From assembly GCA_030386875.1 (NCBI GenBank), contig CM059562.1:70988201-71052200 (forward strand): a stretch of 64,000 nt of DNA. The letters run 5' to 3'. Shown in pieces: positions 1-64,000 of this stretch. The notes under the pieces were generated by a model. That model was not told where the DNA came from. It saw only the letters and a list, made by a program, of their open reading frames with translations, and searched no databases. Source of the DNA: Morinoia aosen. Lineage: Eukaryota > Arthropoda > Malacostraca > Amphipoda > Talitridae. Position 1 is the stretch's first letter; every line of letters begins with the position of its first letter. The position numbers were made by a program, and so were the translations under genes.

Positions 1-587
1 TCTACCTGTGTTTCTGGTCTATTGACCAGACCTTTTGTCAATTAGTACTCCTCGTATGGAATATTTGTTTTAGGATACCCTATATTTAAGAAACTTTTAA
101 AAGCCAATATGTTGGCATGTATCTCATGTGACAATTTGGAAATAAACATTTTTTCTTTTTCTTTCTTCTTTTCTATTGAGCCTCAAGAGACGACGATGCT
201 GAACTGGAATTGACCTTCACTCGATGTTTCGTGGCGTAAGTTTAAAGTTAGCCTCAAGGTTAGCCTCAGCTTAGGGATTTCTCTGTGGTGATGAATTTAC
301 TTTCACGCTGTGCATCGAAGTGCATTCTAAAGCTCTAACGGAGCATGGCGATGTAGTGTTATTCTTCGGGAAAACGAGTACGATTGATATGAAAGGAACT
401 GCTGAGAGAGCTTACGAGCAGATATTCTGCAAAGATCAGTGATATTTGTTTTTACGCCTCAAAAAATCAAGTGGAAAATACACACGTGCAGTTTTGCATC
501 GCATATTGAACGTTTTCCTTCGTGCAGACAAATCATACACGTGTTTGTATTCTGGAGATTTGTATTTTTTATTATACATTCAGGAAA
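1..587. other. Unannotated AT-rich stretch
   Basis: Only short chance open frames are seen here. I recognise no gene, repeat family member or RNA gene. Confidence 0.5.
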
Positions 588-951
588 CCCCTCACGGTGA
601 TACAACTTTTGAATATATGGGAATTAGCACTCCCAGGGGGAGTATATGAGGTCCCTAGCCATAGGTTATGCAGGCCTTCTTTTTGTTGAAGTGGAACAGG
701 TTTTTCTTTCGTTACGGACCATCTTTTTGTGTGCATTACTGTCCTGTTTTTCAGCACCCTTTACATTCTTATTCAATTTTTACATTGTTTTATAAACTTC
801 TTTCTCAGCTTACTGTTTCCATACACCTTGTACATAGATTCCGCATTCCCTAATCTCCATACTAATTGGTGCCTTTCTCCTTCCTCTCTCCGATACGCTC
901 TTTTTTGTAGTGGTTAAGGAGGCTTAACCTAGCATATTATCTAATCTAATC
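588..951 (+). repeat. SINE-A copy, near full length
   Basis: This is a member of the dispersed family I call SINE-A. It begins with the head CCCCTCACGGTGATAC, continues through the 'gaggtccctagc...aggccttctttttgttg' body, the acceptor-like tract ending TTTTTCAG, and the shared 3' block 'attccgcattccctaa'. It ends in the tail TCTAATCTAATC. No flanking duplication is clear. The family is recognised by comparison among copies in this window; it codes for nothing. The 61- and 62-residue open frames crossing it are chance. Confidence 0.85.
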
Positions 952-1889
952 AAAAAGCCTGATATAGTCACGTCTGATCCTTATCGGTTTGTTGAACCTT
1001 GAATAGCCGTTCTTGTAGTACATAAGATTTACTATTCAAATTTTTACACAACAGATGAGTCATTTAAAAGCTGGTATGCTACGCGCTAAATTGAGTCAGA
1101 GAATACTGTCGACACGCATCTCAAAACGAAAACATGGATTTGAACTTCAGCGACGTGTGTAAATTAGAGACTAGCCTACGTGATGGCAGTTATTACAATC
1201 TCCTCTGATCACAACCTATGAGATGAAGTAATACTTACGTCCTGAACAAGGAATGTGATCGTACGAAGTGTTCTCAGCACCTTAGATGCGAGACTGACGT
1301 GAATATCATGAGCAGTTCCCTGAAGAGAATGTTGATATAGATTTTCAATAACTTTTAAAATGGTTTGTGATCCTTGAAACATGATAGTATGTTAATTGCC
1401 TTCTTCAACTTAGAATATTTTTATTTCTCTAGCGCCCGTCTATTAAAGCGTTTCCGTGGAAACACAAACTACTGTTTGTATTTCTGACCACTGATGAATA
1501 TTTTTAATCTCCACTCAAAGTTTCAAGTGCTCTTACATAATTTGATTGACTTCTTAAAGAAACATGTCAGGCATGACTGCTTCATAACGATCGTGTTATG
1601 TAGTACTCAAACAATGAATTGCACTGAAGAAAATTGCGGTGTGAAGAACATTTATTCTATTGCCTAATCCCCACTTCAATCTGTGGTCATTCTGAGTGAA
1701 CATTTTATAAAATATAATTTTTTAGAACTACGTATAAGCAGTATGATTTCCTCACGGACTGCAAAAGTTTTCTCCTGGAAAATTCATGTTTTTCCTTTAC
1801 CAACAACCATTAGAACATTAACCCTAACATCACTTGGCCAAGTCGCTTTAAATTTTTTTTGTGCTCCAAATCTTCTTGCGTGTGACCCA
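952..1889. other. Unannotated AT-rich stretch
   Basis: No coding signal or repeat recognised. Short open frames only. Confidence 0.5.
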
Positions 1890-2165
1890 GCTCTTGCTCT
1901 GTAACTCAATTGGCGAAGTTACCGTCCACGGAGACCTTAAGTCACATCTCGGGGAGTTGGGATCTCGTCCCAAGTCGCGACCACGTTAAAGATGAAGATG
2001 GACTTCGGGAGCGCGTCCCCTGGCCGAGGTGTGATGCCAACTTCTGATGAGGGAGATTGCGGGTCGTGCAGCTAATGCTCGCTCTCTTCGGCCACCAGGG
2101 GAAAGTTCTCGAGTTAAACTAACTCGGAATGTGAGCTTGGCACCTCAGGATTGTGGCACCGAGTG
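1890..2165 (+). repeat. Possible tRNA-derived SINE relic
   Basis: A box-like sequence TAACTCAATTGG lies at 1902-1913 and a B box/T-arm-like GGGATCTCGTCCC at 1959-1971, spaced as in a tRNA gene. The segment is richer in GC than its flanks and continues with about 190 bp of tRNA-unrelated sequence (around 1975-2165). The bases where the two acceptor-stem strands should lie do not pair, so it is not a working tRNA. A tRNA-headed SINE, decayed, is the simplest reading; only one copy is seen here, so the family status is inferred. Confidence 0.4.
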
Positions 2166-4081
2166 CATGGCTTTGTTTCAACTGAGAATTGTGTCAGTGA
2201 GTTACTTGTAATTTCTTGACGTCAGAGTTTAGTGTTTTTCGTGCGTTTAGTTAATTTTTAAGGAAATAAACTTTACCGATTCTATAGTCAAATTAGAGGG
2301 AAAAGGAAGATGATGCGCATGCCGTAATAAAATTCATCTGTACTTTTAAGGTCCATTTAAAGTAATTTTAAAAAATTAATTGATTACTTTGAGAGACAAT
2401 TGCTGTTATTTGTTTGGTTTGTCTATTATATATTTATTTTATCGCATCTTAGCAGCATCACTAATTGTGTTCCAATTTCAGACGGAAGTTTTGTACTCCA
2501 TTTTCGTCGTCTAATCAATCGTGAGGTTTTACTCCATTTCATAATACGCTCATTTTTTTGCATTGTAATAATTATGTTAATCGCGAGACCAATTAGATAT
2601 TTCGCTGCCATGAACACATATAAGTATGTGTGAATTGTTTCTATTAATGATGGAAATCCTTTTTTTTTAACGAATAGACAATTCAGAATGGTAACGCAGT
2701 CTTTATTTTGTGTTTATAAACAGTTGTTTTGATACAAAACAGTCATCTCACGTCTTTTCAAAGCAAACATGGATTTATACTCTAGGGGTAAAGCCCAGAT
2801 TTTACCACAAGAAGGCCAATATGTTGTATATAACGTTTTTTAGTTGATGCTACCAACTCCTAAACTCACACTACGGTCTGAGAGGATAACAACCGAAAGT
2901 AAATAAAGGAAACTGAAAAAAAATCAGAACACACAACTTTGAGTAGAGAAACTGCGAATGGGGTTTCCAGCAAAAACGAATAAATGAACCTCGACTCTAC
3001 TCCTGCTTTGGCTGTCAAGAGCGCTGAAGCTTCAACGTCGAGCAATTGATGCAGATTCGATAGTTGTAACTAGAAAAATCTCGACTTTCACTAGAAGTCT
3101 TTAGCAGAATCTACAAGTGCACCTTCAAGAGAAAGGAGAGGTTCCTGGCTCTTTTTTATGTAAAATTTTAGTCGAGGGATTTTGTGCCGCGGCCCACACC
3201 CAGAGGGTGAAGCGTCTGGTGTTATTTTCCACAGTGCTATCCTTGACGATTGTTTCTGACGTACTGCCCTCGGCTAAGCCAATACGACCAAGGGGACTCC
3301 TAAGTCAACCACTTTCTGCGAACAAACTCATTTAGATGAGGAAAGAGAAAATTCGTAAATTATCCTTACGCACATTAAATTATACCTAAATGCTTCAATT
3401 ACCCACAAATGAGTTCATCTCATAGAATCTTGTGAAAAATAGTAATTTCTAATAAGATATATAGAAGAAAAATAAGCTTGAAGATGTTTCGATAGAAGTT
3501 GGAGACCACAAAGGCTTGGTGGAGAGGGGAACGCAATGCCTTCGAGACGACGTTCCTGAGATATGCTGTTGCTTGATATGACTTTGTTCTGAGAGGAAAA
3601 TTTGCAGAATATTCGAAGGATGAACGTAGATGAGGCCGTAGAAAACTCGTGACGAATATATTGTCGAGTAATGGAGTTACAGTTCTTCTTGGAGAATCAA
3701 AGTGATCACGCTGGTCTGTCGCAACAACTCTTCCATAGCGGAAACATATTCCTAAGTTGACGGTGTCTATGTTGAATCACCACACAGTAGATGTTGCGCT
3801 CTGTGAATCTCACATTTTAAAATTTTGTATCATGATGCGACACTCGTCCTTTCGGAAATGAGCAAAGGCTTTCAAATGTTTTTATCCGTTTTCTAATTTT
3901 ATCTGAAATAGGAGAAATGCAAAGTTACTGAAATGAATTACAGGCTGCGTTGATGAAAAAACTAGATATATTTATTGCCATTGGCTATGATAAACAAATA
4001 ACCAGAAGTTCCATACTTATGCTTCCTCCCACGTTGCTTGAAATTGATTTTGAAAATCCAAAGGGGATAGTGACTGTTCAT
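2166..4081. other. Unannotated AT-rich stretch
   Basis: Nothing recognised. Open frames are all under 80 codons, and some overlap on opposite strands (for example about 2400-2633). Confidence 0.5.
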
Positions 4082-4320
4082 CCCCTCACAGGGATACAGC
4101 TATTGCATCGATGGGAATTAGCCCTTCTAAGGAAAAATGTAAGGTTCCGAGTTGAGAGTTAAGCATTCTTTTTCTTGACATAAAATATTTTTTTGTCATG
4201 GATTATCTTTTTTCTGTTCAATGCAGTTTTTCCGCACTTTTAACTTTGTTTCACAATTTGTATCTCGTTTCTTAGCTTTTTTCTTACCTTACAGTGTCTA
4301 TGTGCAGGGGAACACACCTT
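4082..4320 (+). repeat. SINE-A copy, 3'-truncated
   Basis: The head (CCCCTCACAGGGATACAG), the body and the polypyrimidine region match the SINE-A family. Similarity stops after 'tgtgcaggggaacacacc', so the last third and the tail are missing. Divergence from other copies is high, suggesting an old copy. Confidence 0.75.
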
Positions 4321-5474
4321 CTTTGCTGATGGTGCTAGCGACAATGAAAAGGTTTACAAAAGATGGCAGTCGACATGTATTTGATCCACTCGAGGAATTT
4401 GATTTGTTTCACAGTATTCAACTTGTCATTTGAAATACACTGTGTCAATTGAGGATATGTTCTTGTCAGAACGCGAGAGCTATTCCTGCCCTTCGGACAC
4501 GATCCTACACCGGGAAGTATGCGCCTGCCCTCGTTTACTAGTCATTGCGCAGATCTGCTATTTTTCGCAGCTTTCGCTCCCAAGTTTTGAAATCCGGTGC
4601 CTACAAAAACTACCCCACGCTGCCGTTCGTGGCTTCAGTTTGAGCTGGGGAATCGTTGTTGACATTCTTAAGCGACTGCAATGCTCGTCGCCCTACCAAC
4701 GAGGTCCAAGTTTGACCACCATTTGTATGGAGACTAGGCGTTCATGGAGATCTTACTGATTCTGAGCGTCTGCTTCCCTGGCAACGGCTGCGTTTTTTTC
4801 TTCTCATCGTTCCTGTGCAGTTCCATTCTAATTTGGCGGCTCCGAACTTTGTCCAAAATATTCAAATCGGAAATAAAAATTTTGGCAGTAAAACGTAAGA
4901 TTAGGAACTACGTTCACCTTGCGTGAAAATTCGGGTATGGTACGAATTGTACAGCCTGAAGCAATATCGCACCTTGACCCTAGTTGTACGGAGCTTGTTT
5001 TATTCGAGAGAGTTGACTAATTTGGGGAGAGTAACAGAGTTTCATTTTTAAGAATGCAAATTTTCTAAGTTCCTTGACTTTCTGTGTAACATACTGAGAA
5101 AAAATAGCTGAGAACACACTGAGAACCAAATATTCGTTTCATACACGAAGAGGAAAATTAACTTCCTTTCTGACACAGCAGTAGAGTTGACCTAGGTAAA
5201 CGTCCTATTTACAGACGACTGCATCGCTATTTCAGAGAGTAAGTCTCCTCACGACTCTGCTGGATTTGATTTGATCTTCATCATCTTGTGTGACGGCTCA
5301 TATAGTCTCACCATCCCAGAGCGGAATACTAATGTCGATGAAATTTTACCCTAGTTTTTGAGACGTCTAGTTGAGTTTTTCATGTAAGAACACATCGCCT
5401 TGTCTTTAGATATGAGAGCGATTACTAAAGTTCAGGTTCATTCCAAGTATTGAATAGAAAAATTATTTTGCTTT
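4321..5474. other. Unannotated stretch
   Basis: It holds a 109-codon open frame (4430-4759, + strand) with no recognisable domain, which I do not call. No repeats recognised. Confidence 0.45.
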
Positions 5475-5800
5475 GAATTAGCGCTCCGACGGAGGAGTTG
5501 GGAGGTTCCGAGCTGATGTAGGTAATATTTTTCTTAAAATGTAATAGTTTTTTCTTTATGAACCATCTATTTTTATTTCACAACTTTTTTTTGTCACTTT
5601 CTATTGCTTTCTGCTTCAACTTTTTATCTTGTCTCTTTATCTTTTTTTAAGTTCGCTGTTGCTTACCCCAATGTGTGGGGACACACCTTTTGCGAGGATT
5701 CCTCGTTCCCTTAATTCCAGACTGAATGTCCCTTTTTCTCTCCTCTTAGGAATACCGTTGTTTTAGTTAGGAAGGCTTAAAGTAACTTATAACTAAATTT
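5475..5800 (+). repeat. SINE-A copy, decayed, head truncated
   Basis: It starts at 'gaattagcgctcc' (the first about 25 bp of the head are missing or unrecognisable). It runs through the T-rich body to 'ggaaggcttaaagtaacttataac'. Many substitutions mark it as old. No flanking duplication is seen. Confidence 0.7.
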
Positions 5801-5908
5801 ATTCTGACTTGACGCAATGAGGAGGCAGTTCAAAAATGCATCCTCCAGCATGTTTCTGTCGTCTGGAAGTACTTGCGATGATGTGTCTCGAAACTTGTTC
5901 ACATAAGC

Positions 5909-6137
5909 TTAACCCTTTAATGCCCAAGTGAACAGTACGGTCCTCTGTCAAAAATAACAATAATATATTGTATTTCTTATTCAATTTGTTCACTAATGAG
6001 TCCTTTGAACTTCACTGCCGAGTGGCAGTTCCTTCCCCATCTTGATAACAGTGACTACCAAATGCCAGTGTCAGTTTAGTGATAGTGGTTGTCATAACGG
6101 TAATATGAGTATAAAAATGTTGGCGTTAAAGAGTTGA
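5909..6137. mobile_element. piggyBac-like MITE, family pB-2, copy 1
   Basis: A 229-bp non-coding element. The left end reads TTAACCCTTTAATGCCCAA. The right end, read on the other strand, is TCAACTCTTTAACGCCAA, so the ends are inverted repeats with a few mismatches, and the right TTAA site has mutated to TTGA. TTAA targets with ends starting CCCTTT are typical of the piggyBac superfamily. The interior, including 'actgccgagtggcagttcc', is shared with the copy at 35447-35711. No transposase is present. Confidence 0.65.
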
Positions 6138-6568
6138 TTTCATTTCATTTCACTCTACTAAAGTTTTACAATTCTTCAGCAATTTTTAAAATTTTTTCGT
6201 GGTTAATTAACTCTCTTAAATTTTTTACTAAAGCCATTTCTTTTTTAAGTGCTGTTTCAGCTTTCGAACTGGCGTGCTCTGTAATGCTTAGTCAAAGTGC
6301 ATAAACAAATTTATGGGGCTGAAGATCAAGGCAGGGTAAAACTTCATACATCACCCGAGTAGAAAGCAGAGGCAAAGATAAGTGATGAGAGAAAGAAGAG
6401 TACTCATACAGCAGCAATAAAGAAACAAGACTAAACGTCTTTTTAAAGCTAAAAAAAAACAGAATCCTCAGCAAGACAGAGCTCTAAAGTCTCCTGCAAC
6501 ATTCCTGATGATAAAGAAGCGATAGACGAGACTTTTTTGGATTCTCCTAATTCCTGCGGAGTCGTTAT
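6138..6568. other. Unannotated stretch
   Basis: AT-rich, nothing recognised. Confidence 0.5.
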
Positions 6569-6580
6569 TGATCAATTTTG

Positions 6581-6936
6581 CTGTGTTCCCTTAGGGGGAT
6601 GCAACTCTTGTATCTATGAGAATTAGCACTCACAGGGGGAAAATGTATGAGGGCCCGAGCTGAGAGTTAGGTGGGCCTTCTTTTTGTTGAAATAATTATT
6701 TTTGTAATGTTAAAAAACCTATTTTGGTTCATTGCTGTCCTATTTTTTTAGCACCTAATATGTTATTCTTCAACTTTTATCTTGTTTCATTGTTTTTTTC
6801 TCAACTTACTGTTTCTATGCCCTTCTGCATAGATTCGTCATTCTCTTATCTCTAAATGGTGCCTTCCTTCGTCTTCTCTTAGATACGCTTTTTTTGTAGC
6901 AGTTAGGGAGGCGCAAACTAACTTATAATCTTAATC
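6581..6936 (+). repeat. SINE-A copy with 12-bp target duplication
   Basis: A near full-length SINE-A copy with head CCCTTAGGGGGATGC at about 6588 and tail ATAATCTTAATC. The flanks carry an identical 12-mer TGATCAATTTTG at 6569-6580 and 6937-6948, read as a target-site duplication. Seven extra bases (CTGTGTT) lie between the left duplication and the usual start, as seen at the 5' junctions of some LINE-made insertions. It has the short 'cccttctgcatag' linker also seen in the copies at 24629 and 47385. Confidence 0.85.
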
Positions 6937-6948
6937 TGATCAATTTTG

Positions 6949-9900
6949 TTAACGGTATTGCGGATCCGATGTTACGACAAGCTTTCGAGCTTTCATATTT
7001 CAAGCGTTGGGCAATTTTATTTGAGGGCTTATAATTTCTGTTAGTCTGTTTCTCTTCGTTTTTCTCCTCAGACGCACCGAACGTACGGACACTATAGTTG
7101 TCACGCGGGTGTACATAATCGAACATATTTCGCTTGAAATTCAAGGAAAATTCTGGAAACTTCCAACTTTCGGCTGGATTCCATCATTTCTTTCACCGCA
7201 CCATGTTGCTCAAACGAAATCTCGTATTTTCAGCTACATATCCTGTAAATGACTGGTTTGACAACAGAAGATCTAATTCATTGCATTTTTGAACTGTCTT
7301 CAAAATTTTGCAGGGATTTTTGAAGCATAATGCCCAATATTGCACTTATGTTTATATATTTATTGTACAATCAATTATTCGATGAGTTTTTTCATTGTAC
7401 ATTTCAAGCATTACGAGCGAAAATCGTCTCAGGTAATGCATTGAATTTTTAACTTTTTCACTTAACTTTCTTCCTGTACTGCCCTGATATTAGGCTGTGG
7501 TAGGATATTCCTATTGCTCTTCATGTTTAATTTGTTCCTAGGCTCAACTCCAACTCCTGCTCGCTTGGTTCCAAGAACTGACTTTCATTTCAGCGTAAGA
7601 TCGCCCAGTCAAAATTTCTCGGAATCTCATGCCCTCAAAATTTTCTCGAGCCCTGCAGCGCTTGAGATCTTTCTCATTCCCTGGGAGCTGGGTGACCCCC
7701 AGAAAATTTATGAAAATTGCCAGCTCTTCACGCTTCGAGGACGAGTTAAACTCCTCGACTCGGGCAAGCCCCATTTCGGTGGCGTTCAAGTGGCTGGTCA
7801 ACGGCCCCGACCCTCAGGAACGACTCGTCAAGCATTCCTGAGTCGGTGAGAAGAGCTGTCCCGGGCCCTCTTTATATAGCAGTCACCAATATCCTCTGCT
7901 AATATTGAGTTACTGCTCGATAGCCGGCCTTTATGTTTGCTTTCTTCCTCCATTAGACTCATTTCATGGGAAACATCCACGGCTTCCCTAGTTTGCGGGT
8001 TTGTCACTGAGAATTCGATTTTCATAGTCTGTGAACCTTCACCTCTATCGCTTTATGTTATTTATTACAAAATTGAAGGAATTTGATGACTTAATCATCG
8101 GTGACTTCATCATCGTGGACGCTACGCGCTTGTTAGACGCTAGTCATCCTTGATGTCTGACACTCCACGAGGTAACGACAGATGACACGTTGATGGTTCA
8201 ATACTTTACAATTTCCAGGAAATTGTTCAGCCGTATTTTTTCATCTAATTGTGCCTATAATTTATAAAATTATTAGTTCCCCTCTAGGAACAAAATGTGG
8301 TGAAAACAAGTACGAACCCACTTGCTGTAAAACTATAATCATATTTATTTCCCTGTAAGGATCATATATTAAAAGTAATTTTTCTCTTTCATAAGCACTG
8401 TTACAACCCAAAAAGGCTTAGAGAATTTATGATGTGTTATAATCTTGAAGAAAACGTTTGTTGAAACTGAAGAATTTCATTTGAATTCATTAATGAGCCA
8501 CACTGGGGATAAGAAAGGTCATTTAATTCAATATCAAAACTGAGATTCCACTCTAAACTTGGCTCGTGCACACTCATAAATCGAGGCGTAATTCTTCGCC
8601 CTAATTCTTTCGTTAGCCAAGTGACTTACATTTAATATCAAAAGACTAGTTATGGGTAAGAATGACAGGATTATTACCGTAAAACGTGAGTGCAACAGCA
8701 ATTTTTCAATTGGTCATTCAACGAGTAGCTTTCTTAATCTTTTTGTTTCATCTAGCGTTTACTCCGGAATGCTCTACAGGTTATCAATGATTATATTGCT
8801 TATTTTATGTTTGGAAGTTTCTGAATGCCTTAAGCATTAGGACACTCATCCATTTGTACAAGTTTTATGCGATAAAATACCGCAATTCAGTGTCAAATAG
8901 TCCAGGTTAGATTTTACCCTCCCTCATCTTACTCGAAGGAACATTTGCTATGAACTGTCCCAATTTTTTCGCATGCACGAACTAAGCTTTCACGTAGTCT
9001 CAGGGACAAACATGAAGATTATGTCGAGGTGTCTCTTCGAACTGCTCCATAAGAGGGCACGAGAAAAACGGGCTCTACCGCTACTTTGACAGTGAATTTT
9101 GAGTTTGTGCCAGCCAACGTCTTGAATACCCATTATATAACTTTGACTGCGGCGTGAGCCATATTTGGTCACTAAAGAAATCTCTATTATGCTACTAACC
9201 AACCAGTTGTTACAAACTTAATTTTAAGAAAATTATTTATCAAACTTAACGAAAACACTATACAGTTACCGTTTGATATTTTCAACATTCCTTACTAAAA
9301 TTAATTTTGAATTTGAATTGAATATTAAACTTCAGTTTTATCTGCTGCAATCAAAGTGAACGCTGTTAATGCCATGGGCACACCCAGCTGTCCCTCTACA
9401 TGACGTTGCAAGTAGCATTGTCCTGTCACTCCAGCTTCAGGACAGTGAAAGCATGGAATTTATTTACTGAGATAGTCTACTGGCGTGTACTGCAGACTCG
9501 ACTTGTCATTTGATTTTCAAGCAACTCATTTGAAATGGACGAACGCATATTGTGAGAACTACATTTAGTGAGTGTTGGTTACTGATAGCCTGTAACAGAT
9601 ATTATGTTATGGAGCCTTTCTCGATGTCATTCTTTCTTTCTATTCATCTTTTTAGCTCTCTTTTGACGGGCGTGATTGATGATCACTTTATTTTATTTTA
9701 GGTTAACGTAGATAAACTGGGACTTTTCAACGTCCACGAATTTAATTAATGAATGAGCGGCAAATTAAATGAGCGACAAATTGGTAGCGTGGAATTAGTA
9801 TAAATTGGTAGCATGGAACATTTCTCTCCGCAGATAATGATAATTCATCTTCCTAACCAGCAGGAAATTATACACAGTGGCACATCGACATTTATTCCCT

Positions 9901-10868
9901 AATCTCGTCACAAAAGGTTATCATTCTAAAGTAAAGAAAGTCTAACGCACGAAATTACACTTCGATTGATATTGAAGACAAAACATAAGATATGCTGAAG
10001 GCATGACGATATAAATGAATGCTTAAGGCATAATACCGATAATCCTACGCCCAGAAGGGAGGCAATGAGGATGTTTCCTAAGGGACATATGACATGGTGG
10101 ACTTATCTTTGTTTCGAAATCCGGAAGATAGCTATATCGTGTGTACGCCGAGACATTTATCAATTACTTTAATTTAACAGGTATGAGGAATCACTAGTAG
10201 TACACATTTCAAAGGAGAAACAATGCCTAGCCCGAAGGCAGGCGTTCAAGATGTGTTAAGGCGTTCTTTCTCTGAGGGAAGTCTCGGACGTACTGACCCT
10301 TCTCGTCTGCGCGGAGCGCTCACCCTCCAGATCGTCTGCTCTCACGCCCCCTTCGAACGATAGCTTAACATTGCAATCTCAGTATAGATTATTCCTCGAC
10401 CAAGCGGTTGTGTATGACTCTAGCGTATTTAATTATATGAGCAAAGGGAAACATTAATTCTCGCTAATCGTACAAATGATCTAATTAACATGGGCTATTG
10501 AATAATGACAGAAATAACAGTGAAGAATCTCTCTTGTGTCGGCATTCGGCAGCTCCTTCAGTCCGTTGACGTCTTTGCTTCTTCCGCGATCTCGGAGTCG
10601 ACGTAGAGGAGATATAAAGGGGAAGAAGAATAACTACTTAGAACGATTCGCGAAGTCTGATAACCGTTTCTGCGGCATACGACGTCCCTCTCTCTAACTG
10701 CTTTTGGATCATTCGAATAGTGGAGCGTCCTCCTTCGAAAGATCCTTACGTTGTGGTAGAGTCACAACAATTAAGCGCTGTCCAGGAAATGAAAGTCGTT
10801 ATGGAACAATTAATCGGTAACGATGAGTCAAATTGTGACCTCGAGAGTGGATAATTCACCGTCAATCA
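6949..10868. other. Unannotated stretch, about 3.9 kb
   Basis: No gene or family repeat recognised. Around 7514-7849 open frames of 111 and 70 codons (+) and 85 codons (-) overlap on both strands with higher GC, but none resembles a known protein. A short direct duplication of 'aattggtagc.tggaa' occurs at about 9780-9818. A GC-richer patch lies near 10270-10360. Confidence 0.45.
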
Positions 10869-10884
10869 GTATTAACCAGGGTTG

Positions 10885-11125
10885 CGGAGTCGGAGTCGGA
10901 GTCGGGAGTCGGAGTCGCCGGAGTCGGATGTTTTAGGGTGGAGTCGGAGTCGGAGTCGGAGTCGCTTCTCTGAAGTGTGGTGGAGTCGGAGTCGGAGTCG
11001 GAGTCGCTACTCTGAAGTGTGATGGAGTCGGAGTCGGAGTCGCTTTTCCGAATGTGATGGAGTCGGAGTCGGAGTCGGAGTCGTTCATTCGGATGTGGTA
11101 GAGTCGTGGTTGGAGTCGCTCTTTT
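10885..11125 (+). repeat. Left subterminal GGAGTC array of the hAT-like element
   Basis: Runs of three to four GGAGTC hexamers are separated by 15-16-bp spacers such as 'cttctctgaagtgtgg', giving a 42-bp period (26 bp of hexamers plus 16 bp of spacer) that decays inward. In hAT elements subterminal repeats commonly act as transposase binding sites; that role here is inferred. Confidence 0.8.
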
Positions 11126-12718
11126 TGGTGTCTTCGATTCTAATTTTTGCTAAAAATTATTTATAATTCTTTACAACTAAAAGTAAACCAAAACAGAGTT
11201 AGAATGCTTTGCTAAAAAACCTTAAAAATACACAATGTTTTTGTTGATTGTTTTGTTCTAAGTATGAAACAGCGTATTTATTCCTATCACCTAATACCGT
11301 CATGTTATCTAGTCATTGAGGGTTTGCACAGATATATATGAGAAACCTACGAGTGCGAAATATAATTTTTGTACCCAGCATTGATGTATATTTTGTAGTT
11401 AAAAGCAGGAATTAGTAATTGAAAGCATCGCAAATTCATTCTGTATATATCTGTTTTGTTCATTTTTCCTTCAATTAATACATGGGAACTGGAAAATAGT
11501 ATTAAATGTGTTGCAAGTTACTTGTAGAACATTTCAGCTGATGCAATACATTGTACTCACATAAAGAGTGGTAACTCTGTATGCTCAAAATGATGCATTG
11601 ATTGATAATGATCATAAACATTTCTAGTCTTTAGGTTATGATTCATTGCCAATGAGTAGTCTTTGCCGAAACCTGAAGCTATGGTCTAGTGCACAAAGAC
11701 TTCTAGTTTTCAAGTCATGTTATCAAAATTGATATGGATTCCGTGTTTTTAAGTCAAGTTAACATGTATTAATAATAAAAATTTCTGCTCATTTCTCAAG
11801 TTATTCCTTGAATGTAATTTGGTTCTTTCAGAGTTATATTGTATTTCACTATATCATCATCATGTTTAATTTTTATCTTCGTATCACTCCCCAGTTTTTA
11901 AGCAAGTATACGCTGAAATGGAGAATTTTATAATGATCTTGATACATTTTTAAAAACTGAAATAGTATTCGTTTTGTAGCATTATATAATTAATTACTTC
12001 TTGTTAAGGAAGATTTGGAAATGTTGTAAGGTTATCTATATCGGCATTGAGACACTTGAAAAAAATTAAAATACGATGTAAACGAGCTGCAATGAAAATA
12101 ATTACACACACCAGCAAAAACTTCACTTACAGTCACACACACATTGTAACTGAAAACAATGCACTATCTCAGCTGCAATGGTTTTTGCATTTATGCGATA
12201 GTACAAATTCTCTTGCTGGAAACGTTTCAAATTGCTCCAAAAAACACGAAATGAGAAGAACCTGGGCGTTTATTAAAATAACAAAGTGTCCAATACAAAG
12301 TAAAAAGTTAGACGAAAATAAGAGATAGTATCATATTACACGCAAAGAAGCTAGAAGTGACTTTTATTCGTAAAAAAACGCTCCGAAAACGTCAGAACCC
12401 TGCGATGAAAGCAGAACAACTTTTGCTTATTATATATAGCCGAAATGTAACATAGAGTTGAGCAATAATATGACACTTTTTGTGCATTGTTACCCTGCAT
12501 AGTGTAGGTACCGAGAAGAAAAGGCAGTGTGCAAATCTGGCCTACCTTAGCTACACGTATACATAATTTTGGGGATTTGAAGCATAGTCATTGAATCAAC
12601 TATTATAATTTCAATGAATTAGTGCATACTTAGTAATAAAAAACTGTTGATACATATCTATGCTTCTCAGTGTAGACAATGCCTACATTACCTACTCAGA
12701 AAACACTTGTCAGTAATA
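11126..12718. other. Interior of hAT-like element, no coding signal
   Basis: AT-rich sequence. The longest frame is 93 codons at 12047-12328 (+), lysine-rich and without similarity I can name. Confidence 0.45.
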
Positions 12719-12720
12719 TA

Positions 12721-13347
12721 CAGGGTGTTTCAGATTCAGAATAGGAGGCAAAAAATTGCACACCAACTAGAAGATATCCAAGTAAAAACTTTTTCTTCTA
12801 TAAAATTTTCCGAAGAAAGAGACATTGAGATATTAGCAGTTTATTGTTTTTAAGGGTGAAATTTAATGAATAAACTACTCTCAATATTGATTTTGAATTT
12901 ACGTTGATCCGGCGAAATGTGCTAGTTGCATGACCTCCTAGATCTCCTGACATGACTCCACTCGATTTCAATTTTTGGGGACACGTGAAGAGCCTTGTTT
13001 ATGCTACACCCATTGGGTCTGAGGAAGATCTTGTGGCCAGAATTGCAGTGGCTGCAGGTGAGATACCTTAATGCCAGACGTGTTTCCTAATATTCGGCAG
13101 CCGTTAAGGCTAACATTCGAAAAGTGCATAGATGTAGGTGGAACACATTTTGAACAATTTTTGTAAAGTAAATTCAGAATCAATATCGCGAGTAATTGTG
13201 CCATTAAATTTCAACCTTAAAAAAAATTAACACCTTATACCTCCCAATCCCGATTATTGGGGGGAAAATTTCATAGGACAAAAAGTGTTTATTTGGCCAT
13301 TTTCTACTTGATGTGCAATTTTGTACCTCGTGTTCTGAAACACTCAG
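12721..13347 (+). mobile_element. Tc1/mariner-type remnant, internally deleted
   Basis: The element is bounded by TA on both sides (12719-12720 and 13348-13349). The left end reads CAGGGTGTTTCAGATTCAG. The right end on the other strand reads CTGAGTGTTTCAGAACACG, and the inverted similarity continues for about 90 bp (about 12721-12812 against 13262-13347). Between them only the C-terminal part of a transposase gene survives, so most of the gene is deleted. Confidence 0.8.
12934..13166 (+). pseudogene. C-terminal fragment of a mariner-type transposase
   Basis: Read from 12934 the + strand gives PRSPDMTPLDFNFWGHVKSL, followed by VYATPIGSEEDLVARIAVAA. This is the region around the last catalytic aspartate (the D of SPDxTPLD) of Tc1/mariner-type transposases. 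A second frame gives DVFPNIRQPLRLTFEKCIDV then GGTHFEQFL and a stop at 13164-13166, the usual family C terminus. The two parts are in different frames, and the codon before PRSPD, normally Trp, is TGA. The N-terminal DNA-binding half and the first catalytic residues are absent. This is a dead gene fragment inside the element at 12721-13347. Confidence 0.8.
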
Positions 13348-13351
13348 TATA

Positions 13352-13590
13352 CATAATTGTGTACACGACTCGTCATAAATGACGGGATTCGATATTGTCT
13401 GTATAGAAATCTTTCAGATGTGGACCATAAAGAAATATTTCCATCCTAATAGCACCCGCGATTAAAATATTCTAATACTTGTGCACTTGTGAAACTCGCA
13501 TCACAGATACAGTAGTTAAGCATCTTTAAGAGCGTGAAAGGGAGACAGATGAACCAACAAAGACGAACAGCCAATTTTGTTTGTTCAATG
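13352..13590 (-). repeat. Repeat B copy, minus strand
   Basis: The reverse complement matches the segments at about 15688-15905 and 31745-31960, with shared blocks such as 'aaagatgctta', 'gtatctgtgat.cgagttt' and 'gtgcacaagta'. The mariner-type remnant lies directly against the far end of this copy. The family is unclassified, non-coding and seen three times in this window. Confidence 0.65.
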
Positions 13591-14592
13591 AAATTTCCTG
13601 TTGAATATTTTCCGTATTTCTGATGGCGGCTTTGTGGAAGAAAAAGTTTTCTTCAGTTGGTCTCTCTTAGTTCACAGACAAGAATTTGAAACTGATGAAA
13701 TGAGATCTTTTTGTTCGTTGTTTTTTGTTTTGCAGCTGCATCTTTTCTTTTCGATTTTTGTGTTTAAATTCAACTTTCTATAATTAAGCACGTTTGCGCT
13801 TCTAGCAGACCTGCATTAACCTTAAATAGCTTTAATTAACATTACTTCTGACGCTTTGGCGTTCACTCATTAAATTATCTTTGAGCTTGCTCTGCTTGGG
13901 CAGCACGTCGTCCTTTTAATAAAAGTGGGTCTGGTACCTCTAACTTATTTCTCTTGCGTAAAAAGTAGTCTCTTTCTGCGACTTGAACTCCTCGACCCGG
14001 CTTTTGCAGCCTCTTGAATAGGCACTTATTATTGAAGGTAATTAATTGTCAAATAATTGTTAAAATCTTAGTGCTCTATGCAATCTTGCAATAAGATACG
14101 ATATTCACCTAGTCGGCGACCAGACAGCTTAAAACTCTGTATCTCTCTACTCAGAACGCCTCTAAAATTCCCTACCGGAGTACCGTACTGATGACCGGCC
14201 GCGTCCATTGGGTGTCTTCTATTTTTAGCGAGTATCGTTTTAAAAACTAACCTTACGTTAAAGAAGATCTTCGGTCTCTATTTTAAAGGAATTTAATAAT
14301 AAAAATATTACAGAGGACGCTGCTGAGCGTACTGTTGGAATCCTCAAGATCTGCCTAACTTGGGTACGGTTTCTCTTTTTGCGCAGGAGAAAAGGGAAAC
14401 GACTTGCTGTTGTTCCCTTGAAGTTCTTCTGTATTTGAAATAAATGTTCGAGCAGTTGCCCTTAAGTTTTAAATCCTAAAACTCCATTGTATTAACATAG
14501 GAGAGATTACGCTCACGAAATAGCTAAACCTATTTATTAATTTGTTCAAAGGAGATGTTTGACCATTTATTGTATAAGAACAATCAATACTA
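13591..14592. other. Interior of hAT-like element, unannotated
   Basis: AT-rich sequence without recognised features. Confidence 0.4.
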
Positions 14593-14594
14593 TA

Positions 14595-15367
14595 CCGGGT
14601 GTCCCACAAAAATGTCCCGGACTTTTTAATTGATAATATCTCCGCTTAAAATTAACATATTTTAATTGTCTTTTATTTACAATTTAGTCAATTTTGTTTC
14701 CTTTTGAAATAATTTAAGTTTTTGAAAATCAGTTGAATAAACTTTAAGACGATCGATTTACTGAAAGGGGTAGAAAAATTGTTCAAAGGGAAAGTTTTAA
14801 AAACAACACTGGTGTTCTTCTTCATTCCTCAATACCTACTGTTAAGAATAATTTCATAACGATGTATCGTACATACAACTAAGTATTTAAACCCTCTGAG
14901 AGGTTTCAAGTTTCAAGTGTTCTCAATAATAGTGTTTCAAGGACTGATAAAAACGGTGGAATAATGGGTAAAACTCTTCGTTCAATGGTGGCTAGAAGTA
15001 ATACTTGCCTTGAGAGAAATGGAGGGTATGTTGTTGGATACTAAAATTACCTCATTTATTTAAACGTTATATAAGGTAATGATTTGTTACTCCTTAAAAT
15101 TTTTGTGTGTTCAGTTTTATGGAAACTACAAAATAAGGAAGAATATCAATATTGTTTTAAAAACTTTTCCTCTGAACAATTAATTTTTCTGCTCGTTTCA
15201 GTAAATTGGACATTGTACAGTGGTTATTCAACCGATTTTCAAAAATTTTAATTATTCGAAAAGGAAACAAAATTTACTACATTGTGAAAAAAGGCAATTA
15301 AAATATGTTAATTTAAAGCTGAGATATAATTAATTAAAAATCGGGGACATTTTTATAGGACACCCGG
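14595..15367. mobile_element. Long-terminal-inverted-repeat DNA element
   Basis: The left end CCGGGTGTCCCACAAAAATG and the right end, read on the other strand, CCGGGTGTCCTATAAAAATG, start inverted repeats of roughly 250 bp (about 14595-14845 against 15130-15367) with moderate divergence. The flanks are TATA/TA, so a TA target is likely, as for the Tc1/mariner superfamily. The roughly 280-bp middle has no open frame. This is a non-autonomous fold-back type element; superfamily assignment rests only on the TA flank and the GGGTGTCC end. Confidence 0.75.
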
Positions 15368-15687
15368 TATAATAAAAAGCCAGGTGTCCGTCAATGATAA
15401 GTATATGTTCTCGTGTGTAATTTCCCCTATCTCATTACAATGGGAATCTGCTTGCTTGGACAGTATCATAAATACCATCGAAATATGAAAAACCTGGCAT
15501 CTGCTCACTTATGTTTATAAGTAAAAAACATTGCGTGAAAATCAAATCAACTGTCAAGAAAATGCGACTCATTGCATTTAAATTTCAAAGGCATTTAAAT
15601 GCTTAAAAGGTATGGCAAATTTTTTAAAAACCTCTTGCGTACAATAATTTAAATTACAATTCAGGTAGGTATTATGTTATACAATTT

Positions 15688-15905
15688 GCTTGGTTGTTGT
15701 GTGCGTTTGTGACGTTTTTAAAGATGCTTATTGACCGTATCTGTGATACGAGTTTTACCAGTGCACAAGTACGAGAATACTGTATTTTAATCGCAGGTAC
15801 TATTACAATGGATATATTTGTTTGCCATTTTTATCTTGAAATTTTTTTAAAACGATACCATTGGATCGTCATTTTTGACCAATCACGTACACTAGTATCT
15901 TGATT
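15688..15905 (+). repeat. Repeat B copy, plus strand
   Basis: It matches the reverse complement of 13352-13590 and the + strand of 31745-31960. Shared blocks include 'aaagatgctta', 'gtgcacaagtacgagaata' and 'cgtacactag'. With the copy at 13352 it forms a widely spaced inverted pair inside the hAT-like element. A 69-codon open frame across it is not shared by the other copies. Confidence 0.65.
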
Positions 15906-16221
15906 ATTAACAATCTGTAGTCAATTTAAAAGTCTTTCGCTAATAAAGAATATAATGAACATATGCACAGGTTTCAACACCTGCAACCGTTTACTACTAA
16001 GAATGACTGTCGTGTGTTTATTTATACGTTTTGTGTCACGCTGTTAAGAATAATTGATAGGAAAAAAATAGCACTGGCGGTGTTGGTTCCAGTTCACGGT
16101 CAATTAATACACTCATTTTCGTTGTGCAATAGCTCTGTAATAAGTCACTTTCATCACAATTAGAGCGATCCAGAGCCTTATATACTCAAGTTTGTATCGT
16201 GAATACCGAGTTCGGCGGGGT

Positions 16222-16300
16222 ATTGCATATTGAAATATGCTGTATTGTATATTACAATATACTGTATTGCAATGTACTGTATTGCATATTACAATATACA
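16222..16300. repeat. AT-rich palindromic short duplication
   Basis: The near palindrome TGTATTG(T/C)ATATTACAATATA occurs at 16241-16261 and 16278-16298, 37 bp apart, with related half-copies around it. Each copy could form a small hairpin (TTGTA and TACAA arms). Confidence 0.6.
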
Positions 16301-16599
16301 TACACAAGTTCGCAGTTGCTTTCAGTAATGCTGAATTTCTGTATCTTAGATACGACACGAATGGCTATAACTACTTCTCTTGCGGCTCAAAAATGCTGTG
16401 TTCTGAGTGTTTATTACTCTTATAAGAAAATTAAGTTACCTTTGGAATAAGCTGAAAACATGGAAACTCCACTCAAACGAAAATTTGTTGAAGAAAGGTA
16501 TTGAATTTTGTCATTTTTACGGTCTGTGTACACCAGTTAAGAAATAAAATATTTATCTTATAAATTATGAATAGGTGAAGTTGGAGTCACAAAATTGTG

Positions 16600-16845
16600 A
16601 ATAGGCGGAGTCGGTGTTGGAGTCGCCAAATTCTGGAGAAATGGAGTCGGAGTCGGAGTCGGAGTCGCCAAATTCTGAAAAGGTGGAGTCGGAGTCGGAG
16701 TCGGAGTCGCCAAATTCTGAAAAGGTGGAGTCGGAGTCGGAGTCGGAGTCGCCAAATTCTGAAAAGGTGGAGTCGGAGTCGGAGTCGGAGTCGCCAAATT
16801 CTGGAGAGGTGGAGTCGGAGTCGGAGTCGGAGTCGCAAACTTATT
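16600..16845 (+). repeat. Right subterminal GGAGTC array of the hAT-like element
   Basis: Five nearly identical 42-bp units of four GGAGTC hexamers plus the 16-bp spacer CCAAATTCTGAAAAGG. The array has the same 26 + 16 layout as the left array but a different spacer, and lies in direct rather than inverted orientation. Open frames on both strands (rich in Pro/Thr or Ser/Glu/Arg) are by-products of the hexamer. Confidence 0.85.
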
Positions 16846-16932
16846 CCACCGACTCCGCAACCCTGGTATTAACTGGTCAAAAGGGGCTATTGACTAGAAC
16901 ATTGAAAGTGAAATGCATCACGTAGGAAAATT

Positions 16933-17182
16933 TGAAGTCCCGATTTAAAGGTTAAGTAGGCCTACCTCTAAATTGGAAAAATGTTTTTTTACTTTGTTCT
17001 AGACTGCATTTTTTCAGTCCACTTCTGTAACTTTTTCCAACACCCATTGCTTTATCATCAACTTTGATCGTGTTTCACAAACTTCTTCCTTCAACCCTGT
17101 TAACCCGATCCTTCAATTCCATATTAATTGATGCCTGCTTCTTTCTTCTGTTAGAAACACCTTTGTTGTTGTTATTGAAGCT
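16933..17182 (+). repeat. SINE-A copy, old, head missing
   Basis: It begins at 'gaagtcccgattt' and follows the family through 'ggttaagtaggcct', the T-rich body and 'cacctttgttgttgttattgaagctt'. The head is missing. The next SINE-A copy (17196) inserted directly at its 3' end. Confidence 0.7.
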
Positions 17183-17195
17183 TAACACGTTGATT

Positions 17196-17558
17196 CCCCT
17201 CAGGGGGATACAACTATTATACCTGTGGGAATTAGCGCTCCCGTGGGGATTATATGAGGTCTCAAGCTAAAGGTTAGGTAGGCCTTCTTTTTGTAGAAAT
17301 AGAATAGATCTTTTGTTTTGTTACGGACCAATTTTTTCGGTTCACTGCTGTCCTGTTTTTCAGCACCTACTACTTTCTTCTTCAACTTTTATCTTGTTTC
17401 ACGACCTTCTTTCTTAGCTTGCTGTTTTTATGCTTCTTGTGCGTAGATTCCGTGTTCTTTTTAACTCCATACTAGATTGTGACTTCATTCTTTCCATCTT
17501 TGAACATCTTTGTTGTGGGAGGGTGGCTGAAACTAACACACAATCAATCAATCAATCA
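17196..17558 (+). repeat. SINE-A copy, full length, AATC tail
   Basis: Head CCCCTCAGGGGGATAC, complete body and a tail of AATC repeats (about 17541-17558). The flanks carry TAACACGTTGATT (17183-17195) and TAACACATTGACT (17559-17571), a 13-bp target duplication with two mismatches. A clean copy, probably younger than its upstream neighbour. Confidence 0.9.
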
Positions 17559-17571
17559 TAACACATTGACT

Positions 17572-20000
17572 ACGTTTACGTGGTTGCTACAGTTGATCAA
17601 GTAAAGTTATAAGCAGCAGAATTATACACCGACTTGACTGCTCGAGTACATTGTTATCTGTCCTATGAATAGTGAAAAATGTAATAGCTTCATGTTACTT
17701 TACCTCGTACGCTAAAATTGGTTCGAAAAAAGTTGATGACAATTGAATTGCTGTTCATTCATACCAGTGTGCAAATGATATATTTACCTTGTAGTACATA
17801 TATGTCCCAATACGTTGTCATCGTGATTGACTAACTTATATTCTAATGCAACCTACGATAGTGACGATAGTGAAACAATTTGAGTTTATCTCAATATACT
17901 CAATTTTTATTTAATACCACTCCATTTGATTTCAGTCACTCGAGCGGCTGCTCTTTATTTGATATTTCCTTGACTCAAAAATATCGACTTCCTCTTTCAC
18001 TGTTTAATTCTTAGTGTCTTGATGTTCTTACAAATTTTGAGGGATTTTAGTTGGAAAAGCATCACTGCAATTTTTTTACCTGAAGACACGCGAACCATTG
18101 AATCAGGGAAGTTCCTACGTATTCTGCTTATCTAATTATATGAGTCTATTAAACTGCAGTTAAAGCATTTTATATATGCAAGAATTAAAACTGATGTCCT
18201 ATTAATGCTAGTATATGAAATTAAGATCGACTCTTATATCACGCGATGCAACACTTAGGTTCGTGCGTTGCTAAGCCGAAGCAATGTTCGGTCTCCGCGC
18301 TAGCGAAGAAGGCTGAAAGCTGCTCTCAAAAGTGCCTTTAAAAGAAGCTTGTCCGCGCAATAAAGAGGTGTCCACGGGTGCCGTTCTGCTCTTATGTCTT
18401 CTCTTGTCCTGAATATTGAGCGAGACGCGAGCGTTAGAAACTTGGTCCAGTTACGGCAGCGCTGCAGTTGCTCAATCGCCCCTCGAACGACGCAAAGCTC
18501 ATGGTAGGAAATACGTCATGTTTTCTGATTTCTTGTTTTCCTACTCCCACCTTGTTTATAGGTACTGTTTTTCCAGCCTTGAATTACCGTTATGCACAGG
18601 TGCCATGATAAAACATGAGGCCTAATTACTAGCTCAAAGCGCTCAAATTAGAGGCTGAACTGCGTCAGACTTGCTGACTGGAAAACGTGCGAGGCTAGAG
18701 TGCCTCTATAGGATTTTTTTTAACTGCACTATTGCTCGTCTCAGTTATGATGATTGATAAAATGTAAACTAGGTGTATTGACGTAGGTCTTTTTGATTAA
18801 GTAGATAAATCTCAGAACATAAGGCTTTCATCACTCAAAGGATGTTTTAAATTAACCCACAGATGGGCAAGTTTCCTGCATCGCACACTAGTGTACCAGT
18901 AAAACACGCACCCAGCTCGACTGACTCTATCCATGGTGTTAAGTTGTGTTTGACCACACGGGCTTAATTCCCGAGCTGCAATCGGGCATTTATAGTGCTG
19001 TAATTAAATCGCTGGGTGCAGCTCTTGATTAAAACCTGCCGGGATGTGAACTCTACTCTAATTAACTACTTCTCAACCAAACGAGGTTCTTGACATCGTA
19101 GCTCACGAGATTCTCGGCCTCAACAGTCGTACATTGAACTGTGAGCCTGGATATCGCATCGGCGTACGCAGCTCTGAACTTCATTGCTCAGCGTTTCGTT
19201 GATAAATTTTCCTTAAATGCGTAGAGGTGCATACTCGAACCTGTTTGATGTTATTTATCATTGATCAGCTGCTTTCATTGAGGAACTCCTCCTCCCGCCC
19301 CCTGAGCCACAAGTCGCAGCGACAGGATGCGTCCACGCGAGCTATTCAATCGGCACCGCGTGGTTCTGAGAACTCGAGGCGCTTCTCTGAATAGCGTGCG
19401 ACTGCGCACGCCATGGATAAATGGATCAGAATTAGAGCGAGTTATGACGCCAATTAAGGCACGCAGATCCTCAGTGCAATAGTGCGGTCTGCTTCAGAAT
19501 ATGATTCCTTTAGCCCATTGAAGCTTCCAGAGTTTCAGTTCAGTTTGATAAGTTCTTCTCTTGTATAAGTGGCTGCCAGCAGCTGCCACGGGTTTGGACT
19601 GCTTTGAAGATTAGTGTCGTATCGACAGCACCTAAGTTTGTTGCTTATTATGTGAGCAGCTCTGTTGCCGATCGTTTCGGTTTGACAAGATTTTCAACGG
19701 CTGTAACTAAGCAATTAATTCGTTATTAAAACGTTATAATTATTTGAACTCAGTTAATACGTCGTATTTAGTTTTAGCCGTCAAAAGAATTCTCAACACA
19801 AAATGAGTGAGAATTTTCAGTAGAATGTGGAAAGTTTTTCGTATTTATAAATGTTCTATGAAAAGTTAAGTAAAGTGAAGCTCATTATGAAAATTTTCTG
19901 GGATCATCCAAATGTACGTGACTTTTTTGTAGTGTACTCTTTGCATTGTATTGAGCTATGGGGACAATGTTGTACTCAGGCGGTAAATGTGATTCTCTGA
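17572..20000. other. Unannotated stretch, GC-richer in part
   Basis: Nothing recognised as coding. Around 19270-19420 the sequence is GC- and CpG-richer, including CTGCGCACGCC, and could be regulatory DNA, but no conserved element can be shown by eye. A 69-codon open frame begins at 18416 in a similar patch. Confidence 0.4.
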
Positions 20001-20390
20001 CCCCTCAATCGGCACAATTATTGCAGCGGGAGTTTGCGCTCCAAGCCGGAAAGATGTGAGGTCCCTAGTAAAGTGTTAGGTAGCCCTTCCTTTCCATGAA
20101 ATAAAATACAAATTTTGTATCGTTACGAAATATCTTTTTCTGGTTCATTGCTGTGATTTTTTCAACACCTCGAACTTTATTTTTCAACTTTTATTTTGCT
20201 TCATAATATCTTTTCTCAACTTACTGTTTCTATGCACATGAGATCTTGTGTGGCAACACACATCGTGCACAGATTCTGCTTTCCCTAAAGTCCATACTAA
20301 ATGGTGCCTTCATCCTTCCCCTCTTTGAGCCTCTTTGTTGTGGTTACTGGTTAGGGAGGCTTAGGCTATTTTATAATCTATTGTAATCAA
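20001..20390 (+). repeat. SINE-A copy, near full length
   Basis: Head CCCCTCAATCGGCACAATTA, 'gtgaggtccctag', an AATAAA-containing body, the longer linker 'acatgagatcttgtgtggcaacacac', and a tail around ATAATCTATTGTAATC. No clear flanking duplication. Divergence suggests an old copy. Confidence 0.8.
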
Positions 20391-21281
20391 TGTATTCTAC
20401 TCTACATATTCAAGACGGATTCCAGCGATAAAACCATCGTAACCCAAGTCACGCAGATGAGTAATTGAGCAAAGAAAACAGATTTAAAAAAAAATGGCAA
20501 CTGGGTTACTTCATGAGAAAATCATAGTTAACCATTATTTTATTTACCAGCGATATGAGTGATGACATTTTTTATTATGATTTCCAAGTGAACTTCTAAC
20601 GAATATCATGTCGTTCCTCAGTACTACTGGAAATTAATTTGCTCGGCTTGCCCAATCTTCACGCACGTTTATTTTGAAAGCAGTGACTGGCATGAGTTCC
20701 TCGTATTTTATTGGGCCCAGCGAGCAGTTAGGCGCGCAGCCAGTCCTTAAATTGGGTTTTGAAGCCATCAAAGTGCAAGAGCGCCTCCAAGCAGAGCGCG
20801 ACCTTCAGAGGGCAACACTCGGGCTTTGCTGGGCCGGGCACCGGCGCCATCTGCCTTCCCTTGACGTAAGGCAACTCGATAACACAACAAGACTACAGAC
20901 CCGTTCCTCTTGGCCAATTGTTGTCAGTGCTGTTGTTCTTTTGTTTTTGCTCTGTTGGGCAGAGAGGACCCTGCAGCTGTAGGCTGCTGTCTTGTGGAGT
21001 TCCGCTGAGCAGAAAAAAGACGAATGTTCTGCTGTGGCTCCAGCGCCTCTGAGGCCGTCGTTGACATTAAAGTCAATCCTCTAGTAATTACCCTTCGGAT
21101 GACTCGCTGAAAGTCTCTTTCCAGTTCCTTGAGTTCGTCCGATGTGTTTGTCTAGGAGATCTTACGTGAAAATGAGGTTTTCTTTTTGCCGAATGGCTGG
21201 TGCTCTTGCTTTTCTTTCAGTAATTATAGCGAAGATGGTTTGTTGCTTCATGCAGCTTTAGTGCGGCCTGTCGTCTTATTT
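20391..21281. other. Unannotated stretch with one 102-codon frame
   Basis: A + strand frame at 20674-20982 begins MKAVTGMSSS and ends with a hydrophobic run near WPIVVSAVVLLFLLCWAE. The segment is GC-richer than its flanks. I recognise no family and see no splice or promoter context, so I do not call a gene. Confidence 0.4.
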
Positions 21282-21293
21282 TTCACTGTACAA

Positions 21294-21659
21294 CCCCTCA
21301 GGGGATATCAATGTTGTGTCTAAAGGAATTGGCCTTCCTGGGGGAAAGACGCGAAGTCCCGAGCTAAGGGTTTGGCTGGTGTAACTTCTGTTCAAGTGAA
21401 AAGGTTTTTTTGCTTTGTTACGATGCACCTTTTCTCGGATCACTGTTGCCCTTTTGTGGTAGCTGTTACTTTTTTCTTGAATTTCTATCATGTTTCATAA
21501 ACTTCTTTAAATTTTATTGTTTATCTACAGATAGATTCCTTGTCCATAGAATCTGCGTTTCTTAAATCCATACTACGAGTATATAAGATGCTTTCTTCCT
21601 TTCTCTCTTAGGAAAACTTTTGTTGTAATTTAGGGGCTCGAAATAACTTAATCTAACTG
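21294..21659 (+). repeat. SINE-A copy with target duplication
   Basis: Head CCCCTCAGGGGATATC through to the tail 'aataacttaatctaactg'. The flanks are TTCACTGTACAA (21282-21293) and TTCACTTTACAA (21660-21671), a 12-bp duplication with one mismatch. The body is diverged ('tggctggtgtaacttctg'). Confidence 0.85.
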
Positions 21660-21671
21660 TTCACTTTACAA

Positions 21672-22072
21672 CTGAATGTTCTAAGGCTTTTGGAAACAAT
21701 GCCAGGAGTGTCATAACTAAATTTTTTCCCGAGGATGTTTTACAAAATTTTAAAAATTATTTTACGACCATTTTCCACACTGCATATTAAAACTCCTTCG
21801 CGGTAGTTCTGTCATCTTCCCTATATTCGCTTATAAAATACGTAAATTAATCGAATGATATAACGCTGATGCACATTGTCACCAGTATTAATAATGACAT
21901 ACCTTTGGAGCTTTGGTATTAACTTGACTACCTCTTAACCTGATCGCTGGAGATTTGAATATTTTAAAAGAATTCCGCCGAATGGAGTCTCGACAAAAGC
22001 CACGTTGTATTGCAATGATTTGATACGAAAGATGGCCTGAGAGTCGGTTCGGGGGGCCGGCCAAATTGAGGG
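21672..22072. other. Unannotated stretch
   Basis: AT-rich, nothing recognised. Confidence 0.5.
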
Positions 22073-22384
22073 GTGACAGTGTGGCGACGGTGACAGTGTG
22101 GCGATGGTGGCAGTGTGGCGATGGTGACAGTGTGGCGATGGTGACAGTGTGGCGATGGTGGCAGTGTGGCGATGGTGACAGTGTGGCGATGGTGACAGTG
22201 TGGCGATGGTGACAGTGTGGCGATGGTGACAGTGTGGCGACAGTGACAGTGTGGTGACGGGGACAGTGTGGCGACGGGGACAGTGTGGCGACGGGGACAG
22301 TGTGGCGACGGGGACAGTGTGGCGACGGGGACAATGGGGCGACGAGGACAGTGTGGCGACGGGGACAGTGTGGCGACGGTGACA
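22073..22384. repeat. 18-bp minisatellite, about 17 units
   Basis: The unit GACAGTGTGGCGATGGTG repeats without a break. Units before about 22240 mostly carry GATGGTG/GATGGTGG, and units after it mostly carry GACGGGG, so the array has two homogenised blocks. The open frames of 165 and 184 codons on the - strand exist only because 18 is a multiple of 3 and the unit has no stop. Confidence 0.95.
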
Positions 22385-22924
22385 ATTTAAATGACGGTAT
22401 TGCTTGGAAAACTGTGGTATTGAATCACTGCGATTCTTGGAAAATGGGGTTTTGTATACGGTAGAGCTTGGATAAGGGCATTGGTTCATTAACGGTGGTG
22501 CTAGAATATCTGTAGTGGATCATCAACAGGAGAAAGTGGAAATAACTTGAAATAATTTAAAATTGGTGCAGAAATCTTTCGAATGCTTTCCATTCAAAAA
22601 TCCCTAATTTCTTTCATTTGGAGATGATGCCAAAAAAGAGAGGGCGATTCTCCCGAAAGAAATTGAAATCATTGATTGATTCTTTCAGCCCTCATCTCGT
22701 CATGCCAGAAAATAAAGTAATTGAAAAAATATGCGAAAAGCTCACGCTTAAAATTTCCTCTTTTCATCATTTTTTGGCGTTGAGAATTTACGCTGAGTAG
22801 TGTTTATATACCTGAGCGTCTTATGAAGCAGAGCTTGCAATGCAATAACTTAATCTTATCAATGTTCGCTACCGATTTTGGACTCGGAGGCCTCGCTTGA
22901 GCGGGACAGCAATCGCGTAAAAGG
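22385..22924. other. Unannotated stretch
   Basis: Nothing recognised beyond a 60-codon lysine-rich frame at 22618-22800. Confidence 0.45.
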
Positions 22925-23161
22925 TTTTCTACCGCGAGCCTAGCGACCGACCACACACCTACACGCCCACACACCCTAGCCCGTTGCTTGCGAGACGACC
23001 CAGTGATTGGTCCTTTGGAAATTTTTAACCATCTTTTAAAATAAATGGTATTTAATTTACCCATTTAGTGTTTGGGATTTATAAAATTGCTGACAACTTT
23101 TGACTTCAAATTTCAGTTTAATGTTTAACTTCAGTTCAACCCATCGCGGTCAACGTGTTGG
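22925..23161. mobile_element. piggyBac-like MITE, family pB-1, decayed copy
   Basis: The right two thirds align with the intact copies at 27468 and 41015: 'cgacccagtgattggtc', 'aaatggtatttaa', 'ttttgacttcaaattt', 'acttcagttcaacccatcgc' and the end 'caacgtgttgg'. The left third is poorly matched and the start is approximate. Both TTAA sites are lost. Clearly older than the other two copies. Confidence 0.6.
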
Positions 23162-23362
23162 TCTGTCGTTCTGCCTGTCCCAATCAGCGGAGCGGACAGA
23201 CGTCGGTTGTCGGCGTGGGGACCGCAGCGAAGACGTGTACGGAGTTGAAGATTTAACTCTTTCTTCTGTACTGAATGCAACCCATCGTCGATGTACTTTT
23301 TTACTTCAACGTTGAATATGATGTAATTTTGTTCGTTTTATTAATTGCAACGCTTAGTTTTT

Positions 23363-23586
23363 CAGTTGAAATGCATTGCAGTGAAATTGCTGTTTACTGG
23401 GAATGCAATATTATTGAAGTACTTTTCATTCGTAAGATGGCCGCGGGAAATGCTTCACACTTGAAGTACTGCACACATGAAATGCTGTAGACTTGAAGAA
23501 CCGTGGACTTGAAATACTTTACGCTTGAAATTTCATTAACTTCGAATGCAATATAGTTGATACACTTTAGGATTGAACATAAAGTT
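23363..23586 (+). repeat. Diverged 16-bp minisatellite, about 14 units
   Basis: Cut into successive 16-mers from 23363, the sequence gives related units such as CAGTTGAAATGCATTG, ACTTGAAGTACTGCAC, ACATGAAATGCTGTAG, ACTTGAAATACTTTAC and AGTTGATACACTTTAG. The consensus is near ACTTGAAATGCTTTAC. The register is kept throughout although units differ strongly. Confidence 0.7.
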
Positions 23587-24617
23587 GTGCGATTAATGCT
23601 CACAATTTCTTTTGGTATGATCTGGACCTCGCCGGTCGAAAGTCTCGTTTTTGCTCAGCAAGACCCGTGAATGGACAGGCCCGCTAATGGCTGTTCGGAT
23701 TTCGTGAGAACTTGGAGAGATGTTCCTTGAGTTTACTGGAGTTTCAAAATTCGAGAGAAAACGTGTTGCAATGAAGCGTCAGACCTGCTGGCTTTCTTTC
23801 TTTCTTTCGTGTACCTTCTGGATAGATCACTCTCAGATTGGAATACGATTGGCATATCCTTAATTTCAAATCACGAGAACACGATATAGTTTAAATTCAA
23901 TTCCATGGTTCATTGTCAGAATCATACATTTTCTGTATTTTGATGAACTTCTGTTTTTAGGGCCCAAAATTCCCTCAAACATTCCACTGTTGGCTTCACG
24001 AAATGATTTTTCTTAAATGATGCACTTCTCACCGTAAATTCTTTTTGAAGAAAATGAAACAGCAAAATATTTTTTACGGTACTTGACGGATTCTCATTAA
24101 TTTTCGGTTGATTCTTGATGATTGTTATACGACTGAAATACAGCTGTATTGATAACCTCAGATGTACGATAACCATGCTTCTATTCTCAGTGAGCTTTGT
24201 CAACTGGGTGCTTCTGTGCCTTAGATGCCTCGCATCTTCAGCATTCCATGGAAACTTGGCGTTGCTCTAAGGTACTGCTATGTACATTCTGCAAAATTAG
24301 AATGCTTGCTAGTCGAGGCTGTTGGGCTTACTCCGAAGTTAGTAAGGAGTTGTTAAATTTTTACTTCATTGCTGAAATGTAGTTCAAACGGTGTTGATCA
24401 TTAATATTATCGTCGTTTTTATTTAAAAATTTAATTCTTTAAATTTCGTTATTTTTCTACCAGTACGTGAAATTTGTTTCAAAATTTTTGCCGGGCGACA
24501 AAAACATTAAGGTTGCCTTAGTTATTGTTAGGCCTTCGGAACTTGAGTCTTTCGCGCTCCCTTTGATGTGAGTTTTCGTGCCTTCGTCGCATTCTCTTCT
24601 TTGTATCGTCTTCTTTT
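23587..24617. other. Unannotated stretch
   Basis: No feature recognised. Confidence 0.5.
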
Positions 24618-24628
24618 TCTTTTCTAAC

Positions 24629-24983
24629 CCCCCTCAGGGTGATACACCTATTGTGTCTATGGGAACTAGCGATCCCAGAGGGACAATGTCAGGGCCCGAG
24701 CTTAGAGTTAGGTAGGCCTTCTTTTTGTTGAAATAAAATGTTTTTGTTATGTTAAGGACCACCTTTTTTCAGTTCACTGATGTCATGTTCTTCAGCACCT
24801 ACTATTTTCCTCTTCAACTTTGGTCTTGTGTTTTATGATCTTCTTTCCCAACTTACTTTTTCTATGCCTTTCTGCGTAGATTTCGCGTTTCCTTAACTCC
24901 ATAGTAAATGGTGCTTTTCTCCTTTCTCTCTTTGGATCGCATTTGTTGCTGGGTAGGGAAGCTAAAACTAACGACTAATCTTA
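24629..24983 (+). repeat. SINE-A copy, short-linker subfamily
   Basis: Full-length copy with head CCCCCTCAGGGTGATAC, GAAATAAAATG in the body, the short linker 'atgcctttctgcgtag', and the 3' block 'tttggatcgcatttgttgc' and 'gggtagggaagctaaaac' that is shared almost exactly with the copy at 47385. The flanks carry identical TCTTTTCTAAC at 24618-24628 and 24984-24994 (11-bp duplication). Confidence 0.9.
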
Positions 24984-24994
24984 TCTTTTCTAAC

Positions 24995-25105
24995 TTGGTG
25001 CATAGATTCCAAGCTTTCTTCAGTCCAAACTGAAAGATCCCTTCTTTTCTTTTTCTATAGGTCTATTTTGTTGTGATAATGGAGTCTTCGAACTAATCTG
25101 AAATG
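24995..25105 (+). repeat. SINE-A 3' fragment (older copy)
   Basis: Starts 'ttggtgcatagattccaag' and matches the last about 110 bp of the family ('cagtccaaactgaaagatcccttc', 'ttgttgtgataatggag'). It directly follows the right duplication of the copy at 24629, so the younger copy probably landed in or beside this older one. Confidence 0.65.
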
Positions 25106-25805
25106 CTAATTTATGTAATGTGAAGAAAAATGCTTTTAGAGAAGTCCAATTTTGACTTTCAAAGATTCTGAATAGTTCTTTTCACTTACAATTCATTCAT
25201 CATTAGTGTAGAGTTTGAAATCATTAACGTCATTAGGTTAACAATTTATTCAGTCGCCAAGGAACTTTCGTTGCACGAATGCAATAGATTCTAATGCGCT
25301 ATTAGAAATATATTCCAGAAATGTGTTTTTTAAACTAGACCTCGTGCAATATCTGCAACTTTTGCCCCTAAAACTTTGGGATGTCATTTATGGGATGCGA
25401 TTGAACGGGAGCCCGGTGCTTTACTCTGTGCTCGCGTATACGTGCATTTTTTGCAGCTATCGAGAAAAGTTCTAACACTTTCACGAACCCGTTTATCGCA
25501 CATGCCGCGATTGCCGAGGAATGGGGGAAATAAATACCCCCTGTGTTTTTGTCATTCTTAGCTTTCATCATTAACTAGCTCGTGGTCATCAATAACGAGC
25601 TCGCAGTAGGATGAAATTATTCTGCTTAAGTTCCATCGTCCACGGTGTGATCGAGGGATTGTAATATTTATCCGATCTTGGTCAGTAATTCTACCCAGCT
25701 TATTCGGCAGTGCAGGTATTTGAATTAGTCTGCCATGACTTAAATAGAATATAATAAAAATAGTTGAAATGAGCCAAGTATACCATTCTAAGGTTGCTGC
25801 TTCTT
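25106..25805. other. Unannotated stretch
   Basis: Nothing recognised. Frames of 60-86 codons overlap on both strands at about 25370-25570. Confidence 0.45.
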
Positions 25806-26206
25806 TAAAGGAAGGCAACTATTGTTTCTCCTACAGTTAACGCTCCTTTGGGAAAGATACAAGGTTCCTAGCTGAGTGTTTGATTACCCTTCCTTATGCT
25901 AAAATAAACAAGCTTTCTGCTGTGTTACGGGCTATTTTTTTCGGGCCATTCCTGTCCTTTCATTCAATGCGAAATACTTTTTTTCTACAATTTTTATCTT
26001 ATTTCACTGATTCTTTTCAATCTTGCTGTTTCTGTGTGCACTGTGTCAAGACACATTTCGTTCAAAAATTCCTAATCCTGATTAAAATTAAAATTAAAAT
26101 ATTAAAATAATTCCTTATTCCTGATTAAACGGTGCCTTCTTCCTCCCTCTTTTGGAAACACCTTTGTCGTGGTTAAGGATGTGCAAACTATCTTATTATC
26201 TAATCT
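25806..26206 (+). repeat. SINE-A copy, decayed
   Basis: Follows the family from 'ggcaactattgtttctcc' in the head to 'gtgcaaactatcttattatctaatc'. It contains a short AAAATT-type expansion at about 26080-26108 in the 3' part. No clear flanking duplication. Confidence 0.75.
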
Positions 26207-26372
26207 TTCATATTTGCTGCTTCTATGAACAGGGAGCGAGGGAGCCCCTTATGCATAGAATCCTCTTTCCCTTAATTAATTCCACACTGAATGGTGCAAT
26301 CCTCCTTTTACTCTTGGGATCTCCATTATTTTAATTAGAGAGGCTGAAAATAACTTACAATATAATTTAACT
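26207..26372 (+). repeat. SINE-A 3' fragment following another copy
   Basis: Matches the last about 160 bp of the family, from 'gctgcttctatgaacaggga' to 'gagaggctgaaaataacttac'. It lies directly at the tail of the copy at 25806, as a 5'-truncated second insertion would. Confidence 0.7.
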
Positions 26373-27467
26373 AGAGCTGCCGTCCAAGTCGCAAGCCTTA
26401 TGATCGCAATCACGTTGGCACAGCGAGGAAACGGATTAAACGATATTTCTCAAATAAATTAGAAGCATATTAAAATATGGACATTGCAGTAGTACCAACT
26501 GGAGTAAATCTTACGATGAATATTGCTCAATATTTCAGTCATTTCTCATTGACTTTTTCAAAATATTAATGTGGAGGAGAAAAATATAAGTCACACTCTG
26601 TCATCATCAATGGCCCAGATGAAGTGCATGCACTATGTAATGAAACGATATCCTAGTTTCATAGAATATTTCGTATGTAAGGTGTGCCGCCGGTTCGCTT
26701 GAGGATGGTGGATATGAGCAACAAGTTGTGCAGACCGCAGTTGGCCAGACGCCCAATGGACAAAAACGCTCCGCGGCGGAGCTTGCCGCCGAAGAGTGTC
26801 ACACAAGACTCTTTGGAAGGTATCCAAGCAACTTGTCGCAGATTCCAGCCCCCTCGTTTTTTCCCGCCGTTATTCAAACCTTAAATTTTAGATTGCCTGA
26901 GAAAAATTGCTATGTTTTTCCTGTGATTGCATTATTTCAGAGCCTGCATGGCGCTTTGACGAACTAGAGTCGTTAGCAAGAGGGTGGGATTTCACTTACG
27001 TATAGCCTCAATGATGTGGTGAATTTTAGTGAACAAATTGCGACTAAGATTTCGTTGTTAGGACTTAACGTTAAAAAATGGTGCGAGTGCTGTGTCCTGA
27101 ACTAAAATCGCCAAAATATAGCTCGATATTCACGAAATCTGACTGGTTGACTATTCTTAGTTGATCAATGTTGAAATATTATGGGGCAAATTTAATTTAA
27201 ATTTTGTGGGTGAAAGAAATAATTGTCTGCTACTCGTGAAGTAAAGTCACTTCCCAGTGATCAACTCTGCCTTATGTTCACCAAATTTGTCAAAATGCCA
27301 TCCACACATAGAAGCCTTGCTTCTTGTTGTTTTTCAGTTCCTTATGGCTCTTTATCTTGGTGAAAATTTCTGAATTGTAATTCATGTCTTCACTCTACAC
27401 GTTCCTTTATGACTAAACACTTTTTCTACGAGTTAAATCTCTTTTATTTAAATTTTTGTTTTATGTC
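26373..27467. other. Unannotated stretch
   Basis: A GC-richer patch at about 26660-26880 has overlapping frames open on both strands (64-79 codons) but no recognisable product. The rest is AT-rich. Confidence 0.4.
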
Positions 27468-27697
27468 TTAACACATTCATTGCGTTACGACCCACCGGTG
27501 GGTCGTAGTTAGGTTTTTCCTGCTGCGAAACGACCCATCGATGGGTCGTTTTGAAAAATTCCAACAACCTTTCTAAATTAATGGTAGTTAACAGGCCCAG
27601 TTAATGTTTGATATGTACCAATTTGCTTATCACTTTTGACTTCAAATTTAAGTTGAATATTGAACTTCAGTTTAACCCATCGCAACTAACGTGTTAA
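27468..27697. mobile_element. piggyBac-like MITE, family pB-1, intact ends
   Basis: 230 bp including TTAA at both ends (27468-27471 and 27694-27697). The left end is TTAACACATTCATTGCG and the right end on the other strand is TTAACACGTTAGTTGCGA. It holds a perfect 20-bp palindrome centred on ACCGGT (27487-27506) and a perfect 24-bp palindrome centred on ATCGAT (27528-27551). It has the same length as the copy at 41015 and differs from it at about 15 positions. No open frame. TTAA targets with such ends point to the piggyBac superfamily. Confidence 0.85.
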
Positions 27698-28193
27698 GCT
27701 AGTTCCTAAGTTTTACTGTTTCGAATTGACACTTGAAGAAAGTACGAATGAAAAAAAATTGTTCTCTTATTTAGTTTTGTAATTCATGTCTTTCACTGGT
27801 TCTGAGTTTTTCAGTTAGTTTTAATCATCGTTACATGAACTGGGTATAAAAAGTATTTTTTCATATTCCTTCAAATAAGTTCAAAAACGTTCCTCCTTCG
27901 ATCCAGTTGAGATTGTGGACCGAATATTGACCATGGTCTGTTCAGTCTAGTTGTTATTCCATTATTCTTGGAAACCCCATGCTTATTTGTTTTTCAGCCT
28001 CTGGTATTTTGGTACAATTTTATAATTTCTCATCATTCGCTTTCACGGACCCAAAACTCATATTTTAGATAATAAGGAGAAATTTACTGTCACAATGCCA
28101 GCGAAATGAAACTAAATATATTCGCTACTCTACACCCAGAAGCTCATAGCTGCAAAAACATACTGAATAACTGCTTAAGAAAGCAGTCGGCCA
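27698..28193. other. Unannotated stretch
   Basis: Nothing recognised. Confidence 0.5.
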
Positions 28194-28542
28194 GGTATCA
28201 CAGCTTGGTCTCTCGTAAATTGAATAATTCTGGGAATAACTCCATTATGATCTCAGTCGGTCACAACACACGTGACCGATTATTGCGATCGCAGTGTTGA
28301 AAATGTCGACGGTTACTGCTTTGTTTCTTGCAAATTGAATAAAATAACTCCTCGTGCTGGACGATATCAGTGAATCACAACATAGATAACCAATTATTAC
28401 GATAATAGTGTAGAGAATGTCGATGGTCACTGCTGTGTATTTTGTAAGTTGAATAATTCAAGGAATTACTCGTGCTGGACGATATCACTGGGTAACAACA
28501 CACGTGACCAATTATTACGATCACAGTGTTGAGAATGTCGAC
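28194..28542. repeat. Three-unit tandem repeat, about 117 bp per unit
   Basis: Units begin at 28194, 28311 and 28425 (lengths 117, 114 and 118). Shared blocks include 'aaattgaataa', 'cgatatcactg', 'ccaattattacgat' and 'agtgttgagaatgtcgacgg'. Units are diverged, with small indels. Confidence 0.85.
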
Positions 28543-28850
28543 GGAGAGCGAGAGTGAAGTCCACGCCTCTGCGCCCGTCCTGCGCCGGACTCCAGGCTTT
28601 CTCTTTAAGCTCACCTCGTTGGCTTCACCCCTTTCTCGTCCCCCGTCTGTAGACAGAGCGCTGCCCCTCTGCCTCGAGGCTCCCGAACCCTAAAGGTCAA
28701 AGGTTGCGTAGTTAAAGGGAATCCCGTGTAGACGCTATTTCAACCGCTCGTGACGCGCGGTGTGTGTGGTGTCAACTCGCTCACTGACGCCCATCTAGCG
28801 TGCGTCTCACACCGCGTCCCTCCCATGTCACGCATGGACAAAGTTATTGT
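28543..28850. other. GC- and CpG-rich patch
   Basis: This segment is much richer in GC and CpG than the surroundings ('cctgcgccggactcc', 'cgctcgtgacgcgcgg'). It contains AGGTCAAAGGTTG at 28694-28706, a direct-repeat-1 arrangement like nuclear-receptor (HNF4-type) sites. It could be regulatory or a decayed GC-rich element; no gene start is demonstrable. Confidence 0.3.
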
Positions 28851-30168
28851 TGAGTTCAGAGCTTACGGGCCTGTTGTGATGCGATAGCTAATAATGTAGA
28901 TTCGAGTCCACATTTTGCTTGGAGCCTTTAGTATTTCCAAAACCCATCTTGCCCTAGACACGAACGTCATTAGTCATTCATTAAAGCTGAATGAATTTAT
29001 TGAGTATATCGGTTTCTTCGATCGCGGCTTATTCTTTGATCATCAGAAAATATTTTTGCTAAATATTATCGTCTCTCATCATATCGTTACTGAATAAATG
29101 ACTGATGTTATTGCTAAATAGGAGTTCGAACATGAAATCATCTCTCTACTCTTTTCTGCCTTCTATTTTACCATCATTACGAGGATACTTACGATAATAG
29201 TTATTATAGAAGGTATCCTTGGATAGAATAGGATTTTATTTAGTCACAAAATAGATGGAAAGTGTAGATCCAGCATTCGGTAAGGGATAATTTCTAATTC
29301 ATATTAGTAAGCTAAAAGATTTTAAGCTGGAAAGTTTTTCAATGCTAGGTTGAAAAATTGGAGTCTTGTGCGATTGAAACTTCAGCTATTTATCAAGAAA
29401 ACGTCACAAGAAAGTTATGGCGTACTCAACTCTAATGCTTCATTGTGCTAAAAAAATGAAAGTTGATTCTAAATACTGAGTATATCCATCATCAGTCATG
29501 AGGTTGGTTGTATTGGAAATGCCCAAAAACGAATGTATTCGAGAATGGGATTCCTTCTGCTCTTGCTGTTTCTTAAAACTATTCGTTTTATTTCAAAGAC
29601 CTAACGTTCTTCCCGTATATTAAAAGCTCATTTAAAAAACCTATTGCACTCTCAGAAACTGGTGTGAATCTTATGAGTATTTCTCGTGAATCTAATAATT
29701 TACTATTGGATAAGTAGCAAATGAAATGAGTAGCTTAGTGTTTTATAACTCAATAAAATAAAAGAGATCATAGTTTTTAAAAAGTGCTTCACTGTGAGTA
29801 CTAGTGCTTCATTGGATGACAGAATTACCCTTTTACTTTTTCAAATTCATTTCATGTAAATCTCGGCTCGGAATGATATTTTGTATCATATAAATTTTTG
29901 CTTCTGCCGCTGCACTGATTGCAATCTCGAACTTAATTTCTTTAAACTGCATAAGGGCTTCATTTTTGTGAGCATCGCATTCATTATAATTTATTTCACT
30001 TCATTTACATACGTAAAAGGGTGGCGCAAACGCACGGATTTTGCCGTTCTTTCTGCACCACCATGGCCGTAGTAGGTAGGGAGGCCTAAACTAACTTGTC
30101 ATCTCGTCTTTATGCTTTCAAAATTCTGCGTAGGCTACTCTGTTGCTTACCTAAACTCAAGAATTACA
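28851..30168. other. Unannotated stretch
   Basis: AT-rich. A short segment at about 30065-30095 ('ggtagggaggcctaaactaac') resembles the SINE-A 3' end but is too short to call with confidence. Confidence 0.45.
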
Positions 30169-31016
30169 TTAACCCGTCTCCACATGGTCGACCTACCAAG
30201 AGGTTTGAAGAAAATGGGTCAACTGTGCAACTTACTGTACATTCATTAATCAAGTTAGAAGTTTCATTGGGGGTTCATTGTAAAGAGAGAGAGTTGCTCT
30301 TTCTGTCAGTGGGGAAAAAAATGCTGTTACCCCAATGAAAATCTACGAAATTTGAGTTTTTATTTCGGTAAAATACAAAAAACAGAAATCAGAAAATCAC
30401 TGGCCATTTTTTATTTATTGCACCTTCATGTTTTTTTATAATGCATTTTCATAGATTCTGAGTTGCTGAATCTCGTAGTATGTGAACTTTTTTTCAGGTC
30501 CAATAGTTCCGGAGTTATGTGCACTATATGTGAAACACAGTTTTTATTTTATAGTTCATTTTATGTATAGGCTGTTATCAAGCAGTTTCATTGTTTGTGA
30601 AGAGTTTGATATGCATAGAGCTTTTCCTCCCGAATACAATGGTGGTATTATTTTTTGCCAAGGAGTAAATCTGTGGATTTGGACTCCCATTTTTGGAACA
30701 AAAAACATGAGTAAATAAAAATGATGGCGACCTTCTTAGAGGCAAAGTGTGCGCTGGTATGTCTCAGCTACACTGCTGGCCTTCTAAGAGGCTGTGCAGC
30801 GCCGGTAGCTACACTCCAGACTGAGCAGAAGAATTCATATAGATTTGAGCTTGTTACCTCTCCTTCCCTGTTTCCCCCACCTAATTTTACCTTACACCAA
30901 TGAATAGCGCTCAACGAGACGCTTAAGAACATATATAGCAACCCTAGGTTTGCTGATGTGAAACATGTACTAGCTTTGCCGACCTTTTAAGAGTCCAGGA
31001 CGTGGCGACGGGTTAA
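30169..31016. mobile_element. piggyBac-like element, family pB-3, non-coding
   Basis: 848 bp between TTAA sites (30169-30172 and 31013-31016). The ends are TTAACCCGTCTCCACAT on the left and TTAACCCGTCGCCACGT on the other strand at the right: 15 of 17 match. A motif near CGACCTTCTTAGAGGC occurs four times in the same direction (30189, 30728, 30777 and 30979). No transposase open frame is present, so it is non-autonomous or decayed. Confidence 0.7.
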
Positions 31017-31060
31017 TAAAATCGGGCAACGAGGAATTTCGTTAACCGCATGAGTGATTG

Positions 31061-31115
31061 TGAAGGTTGGTGCAAAAAGAACGGTCAATTCCATGGTTCC
31101 TTTTGCGACACTTAA
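31061..31115 (+). mobile_element. Possible mariner terminal fragment
   Basis: GAAGGTTGGTGCAAAAAGAA followed by 'cggtcaattccatggttcc' resembles the terminal inverted repeat of cecropia-type mariner elements, which begins TTAGGTTGGTGCAAAAGTAA. No matching right end or transposase reading is visible nearby, so this would be a broken end only. Confidence 0.4.
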
Positions 31116-31353
31116 TATTTATATTAATCTCCTGCCTGCAACATTCCCAACAATTCACATCTATTTGAATGGCATCATAGGAACTATTCAAACGATGTAA
31201 AAATATGGGATCCGTTCGCATTTGTTTGCAAGTCAAAATAGATTCCGGCAATAAAAGTTGAATCTATCGTTCAAGAAAATACAACTAATCGCATGGGAAA
31301 CAATAAAGCAATTTAAAAAAATCTTCTTGGCTAATAATTAAAAAAATAAAAAA

Positions 31354-31960
31354 CAGCTGTTGCTTGTTTGTTTGGTTGGTTCGTCTCTCCCCCTCAGGGG
31401 GATACAACTATTGTTTCCATGGGAATTAGCGCTCCCAGGGGGGCAACGAGAAGGCCCGAGCTGAGAGTTAGGTAAGCCTTCTCTTTGTTGAAATAAAATG
31501 TTTGCTGTTGTGTCAAGGACCACCTTTTTCCGATTCACTGCTGTCCTGTTTTTTATCACCAACTTCTTTATTCTTCGACTTTGACTTTGTTTCATTATTT
31601 TTTTCATCGACTTATTGTTTCTAGAACTTTTCGGCATAAACTCCGCGTTCCCTTAACTCCATACTAAATGGTGCCTTCCTCCTTCCTGTCTTTGGATCAC
31701 CTTTGTCGCAGATAAGGGGGCTTAAACTATCTAATAATCTAATCTGGTTCGTCTCTATGTCACGCTCTTCAGGATGCTTAATGAGTGTATATATTTGATA
31801 TTCTCCAGTACACAACTGCGAGAAAATTTTACTAATGGGTGCAAGTAGGCTGGATATCTTTGTTCGCCATCTACAGCTGTTTGATTTATTTGAGGAAAAT
31901 ATCGAATCCTGTCATTTTCCTGTACACTAGTTGGTATTAATCGTGTTTACATTCAAATAA
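31354..31960 (+). repeat. Repeat B copy split by a SINE-A insertion
   Basis: The part after 31745 ('tggttcgtctctatgtcacgctcttcaggatgctta...') matches repeat B copies at 15688 and (reversed) 13352. The short part before 31388 ('cagctgttgc' to 'ggttggttcgtctct') matches the upstream end of the 13352 copy. SINE-A at 31389-31744 interrupts the two parts. The family is unclassified. Confidence 0.6.
31389..31744 (+). repeat. SINE-A copy with perfect 12-bp duplication
   Basis: Full-length copy with head CCCCCTCAGGGGGATACAAC, GAAATAAAATG in the body and tail CTAATAATCTAATC. The flanks carry TGGTTCGTCTCT at 31377-31388 and 31745-31756 without mismatch. It sits inside repeat B, so it is younger than that copy. 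Confidence 0.92.
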
Positions 31961-33364
31961 ATCAAAGAGAGTATTTACCATCAGATGATTGTTTTGCTAT
32001 TTTATTTTCAGCTTGATAAGTGCTCAGTGACGGTGCTTTTTCCTCAACAATGGAAAGACTGTGTTCTGAAGGTCAGGCTCGCCTGTATAAAAGTTCCAGT
32101 GGAGCTGATTTTTGAGCCGCGGTTACTTGTACGGTCGTATTTTCCTAGCGCCATTGCAGGCCTTGTCTTTCTGGACCGACGCTATTAATGAAATGAATGA
32201 CAGCCCATCTGCCTGAGTAAATCGAAGTCCAATATACTGCGTCAATGCATGACTTGTTCTCATGAGTATTTATGGTCATTGACCGTCGTAACAAATAGAC
32301 GACAGGTGGACTCGGATTCGTGAGCTTTATTTCTGCTCTCAGAAGGCTGGTATGGGACGAGGCTCGAAGGCCGTTGCTTATTTCCTTCTTTGATGCAGTG
32401 GTAAAAATATGCATCGAAGTCCACTGACCTATCTTTCTGGAGTATTTCAATTTGCATTGATGACGACTGATCAAGTTTGGTTATTTCAAGTTTGGTTTTT
32501 TGAGTTTGTTCGTCATTAAATCCGCATGATAATTTTTTACTGATAATAATTTAAGTACTCAACAGTCTACAATGAATGACACTTTATGATAATACTTGCA
32601 CACTTAGCTCTATAAATTCTATAAATACCGTCATCGCAATTTCCTCGGATCATCGGAAAAGCCCAATTTCGCATCCAACAAAAACAAATTATATTGTAAT
32701 CGCTCCGATTAAAATCGCGAGTGTTTTCCTGTTCCATTCTTTGGCAAAAAGGCCTACTTTTGATTCTCCAACCCATTCCCCATGAATAACACGACTGATA
32801 CATGAAGCTGCGGCATATCAATCTAATTTGAACATTCGAGCTATATCTAATTCTCCGATACCAAGAAATAAATCGCGACTATGAATAATTCATAACAGTA
32901 AGAAACGGTAAGCCGTTTTAGTTTCCTGATGTACGGTACAAGTTAGCCTCATTCTGGTGAAAGTGCATATGACAGGAGCAGTTTTCCTTCTAAGCGTTGT
33001 ATACTTGAGCATTATTTATTCGAACTACACCGAACGTGAAAATATGTTGTACCATCTCCCTTTGTTGTACCGAACGGCCAACATGGGTCCTTCTACTTCG
33101 TTCGTTTTGGGGTTTGACTAAATTTAAAGTTTCGCGTGTCCATGTTCGATGACAGCTGGTGGATCCATTTGAATATATACTTGAGGCTGTGATTGAGAGA
33201 GTTTCGCTTATGAACTCTGTCACTAGAATTCGAAGCATGGTTTAAAATTTAAAATTTGTGTCAGTAAATGTACCCATGGCTAAAAAACATGGTGAATTTG
33301 CTTAAAAGTGATGCTTACGACATATATGTATGGTGCAATAACCTCGCAGTGCAAAGATTGTGAA
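31961..33364. other. Unannotated stretch
   Basis: Nothing recognised; the - strand frame of 109 codons at 32145-32474 resembles no family I know. Confidence 0.45.
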
Positions 33365-33400
33365 AAGCAGAGGAACGAACAATTATTTGTTCCTCTGCTT
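33365..33400. repeat. 12-bp stem hairpin
   Basis: AAGCAGAGGAAC (33365-33376) is followed after 12 bases by its exact reverse complement GTTCCTCTGCTT (33389-33400). It lies in AT-rich non-coding DNA with no T-run suggesting a terminator. Confidence 0.7.
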
Positions 33401-35446
33401 GTTTTGTCTGTTCCTCAAAATTTTAGAACGCGTTAATTATTGATTGCAATCAATCAACTGCGCGTTTTAAAATTCTTAATTCACATTACATTGATTTTCT
33501 GTTTGATATTCCAAGTCTATAGAACGTGTGAAATCTCAGACGAGTTGGTCCTTACTCGAGTAGTGTGTGGTGGTGGTGCAGGTTGTGCGGCCATCAACCG
33601 TGTGACGGACAGAATGTATTGTTATGGTATCATTGCTCCACAGCTGCAGCCTGAGCCACTCATTGTTGGAAGTACCGCACTGGGAGCAGTAATAGCAAAT
33701 AGAATGATGATCTCTTCCGACTTAATTAAGCTTAGAGCACAAAGACTGTTATCTCCGCCACAACCATGCAAGCACTCCCTAACTCGGTAAACTACGTTCA
33801 GATTTTCATGTCCCTTCGTACCAGAAACGAAGAAGAACGTGGTCAGGCTCATGAGCATCGCCGTAAATGTTAGGGAATGGCACTGAATTATGAAATGTTC
33901 GATGTTTTACGAGCACATTTGCCACCGCCCACAACACTCGTGACGGACGAGCAGCAGTGTTTGCCTCGAGTTATGTGCCTCGAAGTCCACGGCAGCTCAC
34001 CTACTCTACTTCAGTAAGAAACTTAACCTTTAATTTATTATTATTAATCTAGCTTCGCGTAGCTAGCAACACCACATATCCGAGTTTTTGTCCTTCGCTT
34101 ATTAGTTTTACTTCATGAGCCTTTTTGATCAATTTTGGCTTTGTTCAGTGATCTGGACTGCTTAATTTCCACTGTGGATTTAATTTGAATTTTCAATGGC
34201 TTCAGAATTGCCTTTCAACTGTGGCTTGACAAAGAACTAGCGTCTCTTTAGCGGCAGCGCGAATGGTGTTTGTCCACTTAAAGTACAGACCCCATCTGTT
34301 GTAATGCATTCACTATACCTTTTTATGACAGGACCGCTTTTTGCTGCCAAGTTCTGCTTCTTGTTGATCTGTGATCGATGGGCCGTTAAATCCGATCTCG
34401 GAGCAATTGATTCATCGCTAGCTTGTGAGTCGGTGTACTGGATTTTTCTCGTTGATAACGAGTATGAATCCTAACCAGAAACGCCTGAATTCCTAGGTTT
34501 GAATGCATGTTACTTAAGTGAATGATTTTGCATCCTTTCAGAGTTTCTTTATCTGGGAATTTAATAAGAATTCAGATAAAGCTTGCGCACATTGTGTTTC
34601 GAGTATTTCAGAGCCTAAGCTGATTCGTAAGTGGTCTATTTTAACTAACTATATTTTTACAAAAATTCGAAGTCATAAGGTAAATCTTATTCATTAGTGG
34701 ACAATAAAAAAGTGCTCATGCGTTGATGAAACAAGAAAATGCTTTCATTTTGCTAAAATATGGATGTCATGTGGACACGCGCATGCGGTGTTTCAAGCAC
34801 TCAGAGAAAGGCTCAGAGCCTGTTTGGGCTCGCATAAAGCAGCCTTTACGCTCTGTCCTGCGCGCTGCTACGATAATGCACCCACGTGTGTGTGTGTTGC
34901 CAGCCCTGGTGGTGGTGCTGCTGCGTGAAGTTTTTATGTTGACACCGTCACAGCCTGTGCTTCCCTGATGATGCACGCAGGTGAAGAAATATTCTGTCGA
35001 CGGGAATGACGAGAGTATGAGCTTATTCATTTTTAATTTACTTTAAGATCGATTCTAAGGTTTTTGTCAACTTTATATTACACTAAAGAACGTTGACTGT
35101 TTGTGCGCTAGTCGTCCTTATTTTGTAATTTACATATATGCATACCCAGTTCACATGTTGGTGCATTACGCGTGTGCAACGAAAAATACCGGAGGCTTTC
35201 ATTAACGAGGTAGAAATAAAAATTGTAATTTTTTGATACGTTTTATGATTTAATTTATTTATCCCGGTATCCAAGTGCTTTGTAAGTCCTTACTTCTAGG
35301 ACAAAGTACGAGTCAGGTCGAGTGTTACGGTTGTTAAAGGCCAAAACAATGCTTTATTCAACAGTATGGGACGGTACGCCAAAAGAGACTAAAGCGTGGT
35401 GTTTTCTTGCAGGCTCGTCATCCAAAACAAAACTTTTCACCTGTTG
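33401..35446. other. Unannotated stretch
   Basis: A 116-codon + strand frame (33440-33790) starts with a hydrophobic segment, and frames on the - strand overlap it. No family is recognised and I do not call it. Confidence 0.4.
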
Positions 35447-35711
35447 TTAACCCTTTAAACCCCAGACGACTCATCGGTCCTATTTTGAAAATGCCCTGAA
35501 TGTATTGTAATATTTGTAAAATTTCTTCGCTAACCTCTTCTTTGAAGTTCGCTGCCTAGTGGCCGTTCCTTCTTCACTTTGTTGTGAGTGATTTATGATG
35601 TCCTGATGTGATTTATGAGTGAGCCTGATGTCCGTGTGAGTCGTATGGCAGTAGTTCTGGTAATGATAATATCGATTTGAATACAAAAAATACTGACGCT
35701 AAAGTTATTAA
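35447..35711. mobile_element. piggyBac-like MITE, family pB-2, copy 2
   Basis: 265 bp between intact TTAA sites (35447-35450 and 35708-35711). The left end TTAACCCTTTAAACCCCAG matches the copy at 5909. The right end on the other strand, TTAATAACTTTAGCGTCAG, is a diverged inverted copy. Interior blocks such as 'gttcgctgcctagtggccgttccttc' (in two pieces) align with 5909-6137. Non-coding and old. Confidence 0.6.
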
Positions 35712-37114
35712 TCCGGGTCAGGGTTTTGGAGACCACAGTACTTGATGTATATGCGTGCTCTGCGCGAGCATCTGTCAGTCGCGTGTCTGAATTTCAAAGA
35801 ACGCAGTGTGTTTGACGTTTCCAAAGCTAATTTCTGAAGTATGCGATCGTTTTTTTCATTTTTCGGTACAGTATCCCTCTCCTTTTCCAACCCGCATACA
35901 TACATGCACAAATTTTCCCGAACCTGGGCTTCCTTTGGATGCGCCAGCATGTCGAATTGAAGTGTTTCTCTAAAAGAGCAAAAGCCAGCGCATTTATTCG
36001 TTCGATCTTGGACCCTCCGCGGTGGCAGGCGATGCGCTGGCTGCGGTGCGGATATGAGGGGTGCGAGCCAGGAAGTGGACGAGTATATGAAGGGTAGATC
36101 GTTCTGCCCTGGAATTCGAGAGAGAGGGATACGCGGGGATATTCCCTGTTCTATCAACTATTTTGCAGGTTTCTGAAAAGAGAACGTGAAATGGCGTTTG
36201 TTGTTGGTATATTTACGTTAATACACCTAGTTAAGAGCGGTTTGTAACTTAATTGTGCGAGCATATCCTGTGCCACCCTTTTGGTGGGTGTTCTGTAGGT
36301 TAGCAATAAAAGTCAAACAAGAGATTGCTTGAGCTGTAGATTTTGAATCCGATTTGTTTTTCATTCCATTACTTGCAATCCTTCGAACTTCTTTCGAGGA
36401 AAATTCCTTTGAAAACTCTGCGTATGGTAATGTAATATCATCACAGTTCATCGCGCAGCAGATGCAGATTTGAGGGCTGACAGTCTTCGCCCCGCCGCAC
36501 GAAACACTGGTCCTCACGTCCTCAAGTCGTGCTGGCAAGTCGAGTTGATTCTCTGGTCATGGTTCCAGAATTTCGTGACATTTCGCAGATGGAAATGCCG
36601 CTGCGGCGCGGAGTTGCGTTCGCCCTCGTGCTGTGGCTCGTAGGCGAGGGTTACACGCCGTACTCATATGAGTGCGGATTAATTTGTAGCACTGAGAGCA
36701 CGTGAAAATATTTTCTTTCACGATCCTAACGGTGTCAATATCACGTAGTTTTTTCAGGCGTTATCAGTCGCATAGTTCAGCAGTTGAAGATGCTTCTATA
36801 AAAGACTCGTAATGCATGCATAAATGCAGTAAGTCACTCGTCATCAAGAATTTGTTTGATTTAGTTTGACTGCACAAATAAATTATTTTGCACACCTCCT
36901 GTTTGCATGGTTCTCTCTTAAGAATAGCAGGATACTAGATAAAACTATTTTGAAGATTTTTGTGAGAGTAACACGGATGTGGCGCGATTTTGCTATTGCA
37001 GTCCATTAGTGTACGTTATTTCTTGGAATGGCGTGAGTTCACTTTACGTTATGAGCGGAGTTAGCTGGCATGTCCTTTGCAAAAAATATTTTTTTTACAG
37101 CTTTAAAAAAATAC
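35712..37114. other. Unannotated stretch
   Basis: A - strand frame of 149 codons spans 35708-36157 and runs into the end of the piggyBac-like element. GC is higher at about 36000-36120 and 36480-36680. I recognise no protein family. Confidence 0.4.
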
Positions 37115-37436
37115 ATAGATGCTTTCCCTACGGGAATTATCAGTCTAAGGGAAAAATGTGAGGTTCCGAGCAGCTGGAAGACAGGTAGGCATTATTTTGA
37201 ACTATTTCAAGGTTTTTATTTCGTTACGAACTCAATTTTTTCAATTCACTGCTGTTTTAGTTTAGTTTAGTAGTTAGGAGTTTTATCTTGCTCCGTAAAT
37301 TTATTTCAATTTTTCCTCTTTATACACTAGGTGTGGGGATACGCCCTTAAATTCTATGTCAAATGGAGCTGTCCTCCTTCTTCTCTTATGAACATCTGGC
37401 TGTGGTTAAGGAGACCTACCTAACTTAGATCTAACC
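37115..37436 (+). repeat. SINE-A copy, decayed
   Basis: From 'ccctacgggaattatcag' in the head to 'ggagacctacctaacttagatctaacc' at the tail, with an altered middle ('tttagtttagtttagtagttagg'). Another SINE-A copy follows directly. Confidence 0.75.
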
Positions 37437-37455
37437 TTTCCTTTTGCGGCAGCAT

Positions 37456-38030
<575 letters not shown>

Positions 38031-38043
38031 TTTGCGGCAGCAT

Positions 38044-39249
38044 GTCGCCAGTGCGTCACTGTGCCAAACTTGCTCTGACCATAAGCTTTGGCCCCACATT
38101 GTGCTCCACATTCCTATAAACATCGACTATAGTTTGTCCCTAGCGCTGGCGCTCTTTTTCTGGGTTGCATTTGTCTTTTTTTTCCGGTATCATCTGCAGA
38201 TCTCGATATGGCCCTTGATGCCTGTTACGGTAATTCATTCTTAGCATGCAGCACCCTCTGGGTCAGGAGCTTGCCGTGCAATGGTGTCTTGTGCTTTTCT
38301 CTGAACAGCATGACGATGACAAAATATATAACTTTCTGCAATGATGTGGCTGGACGTATACGTATAACGACAGGCCGACATTTGAACAAAAACGGCAGAA
38401 TTTTTCTCCAGCTTTTCCAGAAATGATAAATGAAAAGGCATTAAATCGTAAAAAAAAATCCTCACGGGAATTGCTGGTCTATAGCATTTGAACGACATAA
38501 CACTTTGTGTTGTGTTCTTACAAGTGTAGTCTTCAGTTTGTAGCACGAAGTGTCGTGTTCATTAGCGATCGAGAGTGAACCAGTTCGGGTGTTCCTCGGC
38601 GTGGCTCCAGCCAGCTGAGCGGTACGCGTCGAAAAAGAGCAGTCCCTCGTGAACCGAACAATGGCGCATTTGCTCGCTCCGCGTACTTTTATTAATGTAT
38701 CGAATTCCGATTCTGCGATACAGGTATAAAGCTGCAGTCTGCGTCGGAAAAAATTATGTTGTTTACTAATATAATGATCACGTACTCTGATTAATTGGAA
38801 ATTTCTAATTTTGTTCGTGTCTCCGATTGAATGAGTCTCGTGCCCTCCAAATGTCACCGAATACTTAAGCGCTGCTTTCATTCGCTGTGCGTTGGGTGTA
38901 AATTTTCCTCTCCTAATTAGGCTAGAGATGAAGGAATGTTGCATTTCTTTATTATTGAATCACATTCCATCGGTGATTTTGGTGTCAAAATCAGTGAGTT
39001 CAATAATACGTGTTCGATAATTAGTGTAGAAATGGTTAGGTTTAGAACGTGCTCCTTTCTTAATAACAACCTGAGCGTTCTGAAGAGCGAGACGAATTGG
39101 TTTTTGAAAGTCTTGTCTTGATCGCATTTCGATAATAATCTTGTATCTCTGGTGAGTTAAAATGCAATGGGCTAGAACTATTCCGCTTATTAGGAAACGT
39201 TATTTCAGGATAAATTGAAAATAAGAAGCCTGATTTTGCTATTGATTAC
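38044..39249. other. Unannotated stretch
   Basis: A - strand frame of 160 codons lies at 38462-38944, the longest non-repeat frame but one in the window. Its composition is unremarkable and no family is recognised. Confidence 0.4.
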
Positions 39250-39380
39250 CCAGGGTAGAATGTGAGGTCCCGAGCTGAGAGTTAGGAAGGTCTTTTTTTT
39301 GTTGCAATAAAATACATTTTTTCTTTTGTTGAGGACTATCTTTTTTCAGTTCATTGCTGGGCTGATTTTTTCGTCAATTC
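39250..39380 (+). repeat. SINE-A fragment, internal part
   Basis: It matches 'gtgaggtcccgagctgagag', 'ttgttgcaataaaatac' and 'cttttttcagttcattgctg' of the family. Head and 3' half are absent. Confidence 0.75.
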
Positions 39381-41014
39381 TCTAAGGACGCTTGCTGCTA
39401 GTGTCTTCATTACTCTACTATTGTCCCTCGACTTGGTACCGGGCATTACATGAATTATTTCAGTTGTAGCTAACTTGGAACTATCGCACTGCAATGGTAT
39501 TGAACTCACTTTTGCTTGTTCTCAAATGGGTGTGCATATACTTGCTGAGTGACATCTGGATGGAATATAAAATGCGAGGGAAATCAGAACTTCTTCATTT
39601 ATGCAAATATTTTAAGTCTTCCTAAGCGAGCGTACTTTTTAAAGGAACGTATTCATCTCTGTAAACTACTACACTGACGTCCATGTCGCAAAACGTCATG
39701 GTCTGTTTGCGAGGATCTGATTTTTACGCTGTACTGCGTGATTTTCTAGACGTTTTTTCCATCATTATTCAACATACGAACGAAAGCAGAGTTAGCATTC
39801 ACAAGCGCCTTTCGAGTCTTAGAATAAGAGCCTATCTGTCTGAGCAGATAGCATAAATTTCAGTTAGTTTTCGTGGGCAGTTATTTGACACTTGGCTTGG
39901 TGAAAGATTTATCTGAGAGCAAATGTCTTGGCTGGAGTAATACTTGGGCAATTTCATATGGACTCACGGCGTGTAAACTCACGCCGTTAAAAATATTTCA
40001 TGGCTGGAGTCGAAAATTTTTGGCACCTTCACAACTTCACTGGAATGCATTATTCAATTTGTGATTTGGCAACTGCAGAAGAGCGTTGACATGGGGAATG
40101 CTGGAGCACAGCAAAATTTCGTTCTCGTGAAGAATATTGTGTCCTGACAACTTAAATTTATGCCTAAAGCTCTGCATCACTGTTCACAGAACGGTGTTTC
40201 GAACGGACATTCTGTAAAACCAGATCAGAGTTCGTTCGCGATTTAAGATTTGAGCTTGTCGAGTGCTGCTTTCTTATCTTAATATCACTGCAACAGTATG
40301 ACTTTGTTGAGAAGCTTTTGTATCTGCGTGTTTTGATATTTAATATTTTTCGAGCGGAGACAACCCTGAATAGAAAATATTCTGCTCGTTTCCTAGCCGC
40401 AGCTCTGCTCCAGCCTGGACTGTCATCGAATTGACATCTTGTACGTAACTGGTGAGCTGCTCACATCGAAACGAATTGTGTAACGACTCATCCTCAGCAT
40501 GGCATGTTAGTGATGTGAACGCGAATTATTTTCGAGGTTTCAGCTCATACTGTTATTATATCAACTTTGGCTGAAATAAATTCTAATTTAGTCAAAATTT
40601 AAAGCCTAAACATACGTGAGTTCTATGTCGAGACAAGGATGCGGGTTAGACGAGCGATGGCTACCATGTTTCAAACGTTTTATTGACCCTGTTACTGGTC
40701 TAGTTTTTCACATTACAATTGCAGTTATCTGATGGACGAATTTCTTTAGAGTGGTCGTCGTACGTTTTTGGAGCGCTTTTTGGTATTCGAGTCGAGTGAG
40801 GGTGCCTGAAATATGACCTAATAACCGAGCGAAACGTCAGGTTTTTGTACATGTAAATTTTTATATACATACGTATGTATAGTTGTCAGTTTCTGAAGGC
40901 TCCATTTGACACTTGAATTGTTATCACTGCATTAGCTCAATAACTTTCCCCTACATTGCTCAATTTCATCTTCTTTTCGATCGAGTGTTGCTAGGGAACG
41001 TTAGCATAGTTCTT
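39381..41014. other. Unannotated stretch
   Basis: Nothing recognised. Confidence 0.5.
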
Positions 41015-41244
41015 TTAACACGTTGACTGCGACACGACCCACCGGTGGGTCGTGCTTAGGTTTTTCCTGCTGCGAAACGACCCATCGATGGGTCGTTTTG
41101 AAAAATTCTAACAACCTTTCTAAATTAGTGGTATTTAACAGGCCCAGTTAATGTTTGATATTTACAAATTTGCTTATCACTTTTGACTTTAAATTCAAGT
41201 TGAATATTGAACTTCGGTTTAACCCATCGCAACTAACGTGTTAA
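41015..41244. mobile_element. piggyBac-like MITE, family pB-1, intact ends
   Basis: 230 bp between TTAA sites (41015-41018 and 41241-41244). Left end TTAACACGTTGACTGCGA; right end on the other strand TTAACACGTTAGTTGCGA (15 of 18 match). Perfect palindromes of 20 bp (41034-41053) and 24 bp (41075-41098) are both kept, as in the copy at 27468. Non-coding. Confidence 0.88.
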
Positions 41245-41643
41245 ATGTTGTCAGAATTTATCGTTTGTAAGTATTGAACTGGGTATCAATTTATAAGCTC
41301 ATTATTTCTTATGGAGAGTAGTCTAACATTTTCTGAAGTCGATGTTACCCCACATTTTTATATCGTTTGAATGCAATCAATTCCATGATTTCTCGGATAT
41401 GAGCAAAAAGATCTAGGATTGTTAGATAGGCTTGACTTCCCATTTTCAAAAGACCATTGAAAATTTGGGCTCATTTGATATTGGGGCTCATTTGATATTA
41501 AAATTTTATAAATACCTAGCATAAGAGCTGTCAGGTCCATTAAATTTCAAATTACTTCATCGCTGAGATTAGGCTTATTTAAAGAGCCCCATTTCATAGT
41601 TCTCAACATTATGTGGAATAACTTCTACACTTGACGAATAAAA
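41245..41643. other. Unannotated stretch
   Basis: Nothing recognised; a short direct repeat of 'ggctcatttgatatt' lies at about 41468-41501. Confidence 0.45.
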
Positions 41644-41750
41644 CGTGTTCTCTTAATTACAAACTGAATTGTGCCTTCCTCCTTCACTTCATTGGAACAC
41701 TTTTTTCGGGATTGGAGAAGTTAAAGCTAACTTAAAATCTAATCTACCCA
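41644..41750 (+). repeat. SINE-A 3' fragment
   Basis: Matches the last about 105 bp of the family: 'gttctcttaattacaaactg', 'gtgccttcctccttcac', 'ggagaagttaaagctaac' and tail AAAATCTAATCTA. 5'-truncated. Confidence 0.75.
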
Positions 41751-44700
41751 TACAGTTTGTAACTTATTTCAGTATTCAAAACGGAGCTTCGATATCAGTA
41801 GTGAGTAATTTAACTGCACAACACAACCACGCCAAGATTACAACTAGAAATTGGTTGCCCTCATGACAGAGTTGAAGATTCTCGTAAGCAAATAGGATAA
41901 AAAGATTCTCGTATTGCGATAGCCCTTTATTCTTCAGTCTTCTTCAAAGTTGTTCGTATTGTGCCGAAAGTTTGTTTCCTCCTGAGAAACGAGATCCGGT
42001 ATGTTTATGAGATGGATATATTGATGAAGTGCAATTTTGTAACATCACCTGTATCTTACGGTTGTCATAGTGGTCAAATATTGGCGCCATATTGGCTCAA
42101 AAACAAACAAGTGTAAACAGAACATAGCCGTGGGCTGCGCTAAGTAAATAGTTCATTTCATCCTACCAAACCTGGTTTTATATGACAACTCGTGCATGAA
42201 ACAGATTTTTACGCAATGTACTTCTATTTTCTCAATATAAGATCGTCTAATGTGATTGGAGTTTCGTAGCTCTACAAATTGAACACTTTGAACTTTATTC
42301 TGACAATAATTTCAACTCTAACAACCGATATGATTGAAAAACATCTAAATCAAGTGTAAGGGTTCGTTCTGCTGTAATGCCATACTTTCTTAAACATAAG
42401 GTAATTAAAAATATTCTTTTGTTACTTGGCTGTGTTTTCATCAACGCTAAAGCATTTGAAAACACTCTGACTGCGGCAGCTAATTATTAAGTTCAACATC
42501 AAACACAAATTTAAAGTCTATTGTGGTAAGCTATTTGGAAAATACCAAGCATGAACTGGATTATGTCTTCATTTAGCTCTGATTAAATATCTATAAAAAT
42601 TGAGTTTGCGACTACTGGTCGGTCAGCAACATTTTAAAATTATCTCCGTGTACCACCGGTGGCGCACGTCGCAGTCTAAGTGTAAATATACGTTGAATGC
42701 TAATAACCATTGAGTATTTATCAGTGATTAAGAAATAATAAAAATGTATCCTAATTGGGGAAGAACATCAAACCGCTGCATTTCTAAATAGGTCACTACA
42801 CGGTCTGGCATTGCGTGATTATATTGCTGCAATGTGGAGGGCCGGTTGAGGGACTGGCCAATTATCTATTGACGCTTCGTCTCCTCAGACTCTGCTGCTC
42901 TGATTACCCAAAGAGACGAACGCCCATACCAGAGGCCAGGAGACAAACACAATATTCATGCAAGAACGCAGAGTGTACTCATATGCATAGTCTAGTGTCG
43001 TGACTATGCTAAACTCACACTCGCAGTTGGTGAGGAAGTGTAGGCAATAGATATAACGCTCTCTCTACAACACGATTCATGAAGGTTTGTTGAATCTTGT
43101 CCCAACTGTGACCTTGCTCTCTCTGTTAACTGAATTATGAGTATTTCCTATCTGAGCTTCAATTCTAGAATTCCTTCGTTGGGATGCTTGGCATGAAAGT
43201 GGTACTTACTAAGTTATGGATTACACAGCGTTTTTGTGACCCTCATCCTTTAAGCTTCACAATATATAAACTGAAAATGTCAGTGCCATCGTTACATAGA
43301 CTGTCTAGATAATTTGAGCAACAAACCACCAGTGGAAGCACCATCTCTTTCATAATTGTTAACTTGAGCCTCATACACATGTAGCGTTCTTCATAGCTGC
43401 TTTGTAAGTGATTATTGACTGTGTTAGCGTCCAATTGGACAACAAAGAGTAAATTTTGTTCGGAGGAATTTGTGCTTAATTTCGCTATTGCGTGATCTCC
43501 TGCAATGGTGCTGCGAGAAAATATTTGCCAGCCGCTCACCGCACAGTAACGTGCCTGCGAGCTCACCAAGTTGCGCAACAGGAAATCGAAGCCTCAACCG
43601 ATTCTCATTCATGGTTATGAGTACAAATGACGGAAGTTGAGTCACTAAGTAGTATTGTGGATGCATATTTTTATTACTTTGGTGACGTTTTTGACTTTAG
43701 AAGTTAGCGCAATAACCCGGCCGCATCCACGTAAATTTCCCAAGTGAAATAAGAGATTTCATCCCCCCCTTGAAAATGAGTAGATGAACCTCAACTTTTG
43801 ACTAAACATAGCAAACAGCACATACTCGTATAAGGGGATTACCAGTCTGGTACAGTAAATCACGTATTGCTTCTTTTTTCTCAGATAGTTTGAACTGAAA
43901 TGTTAGGTGAAGCTCAATCAATCGAAGACTAGAAATGTTATGGATCAACATGCTAAGTCTACCGAAAGTCAGTATAAGTAAAACGCTCCATTTTCAGTCT
44001 TTTAAGACGTTAGCGCGTCTTTATTTTGCCCTACAAACATCCCTGCTTGTTTCTGAATAGTTCTGTTATAGATTTATTAAATATTCATTCTATCACGTTC
44101 AGGCATCCAGTAATGATAGTAACCATACTGAAACGAAAACAAAACTCCCGGAAATGAAAAAGCTATCATTTGATTACCTCTGGATGTACTGCATGATGTG
44201 CAACGGGAAATAAGTATTTTTGTTGTAACTCACGATCTGTATTGCTTAATAAATGGTTTCCCTCCCTCATCGCACGTGCCCTTTCCAGACTGAACATTAC
44301 GAATTATATTTTTTCATTTCTAATAATTCGGTATAAGAATCTTTTTGAGCGTTGAGGCAGGAAATGATTCTGGTAAAGAAAGAAATTATCTGCTGTCTAA
44401 ACATTACTCAGATTAGCGTTCTCATCCGTCATCTCAATTGATTCTACTGAAGAAATGACCTATCACTTGTGGGTAGACTGTAATTACGTACGGCTCCGTA
44501 GGTTGGGCACGCAGACCCTTTCGTGCTGCTCCAGTGGGTATCGATTGCTATGCACCATTTGCTTACTCTACTATTCCGGGAATACGCCTGGCTAACTCAC
44601 AGTCACCGCAGCCATTGATCAGGAGATATGCCAGGCATTTCTCTAGAGCAGAGCTACCTTTGCTTACTTTAGTCGCTCGTGGTGTGACACCGCTCTAGTC

Positions 44701-47161
44701 ACCGTCGTTGTCATAAAGGAAGAACACATGCCATGAAAGGAAAGCTGTTCTTGATGATGATTACTACAGCAACAGCAGCAGCAATAATTCTTCGAAACTT
44801 TCAGCGTTCGGAGACTGGAAGGTCTTCTTCTGTAAATATCGGGTGAATTGATTTATGTCAAGCATGTCATTAGCTTACTTTATTCCCATAAATTAGCTGT
44901 TTTAAGGAGAAGAGACTCAAATCTAGCCATTTGTCAAATCAGCTTTTCTTAGCAACGAATGTACCGACGTGTGTGAACGTTAATGGATCACGAAGCTGGC
45001 CACCAGCCATAGGCTCCCTTTCTCGAATAAAGTAAAAAGAAGTGTCCTGATGTACTGCTCTCATGTAACTTTTTGCATCCGCTACCGTTTGCCAAACTTT
45101 TCGAATTCGTTCGAGTGACAACAACGTACAGTGATGTGTATACTCCTCAACCAAGTGTCTCGTCCCATTTTTTATAGAGCGCAGAACTTTCCTAAAGCGA
45201 TTACATTTGATATTTAGGGTTAGCAGAATGCATTTTTTGTTCTAATTTCCTGATCTAAGACAGCTTCAGAATTCACAATATTATTGCACGTTTAGGTTTT
45301 TACTCAATAAAATGGTTAGCTTTAAAATATGATCTCAAACTTATACTATTTTGTGCCAATGTTTTCGCACCAGAAGATACTACAATCTCTTACCAGTGTC
45401 TTCTCCGGTGCTTATCTCTTTTAATGCAATCAAGACATGGACTGGTGATAGATTACGTAATAGCGGTCATCTTTCTCCGATCTACGTTACCTTGATGAGC
45501 AAATTGGTGTACCTGCTTAGAATTATACATGTAATATTATCAATGGAGACCTGCTTATTGGGCCATCTTCATCGCAGCAATTGTTGCTTCAAAAACAGAT
45601 CGATGGTTGTCCATGAATGAGTTCTGATTCTTACATATTTCGTGCTGTATTTTTACTCTTTGATATGGTATTGAAGATATTTCATAATGTGTTACCATGT
45701 GTTCAATTAGCACTGAGAAATGAGCTTGGTTGGGATCCGTGTCTCGAGCTGCATGTATGAGTTGTTGCTATGTGATCATTCAAGTCGATCTTTTATTCGA
45801 GAAAAATGTGGAAGACTTTTTTGGACTCTCAAATACTCTTCACCAAGTAGGCGTATAACCGTTTTCATTCATGGACGACAGCTTCGGAGGTATTTCCTAT
45901 TTGTTCACCCTTATTTTAAATGAACTGTTCCCTTACGTCGCAGTCAGTGCCCTTTGAACTTCTCATTGCTTTCACTAACTCTGGACCGCAGTGGAATTGT
46001 TCTGTGAGAACCCAGACGGCACATAGCATAATGTAATATGGGCGGCTCATTTGTCACATATATTAAAACGGGTTTGTTTGAGTCTACTTTACCTGTCACC
46101 ATGCCGAGTGCCACGAAAGAAAATGTCAAAAAGAGTACATCAAAGGACACTCAATGCGTCCAATAGATCCAATTGACGATACCTGCGCCGTAGAGATTTT
46201 TGCTGCGAATTTGCGCTCTGCGGGCTTCTCTGTTTTAATCACTCCCTCTCCAACTGAGGTCTCGTTAGAATCCTCGACATTTGCCGTTCTTCGTCATTAA
46301 TGGTACTTAGTACCCTCTCACTTTTTTATTCAGTTTTTATGAGCTTACTTTCGTACTAATTTTCTAAATTTTGAATTTTACTAATTATTTATTTCAGGTC
46401 CTACCTTAAAATTTTATAATGAAGTGAAATTTTAATAAATGCATCTAAGCATTTCTGCAGTGTACAGATCAAGATGCACTCCGCCATGAGTTTTGAATAT
46501 GCGCATACCTCGCAGGGACATGAGCTTGAATCCACTTACCTGAGTGATCTATAAAATCTACTTGCCACTTCTTGAATGTTTTACGCCCTAAATCATAAGA
46601 ACACACATCCGTGGAACCGCCGTTTTCGTAGGCTAGAAGTACGATAAAGGGCCCGTACATGAGGGTAGGTAATTGTGTGTTACGCCTTCTCAACTGCTAC
46701 TCTGATGCCTGTGTGTGATAAGCGTCATGAGGCACGGGACTTGGGTATAGCCTGAGACTCCATGGGCTGCTCAGCTCTTTTGGGCATCATGTTCTATCTG
46801 CAGTAGTCCAGGATCTTGATAAAAACTCGTATATTGTTTTGTTAAGATATCTGCTTTAGGATATTTGTTGAACTGGGATGACGTTAGAGCTTAATTTTAC
46901 TCCATACATTCTCTCCAGAAGTACTGTAAACTTATTTACTTCATTGCGAAAGTTTTAACTTGTAATCTTTTCAAAGCCGGTATTGGCTTGCAGTTGCGCT
47001 GGGAAATCTACGACACATCAGACACAGAGATATTTTCTGCAACTATCAATATCGCTGCTCCACAATTATAAGAGTTGGCAATCTAAGACAGAATACTTCG
47101 TGTGGTCCTCGAAAACTTGAGTTCTCTGATGACTACGGGAGAATATCGTCAGTCCAGGGAA
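41751..47161. other. Unannotated stretch, about 5.4 kb
   Basis: The longest stretch without any recognised element. Open frames do not exceed 111 codons (43243-43578, - strand) and match nothing I know. Confidence 0.45.
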
Positions 47162-47806
47162 CCCCTCAAGGGGATACTATTATTTTATTTCAAGGAAAAG
47201 CGTGAGGTCCCGAGCTGAGAGTTAGGTAGGCCTTGTTATTGATGATACAAAATAAGATTTTTGTTTTGTTAATGGCCATGTTTTTTCAGCACACCTGTCC
47301 TGTTTTTCAGCACCTCTGACTTTCTTATTAAACTTTTATCTTCCTTCGTAGTTTCGTTTTTAACCTACTGTTTCTATGCACGAGCCCCTAAGGGGGATAC
47401 AATGATTGTATCTATGTGAACTAGCGCTCCCAGGGGGACAAAGTGAGGGCCCGAGCTGAGAGTTAGGTAGGCCTTCCTTTTTGTTGAAATAAAATGTTTC
47501 TTTTACAACTTACTGTTTCTATGCCTTTCTGCGTAGATTCCGCGTAGATTCCGCGTTTCCTTAACTCCATACTAAATGGTTCCTTCCTCCTTCCTCTCTT
47601 TGGATCGCATTTGTTGCTGGGTAGGGAAGCTAAAACTAACGACTAATCTAATCTAATCTTCCATGCACGAATGGTCTTGGGTGAGAACACACCTGGTGCA
47701 TATGTTCGTGTTCCCTCAACTTTTTACTAAATGGTACCTTCACCCTTCCTCTCTTTGAAACGCCTTTATTGCGGTTGAGAAGGTTTAAATTAACCTATCT
47801 AATCAA
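47162..47806 (+). repeat. SINE-A copy interrupted by a second SINE-A
   Basis: The outer copy runs 47162-47383, is interrupted, and resumes at 47671-47806 ('atggtcttgggtgagaacac' to 'aaattaacctatctaatc'). Head CCCCTCAAGGGGATAC. The break point lies in the linker 'ctatgcacgag', where ATGCACGA is duplicated by the inserted copy. Confidence 0.85.
47385..47662 (+). repeat. SINE-A copy nested in another SINE-A
   Basis: Head CCCCTAAGGGGGATAC to tail ACTAATCTAATCTAATC. The duplication ATGCACGA stands at 47376-47383 and 47663-47670. This copy lacks about 140 bp of the middle (from 'gaaataaaatgtttc' straight to 'acttactgtttc'). A small 'gtagattccgc' duplication is present. Its 3' block is that of the short-linker subfamily, like 24629. 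Confidence 0.9.
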
Positions 47807-48576
47807 TTGTTTTCGTATCTGTCAATATAGGGCTTAGACACACTCACACTAGCTCTGAAGCATTATGTCAGCTTGCTCTATTCTCTTCTTCCCTTTGTAG
47901 CACATTTTTGCTGATAACTATAGCAAATAAATAAACTTAGCGGGATTGAACGACGAATGTTAGATTTTTATTGTTTTGATGTTATATTATTAAATTACAT
48001 TATTGCTATTCTTATTTACGAGTTATGTGAAAGGAGCTTTCAGCTTTTGATTAATCGGACAATCGCTTCTCTAAGTTCGATGCACTTTATTCTCATAGGT
48101 GGACACCGCGTAAGTATTGACTAGAAAAAGCATTGTACGCTCTTCCAGGTTGAAACCTGAGAATCTTCTTTTATAACTAAAAAGACTATTAACAGAAATA
48201 TTACCAAAATTGCATCAATTCTTCCAGATAGCACTCGTTCAAAGAAGATGTATGTATTATAGTAACGTATACAAGAAAAACTCACGATTATTGAACATTG
48301 CAAGAGGCATGACAAGCTAATCCTTTTCTACTTGCAAAATTGGCTTAGTGTGCTTATGAAGGCTCAGGCTTATTTAGAATTTTACACAGAAAACGTTCCC
48401 AGATCTTCCTTTCTTTCTGGAGGACTGTGTCCCATCTGGTGCTGCGGAAATCTTCTTCAATGATCGTCAGCGATTGATGGCTTCCTTCCCTCGGGTGCAA
48501 ACTTCGTCCGTCGGATCAAGGTTGATGCTTCTAGGTCCTCAGTTTTTGTCAGCTGAGAATACCTGTATTGGACTCA

Positions 48577-48615
48577 TTCTTCTTCTTCTTCTTCTTCGTC
48601 TTCTTCTTCTTCTTC
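48577..48615. repeat. CTT microsatellite
   Basis: About 13 CTT triplets with one CGT interruption. Confidence 0.95.
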
Positions 48616-49181
48616 TACGCCTGCACACTTTCTTAAAATTTTGATTTATTTCAATCTGAGGGATCTTTTCGATTTTTTGCTGACATTCATCTGCTGCTTT
48701 TGTACTCTCATTCATTACCTGGAATTGATGGTAATGCTGGATCAATTACTCGTACATGATTGAAAACGGCATTGAAACCAAGCCTGAGATTTGTCGACGA
48801 GCCTACTTTGGGAATGAGTTCTGTTTGTGTAAAAATTGCCTGTGTAAACCGAATAAATCGTGACGATGAAGGGCACAGTGTCCGACTTTGTTTCCCAAGA
48901 ATTAAATTGACCGAAGACCATCCTTGAAAGGATGAGTAGTAATGCACACCTTTACAGTCATCGCTACTTGTTGCAACGGCAACGTTCGTGTAAGATTTGC
49001 GATCTTTCTTTTTTGCTCCATTTTACTAGTTGAAGTGCATCTTACTGGATAAACCTTGTCATTTTCTGCTAAGAGCTCTGAGTTCAGGATTTCTAACTTA
49101 CTCTAACTTGCTGTATTTGATCGCAAGAGGTTTATATTTGGCTTTGTCTCAAACTTTTTGCTGTTTTTTGGAGTGTTTATA

Positions 49182-49208
49182 ATTATTATTATTATTATTA
49201 TTATTATT
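49182..49208. repeat. ATT microsatellite
   Basis: Nine ATT triplets. Neighbouring bases do not match a reversed SINE-A end, so this is not recognised as a SINE tail. Confidence 0.95.
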
Positions 49209-50239
49209 CAAACTCGGACTATCTTGAATTTTATGCAGTAAATTTTTCAAGCTTTCACTTCCTGGTGCAGAGTTCAGCCCTGCTTGTTCCACTCTGTTTA
49301 GGATGTGAGCTGTCAGTTCACTCAGTAAGTTCACATCTCTGCTTCTTCACAATAACTTGTAGCAGTAAGACTAATATCATAATTACACTATTAGTTTTAT
49401 TTAAAGCCATTACATAGTTTGTTGAAATATATTATTTCTCTACTAAAGTAAACAAAGACTTCTGAATTAGGCTTAGGAAATTGTAAGAAACAATTCTTGG
49501 TTTCAGATATACTGTAGTTAGTTGAACTTAAGTGCGCGTAAACGCTATTAGGCTTTTCAAAGCATATTGAGCTGTTTATGGTTGCATTCATTATGTGATA
49601 CTTGATAAGCTTGATGCGCTACCTGCCCTAGGAGATTAATTTAAGGTTCATCAAAGCAGTAGAGACTCGCACGCACCGGTTGTTTGTTCCTCAAAATGAA
49701 ACACGATAGGCTTAGAGGCAGCATGCGTTGGTTGGACTACAGGAAATTAGTTTCTGTGGTAGGATATACAGTAGTGTTTGTCTACGCGTCCTTTATGCGT
49801 TCAAAGAGCATTTGGTTCTTTTCCCCCATTATCAGGTTATTCATTTCTTTGTTTCGTACATCCTTGCACGAACGTCTGGCAGGAGTACAACGGTGGTTAA
49901 CGTGAAAAACTTGAAGACCACCTGGTTCCACAGTCCGGAGAGAAAGGTCAATTCATTTCGCTGTTCATTAAAGTCTATCACGAGTTTGAGTGTAATACTT
50001 TCGGAATACTGCGGTTCTTTTCTCCGTTGTACGTCTTGCTACGTCCTCACACACGCTAGCTCGCGCGAGCGTCTACGGTACAATATCTGCTGATGCATTT
50101 CCTCATTGAATATCCCGCGTATTCGGCTCATTACTAGCAGTCTGTATGTTGTACTGTGTGACTATAGACGACTGAATTGTACGAAAGGTGAACAATTCAA
50201 TACGGAAGCACATATAACGCGGATTCTGTTCGTATTATC

Positions 50240-50353
50240 CAGGTACTGCACTGTACGTGTTATGCAGGTACTGCGCCACACAGGCAATACGAACCACTGC
50301 ACCAAAGAGGTACTGCGTCACGCAGGTACTGCACCATGCAGGTAATAGAGGTA
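50240..50353. repeat. Degenerate 'caggtactgc' repeat
   Basis: The words CAGGTACTGC, GTACTGCGCCACACAGG, GTACTGCGTCACGCAGG and GTACTGCACCATGCAGG recur at irregular spacing of about 20-30 bp. It sits just upstream of the GATGTG and 20-bp arrays. Confidence 0.65.
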
Positions 50354-50454
50354 CTTTCTGCTTCGCTTCCATGACCCATCTTTTGTGCTTCAGTTGCCTC
50401 CTGGCTGCTGTGTTGGGCTGCGGCGCGGTGTGGCTCTCCGGGCCGTCGTGGTGT

Positions 50455-51030
50455 GGTCGTCGTGTGATGTGTAGTGATGTGCCGTGATGTGTAGGGATGT
50501 GATGTGTAGGAATTTGCCGTGATGTGTAGGGATGTGCCGTGATGTGTAGGGATGTGCTGTGATGTGTAGGGATGTGCGCTGATGTGCTGTGATGCTAATG
50601 ATGTGCAGTGATATGTACTGATGCTAACTGATGTGCAGGGATGTGTAATGCCGTACACTGTGCTGTGATGCTGTGATGTATCAGTATACTGATGTGCCGT
50701 AGTGCTCACCGATGTGCTGTGATGTGTATGGGTTCATGCTGATGTGAACTGATGTGCAGTAGTGTGTATTGATGTGTGGGATACATACTGATGTGAAGTG
50801 ATGCATACTGATGTGTATTGATGTGTCGCGATGCCTTCTGATGTACCGTAATGCTTACTGATGTGTACTGATGTTTGGGGATGCATCAATATGCATCCCC
50901 ACAGTGAGTCCCCACAGCCGATTCATTCCCATGTGATGTGTTTTCAGTGATGTGTTTAGATTTACATGAATGTGTACTGATGTGCAAGAATGTGTACTGA
51001 TGTGCAGGAATGTGCATATTGTTTATTAAT
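50455..51030. repeat. Degenerate GATGTG repeat with 10/20-bp period
   Basis: The clearest part is three 20-mers GATGTGTAGGGATGTGCNNT at 50521-50580. A looser 10-bp rhythm of 'gatgtg' continues to about 51030, where AATGTGTACTGATGTGCARG repeats twice. The period equals that of the satellite that follows. Confidence 0.8.
50877..50900. repeat. Perfect 10-bp stem hairpin
   Basis: GGGGATGCAT, loop CAAT, ATGCATCCCC. It lies within the GATGTG repeat zone, about 190 bp before the 20-bp satellite. Confidence 0.8.
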
Positions 51031-51091
51031 GTGAAATTATATGTACTGAAGGGCAGTAATATGAGCTCATGCGATTTAGACTGAACTGATG

Positions 51092-53981
51092 AGTGGTGCT
51101 GCACACTGGCGTGTGGTGCTGCACACTGGCGTGTGGTGCTGCACACTGGCGTGTAGTGCTGCACACTGGCGTGTGGTGCTGCACACTGGCGTGTAGTGCT
51201 GCACACTGGCGTGTGGTGCTGCACACTGGCGTGTGGTGCTGCACACTGGCGTGTGGTGCTGCACACTGGCGTGTGGTGCTGCACACTGGCGTGTGGTGCT
51301 GCACACTGGCGTGTAGTGCTGCACACTGGCGTGTGGTGCTGCACACTGGCGTGTGGTGCTGCACACTGGCGTGTGGTGCTGCACACTGGCGTGTGGTGCT
51401 GCACACTGGCGTGTGGTGCTGCACACTGGCGTGTGGTGCTGCACACTGGCGTGTGGTGCTGCACACTGGCGTTTGGTGCTGCACACTGGCGTTTAGTGCT
51501 GCACACTGACGTGTAGTGCTGCACACTGGCGTGTGGTGCTGCACACTGGCGTGTGGTGCTGCACACTGGCGTGTGGTGCTGCACACTGGCGTGTGGTGCT
51601 GCACACTGGCGTGTGGTGCTGCACACTGGCGTGTGGTGCTGCACACTGGCGTGTGGTGCTGCACACTGGCGTGTGGTGCTGCACACTGGCGTTTGGTGCT
51701 GCACACTGGCGTTTAGTGCTGCACACTGACGTGTAGTGCTGCACACTGGCGTGTGATGCTGCACACTGGCGTGTGGTGCTGCACACTGGCGTGTGGTGCT
51801 GCACACTGGCGTGTGGTGCTGCACACTGGCGTGTGGTGCTGCACACTGGCGTTTAGTGCTGCACACTGGCGTGTGGTGCTGCACACTGGCGTGTGGTGCT
51901 GCACACTGGCGTGTGGTGCTGCACACTGGCGTGTGGTGCTGCACACTGGCGTGTGGTGCTGCACACTGGCGTGTAGTGCTGCACACTGGCGTGTGGTGCT
52001 GCACACTGGCGTGTGGTGCTGCACACTGGCGTGTGGTGCTGCACACTGGCGTGTGGTGCTGCACACTGGCGTGTGGTGCTGCACACTGGCGTGTGGTGCT
52101 GCACACTGGCGTGTAGTACTGCACACTGGCGTGTAGTGCTGCACACTGGCGTGTGGTGCTGCACACTGGCGTGTGGTGCTGCACACTGGCGTGTGGTGCT
52201 GCACACTGGCGTGTGGTGCTGCACACTGGCGTGTGGTGCTGCACACTGGCGTGTGGTGCTGCACACTGGCGTGTGGTGCTGCACACTGGCGTGTGGTGCT
52301 GCACACTGGCGTGTGGTGCTGCACACTGGCGTGTGGTGCTGCACACTGGCGTTTAGTGCTGCACACTGGCGTGTGGTGCTGCACACTGGCGTGTGGGGCT
52401 GCACACTGGCGTGTGGTGCTGCACACTGGCGTGTAGTGCTGCACACTGGCGTGTGGTGCTGCACACTGGCGTGTGGTGCTGCACACTGGCGTGTGGTGCT
52501 GCACACTGGCGTGTAGTACTGCACACTGGCGTGTGGTGCTGCACACTGGCGTGTGGTGCTGCACACTGGCGTGTGGTGCTGCACACTGGCGTGTGGTGCT
52601 GCACACTGGCGTGTGGTGCTGCACACTGGCGTGTGGTGCTGCACACTGGCGTGTGGTGCTGCACACTGGCGTGTGGTGCTGCACACTGGCGTGTGGTGCT
52701 GCACACTGGCGTGTAGTACTGCACACTGGCGTGTGGTGCTGCACACTGGCGTGTGGGGCTGCACACTGGCGTGTGGTGCTGCACACTGGCGTGTGGTGCT
52801 GCACACTGGCGTGTGGTGCTGCACACTGGCGTGTGGTCCTGCACACTGGCGTGTGGTGCTGCACACTGGCGTGTGGTGCTGCACACTGGCGTGTGGTGCT
52901 GCACACTGGCGTGTGGTCCTGCACACTGGCGTGTGGTGCTGCACACTGACGTGTGGTGCTGCACACTGGCGTGTAGTACTGCTCACTGGCGTGTGGTGCT
53001 GCACACTGGCGTGTGGTGCTGCACACTGACGTGTGGTGCTGCACACTGGCGTGTGGTGCTGCACACTGGCGTGTGGTGCTGCAAACTGGCGTGTAGTGCT
53101 GCACACTGGCGTGTGGTGCTGCACACTGGCGTGTAGTGCTGCACACTGGCGTGTAGTGCTGCACACTGGCGTGTGGTGCTGCACACTGGCGTGTGGTGCT
53201 GCACACTGGCGTGTGGTGCTGCACACTGGCGTGTGGTGCTGCACACTGGCGTGTGGTGCTGCACACTGGCGTGTGGTGCTGCACACTGGCGTGTGGTGCT
53301 GCACACTGGCGTGTGGTGCTGCACACTGGCGTGTGGTGCTGCACACTGGCGTGTGGTGCTGCACACTGGCGTGTGGTGCTGCACACTGGCGTGTGGTGCT
53401 GCACACTGGCGTGTGGTGCTGCACACTGGCGTGTGGTGCTGCACACTGGCGTGTGGTGCTGCACACTGGCGTGTGGTGCTGCACACTGGCGTGTAGTGCT
53501 GCACACTGGCGTGTGGTGCTGCACACTGGCGTGTGGTGCTGCACACTGGCGTGTGGTGCTGCACACTGGCGTGTGGTGCTGCACACTGGCGTGTGGTGCT
53601 GCACACTGGCGTGTGGTGCTGCACACTGGCGTGTGGTGCTGCACACTGGCGTGTAGTGCTGCACACTGGCGTGTGGTGCTGCACACTGGCGTGTAGTGCT
53701 GCACACTGGCGTGTAGTGCTGCACACTGGCGTGTGGTGCTGCACACTGGCGTGTGGTGCTGCACACTGGCGTGTAGTGCTGCACACTGGCGTGTGGTGCT
53801 GCACACTGGCGTGTGGTGCTGCACACTGGCGTGTAGTGCTGCACACTGGCGTGTGGTGCTGCACACTGGCGTGTGGTGCTGCACACTGGCGTGTAGTGCT
53901 GCACACTGGCGTGTAGTGCTGCACACTGGCGTGTAGTACTGTACACTGGCGTGTAGTACTGCACACTGGCGTGTATTGCTG
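51092..53981. repeat. 20-bp satellite array, about 144 units
   Basis: The unit GCACACTGGCGTGTGGTGCT repeats with exact 20-bp register over about 2.89 kb: every 60-base interval from 51121 to 53941 starts at the same unit position. Variation is by substitution only, mostly GTGTGG to GTGTAG, plus GTTTGG, GTTTAG, GTAGTACT, CTGAC and GGTCCT types. The unit has no stop on the - strand in any frame, and three units make 60 bp, so open frames up to 759 codons with a 20-residue Cys/His-rich period arise on the - strand; they are not genes. Confidence 0.98.
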
Positions 53982-56704
53982 ATATGCGGTGTAATCGAGT
54001 GATAAAAAATTCTCCCCTGTACTGCATTAATGTATCTGCGTTCAATATAAGAACGTGAACGCCTATTTTTTGGCTTAGCTGCGCAAAAAAGTTCGAGTGG
54101 TGGAGTATTTGCTTGTAATCCAATTTATGCATTCATTTCTGGATGATTGTTTAACTACATCATTATTATTTCCTGACTTGTTCACTATTTTCTGGGTAAC
54201 GCAGCAAAAGGTTGTCATACCTTCATCATTGTTCACTTCATCAATCGTGTTCCGTTTGAAGTGTTCCTTGCCATCCTCATCGCCGTGCCTGTGCTGGAGC
54301 GGCATTGTGGGGCAGACCGCTCTCGTGTTCCTGCTCGTAGAGCGCCGTTGTAGTGTCCCACGTAGCGATCGTTGCCTGGCGATGGTCCCTAGTTGTTCTT
54401 CTTGTAAGAGAGTTGTGCTTCCCGTCATAAAGCTGTAATCACCGTGTAAATTTGTCATTGATTTTGCCGCAATGGGTGGAAATTTTTGATGGGTTTGGAA
54501 AACTTTTAATGTGAATTTAGTTTTCAGGGCAAAAATGTTGTGAAGTTGGTTCTGGAGTAACTTGTGATGACCGCGCAGTTTCTTAGCACCAGTAATGAGC
54601 AAATTACTTTCAAATTATAAATTTCGGTACCCGCAAATCCTGCGGCTCAGCTCGGACATGCAGGACTCTTCTTTGTTCTAAACAACATACATTCATTTCA
54701 TACGTTAATATCTACGTTAAGTTTTCATCATTTCATTATTTGTTCTGTATTAACAATATTCTGTAACACATTTGTGTCAGTAAATTTTTCATGAACGTTT
54801 ATGAGAGTTGCATTACTTTTTTCTTATTGAAATTGACTAGGATATACTTGATTAAATCGAGCTAAGTGAGCTTAGTGGGCTCCATCAAAGAAGGCTGCGA
54901 ATCGAATTGTGCAAGTGAGCACAGCCACCGTGAAGATTTTCGAAATTGTAGGCTCTTTAAATGTGAATTTCTTTTAAATATTTCTTTAGCTTATACTTTT
55001 TAACTTTTGCTGCTATGCAGTAATGAGATACGTTAAGGGCCTTATCTGCTGTTAGACTTTTACCAGCATATGCTTTCGGACTTTGCAGCATCATACCTGT
55101 GTTCTCGTTCCATTGAATATTATTACTCGATCCTCCTTTTAACCGATAAGCTCTTTAGTGCGAATGTGAAACCAAAATTTGCTTTCTAAAATAATTATCT
55201 TCTCAAATAGTGATATCAGAACTGATATAATTAACCTCTCCGTAAAGAAGATAAAATGATGAACCCTAAATTCTCTGTTGAAACGTTAATCCAGTATCTC
55301 TGCGTGTTAACTTTATGAAGTAAAATTATAATACACTATGTTAAACTTCTGATCTAACATTTCTACATGATCAATATACCTAACAGAGTCATGAAAAAAA
55401 TATTAATATCTGCGATATGTAAAGGTTAAGTTTCAGTCTGTTTTACAAAAAAAGCGGCATTATTAAATTTTTTATAGTTCGGGTCTTGTCAACCGTCACA
55501 TTTACAGTTAATATTAAATGCTGCGTGACCGTACCTGAGTCACCGTGAGTTTCATGCATCTCGGCAAATGTAATCCTACTATAATTGCTGTTGAAGAAAA
55601 TTATGAGTATTTTGTTGGCAAGGAATAACTGCTACGAATAACGCTCGCACACCTGACAGCAGCTGCACCGCAGAAAAAAATGTAAGAAAAGCAACCGAGC
55701 TCGTGGGCAAGGGCGAGGCCAGTAATGAACTCAGGATTAAAACCGGGATAGAAATATATGTACATTGAGTATAAAGTGACGCACTTGGAGTGTAAAGTGA
55801 GAATAAAATCATGGTTCAATTTTGGTTTGTATGTCGTGAATTTTGAAAGTACACCAAAGAGAGTCTGTGAAAAGTAGGTCATATTCTTCAATTCTCCCGA
55901 TTTACTTCGATGAAGCCAAGAGATACCAGCTACTCTGTTATCAGCTCTGTAATATTACCCTGACTTATCACTACGGGCACAAATTGGTAATTGTAGTACG
56001 TCATGTCGTTAATTATTGAACTTTGTAATATTTGTAAACATTGGAACAGGATACAAGTTTTTGTTCACAGAGTAGCGTGAATTTTCACGATAGTTAAATC
56101 TGAACTTGATCTCACAACTACTGTATTTCTCTAGCGTGGGATACGTAAGAAAGAGTATGTGTGCTGGCCCTCGCATTCAACCCATAACACTTCATAACTT
56201 TAATAATGAGTCATTTATTCTAACCATTTTTAAATAGACCTAATATTCTGGGTGTCACTGCAAAATACTTGGATTTAACCAGAAGGGCTGGAAACATTTC
56301 TACCATTACTTCTGTGAGTTTGGTTCTCCCCGTATACAGTACCTGGTCTTGCGTCAGGCGTTCGCACCAATACGCCATATTAGAGTGCATTCCAAACTTT
56401 TTCTGCTCCGCACTTGATTAAACTGCGAGTTTGTCCGCTATTGTATTCCGCCACCAAACCGTGCACAGGTTCCGGTAAATTCCGTACTTTTCCGGACACG
56501 CGCTCATGTGAACTGGGTAATAGAAATGTTAGGTTTCATTTCTACCCATAGCTGGACTAGGGGTGAGTGACGTTTTATGAAATTGGCTGCGTAAGCTTCG
56601 AAAGCCTTGTCTAACGTCTTCTTGCGGCCGTCACAGATGGAATTTTGACGAAGCGAGATAATGTCGAGTCGACACGTAAATGAATGTTATGATTAACTAT
56701 TTTG
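53982..56704. other. Unannotated stretch
   Basis: A - strand frame of 175 codons at 54075-54602 is rich in Asn, Thr and Arg and matches nothing I know. No repeats recognised. Confidence 0.4.
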
Positions 56705-57072
56705 TGCCTAAGGGAATCAGCTCTCTCATGTGAGGTCCAGAGAGAATTGACATTCCTAGGGGGAAAATGTGAGGTCCTGAGCTGAGGTTTATAGAGAACA
56801 CTTCTTATTATTGAAATATAATACTTCTTGTTTTGCAAAGAACCATCTTTTTTTCAGTTCACTACAGTCCTTTTTTTCAGCACCTCTACCTTTCTTCTTC
56901 GAGTTTATCTTGTTTCCTAATCTTCCTTCTCAACTTACTGTTTCTATGCACGAGAACACACCTTGTTCATATATTCCCATTCTCTTAACTCCATATCAAA
57001 TGGTGCCTTCAACCTTCTCCGCTTGGAAACACCTTTGTTATGGCCAGGGAGGCTAAAAATAATTTCTAATCA
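56705..57072 (+). repeat. SINE-A copy, near full length, diverged
   Basis: The head is altered ('gcctaagggaatcagctctc') but 'cctagggggaaaatgtgagg', the T-rich body, 'tatgcacgagaacacacc' and 'gggaggctaaaaataatttctaatc' are clear. No flanking duplication recognised. Confidence 0.8.
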
Positions 57073-60000
57073 TGTTTTCATCAGGGTGTAAAGTTCATAT
57101 TTCCCCGCTAAGAAACTACACTCATCCGTAAAAAACAACAACCATCCGAATATTCCCGTTTTATACGACCACTATACGAAAGTACTGCTTAGTTTAAATA
57201 AGAGTAGTAGTTTTTTAAGTTTTTAATTTTTTATCAGGGTTAATTATTTGCTGTAAGATTTCATGAAAATGATTAACCTCTTCTCTACCAGTTCTTTTTT
57301 AATAGATTTTAATTTTTTACTTCAGTTGAATGCTTTCAAGCACTCTTAAACTCTTCGCCATAAAATTGCATTCAAATTGATGAACTAGATGAGACGAAAC
57401 GTAAAACTAAATGTGTTTATTTTGATCGTCATTTGCGAGTATATATCCTCTGTCGTTTGAAAACCAACGCACACATGATTCTATGGCATAAAAGTGGTAC
57501 GAATTATTGACTGAAGACGTTCCGATAGCTATTCGCTTGAATTAGTTATAATTCAGTATGATGTTCGTTTTCAAATTTCTCATCCTTAGTAGAGAATAAT
57601 GAGGCTTCACTTAATTAATGTGAAACACACTCTTCAAAAGCTACGTGAAAGAACAGTAACCTTATAACTAATTATACCTTGAGACTTATATCGAAATTCT
57701 CCGAGTTTTAATGAAGCTGCGTCTTCCGTCCTTCGAGTTTCATGTATCCCCATTCCTAAATATTGAAAATTACAATGTTAGCGAATGTCTACGGTTAGTA
57801 ACATTTGTCACCGTGTCCTGAAGTTCTAACGCGTCATTTTAAGTTGGGAAGGTGGGCGCTTCTCGTAATAGTGTTCACGAGTTTAAGTCCTTTGTCAAGT
57901 GAGTACGTCAGCAATTTTGCCCCGGGAATAAAGTTCGCCTCAGCCCACGAGTTTCTCGCGCCAGAAATTATAATTCTTTCAAATCTTAGCGTGCTTACGT
58001 CTGGCTGCATCGAATCCAAGGCTTCGAAGTCCATTTCTTGGTTGCAGAGGCTTGGAGGCACAGTTAGCAACAACTTCAGGTTGCGTTTTGTTGCGACAAA
58101 TGCAGGGGTCTTAAATTTAATCGTCTATTACTCGTTAGTTTTACATAGACCTCAAGTGTGTGTGTTACTTTCCATTTCTTTTTTTCGATAATGTGCGAGT
58201 CGAGATTTGATTTTGTGTTTGACTATTATACTCAATTTGCGCATCTCTTTTTCAACTTTCCAACCTTGGGAAATTGTTCTAGTTCTACATGTGTTCAAAT
58301 AAGAAGATAATCACTTATCATTTTCACTAAACGAGCACTCAATTGTTAAAAATGGTAAATAATTATATTCGTATTTTAACACGTTGAGAACTTGACCAAC
58401 ATGCTCATCTTGATCCCGTAATATTAACTATCGAACGCCCTTGCGCAAAAATTTCGTTGCTATTTCGCTATGAATTGTCAGAGGCACCATGCCTTTTTCT
58501 GGGTATCCCTCTTCAGCGTGTGATAAGAACTTCAATTCTACCGGGATGCATAGGATTCCTGAGCTCCTCTAGCATGATGTACTGGTGGTGTCTGTCCTCG
58601 TTGATGTGGATTGAGGAATAAAAACGATCCTCGAAAACATTCCCGTTTCATTCACAGCCGATTCATTAACACTTTTGTAAGGCATTGTCCTTTAATTGGT
58701 TACTCAGCCTGAACTTCTCTCTTCCTTTTTTGTCTAGTGTGGAGGAGCTCAATACGCCTTCAATCGGAGTCTTGTGAAAGTACTCTCATTTCTGTTTCTT
58801 CTCCCACGTTGTTTTTACTCCCAATAAAATAATTACGATACCCCATTTTACTGAAAGTGTGAAGTTGTGAGTGCTAACGAGAACAGTGAAAAGTTGCATC
58901 GTTTGTGTTAAACTTGGACTACATCTTGCGTAAATTTCGTTTTGTTGATCGCAGTAAGTGATGAGAATTGTGTGCAACTAATATGACATTGCCCTCAAAG
59001 ACGGAGAAACGAACGTTTAACAGACTCCTCCAAGCACTCAGTTCTCGTGAATGTATTTGGATACAGGCATTTACCGCAGCCAGAAATAATGTTTCTCTTT
59101 TCAAGTCATGAAATGAATACATAAATCTAAAATTGGATACCACCTCTTTTCAGCATATGAGAGCCAAATTACTGTTTTCGGGTGTAAACTTATGTGTTTG
59201 TGACATTATTCTTTTCATGATTCCGCGTTATTGAAGTGTTACTTCCTATTTGCTATCTTTGAAAATTACTTTATAGCTTAATTTCGCAATCTATAGAGAA
59301 AAAAGCCACCGACTGGTATTGCCCTCACAGGCATTTCATATTTGGTCAGTTTCGCTTCGAGGTAGGTTTAACCCCATGAGACGTGTTCGGAAAAGTTCTT
59401 GACGGTTCTAAATTCCTGGTCATAAACGTAAGTTTCCATGTACAATTTGCTATGATTAAAAAAGGGTTTGTTGAGCATGAAAAGTATACATTGTAAAATG
59501 AGATAACGTGAAAAAATGAATATGACGTGCGTACAGGACCTATTCTTGTGCGTTTTCATAATTGAGGAAGTAATTAGTCGACGCACAGTCCATATCCATC
59601 AGTGTCAGTCGAAGCAGGAAGCCAAGAGGCTGGAAGACGAGTGATGACCAGCACGATATCCCTTACACTTTTTGCTTGCATATTATATAGTTGCCTAATT
59701 CTGAGAATATCCCATAGATTGTGGGGAGAGATAAGAGATTTGCAAGCATCAATACGAGTGAATTGAGACCGGAAATGGGCTTGCGGACGGCAGAGCAGTT
59801 GCTACACCTGGGAGCCGCTACCTGTCAGGTCCCCTTTAATGGGCTCCACAGCGCTCGCTTTACCAGGTGCAGCGCGCGCACGCTTTTCCATCGATTTTTT
59901 GTTGTTTTGTTTTCTTGGAAGCTGGGCAGTTCTTACTAATATATTTGTGTTCCGTGACCCTGTTGCGCCAGGACCGCCAGCTTAATGCTCGTCCTGGCTC

Positions 60001-60740
60001 CTATCCTCTCTGGAAATTGAATGATGTGACTTCATCACTGGGGAGCAAACTTAGGTAATCGAGGAGCCGTCTCCTTTATGGAGGATTAATTTCGGGCATC
60101 CTTGCTTACGCCTCAAAGCCTCTAATGTGCACTCAACACTGTTAATCATGTTGATTATGACGGTGTTTATTCAGTTATGCTACCGCCAGCTGAAGCTTCA
60201 AGGAATAAACTTCGTGTAGTAAGAGTGCTCTTTTTTGTAATTTCTTGTTCGATGAAGACTTCGGTAGCTGAAAGTAAGAACTCCATGTTTGATAAATAAT
60301 GGTTCCTCCATTAGTTTTCCCGGTGCAGTTTTAAGACGCAGTACTCGAGCTTTCTAATCACGCTGCGAAAGTTAGAGCGGAGTGCGCTAAGTTCTTGAAA
60401 CAATATTGTCCCATGTCACCAGCAGACGTTGCGTCTGCTCGCTTCAAGTTAAGTTTTCACCGAGGTTCTCAGATATAACAAAATGAAGCAACAGGGAACG
60501 CTTCAGCGATGGAAACTTGCTCTTGCAGGCTACGGGTGTCACGCTTATTAATGTCAAATTTATGACAAAAACCTGTCCGCAGTTTTTGGTTAATTGGTAT
60601 TACGGGGGACTTGTATTTGAACGTAATGACAGCTAGTTGGATTGCGTTTCTTTTTCTTTATCGAGTCTTTAAAAGGAACCAATTTGATGGCAATTTTACG
60701 AACATTGAATTCAATCGCTGCGTAGAAAATTCCAAACTTT
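57073..60740. other. Unannotated stretch, about 3.7 kb
   Basis: At 57805-58191 a 128-codon + frame and a 79-codon - frame (57834-58073) overlap in GC-richer DNA; neither is recognised. A GC-richer patch lies at about 59760-60060. A single left-end-like TTAACACGTTGAG at about 58377 has no partner. Confidence 0.4.
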
Positions 60741-60753
60741 CCTGGAATTTACT

Positions 60754-61064
60754 AACCATGTGTGGGCCCGAGCTAAAGGTTAGGTAGGCTTCCTTTTTGT
60801 TGTAATAAAATTGGTTTTTGTTTTGTTACGGACCATCTTTTTTTTCGGTTCACTGCTGTCCTGTTTTTCAGCACCTACTACTTTCTTCTTCAACTTTTTT
60901 CTTGTTTCATGAACTTCTTTCCTAGCTTACTGTTTCTGTGCACCTTGTGCATAGATTCCACGTTCCCTCAACTCCATACTAAATGGGGCCTTCCTTTTTC
61001 CTCTCTTGAAACATCTTTGTCGTGGTTAAGGGAGGCTAAAACTTTCTTAAATAATAATAATAAT
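60754..61064 (+). repeat. 5'-truncated SINE-A with AAT tail
   Basis: Begins in the body near 'tgtgggcccgagctaaagg' without the head, ends CTAAAACTTTCTTAAATAATAATAATAAT. The flanks carry CCTGGAATTTACT at 60741-60753 and 61065-61077, identical over 13 bp. The same AAT-tailed subtype as 37456-38029, but with only about five triplets. Confidence 0.92.
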
Positions 61065-61077
61065 CCTGGAATTTACT

Positions 61078-62570
61078 TTATTTTTTTAACTTATAAGAAC
61101 AGGGCGCCACATAAACTTAGTGGTTCATTGTTTTACTGTACTATCTGTTTAATGAAGTGGAGTGCCGTTCAATTTCGCGTTTCTTTAACATCCTTTTTCC
61201 ACTTCAAGCTACATGCGGCAGTTCCTAACGACTTAATAAGTTGAAGCTCGCTTGAAAATAATTCTGCGCTGCGCAGCTCATCGCTACTCGCTCAGAAGTT
61301 GGCGTAACTTACAAAGCGGTGCCGTCTAATCAAATATAAGGTCGTTTTCTCCTGTCGCTTGTCAGTTTTTGTGAGACGTGGACGCACTGCCATGCGGCGC
61401 TTTTACTTCCCTGATACGAATGCGTGATGCTACCTGACTCGTTCTAATAGCTCCTCGAAAGTTACGCCCTCGTATGGGGAATGTTTCCCGCGTCGAAGTG
61501 TGTACTCTCATGAAGGTGAGCTTGGAAAGGTCTTTCCTTCCACTCATCTTGGGGACTTGTGCTCCAACAAAGGAACGCATGAATTCTGAACTTTAATCCT
61601 AAGTGGCGCGGTTGGTAGCAGATAATGTCTATTCTTATCGGCACATATTACGGACTTGGCATTCCTCGAGAGCCCAGTTTCAGAAGCTTATCGTAGATCT
61701 GAAACACTTGTTGCTGGAAGCTTCAGGTTTAGAATTGTGTTGATGTTACATTTCTTATTTTAACCATTTGAGCCTATTTTATTTTCCTATTTCTCTTTCC
61801 TTTTAACTTCTCACACCTATTCTCATTAACCTCAAAGTCTGTTAGAACAGTTCCATTAGCAATAACATATTTAGTCGGCTTAGTTAGTCGGTCACTAGTC
61901 GTTTTTTTCTCAGAGTCCGTCCTGCAATAGCTTTTTCTCGGCTTGAGTCATCTTTCTCATATTTCGTGATGTACTACTCTACATGTTCTAAATTTTGTAA
62001 GATTTAGAATGTAATTTTGCAACTCATTCCTCAGCAATTCGATGTTTAAACACTTCTTTCGATGTCTCCCTTGCTTCCACTGGTTCTGGTTACACACGTT
62101 ACGTTCACAACAATTCATTTTTTTTGTTTCCATAAACTCTACAAAGTATTCAGCGTATCTAAAAACAGCATCTAAACACCTGAAATAAGTAATAGAAATG
62201 CACCATGCCTTTGATTCCACTTAAAAATTCAGATTTCGTCGTTAGTTTGAAAAACATGTTTTATATCTAAGCACTTGAAATACGTAATATAAATAAACCA
62301 TATCTTTAATTCCGCCTAATAAATTCAGACTTGTTCTCAAGTTTGAAAAACCTGTTCAACATGCTAAGAAACCAACCCTTACTCAATATTGGTATTTTCT
62401 ACACTGCTCCGTATTTCCTGGAGCAATTAGCAGTAGAGAAAGTCCCTCTTTCTCGCTAAAGGGAAGGGAAGGTTTTTCTTCTTGGTAGCTCTTGATCGTC
62501 TCTTGGCGATCTCTACATTTTTATTCAATTCGTATTGGAACAATGAACCTTGTCTTTTGCATATGTTGCT
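61078..62570. other. Unannotated stretch
   Basis: Nothing recognised. Confidence 0.5.
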
Positions 62571-62915
62571 TCCCCCCAAGGGGATACAACTATTGTATCT
62601 CAGGGGATCAGCGCTTACGATTAAAAAATGTGTGAAGCCGAGCTGAAGGCCTTTTTTTTATTGAAATAGAATAGATTTTAGTTTTGAAAGTTTTTTCGGT
62701 TCACCGGTCTATATTTTCAACTTTAATCGTATTTCATGGCTTACATCCCAACTTACTGTTTCTATGCGCTAGGGATCTAGGGACACATTTCGTGCATAGA
62801 TTTAGCATTCCCTAAACTCCATACCTAAATGGTGCCTTCATCCTTCCCTTCTTTGAAATAATTCTTTGTTGGTGTTAGGGAAGCTTAAACTAACCTTTCT
62901 AATCTAATTTAATAT
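62571..62915 (+). repeat. SINE-A copy, near full length
   Basis: Head CCCCCCAAGGGGATACAACT, hairpin GATACAA/TTGTATC, body and long linker with 'gggacacatttcgtgcatag', ending 'gcttaaactaacctttctaatctaattt'. No clear duplication. Confidence 0.85.
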
Positions 62916-64000
62916 TTGCCTCTGTTGCTGAACTCTATATACTTCAGGAAAAAACTTTTGCACTCTACGTATGGGTCCAGACTGTGAAGCTGCCAAGTTC
63001 TCTCGCTTCTGTGGTTTTGTTTTTACTTTATTTCGCAGGAAACTAATTTATTCTCTTGAAGTAACGGCACAATGGCACGAAGGAATGGAGTTCACCAAGA
63101 CCCGATTTGTAGCTCAAGTGGCACATATACCCTGCATGAATGCACTTAGCCCCGATCGAAAACCAGTGGCCGATGTGCCAGTCGCGTAAAATAGACCATC
63201 TACGTTTCCGTTACGTTTTTTTTTTTGTGGCTCCACGTTCTCGTAAATCTCTTCCCTTGTGTACGCTACATCGATTCAGTAGGCGTCAACAAAATGCACT
63301 AGCAAAGCTAACTTATATACATTTAGGTGGATTTATAAAATGATTTCTAACTATTTTGCGCTAGAACAGAAAATTTATGATCACGAAATGTCAGCCCAAC
63401 AGACAACCTCATCGAAAGTGCAGGAGCGCATTGACGGTTAACAATGTCACCGGTGGTACTGTTCTTGGACTCAACTTTTTATGACCTTCACTTGTTGCTG
63501 CCCCACACCAAACAGTCGTACCTTCAAAAGCACTTGTCCAAATTTGGCAGCAAATCTTTATTCCTATTTCTTCCTAGCGCATGGAATTAGTCATCAGAAT
63601 TCCATTGGACCTCTTCCTTTGTTTGGTAGTTTGGTTTCGTTCGGATTAATTGAGAATAAAAAATTGTGAACAGTGAGACATAGTGATGAACACTTGTGAC
63701 ATGCAGTTTTGATTTTTTCTTTTGAAAATTAGATGCATTTTGTGTCACATCCAGGCGAGTATTTACTCTGAACTATGACCTGGGTAATGCTGAGTAATCC
63801 AATGTGACCGAAACACGATTGGTATCCGTGAATACAAATCCCATGAGTATTGTGAATTATGAAATTCATCAGCCCGTGGTAACAGATCTTCAAATTGTTG
63901 ATTTAATTATAAATACCTCTGTTTGATTCTTGAGTGTTTGACGTTACATCGTTGAAGCTAATCAAGGGAGTCCTATGTATAGGTCATTGATTGAAGCAAA
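62916..64000. other. Unannotated stretch to window end
   Basis: Open frames of 62-72 codons only, no recognised repeat or gene. Confidence 0.5.

Follow-up and report, generated by a model that had tools for sequence, protein, structure and literature searches.

Dependent DNA transposons are commonly thought to succeed through shortness, and MITEs typically have a length below about 0.8 kb. Among the better described systems, the Ac family of maize hAT elements provides several points of reference. Ds2, which has 39 copies in B73, is described as a non-autonomous element with 8-bp duplications; hexamer repeats occupy its subterminal regions, unrelated DNA serves as filler, and about 200 bp of Ac persist at either end. 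Ds-l3 has a mean length of 4 kb and retains parts of the Ac exons; Ds-l4 is a numerous class with a mean of about 1 kb; and the subterminal motif of Ac itself is AAACGG (PMC3260210). Hermes is characterized by a short motif repeated near both ends in an asymmetric arrangement, with subterminal repeats that bind the transposase (PMC10368747). The mariner-derived MITE MER6 is reported to have spread a V-SINE domain lodged inside it (PMC6887750).

The locus analyzed here lies in a 64,000-nucleotide stretch of the genome of the amphipod Morinoia aosen (hereafter the window) and very probably belongs to a family of non-autonomous hAT-type DNA transposons of very large size, about 6 kb. It resembles Ds2 and Ds-l3 in being non-autonomous with 8-bp duplications, and Ds2 also in its hexamer arrays, but differs from the Ds elements in its thousands of exact ends, its uniform size of 6-7 kb and the lack of an autonomous relative in our searches. 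The short motif repeated near both ends, a putative binding site, is likewise reminiscent of Hermes and Ac; here, however, the motif is CGGAGT, with about 22 motifs per end organized as 42-bp blocks, and both arrays are oriented alike on the + strand without mirror symmetry. Topic searches of the literature, judged by titles, recovered no recognizable account of this family, and the array sequence returned a single paper, by its title unrelated to transposons.

In the window copy, placement identifies an 8-bp target site duplication GTATTAAC at 10869-10876 and again at 16866-16873 (features here and below are unstranded unless a strand is given). These enclose an element of 5,989 bp (10877-16865), with the left terminal inverted repeat CAGGGTTGCGGAGTCGG (10877-10893, + strand) matching the right one (16849-16865, - strand) perfectly over 17 bp. 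The subterminal arrays span 10885-11118 and 16579-16836 (both + strand) and contain 22 and 23 GGAGTC motifs respectively, versus a single one between them. The octamer GTATTAAC occurs seven times in the window against 2.6 expected, so that it is its placement alone that is informative. By comparison, a search with CAGGGTTGCGGAGTCGG allowing up to three mismatches recovered both element ends and no third match in the window, and no match in 100 shuffled versions of it. The single 5,989-bp mobile unit claimed in the initial annotation is thus borne out, with flanks, perfect inverted ends and both arrays all located.

Exact matches to the 17-mer end in the 1.99-Gb genome number 1,871 and 1,901 (3,772 in all), versus none for the reversed control. 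The first 100 end places listed, all from C1, include 84 that form 42 inward-facing pairs of 4.8-15.1 kb, with size peaks around 6.0 and 7.0 kb, and 16 that are unpaired. Both ends were present in 16 of 20 fetched copies, 15 of these 16 having an exact 8-bp duplication, and the other four copies showed no visible right end; copies L024 and L036 are without a matching duplication. In two samples of pairs drawn with the outer bases fixed and the four inner bases free, exact duplications flank 28 of 34 pairs (the GT-type sample) and 36 of 37 pairs (the second sample). Six pairs of the GT-type sample lack an exact duplication; two of its 34 pairs are only 52 and 65 bp long, and two measure 3.7 kb and have no matching duplication, the one of these that was read being palindromic. 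Insertion of the family thus takes place as a whole unit and creates an 8-bp duplication: the copies of both ends found elsewhere in the genome belong to one mobile unit of about 6 kb, and none of the 42 C1 pairs joins ends from different, smaller elements. Some intervals of 10-34 kb in the pair samples are also bounded by 8-bp duplications. Separately, seven matches to the 17-mer on viral contigs in public collections have no array alongside and were taken as chance.

Most of the compared copies differ by 1.7-2.8%, while some on different contigs differ by only 0.17-0.27%, which implies that movement has been recent. These near-identical copies carry different exact duplications, and the duplications in the pair samples are varied; both observations argue against a spread mainly through segmental duplication of host DNA, a scenario that is scarcely credible even though some pairs are alike in both duplication and size (e.g. 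two 5,992-bp GTCTGCAC units on C7). The right approximately 890 bp has 61 singletons and the interior 556 over 4,500 bp (two-sided p 3.6e-6), in copies picked by their likeness to the left end and after removal of the near-duplicates L016, L019, L020, L022, L023 and L034; this is only suggestive of a lower divergence near the element ends.

Several features point to the hAT superfamily. Beyond the 8-bp length of the duplication, its composition, with T at position 2 in 12 of 16 cases and A at position 7 in 13 of 16, fits nTnnnnAn, the Ac-type consensus. The ends are of the short CAGGG-type typical of hAT terminal inverted repeats, and this start is also found in the genome families L043, L044 and L045, whose frames bear a hAT dimer domain. 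Polintons/Mavericks have a 6-bp duplication and many genes, and Helitrons produce no duplication; the present family, with its 8-bp duplications and no long frame, agrees with neither. It shares with MITEs a non-coding nature, high copy number and uniform length, but not their small size. P and Merlin elements also make 8-bp duplications, and no transposase connects the ends to hAT, which could favor assignment to such a superfamily; given the CAGGG ends shared with dimer-domain families and the Ac-type pattern of the duplications, this is quite unlikely.

The initial annotation had proposed a search for an autonomous relative with the same ends, such as a Ds2-type derivation would need, and none was found: the GGAGTC array is absent from the flanks of 22 of the 150 scored hAT dimer-domain hits (at least one flank, that of L047, and perhaps others ended early), and the 72 end places compared, from the 100 listed, are all more than 15 kb away from any hAT hit. 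The hAT label accordingly rests on the ends and duplications. Repeats of a CG-containing hexamer near one end, as judged without a null model, also occur in further hAT families of the genome (L037-L042, L049, L051 and L059); unlike the 6-kb family, these have other hexamers (GTATCG, ATTCGC, TAATCG and GGGGCC) and other ends, and adjoin hAT dimer-domain hits. The GGGGCC array of L059 lies beside the L047 hit on C14. L047 had itself been considered as a partner from a match to the inner arm of L056, which is now read as a shared nested palindromic repeat.

Within the preferred reading, the transposase might be supplied through cross-mobilization by the J-family hAT (L044, with ends CAGGGTTGCCAGAAG). 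This family shares the first nine end bases, and a hAT dimer domain lies in its frame of 719 aa; L044 and L061 are 99.6% alike across a 252-bp stretch at the 3' end, and the right-end sequence is found 42 and 29 times. Nevertheless, it lacks the CGGAGT array and by eye has its own TGTTAC-like subterminal motif, L044 has no matching 8-bp flanks, and the right-end sequence also adjoins dimer-domain hits that group apart (12 of 35 compared), so that J may not be one family. We consider it an improbable source.

A Pfam scan of 10 of the element's 28 frames of at least 55 aa gave nothing above the cut-off, and tblastn with 12 frames from six hAT loci of the genome recovered no hAT remnant in the element with E below 0.2; both methods can miss strongly diverged genes, and 18 of the 28 frames fell outside the Pfam scan. 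The length of 6 kb, long for a dependent element, those 18 frames, and the three of 13 tested frames that are free of stops in all 11 copies could be taken to indicate an autonomous element with a fast-evolving or intron-split transposase that these searches missed. However, frames outside the arrays do not exceed 106 aa, stops interrupt the other 10 tested frames in one or more copies, variable sites number 110/99/108 at codon positions 1/2/3 (summed over the 13 frames and 11 copies), and nested repeats make up much of the interior, all of which renders this alternative very unlikely. The tested frames show no sign of selection.

The interior had been described as ordinary AT-rich DNA with no hAT gene. 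The AT-richness (GC of about 0.29-0.39 between the arrays versus 0.40 for the whole window) and the absence of a hAT gene from our searches agree with this, but "ordinary" does not hold, as nested inverted-repeat elements are present. A left non-coding stretch of unrecognized content (11119-12718) is common to the aligned copies. It is followed by an inverted-repeat element at 12721-13347, with arms and boundaries read from the sequence and TA at 12719-12720 and 13348-13349, which we take to be mariner-like because of these TA dinucleotides and a frame of 45 aa at 12934-13071; that frame is without a match in Pfam and PDB, leaving the label unconfirmed. Its left junction is represented by 999 filled and no empty sites, implying that it was present early in the family. 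A second inverted pair has its arms at 13353-13535 and 15712-15898; sequence resembling the former recurs in the window at 31751-31917. Between these arms lies a further inverted-repeat element with TACCGGGTGTCC ends and TA on either side (14593-15369, boundaries inferred).

Two additional insertions are absent from the window copy. One of 368 bp, flanked by ACCTTAAA, is found in L019 and L023 at the position corresponding to 13818. The other, a fragment of about 1 kb in L036 and copies with the same junction, maps to 15461-15475 and is presumably LINE-like; its 186-aa frame has no Pfam match and, against PDB, a single match to a ribosomal protein (E 0.15), so the LINE label is unconfirmed. 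Since L056 contains part of this insertion (88% alike over 369 bp), it is an interspersed repeat. Its junction has 187 and 173 exact matches in the genome, i.e. at least 360 copies, and occurs in 13 of the 42 C1 pairs, always 1,367-1,409 bp from one end. Thus, nested insertions occupy the same place in many copies: an early TA-flanked element, a later LINE-like fragment of about 1 kb and, in at least two copies, the 368-bp insertion. This is comparable to MER6 in that a DNA transposon disseminates retroelement-like sequence carried inside it (the LINE label being our assumption), but the unit here is a 6-kb hAT-type one with more than one insertion aboard.

These observations support the earlier proposal of a very large non-autonomous element carrying other DNA: a unit of about 6 kb recurs in genome copies, no transposase was found, and other repeats lie inside. 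A hAT-type transposase from elsewhere would bind the 17-bp inverted repeats at either end and their neighboring CGGAGT arrays, excise the whole unit and reinsert it at another site, with copy number probably growing through movement during replication and gap repair from the sister copy. Such mobilization in trans would amplify the cargo of the family and, as the ends alone would need keeping, the interior would be free to drift and gather more. It is tentatively conceivable that the family is an open-ended carrier, growing by serial insertion from 6.0 to 6.36 and 7.0 kb with the larger forms multiplying, because movement would depend only on the ends and hexamer arrays; some of the 10-34-kb intervals may then have moved as giant units.

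Elements that depend on the enzyme of another are usually short; here a large unit with no recognizable gene has spread widely with nested repeats aboard. A unit of about 6 kb without a recognized gene, with 3,772 exact ends and recent movement, constitutes a natural experiment on the length limits of hAT movement, and the insertions common to hundreds of its copies offer a series for tracing how a transposon acquires and spreads other DNA.

The unit at 10877-16865 of the window (5,989 bp) is bounded by perfect 17-bp inverted ends, lies between identical 8-bp flanks (GTATTAAC) and contains two arrays of the hexamer CGGAGT, all as described in the initial annotation and confirmed in the sequence. 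Both arrays run in the same direction on the plus strand, and hence the mirror symmetry of the ends is limited to the inverted repeat. Across the 17 copies aligned, GGAGTC occurs 21-23 times in the left array, 16-23 times in the right and at most once in the interior.

In the assembly containing the window (1.99 Gb, 29 contigs) the 17-mer end is matched exactly at 1871 forward and 1901 reverse places, against none in the entire 1.99 Gb for a control consisting of the same 17-mer read backwards. Assuming every end to be paired, this gives an estimate of ~1,890 units, or 11 Mb. The left 532 bp as a query recovered 1811 candidates, of which the 40 scored, the window among them, are 89-100% alike. 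With a pairing limit of 20 kb, 84 of the 100 end places listed, all on contig C1, formed 42 inward pairs of 4,824-15,142 bp, leaving 16 unpaired. Of 20 copies retrieved, 16 have both ends and 15 of these an exact 8-bp duplication; L024 has both ends but no such duplication, and in L026, L031, L032 and L035 no right end was found with up to three mismatches allowed. Further sampling used the 17-mer preceded by GTNNNNAC or CTNNNNAG, patterns that are self-reverse-complementary and can thus match a single insertion at each of its two ends. Their genome-wide totals are 174 + 196 and 91 + 92, respectively; the 100 places listed per pattern gave 34 and 37 pairs, with exact duplications in 28 of 34 and 36 of 37, and left 32 and 26 places unpaired. 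Thus, the search for other genomic copies of both ends proposed in the initial annotation yields, in three samples (which overlap, certain insertions being counted in more than one), paired ends mostly with exact 8-bp duplications, and these bear out its view of a single 5,989-bp mobile unit.

Outside the arrays no frame exceeds 106 aa, and Pfam gave no match above cut-off for the 10 frames scanned of 28 of at least 55 aa. Summed over 13 frames in 11 copies, variable sites by codon position number 110, 99 and 108, with individual frames deviating on few sites (e.g. 5, 3 and 11 for 13449-13652, minus strand), and 10 of the 13 are interrupted by a stop in one or more copies. A tblastn search of the element with 12 frames from six hAT loci, including a 201-aa frame of L046 judged not hAT-looking, recovered nothing below E 0.2. 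The earlier reading of the interior as lacking a hAT gene therefore stands on frames, Pfam and tblastn; its description as ordinary DNA does not, as nested inverted-repeat elements are present inside.

The left junction of the first of these nested elements, which is TA-flanked, has 504 + 495 matches genome-wide and occurs in 22 of the 42 C1 pairs listed. A pattern for its empty site, made up of 23 exactly specified bases and a short gap, matched nowhere; diverged empty sites would escape this pattern, whose right half lacks a separate control. A 7.0-kb version of the unit (L036), itself with no matching 8-bp duplication, bears an insertion of ~1 kb at window ~15,470, which we tentatively call LINE-like, a label for which Pfam and PDB searches gave no support. 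Its junction has 187 + 173 matches genome-wide and occurs in 13 of the 42 listed C1 pairs, always 1,367-1,409 bp from one end; it is absent from all 14 C1 pairs with another right-end variant, which itself has 374 + 385 matches in the genome. That 360 copies or more have the insertion at one and the same position is most readily accounted for if a copy already bearing it was amplified. A 368-bp insertion flanked by ACCTTAAA, with no inverted ends by eye, is common to two copies from different contigs (L019 and L023), in which it sits at the equivalent of window 13818; three units in one sample of end pairs have lengths of 6,361-6,362 bp and may hold it too. A further copy, L027, has a TTAA-flanked insertion of 225 bp. 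The nested repeats and shared insertions support the earlier proposal of a very large non-autonomous element carrying other DNA.

Some intervals between ends are considerably longer. One pair sample includes 10.0, 11.8, 26.5 (C7:32229205-32255686, holding the LINE-like junction) and 33.8 kb (C4:79256550-79290349), all with exact duplications; the other includes 11.9, 13.0 and 13.7 kb with exact duplications and 33.4 kb (C9:5842650-5876039) with one mismatch. Some of these may have moved as giant units, but it is simpler to suppose that 6-kb copies received further insertions afterwards. At the other extreme are units of two tips only, of 52 bp with an exact 8-bp duplication (L057, C4:1174150-1174330) and of 65 bp with a one-mismatch duplication (L058, C7:4682880-4683090), possibly products of recombination between the same-direction arrays that deleted the interior. 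A 3.7-kb palindromic unit (L056, C4:70824850-70828600) has right-type ends on both sides, and its palindrome extends into the flanks; a unit of nearly its size lies at C4:71975443. Separately, the window carries a 20-bp tandem unit at 51093-53974 (144 copies, 97% matches).

Most pairs among the 17 aligned copies are 1.7-2.8% divergent, with three groups at only 0.15-0.27%: the window and L016 (C7 and C21; 0.18%), L018, L019, L020, L022 and L023 (five contigs; 0.17-0.27%), and L033 and L034 (both C24; 0.15%). Since their duplications differ, the group members are separate insertions. Singletons make up 645 of 681 variants (our own sum, six near-duplicates left out), the pattern that a burst starting from few sources should produce.

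A hAT-type transposase acting in trans would move the unit, and would recognise both the ends and the CGGAGT arrays. The arrays have parallels in Ac, with its AAACGG repeats (PMC3260210), and in Hermes, whose subterminal repeats are bound by BED (PMC10368747). Repeats of other hexamers occur in other hAT families of this genome, as found by a detector confined to CG-containing hexamers and without a null model, and one hexamer-bearing hAT locus (L060) has a BED finger; it is possible that zinc finger and array change together across these families. Differing subterminal repeats of this kind are seen at L037, L049, L051 and L059. A search with the hAT dimer-domain profile PF05699 produced 2753 candidates, 150 of which were scored; 72 of the 150 lie on contig C21, many clustered at 4-6 and 62-83 Mb, with L062 by eye resembling an old copy of the GTATCG family. 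No GGAGTC array was found in the flanks of 22 of these hits, of which that of L047 ends early, as other flanks of 1.1-1.2 kb may too. The ends nearest to those of the unit are CAGGGTTGCCAGAAG of the J family, whose 2,581-bp member L044 encodes a 719-aa frame with a hAT dimer domain. The J family is only a candidate transposase source, and an improbable one, because L044 has no CGGAGT array and no matching 8-bp flanks, and the J right-end sequence adjoins 12 of the 35 dimer-domain hits compared, which do not all fall into one group.

Among known elements the unit comes closest to hAT derivatives of the Ds2 type; it stands apart from these in its size and copy number, in its uniformity and in the cargo that its copies share. 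With 10 of the 28 frames covered by the Pfam scan, the unit very probably represents a very large non-autonomous hAT-type family that is mobilised in trans and amplifies its cargo.
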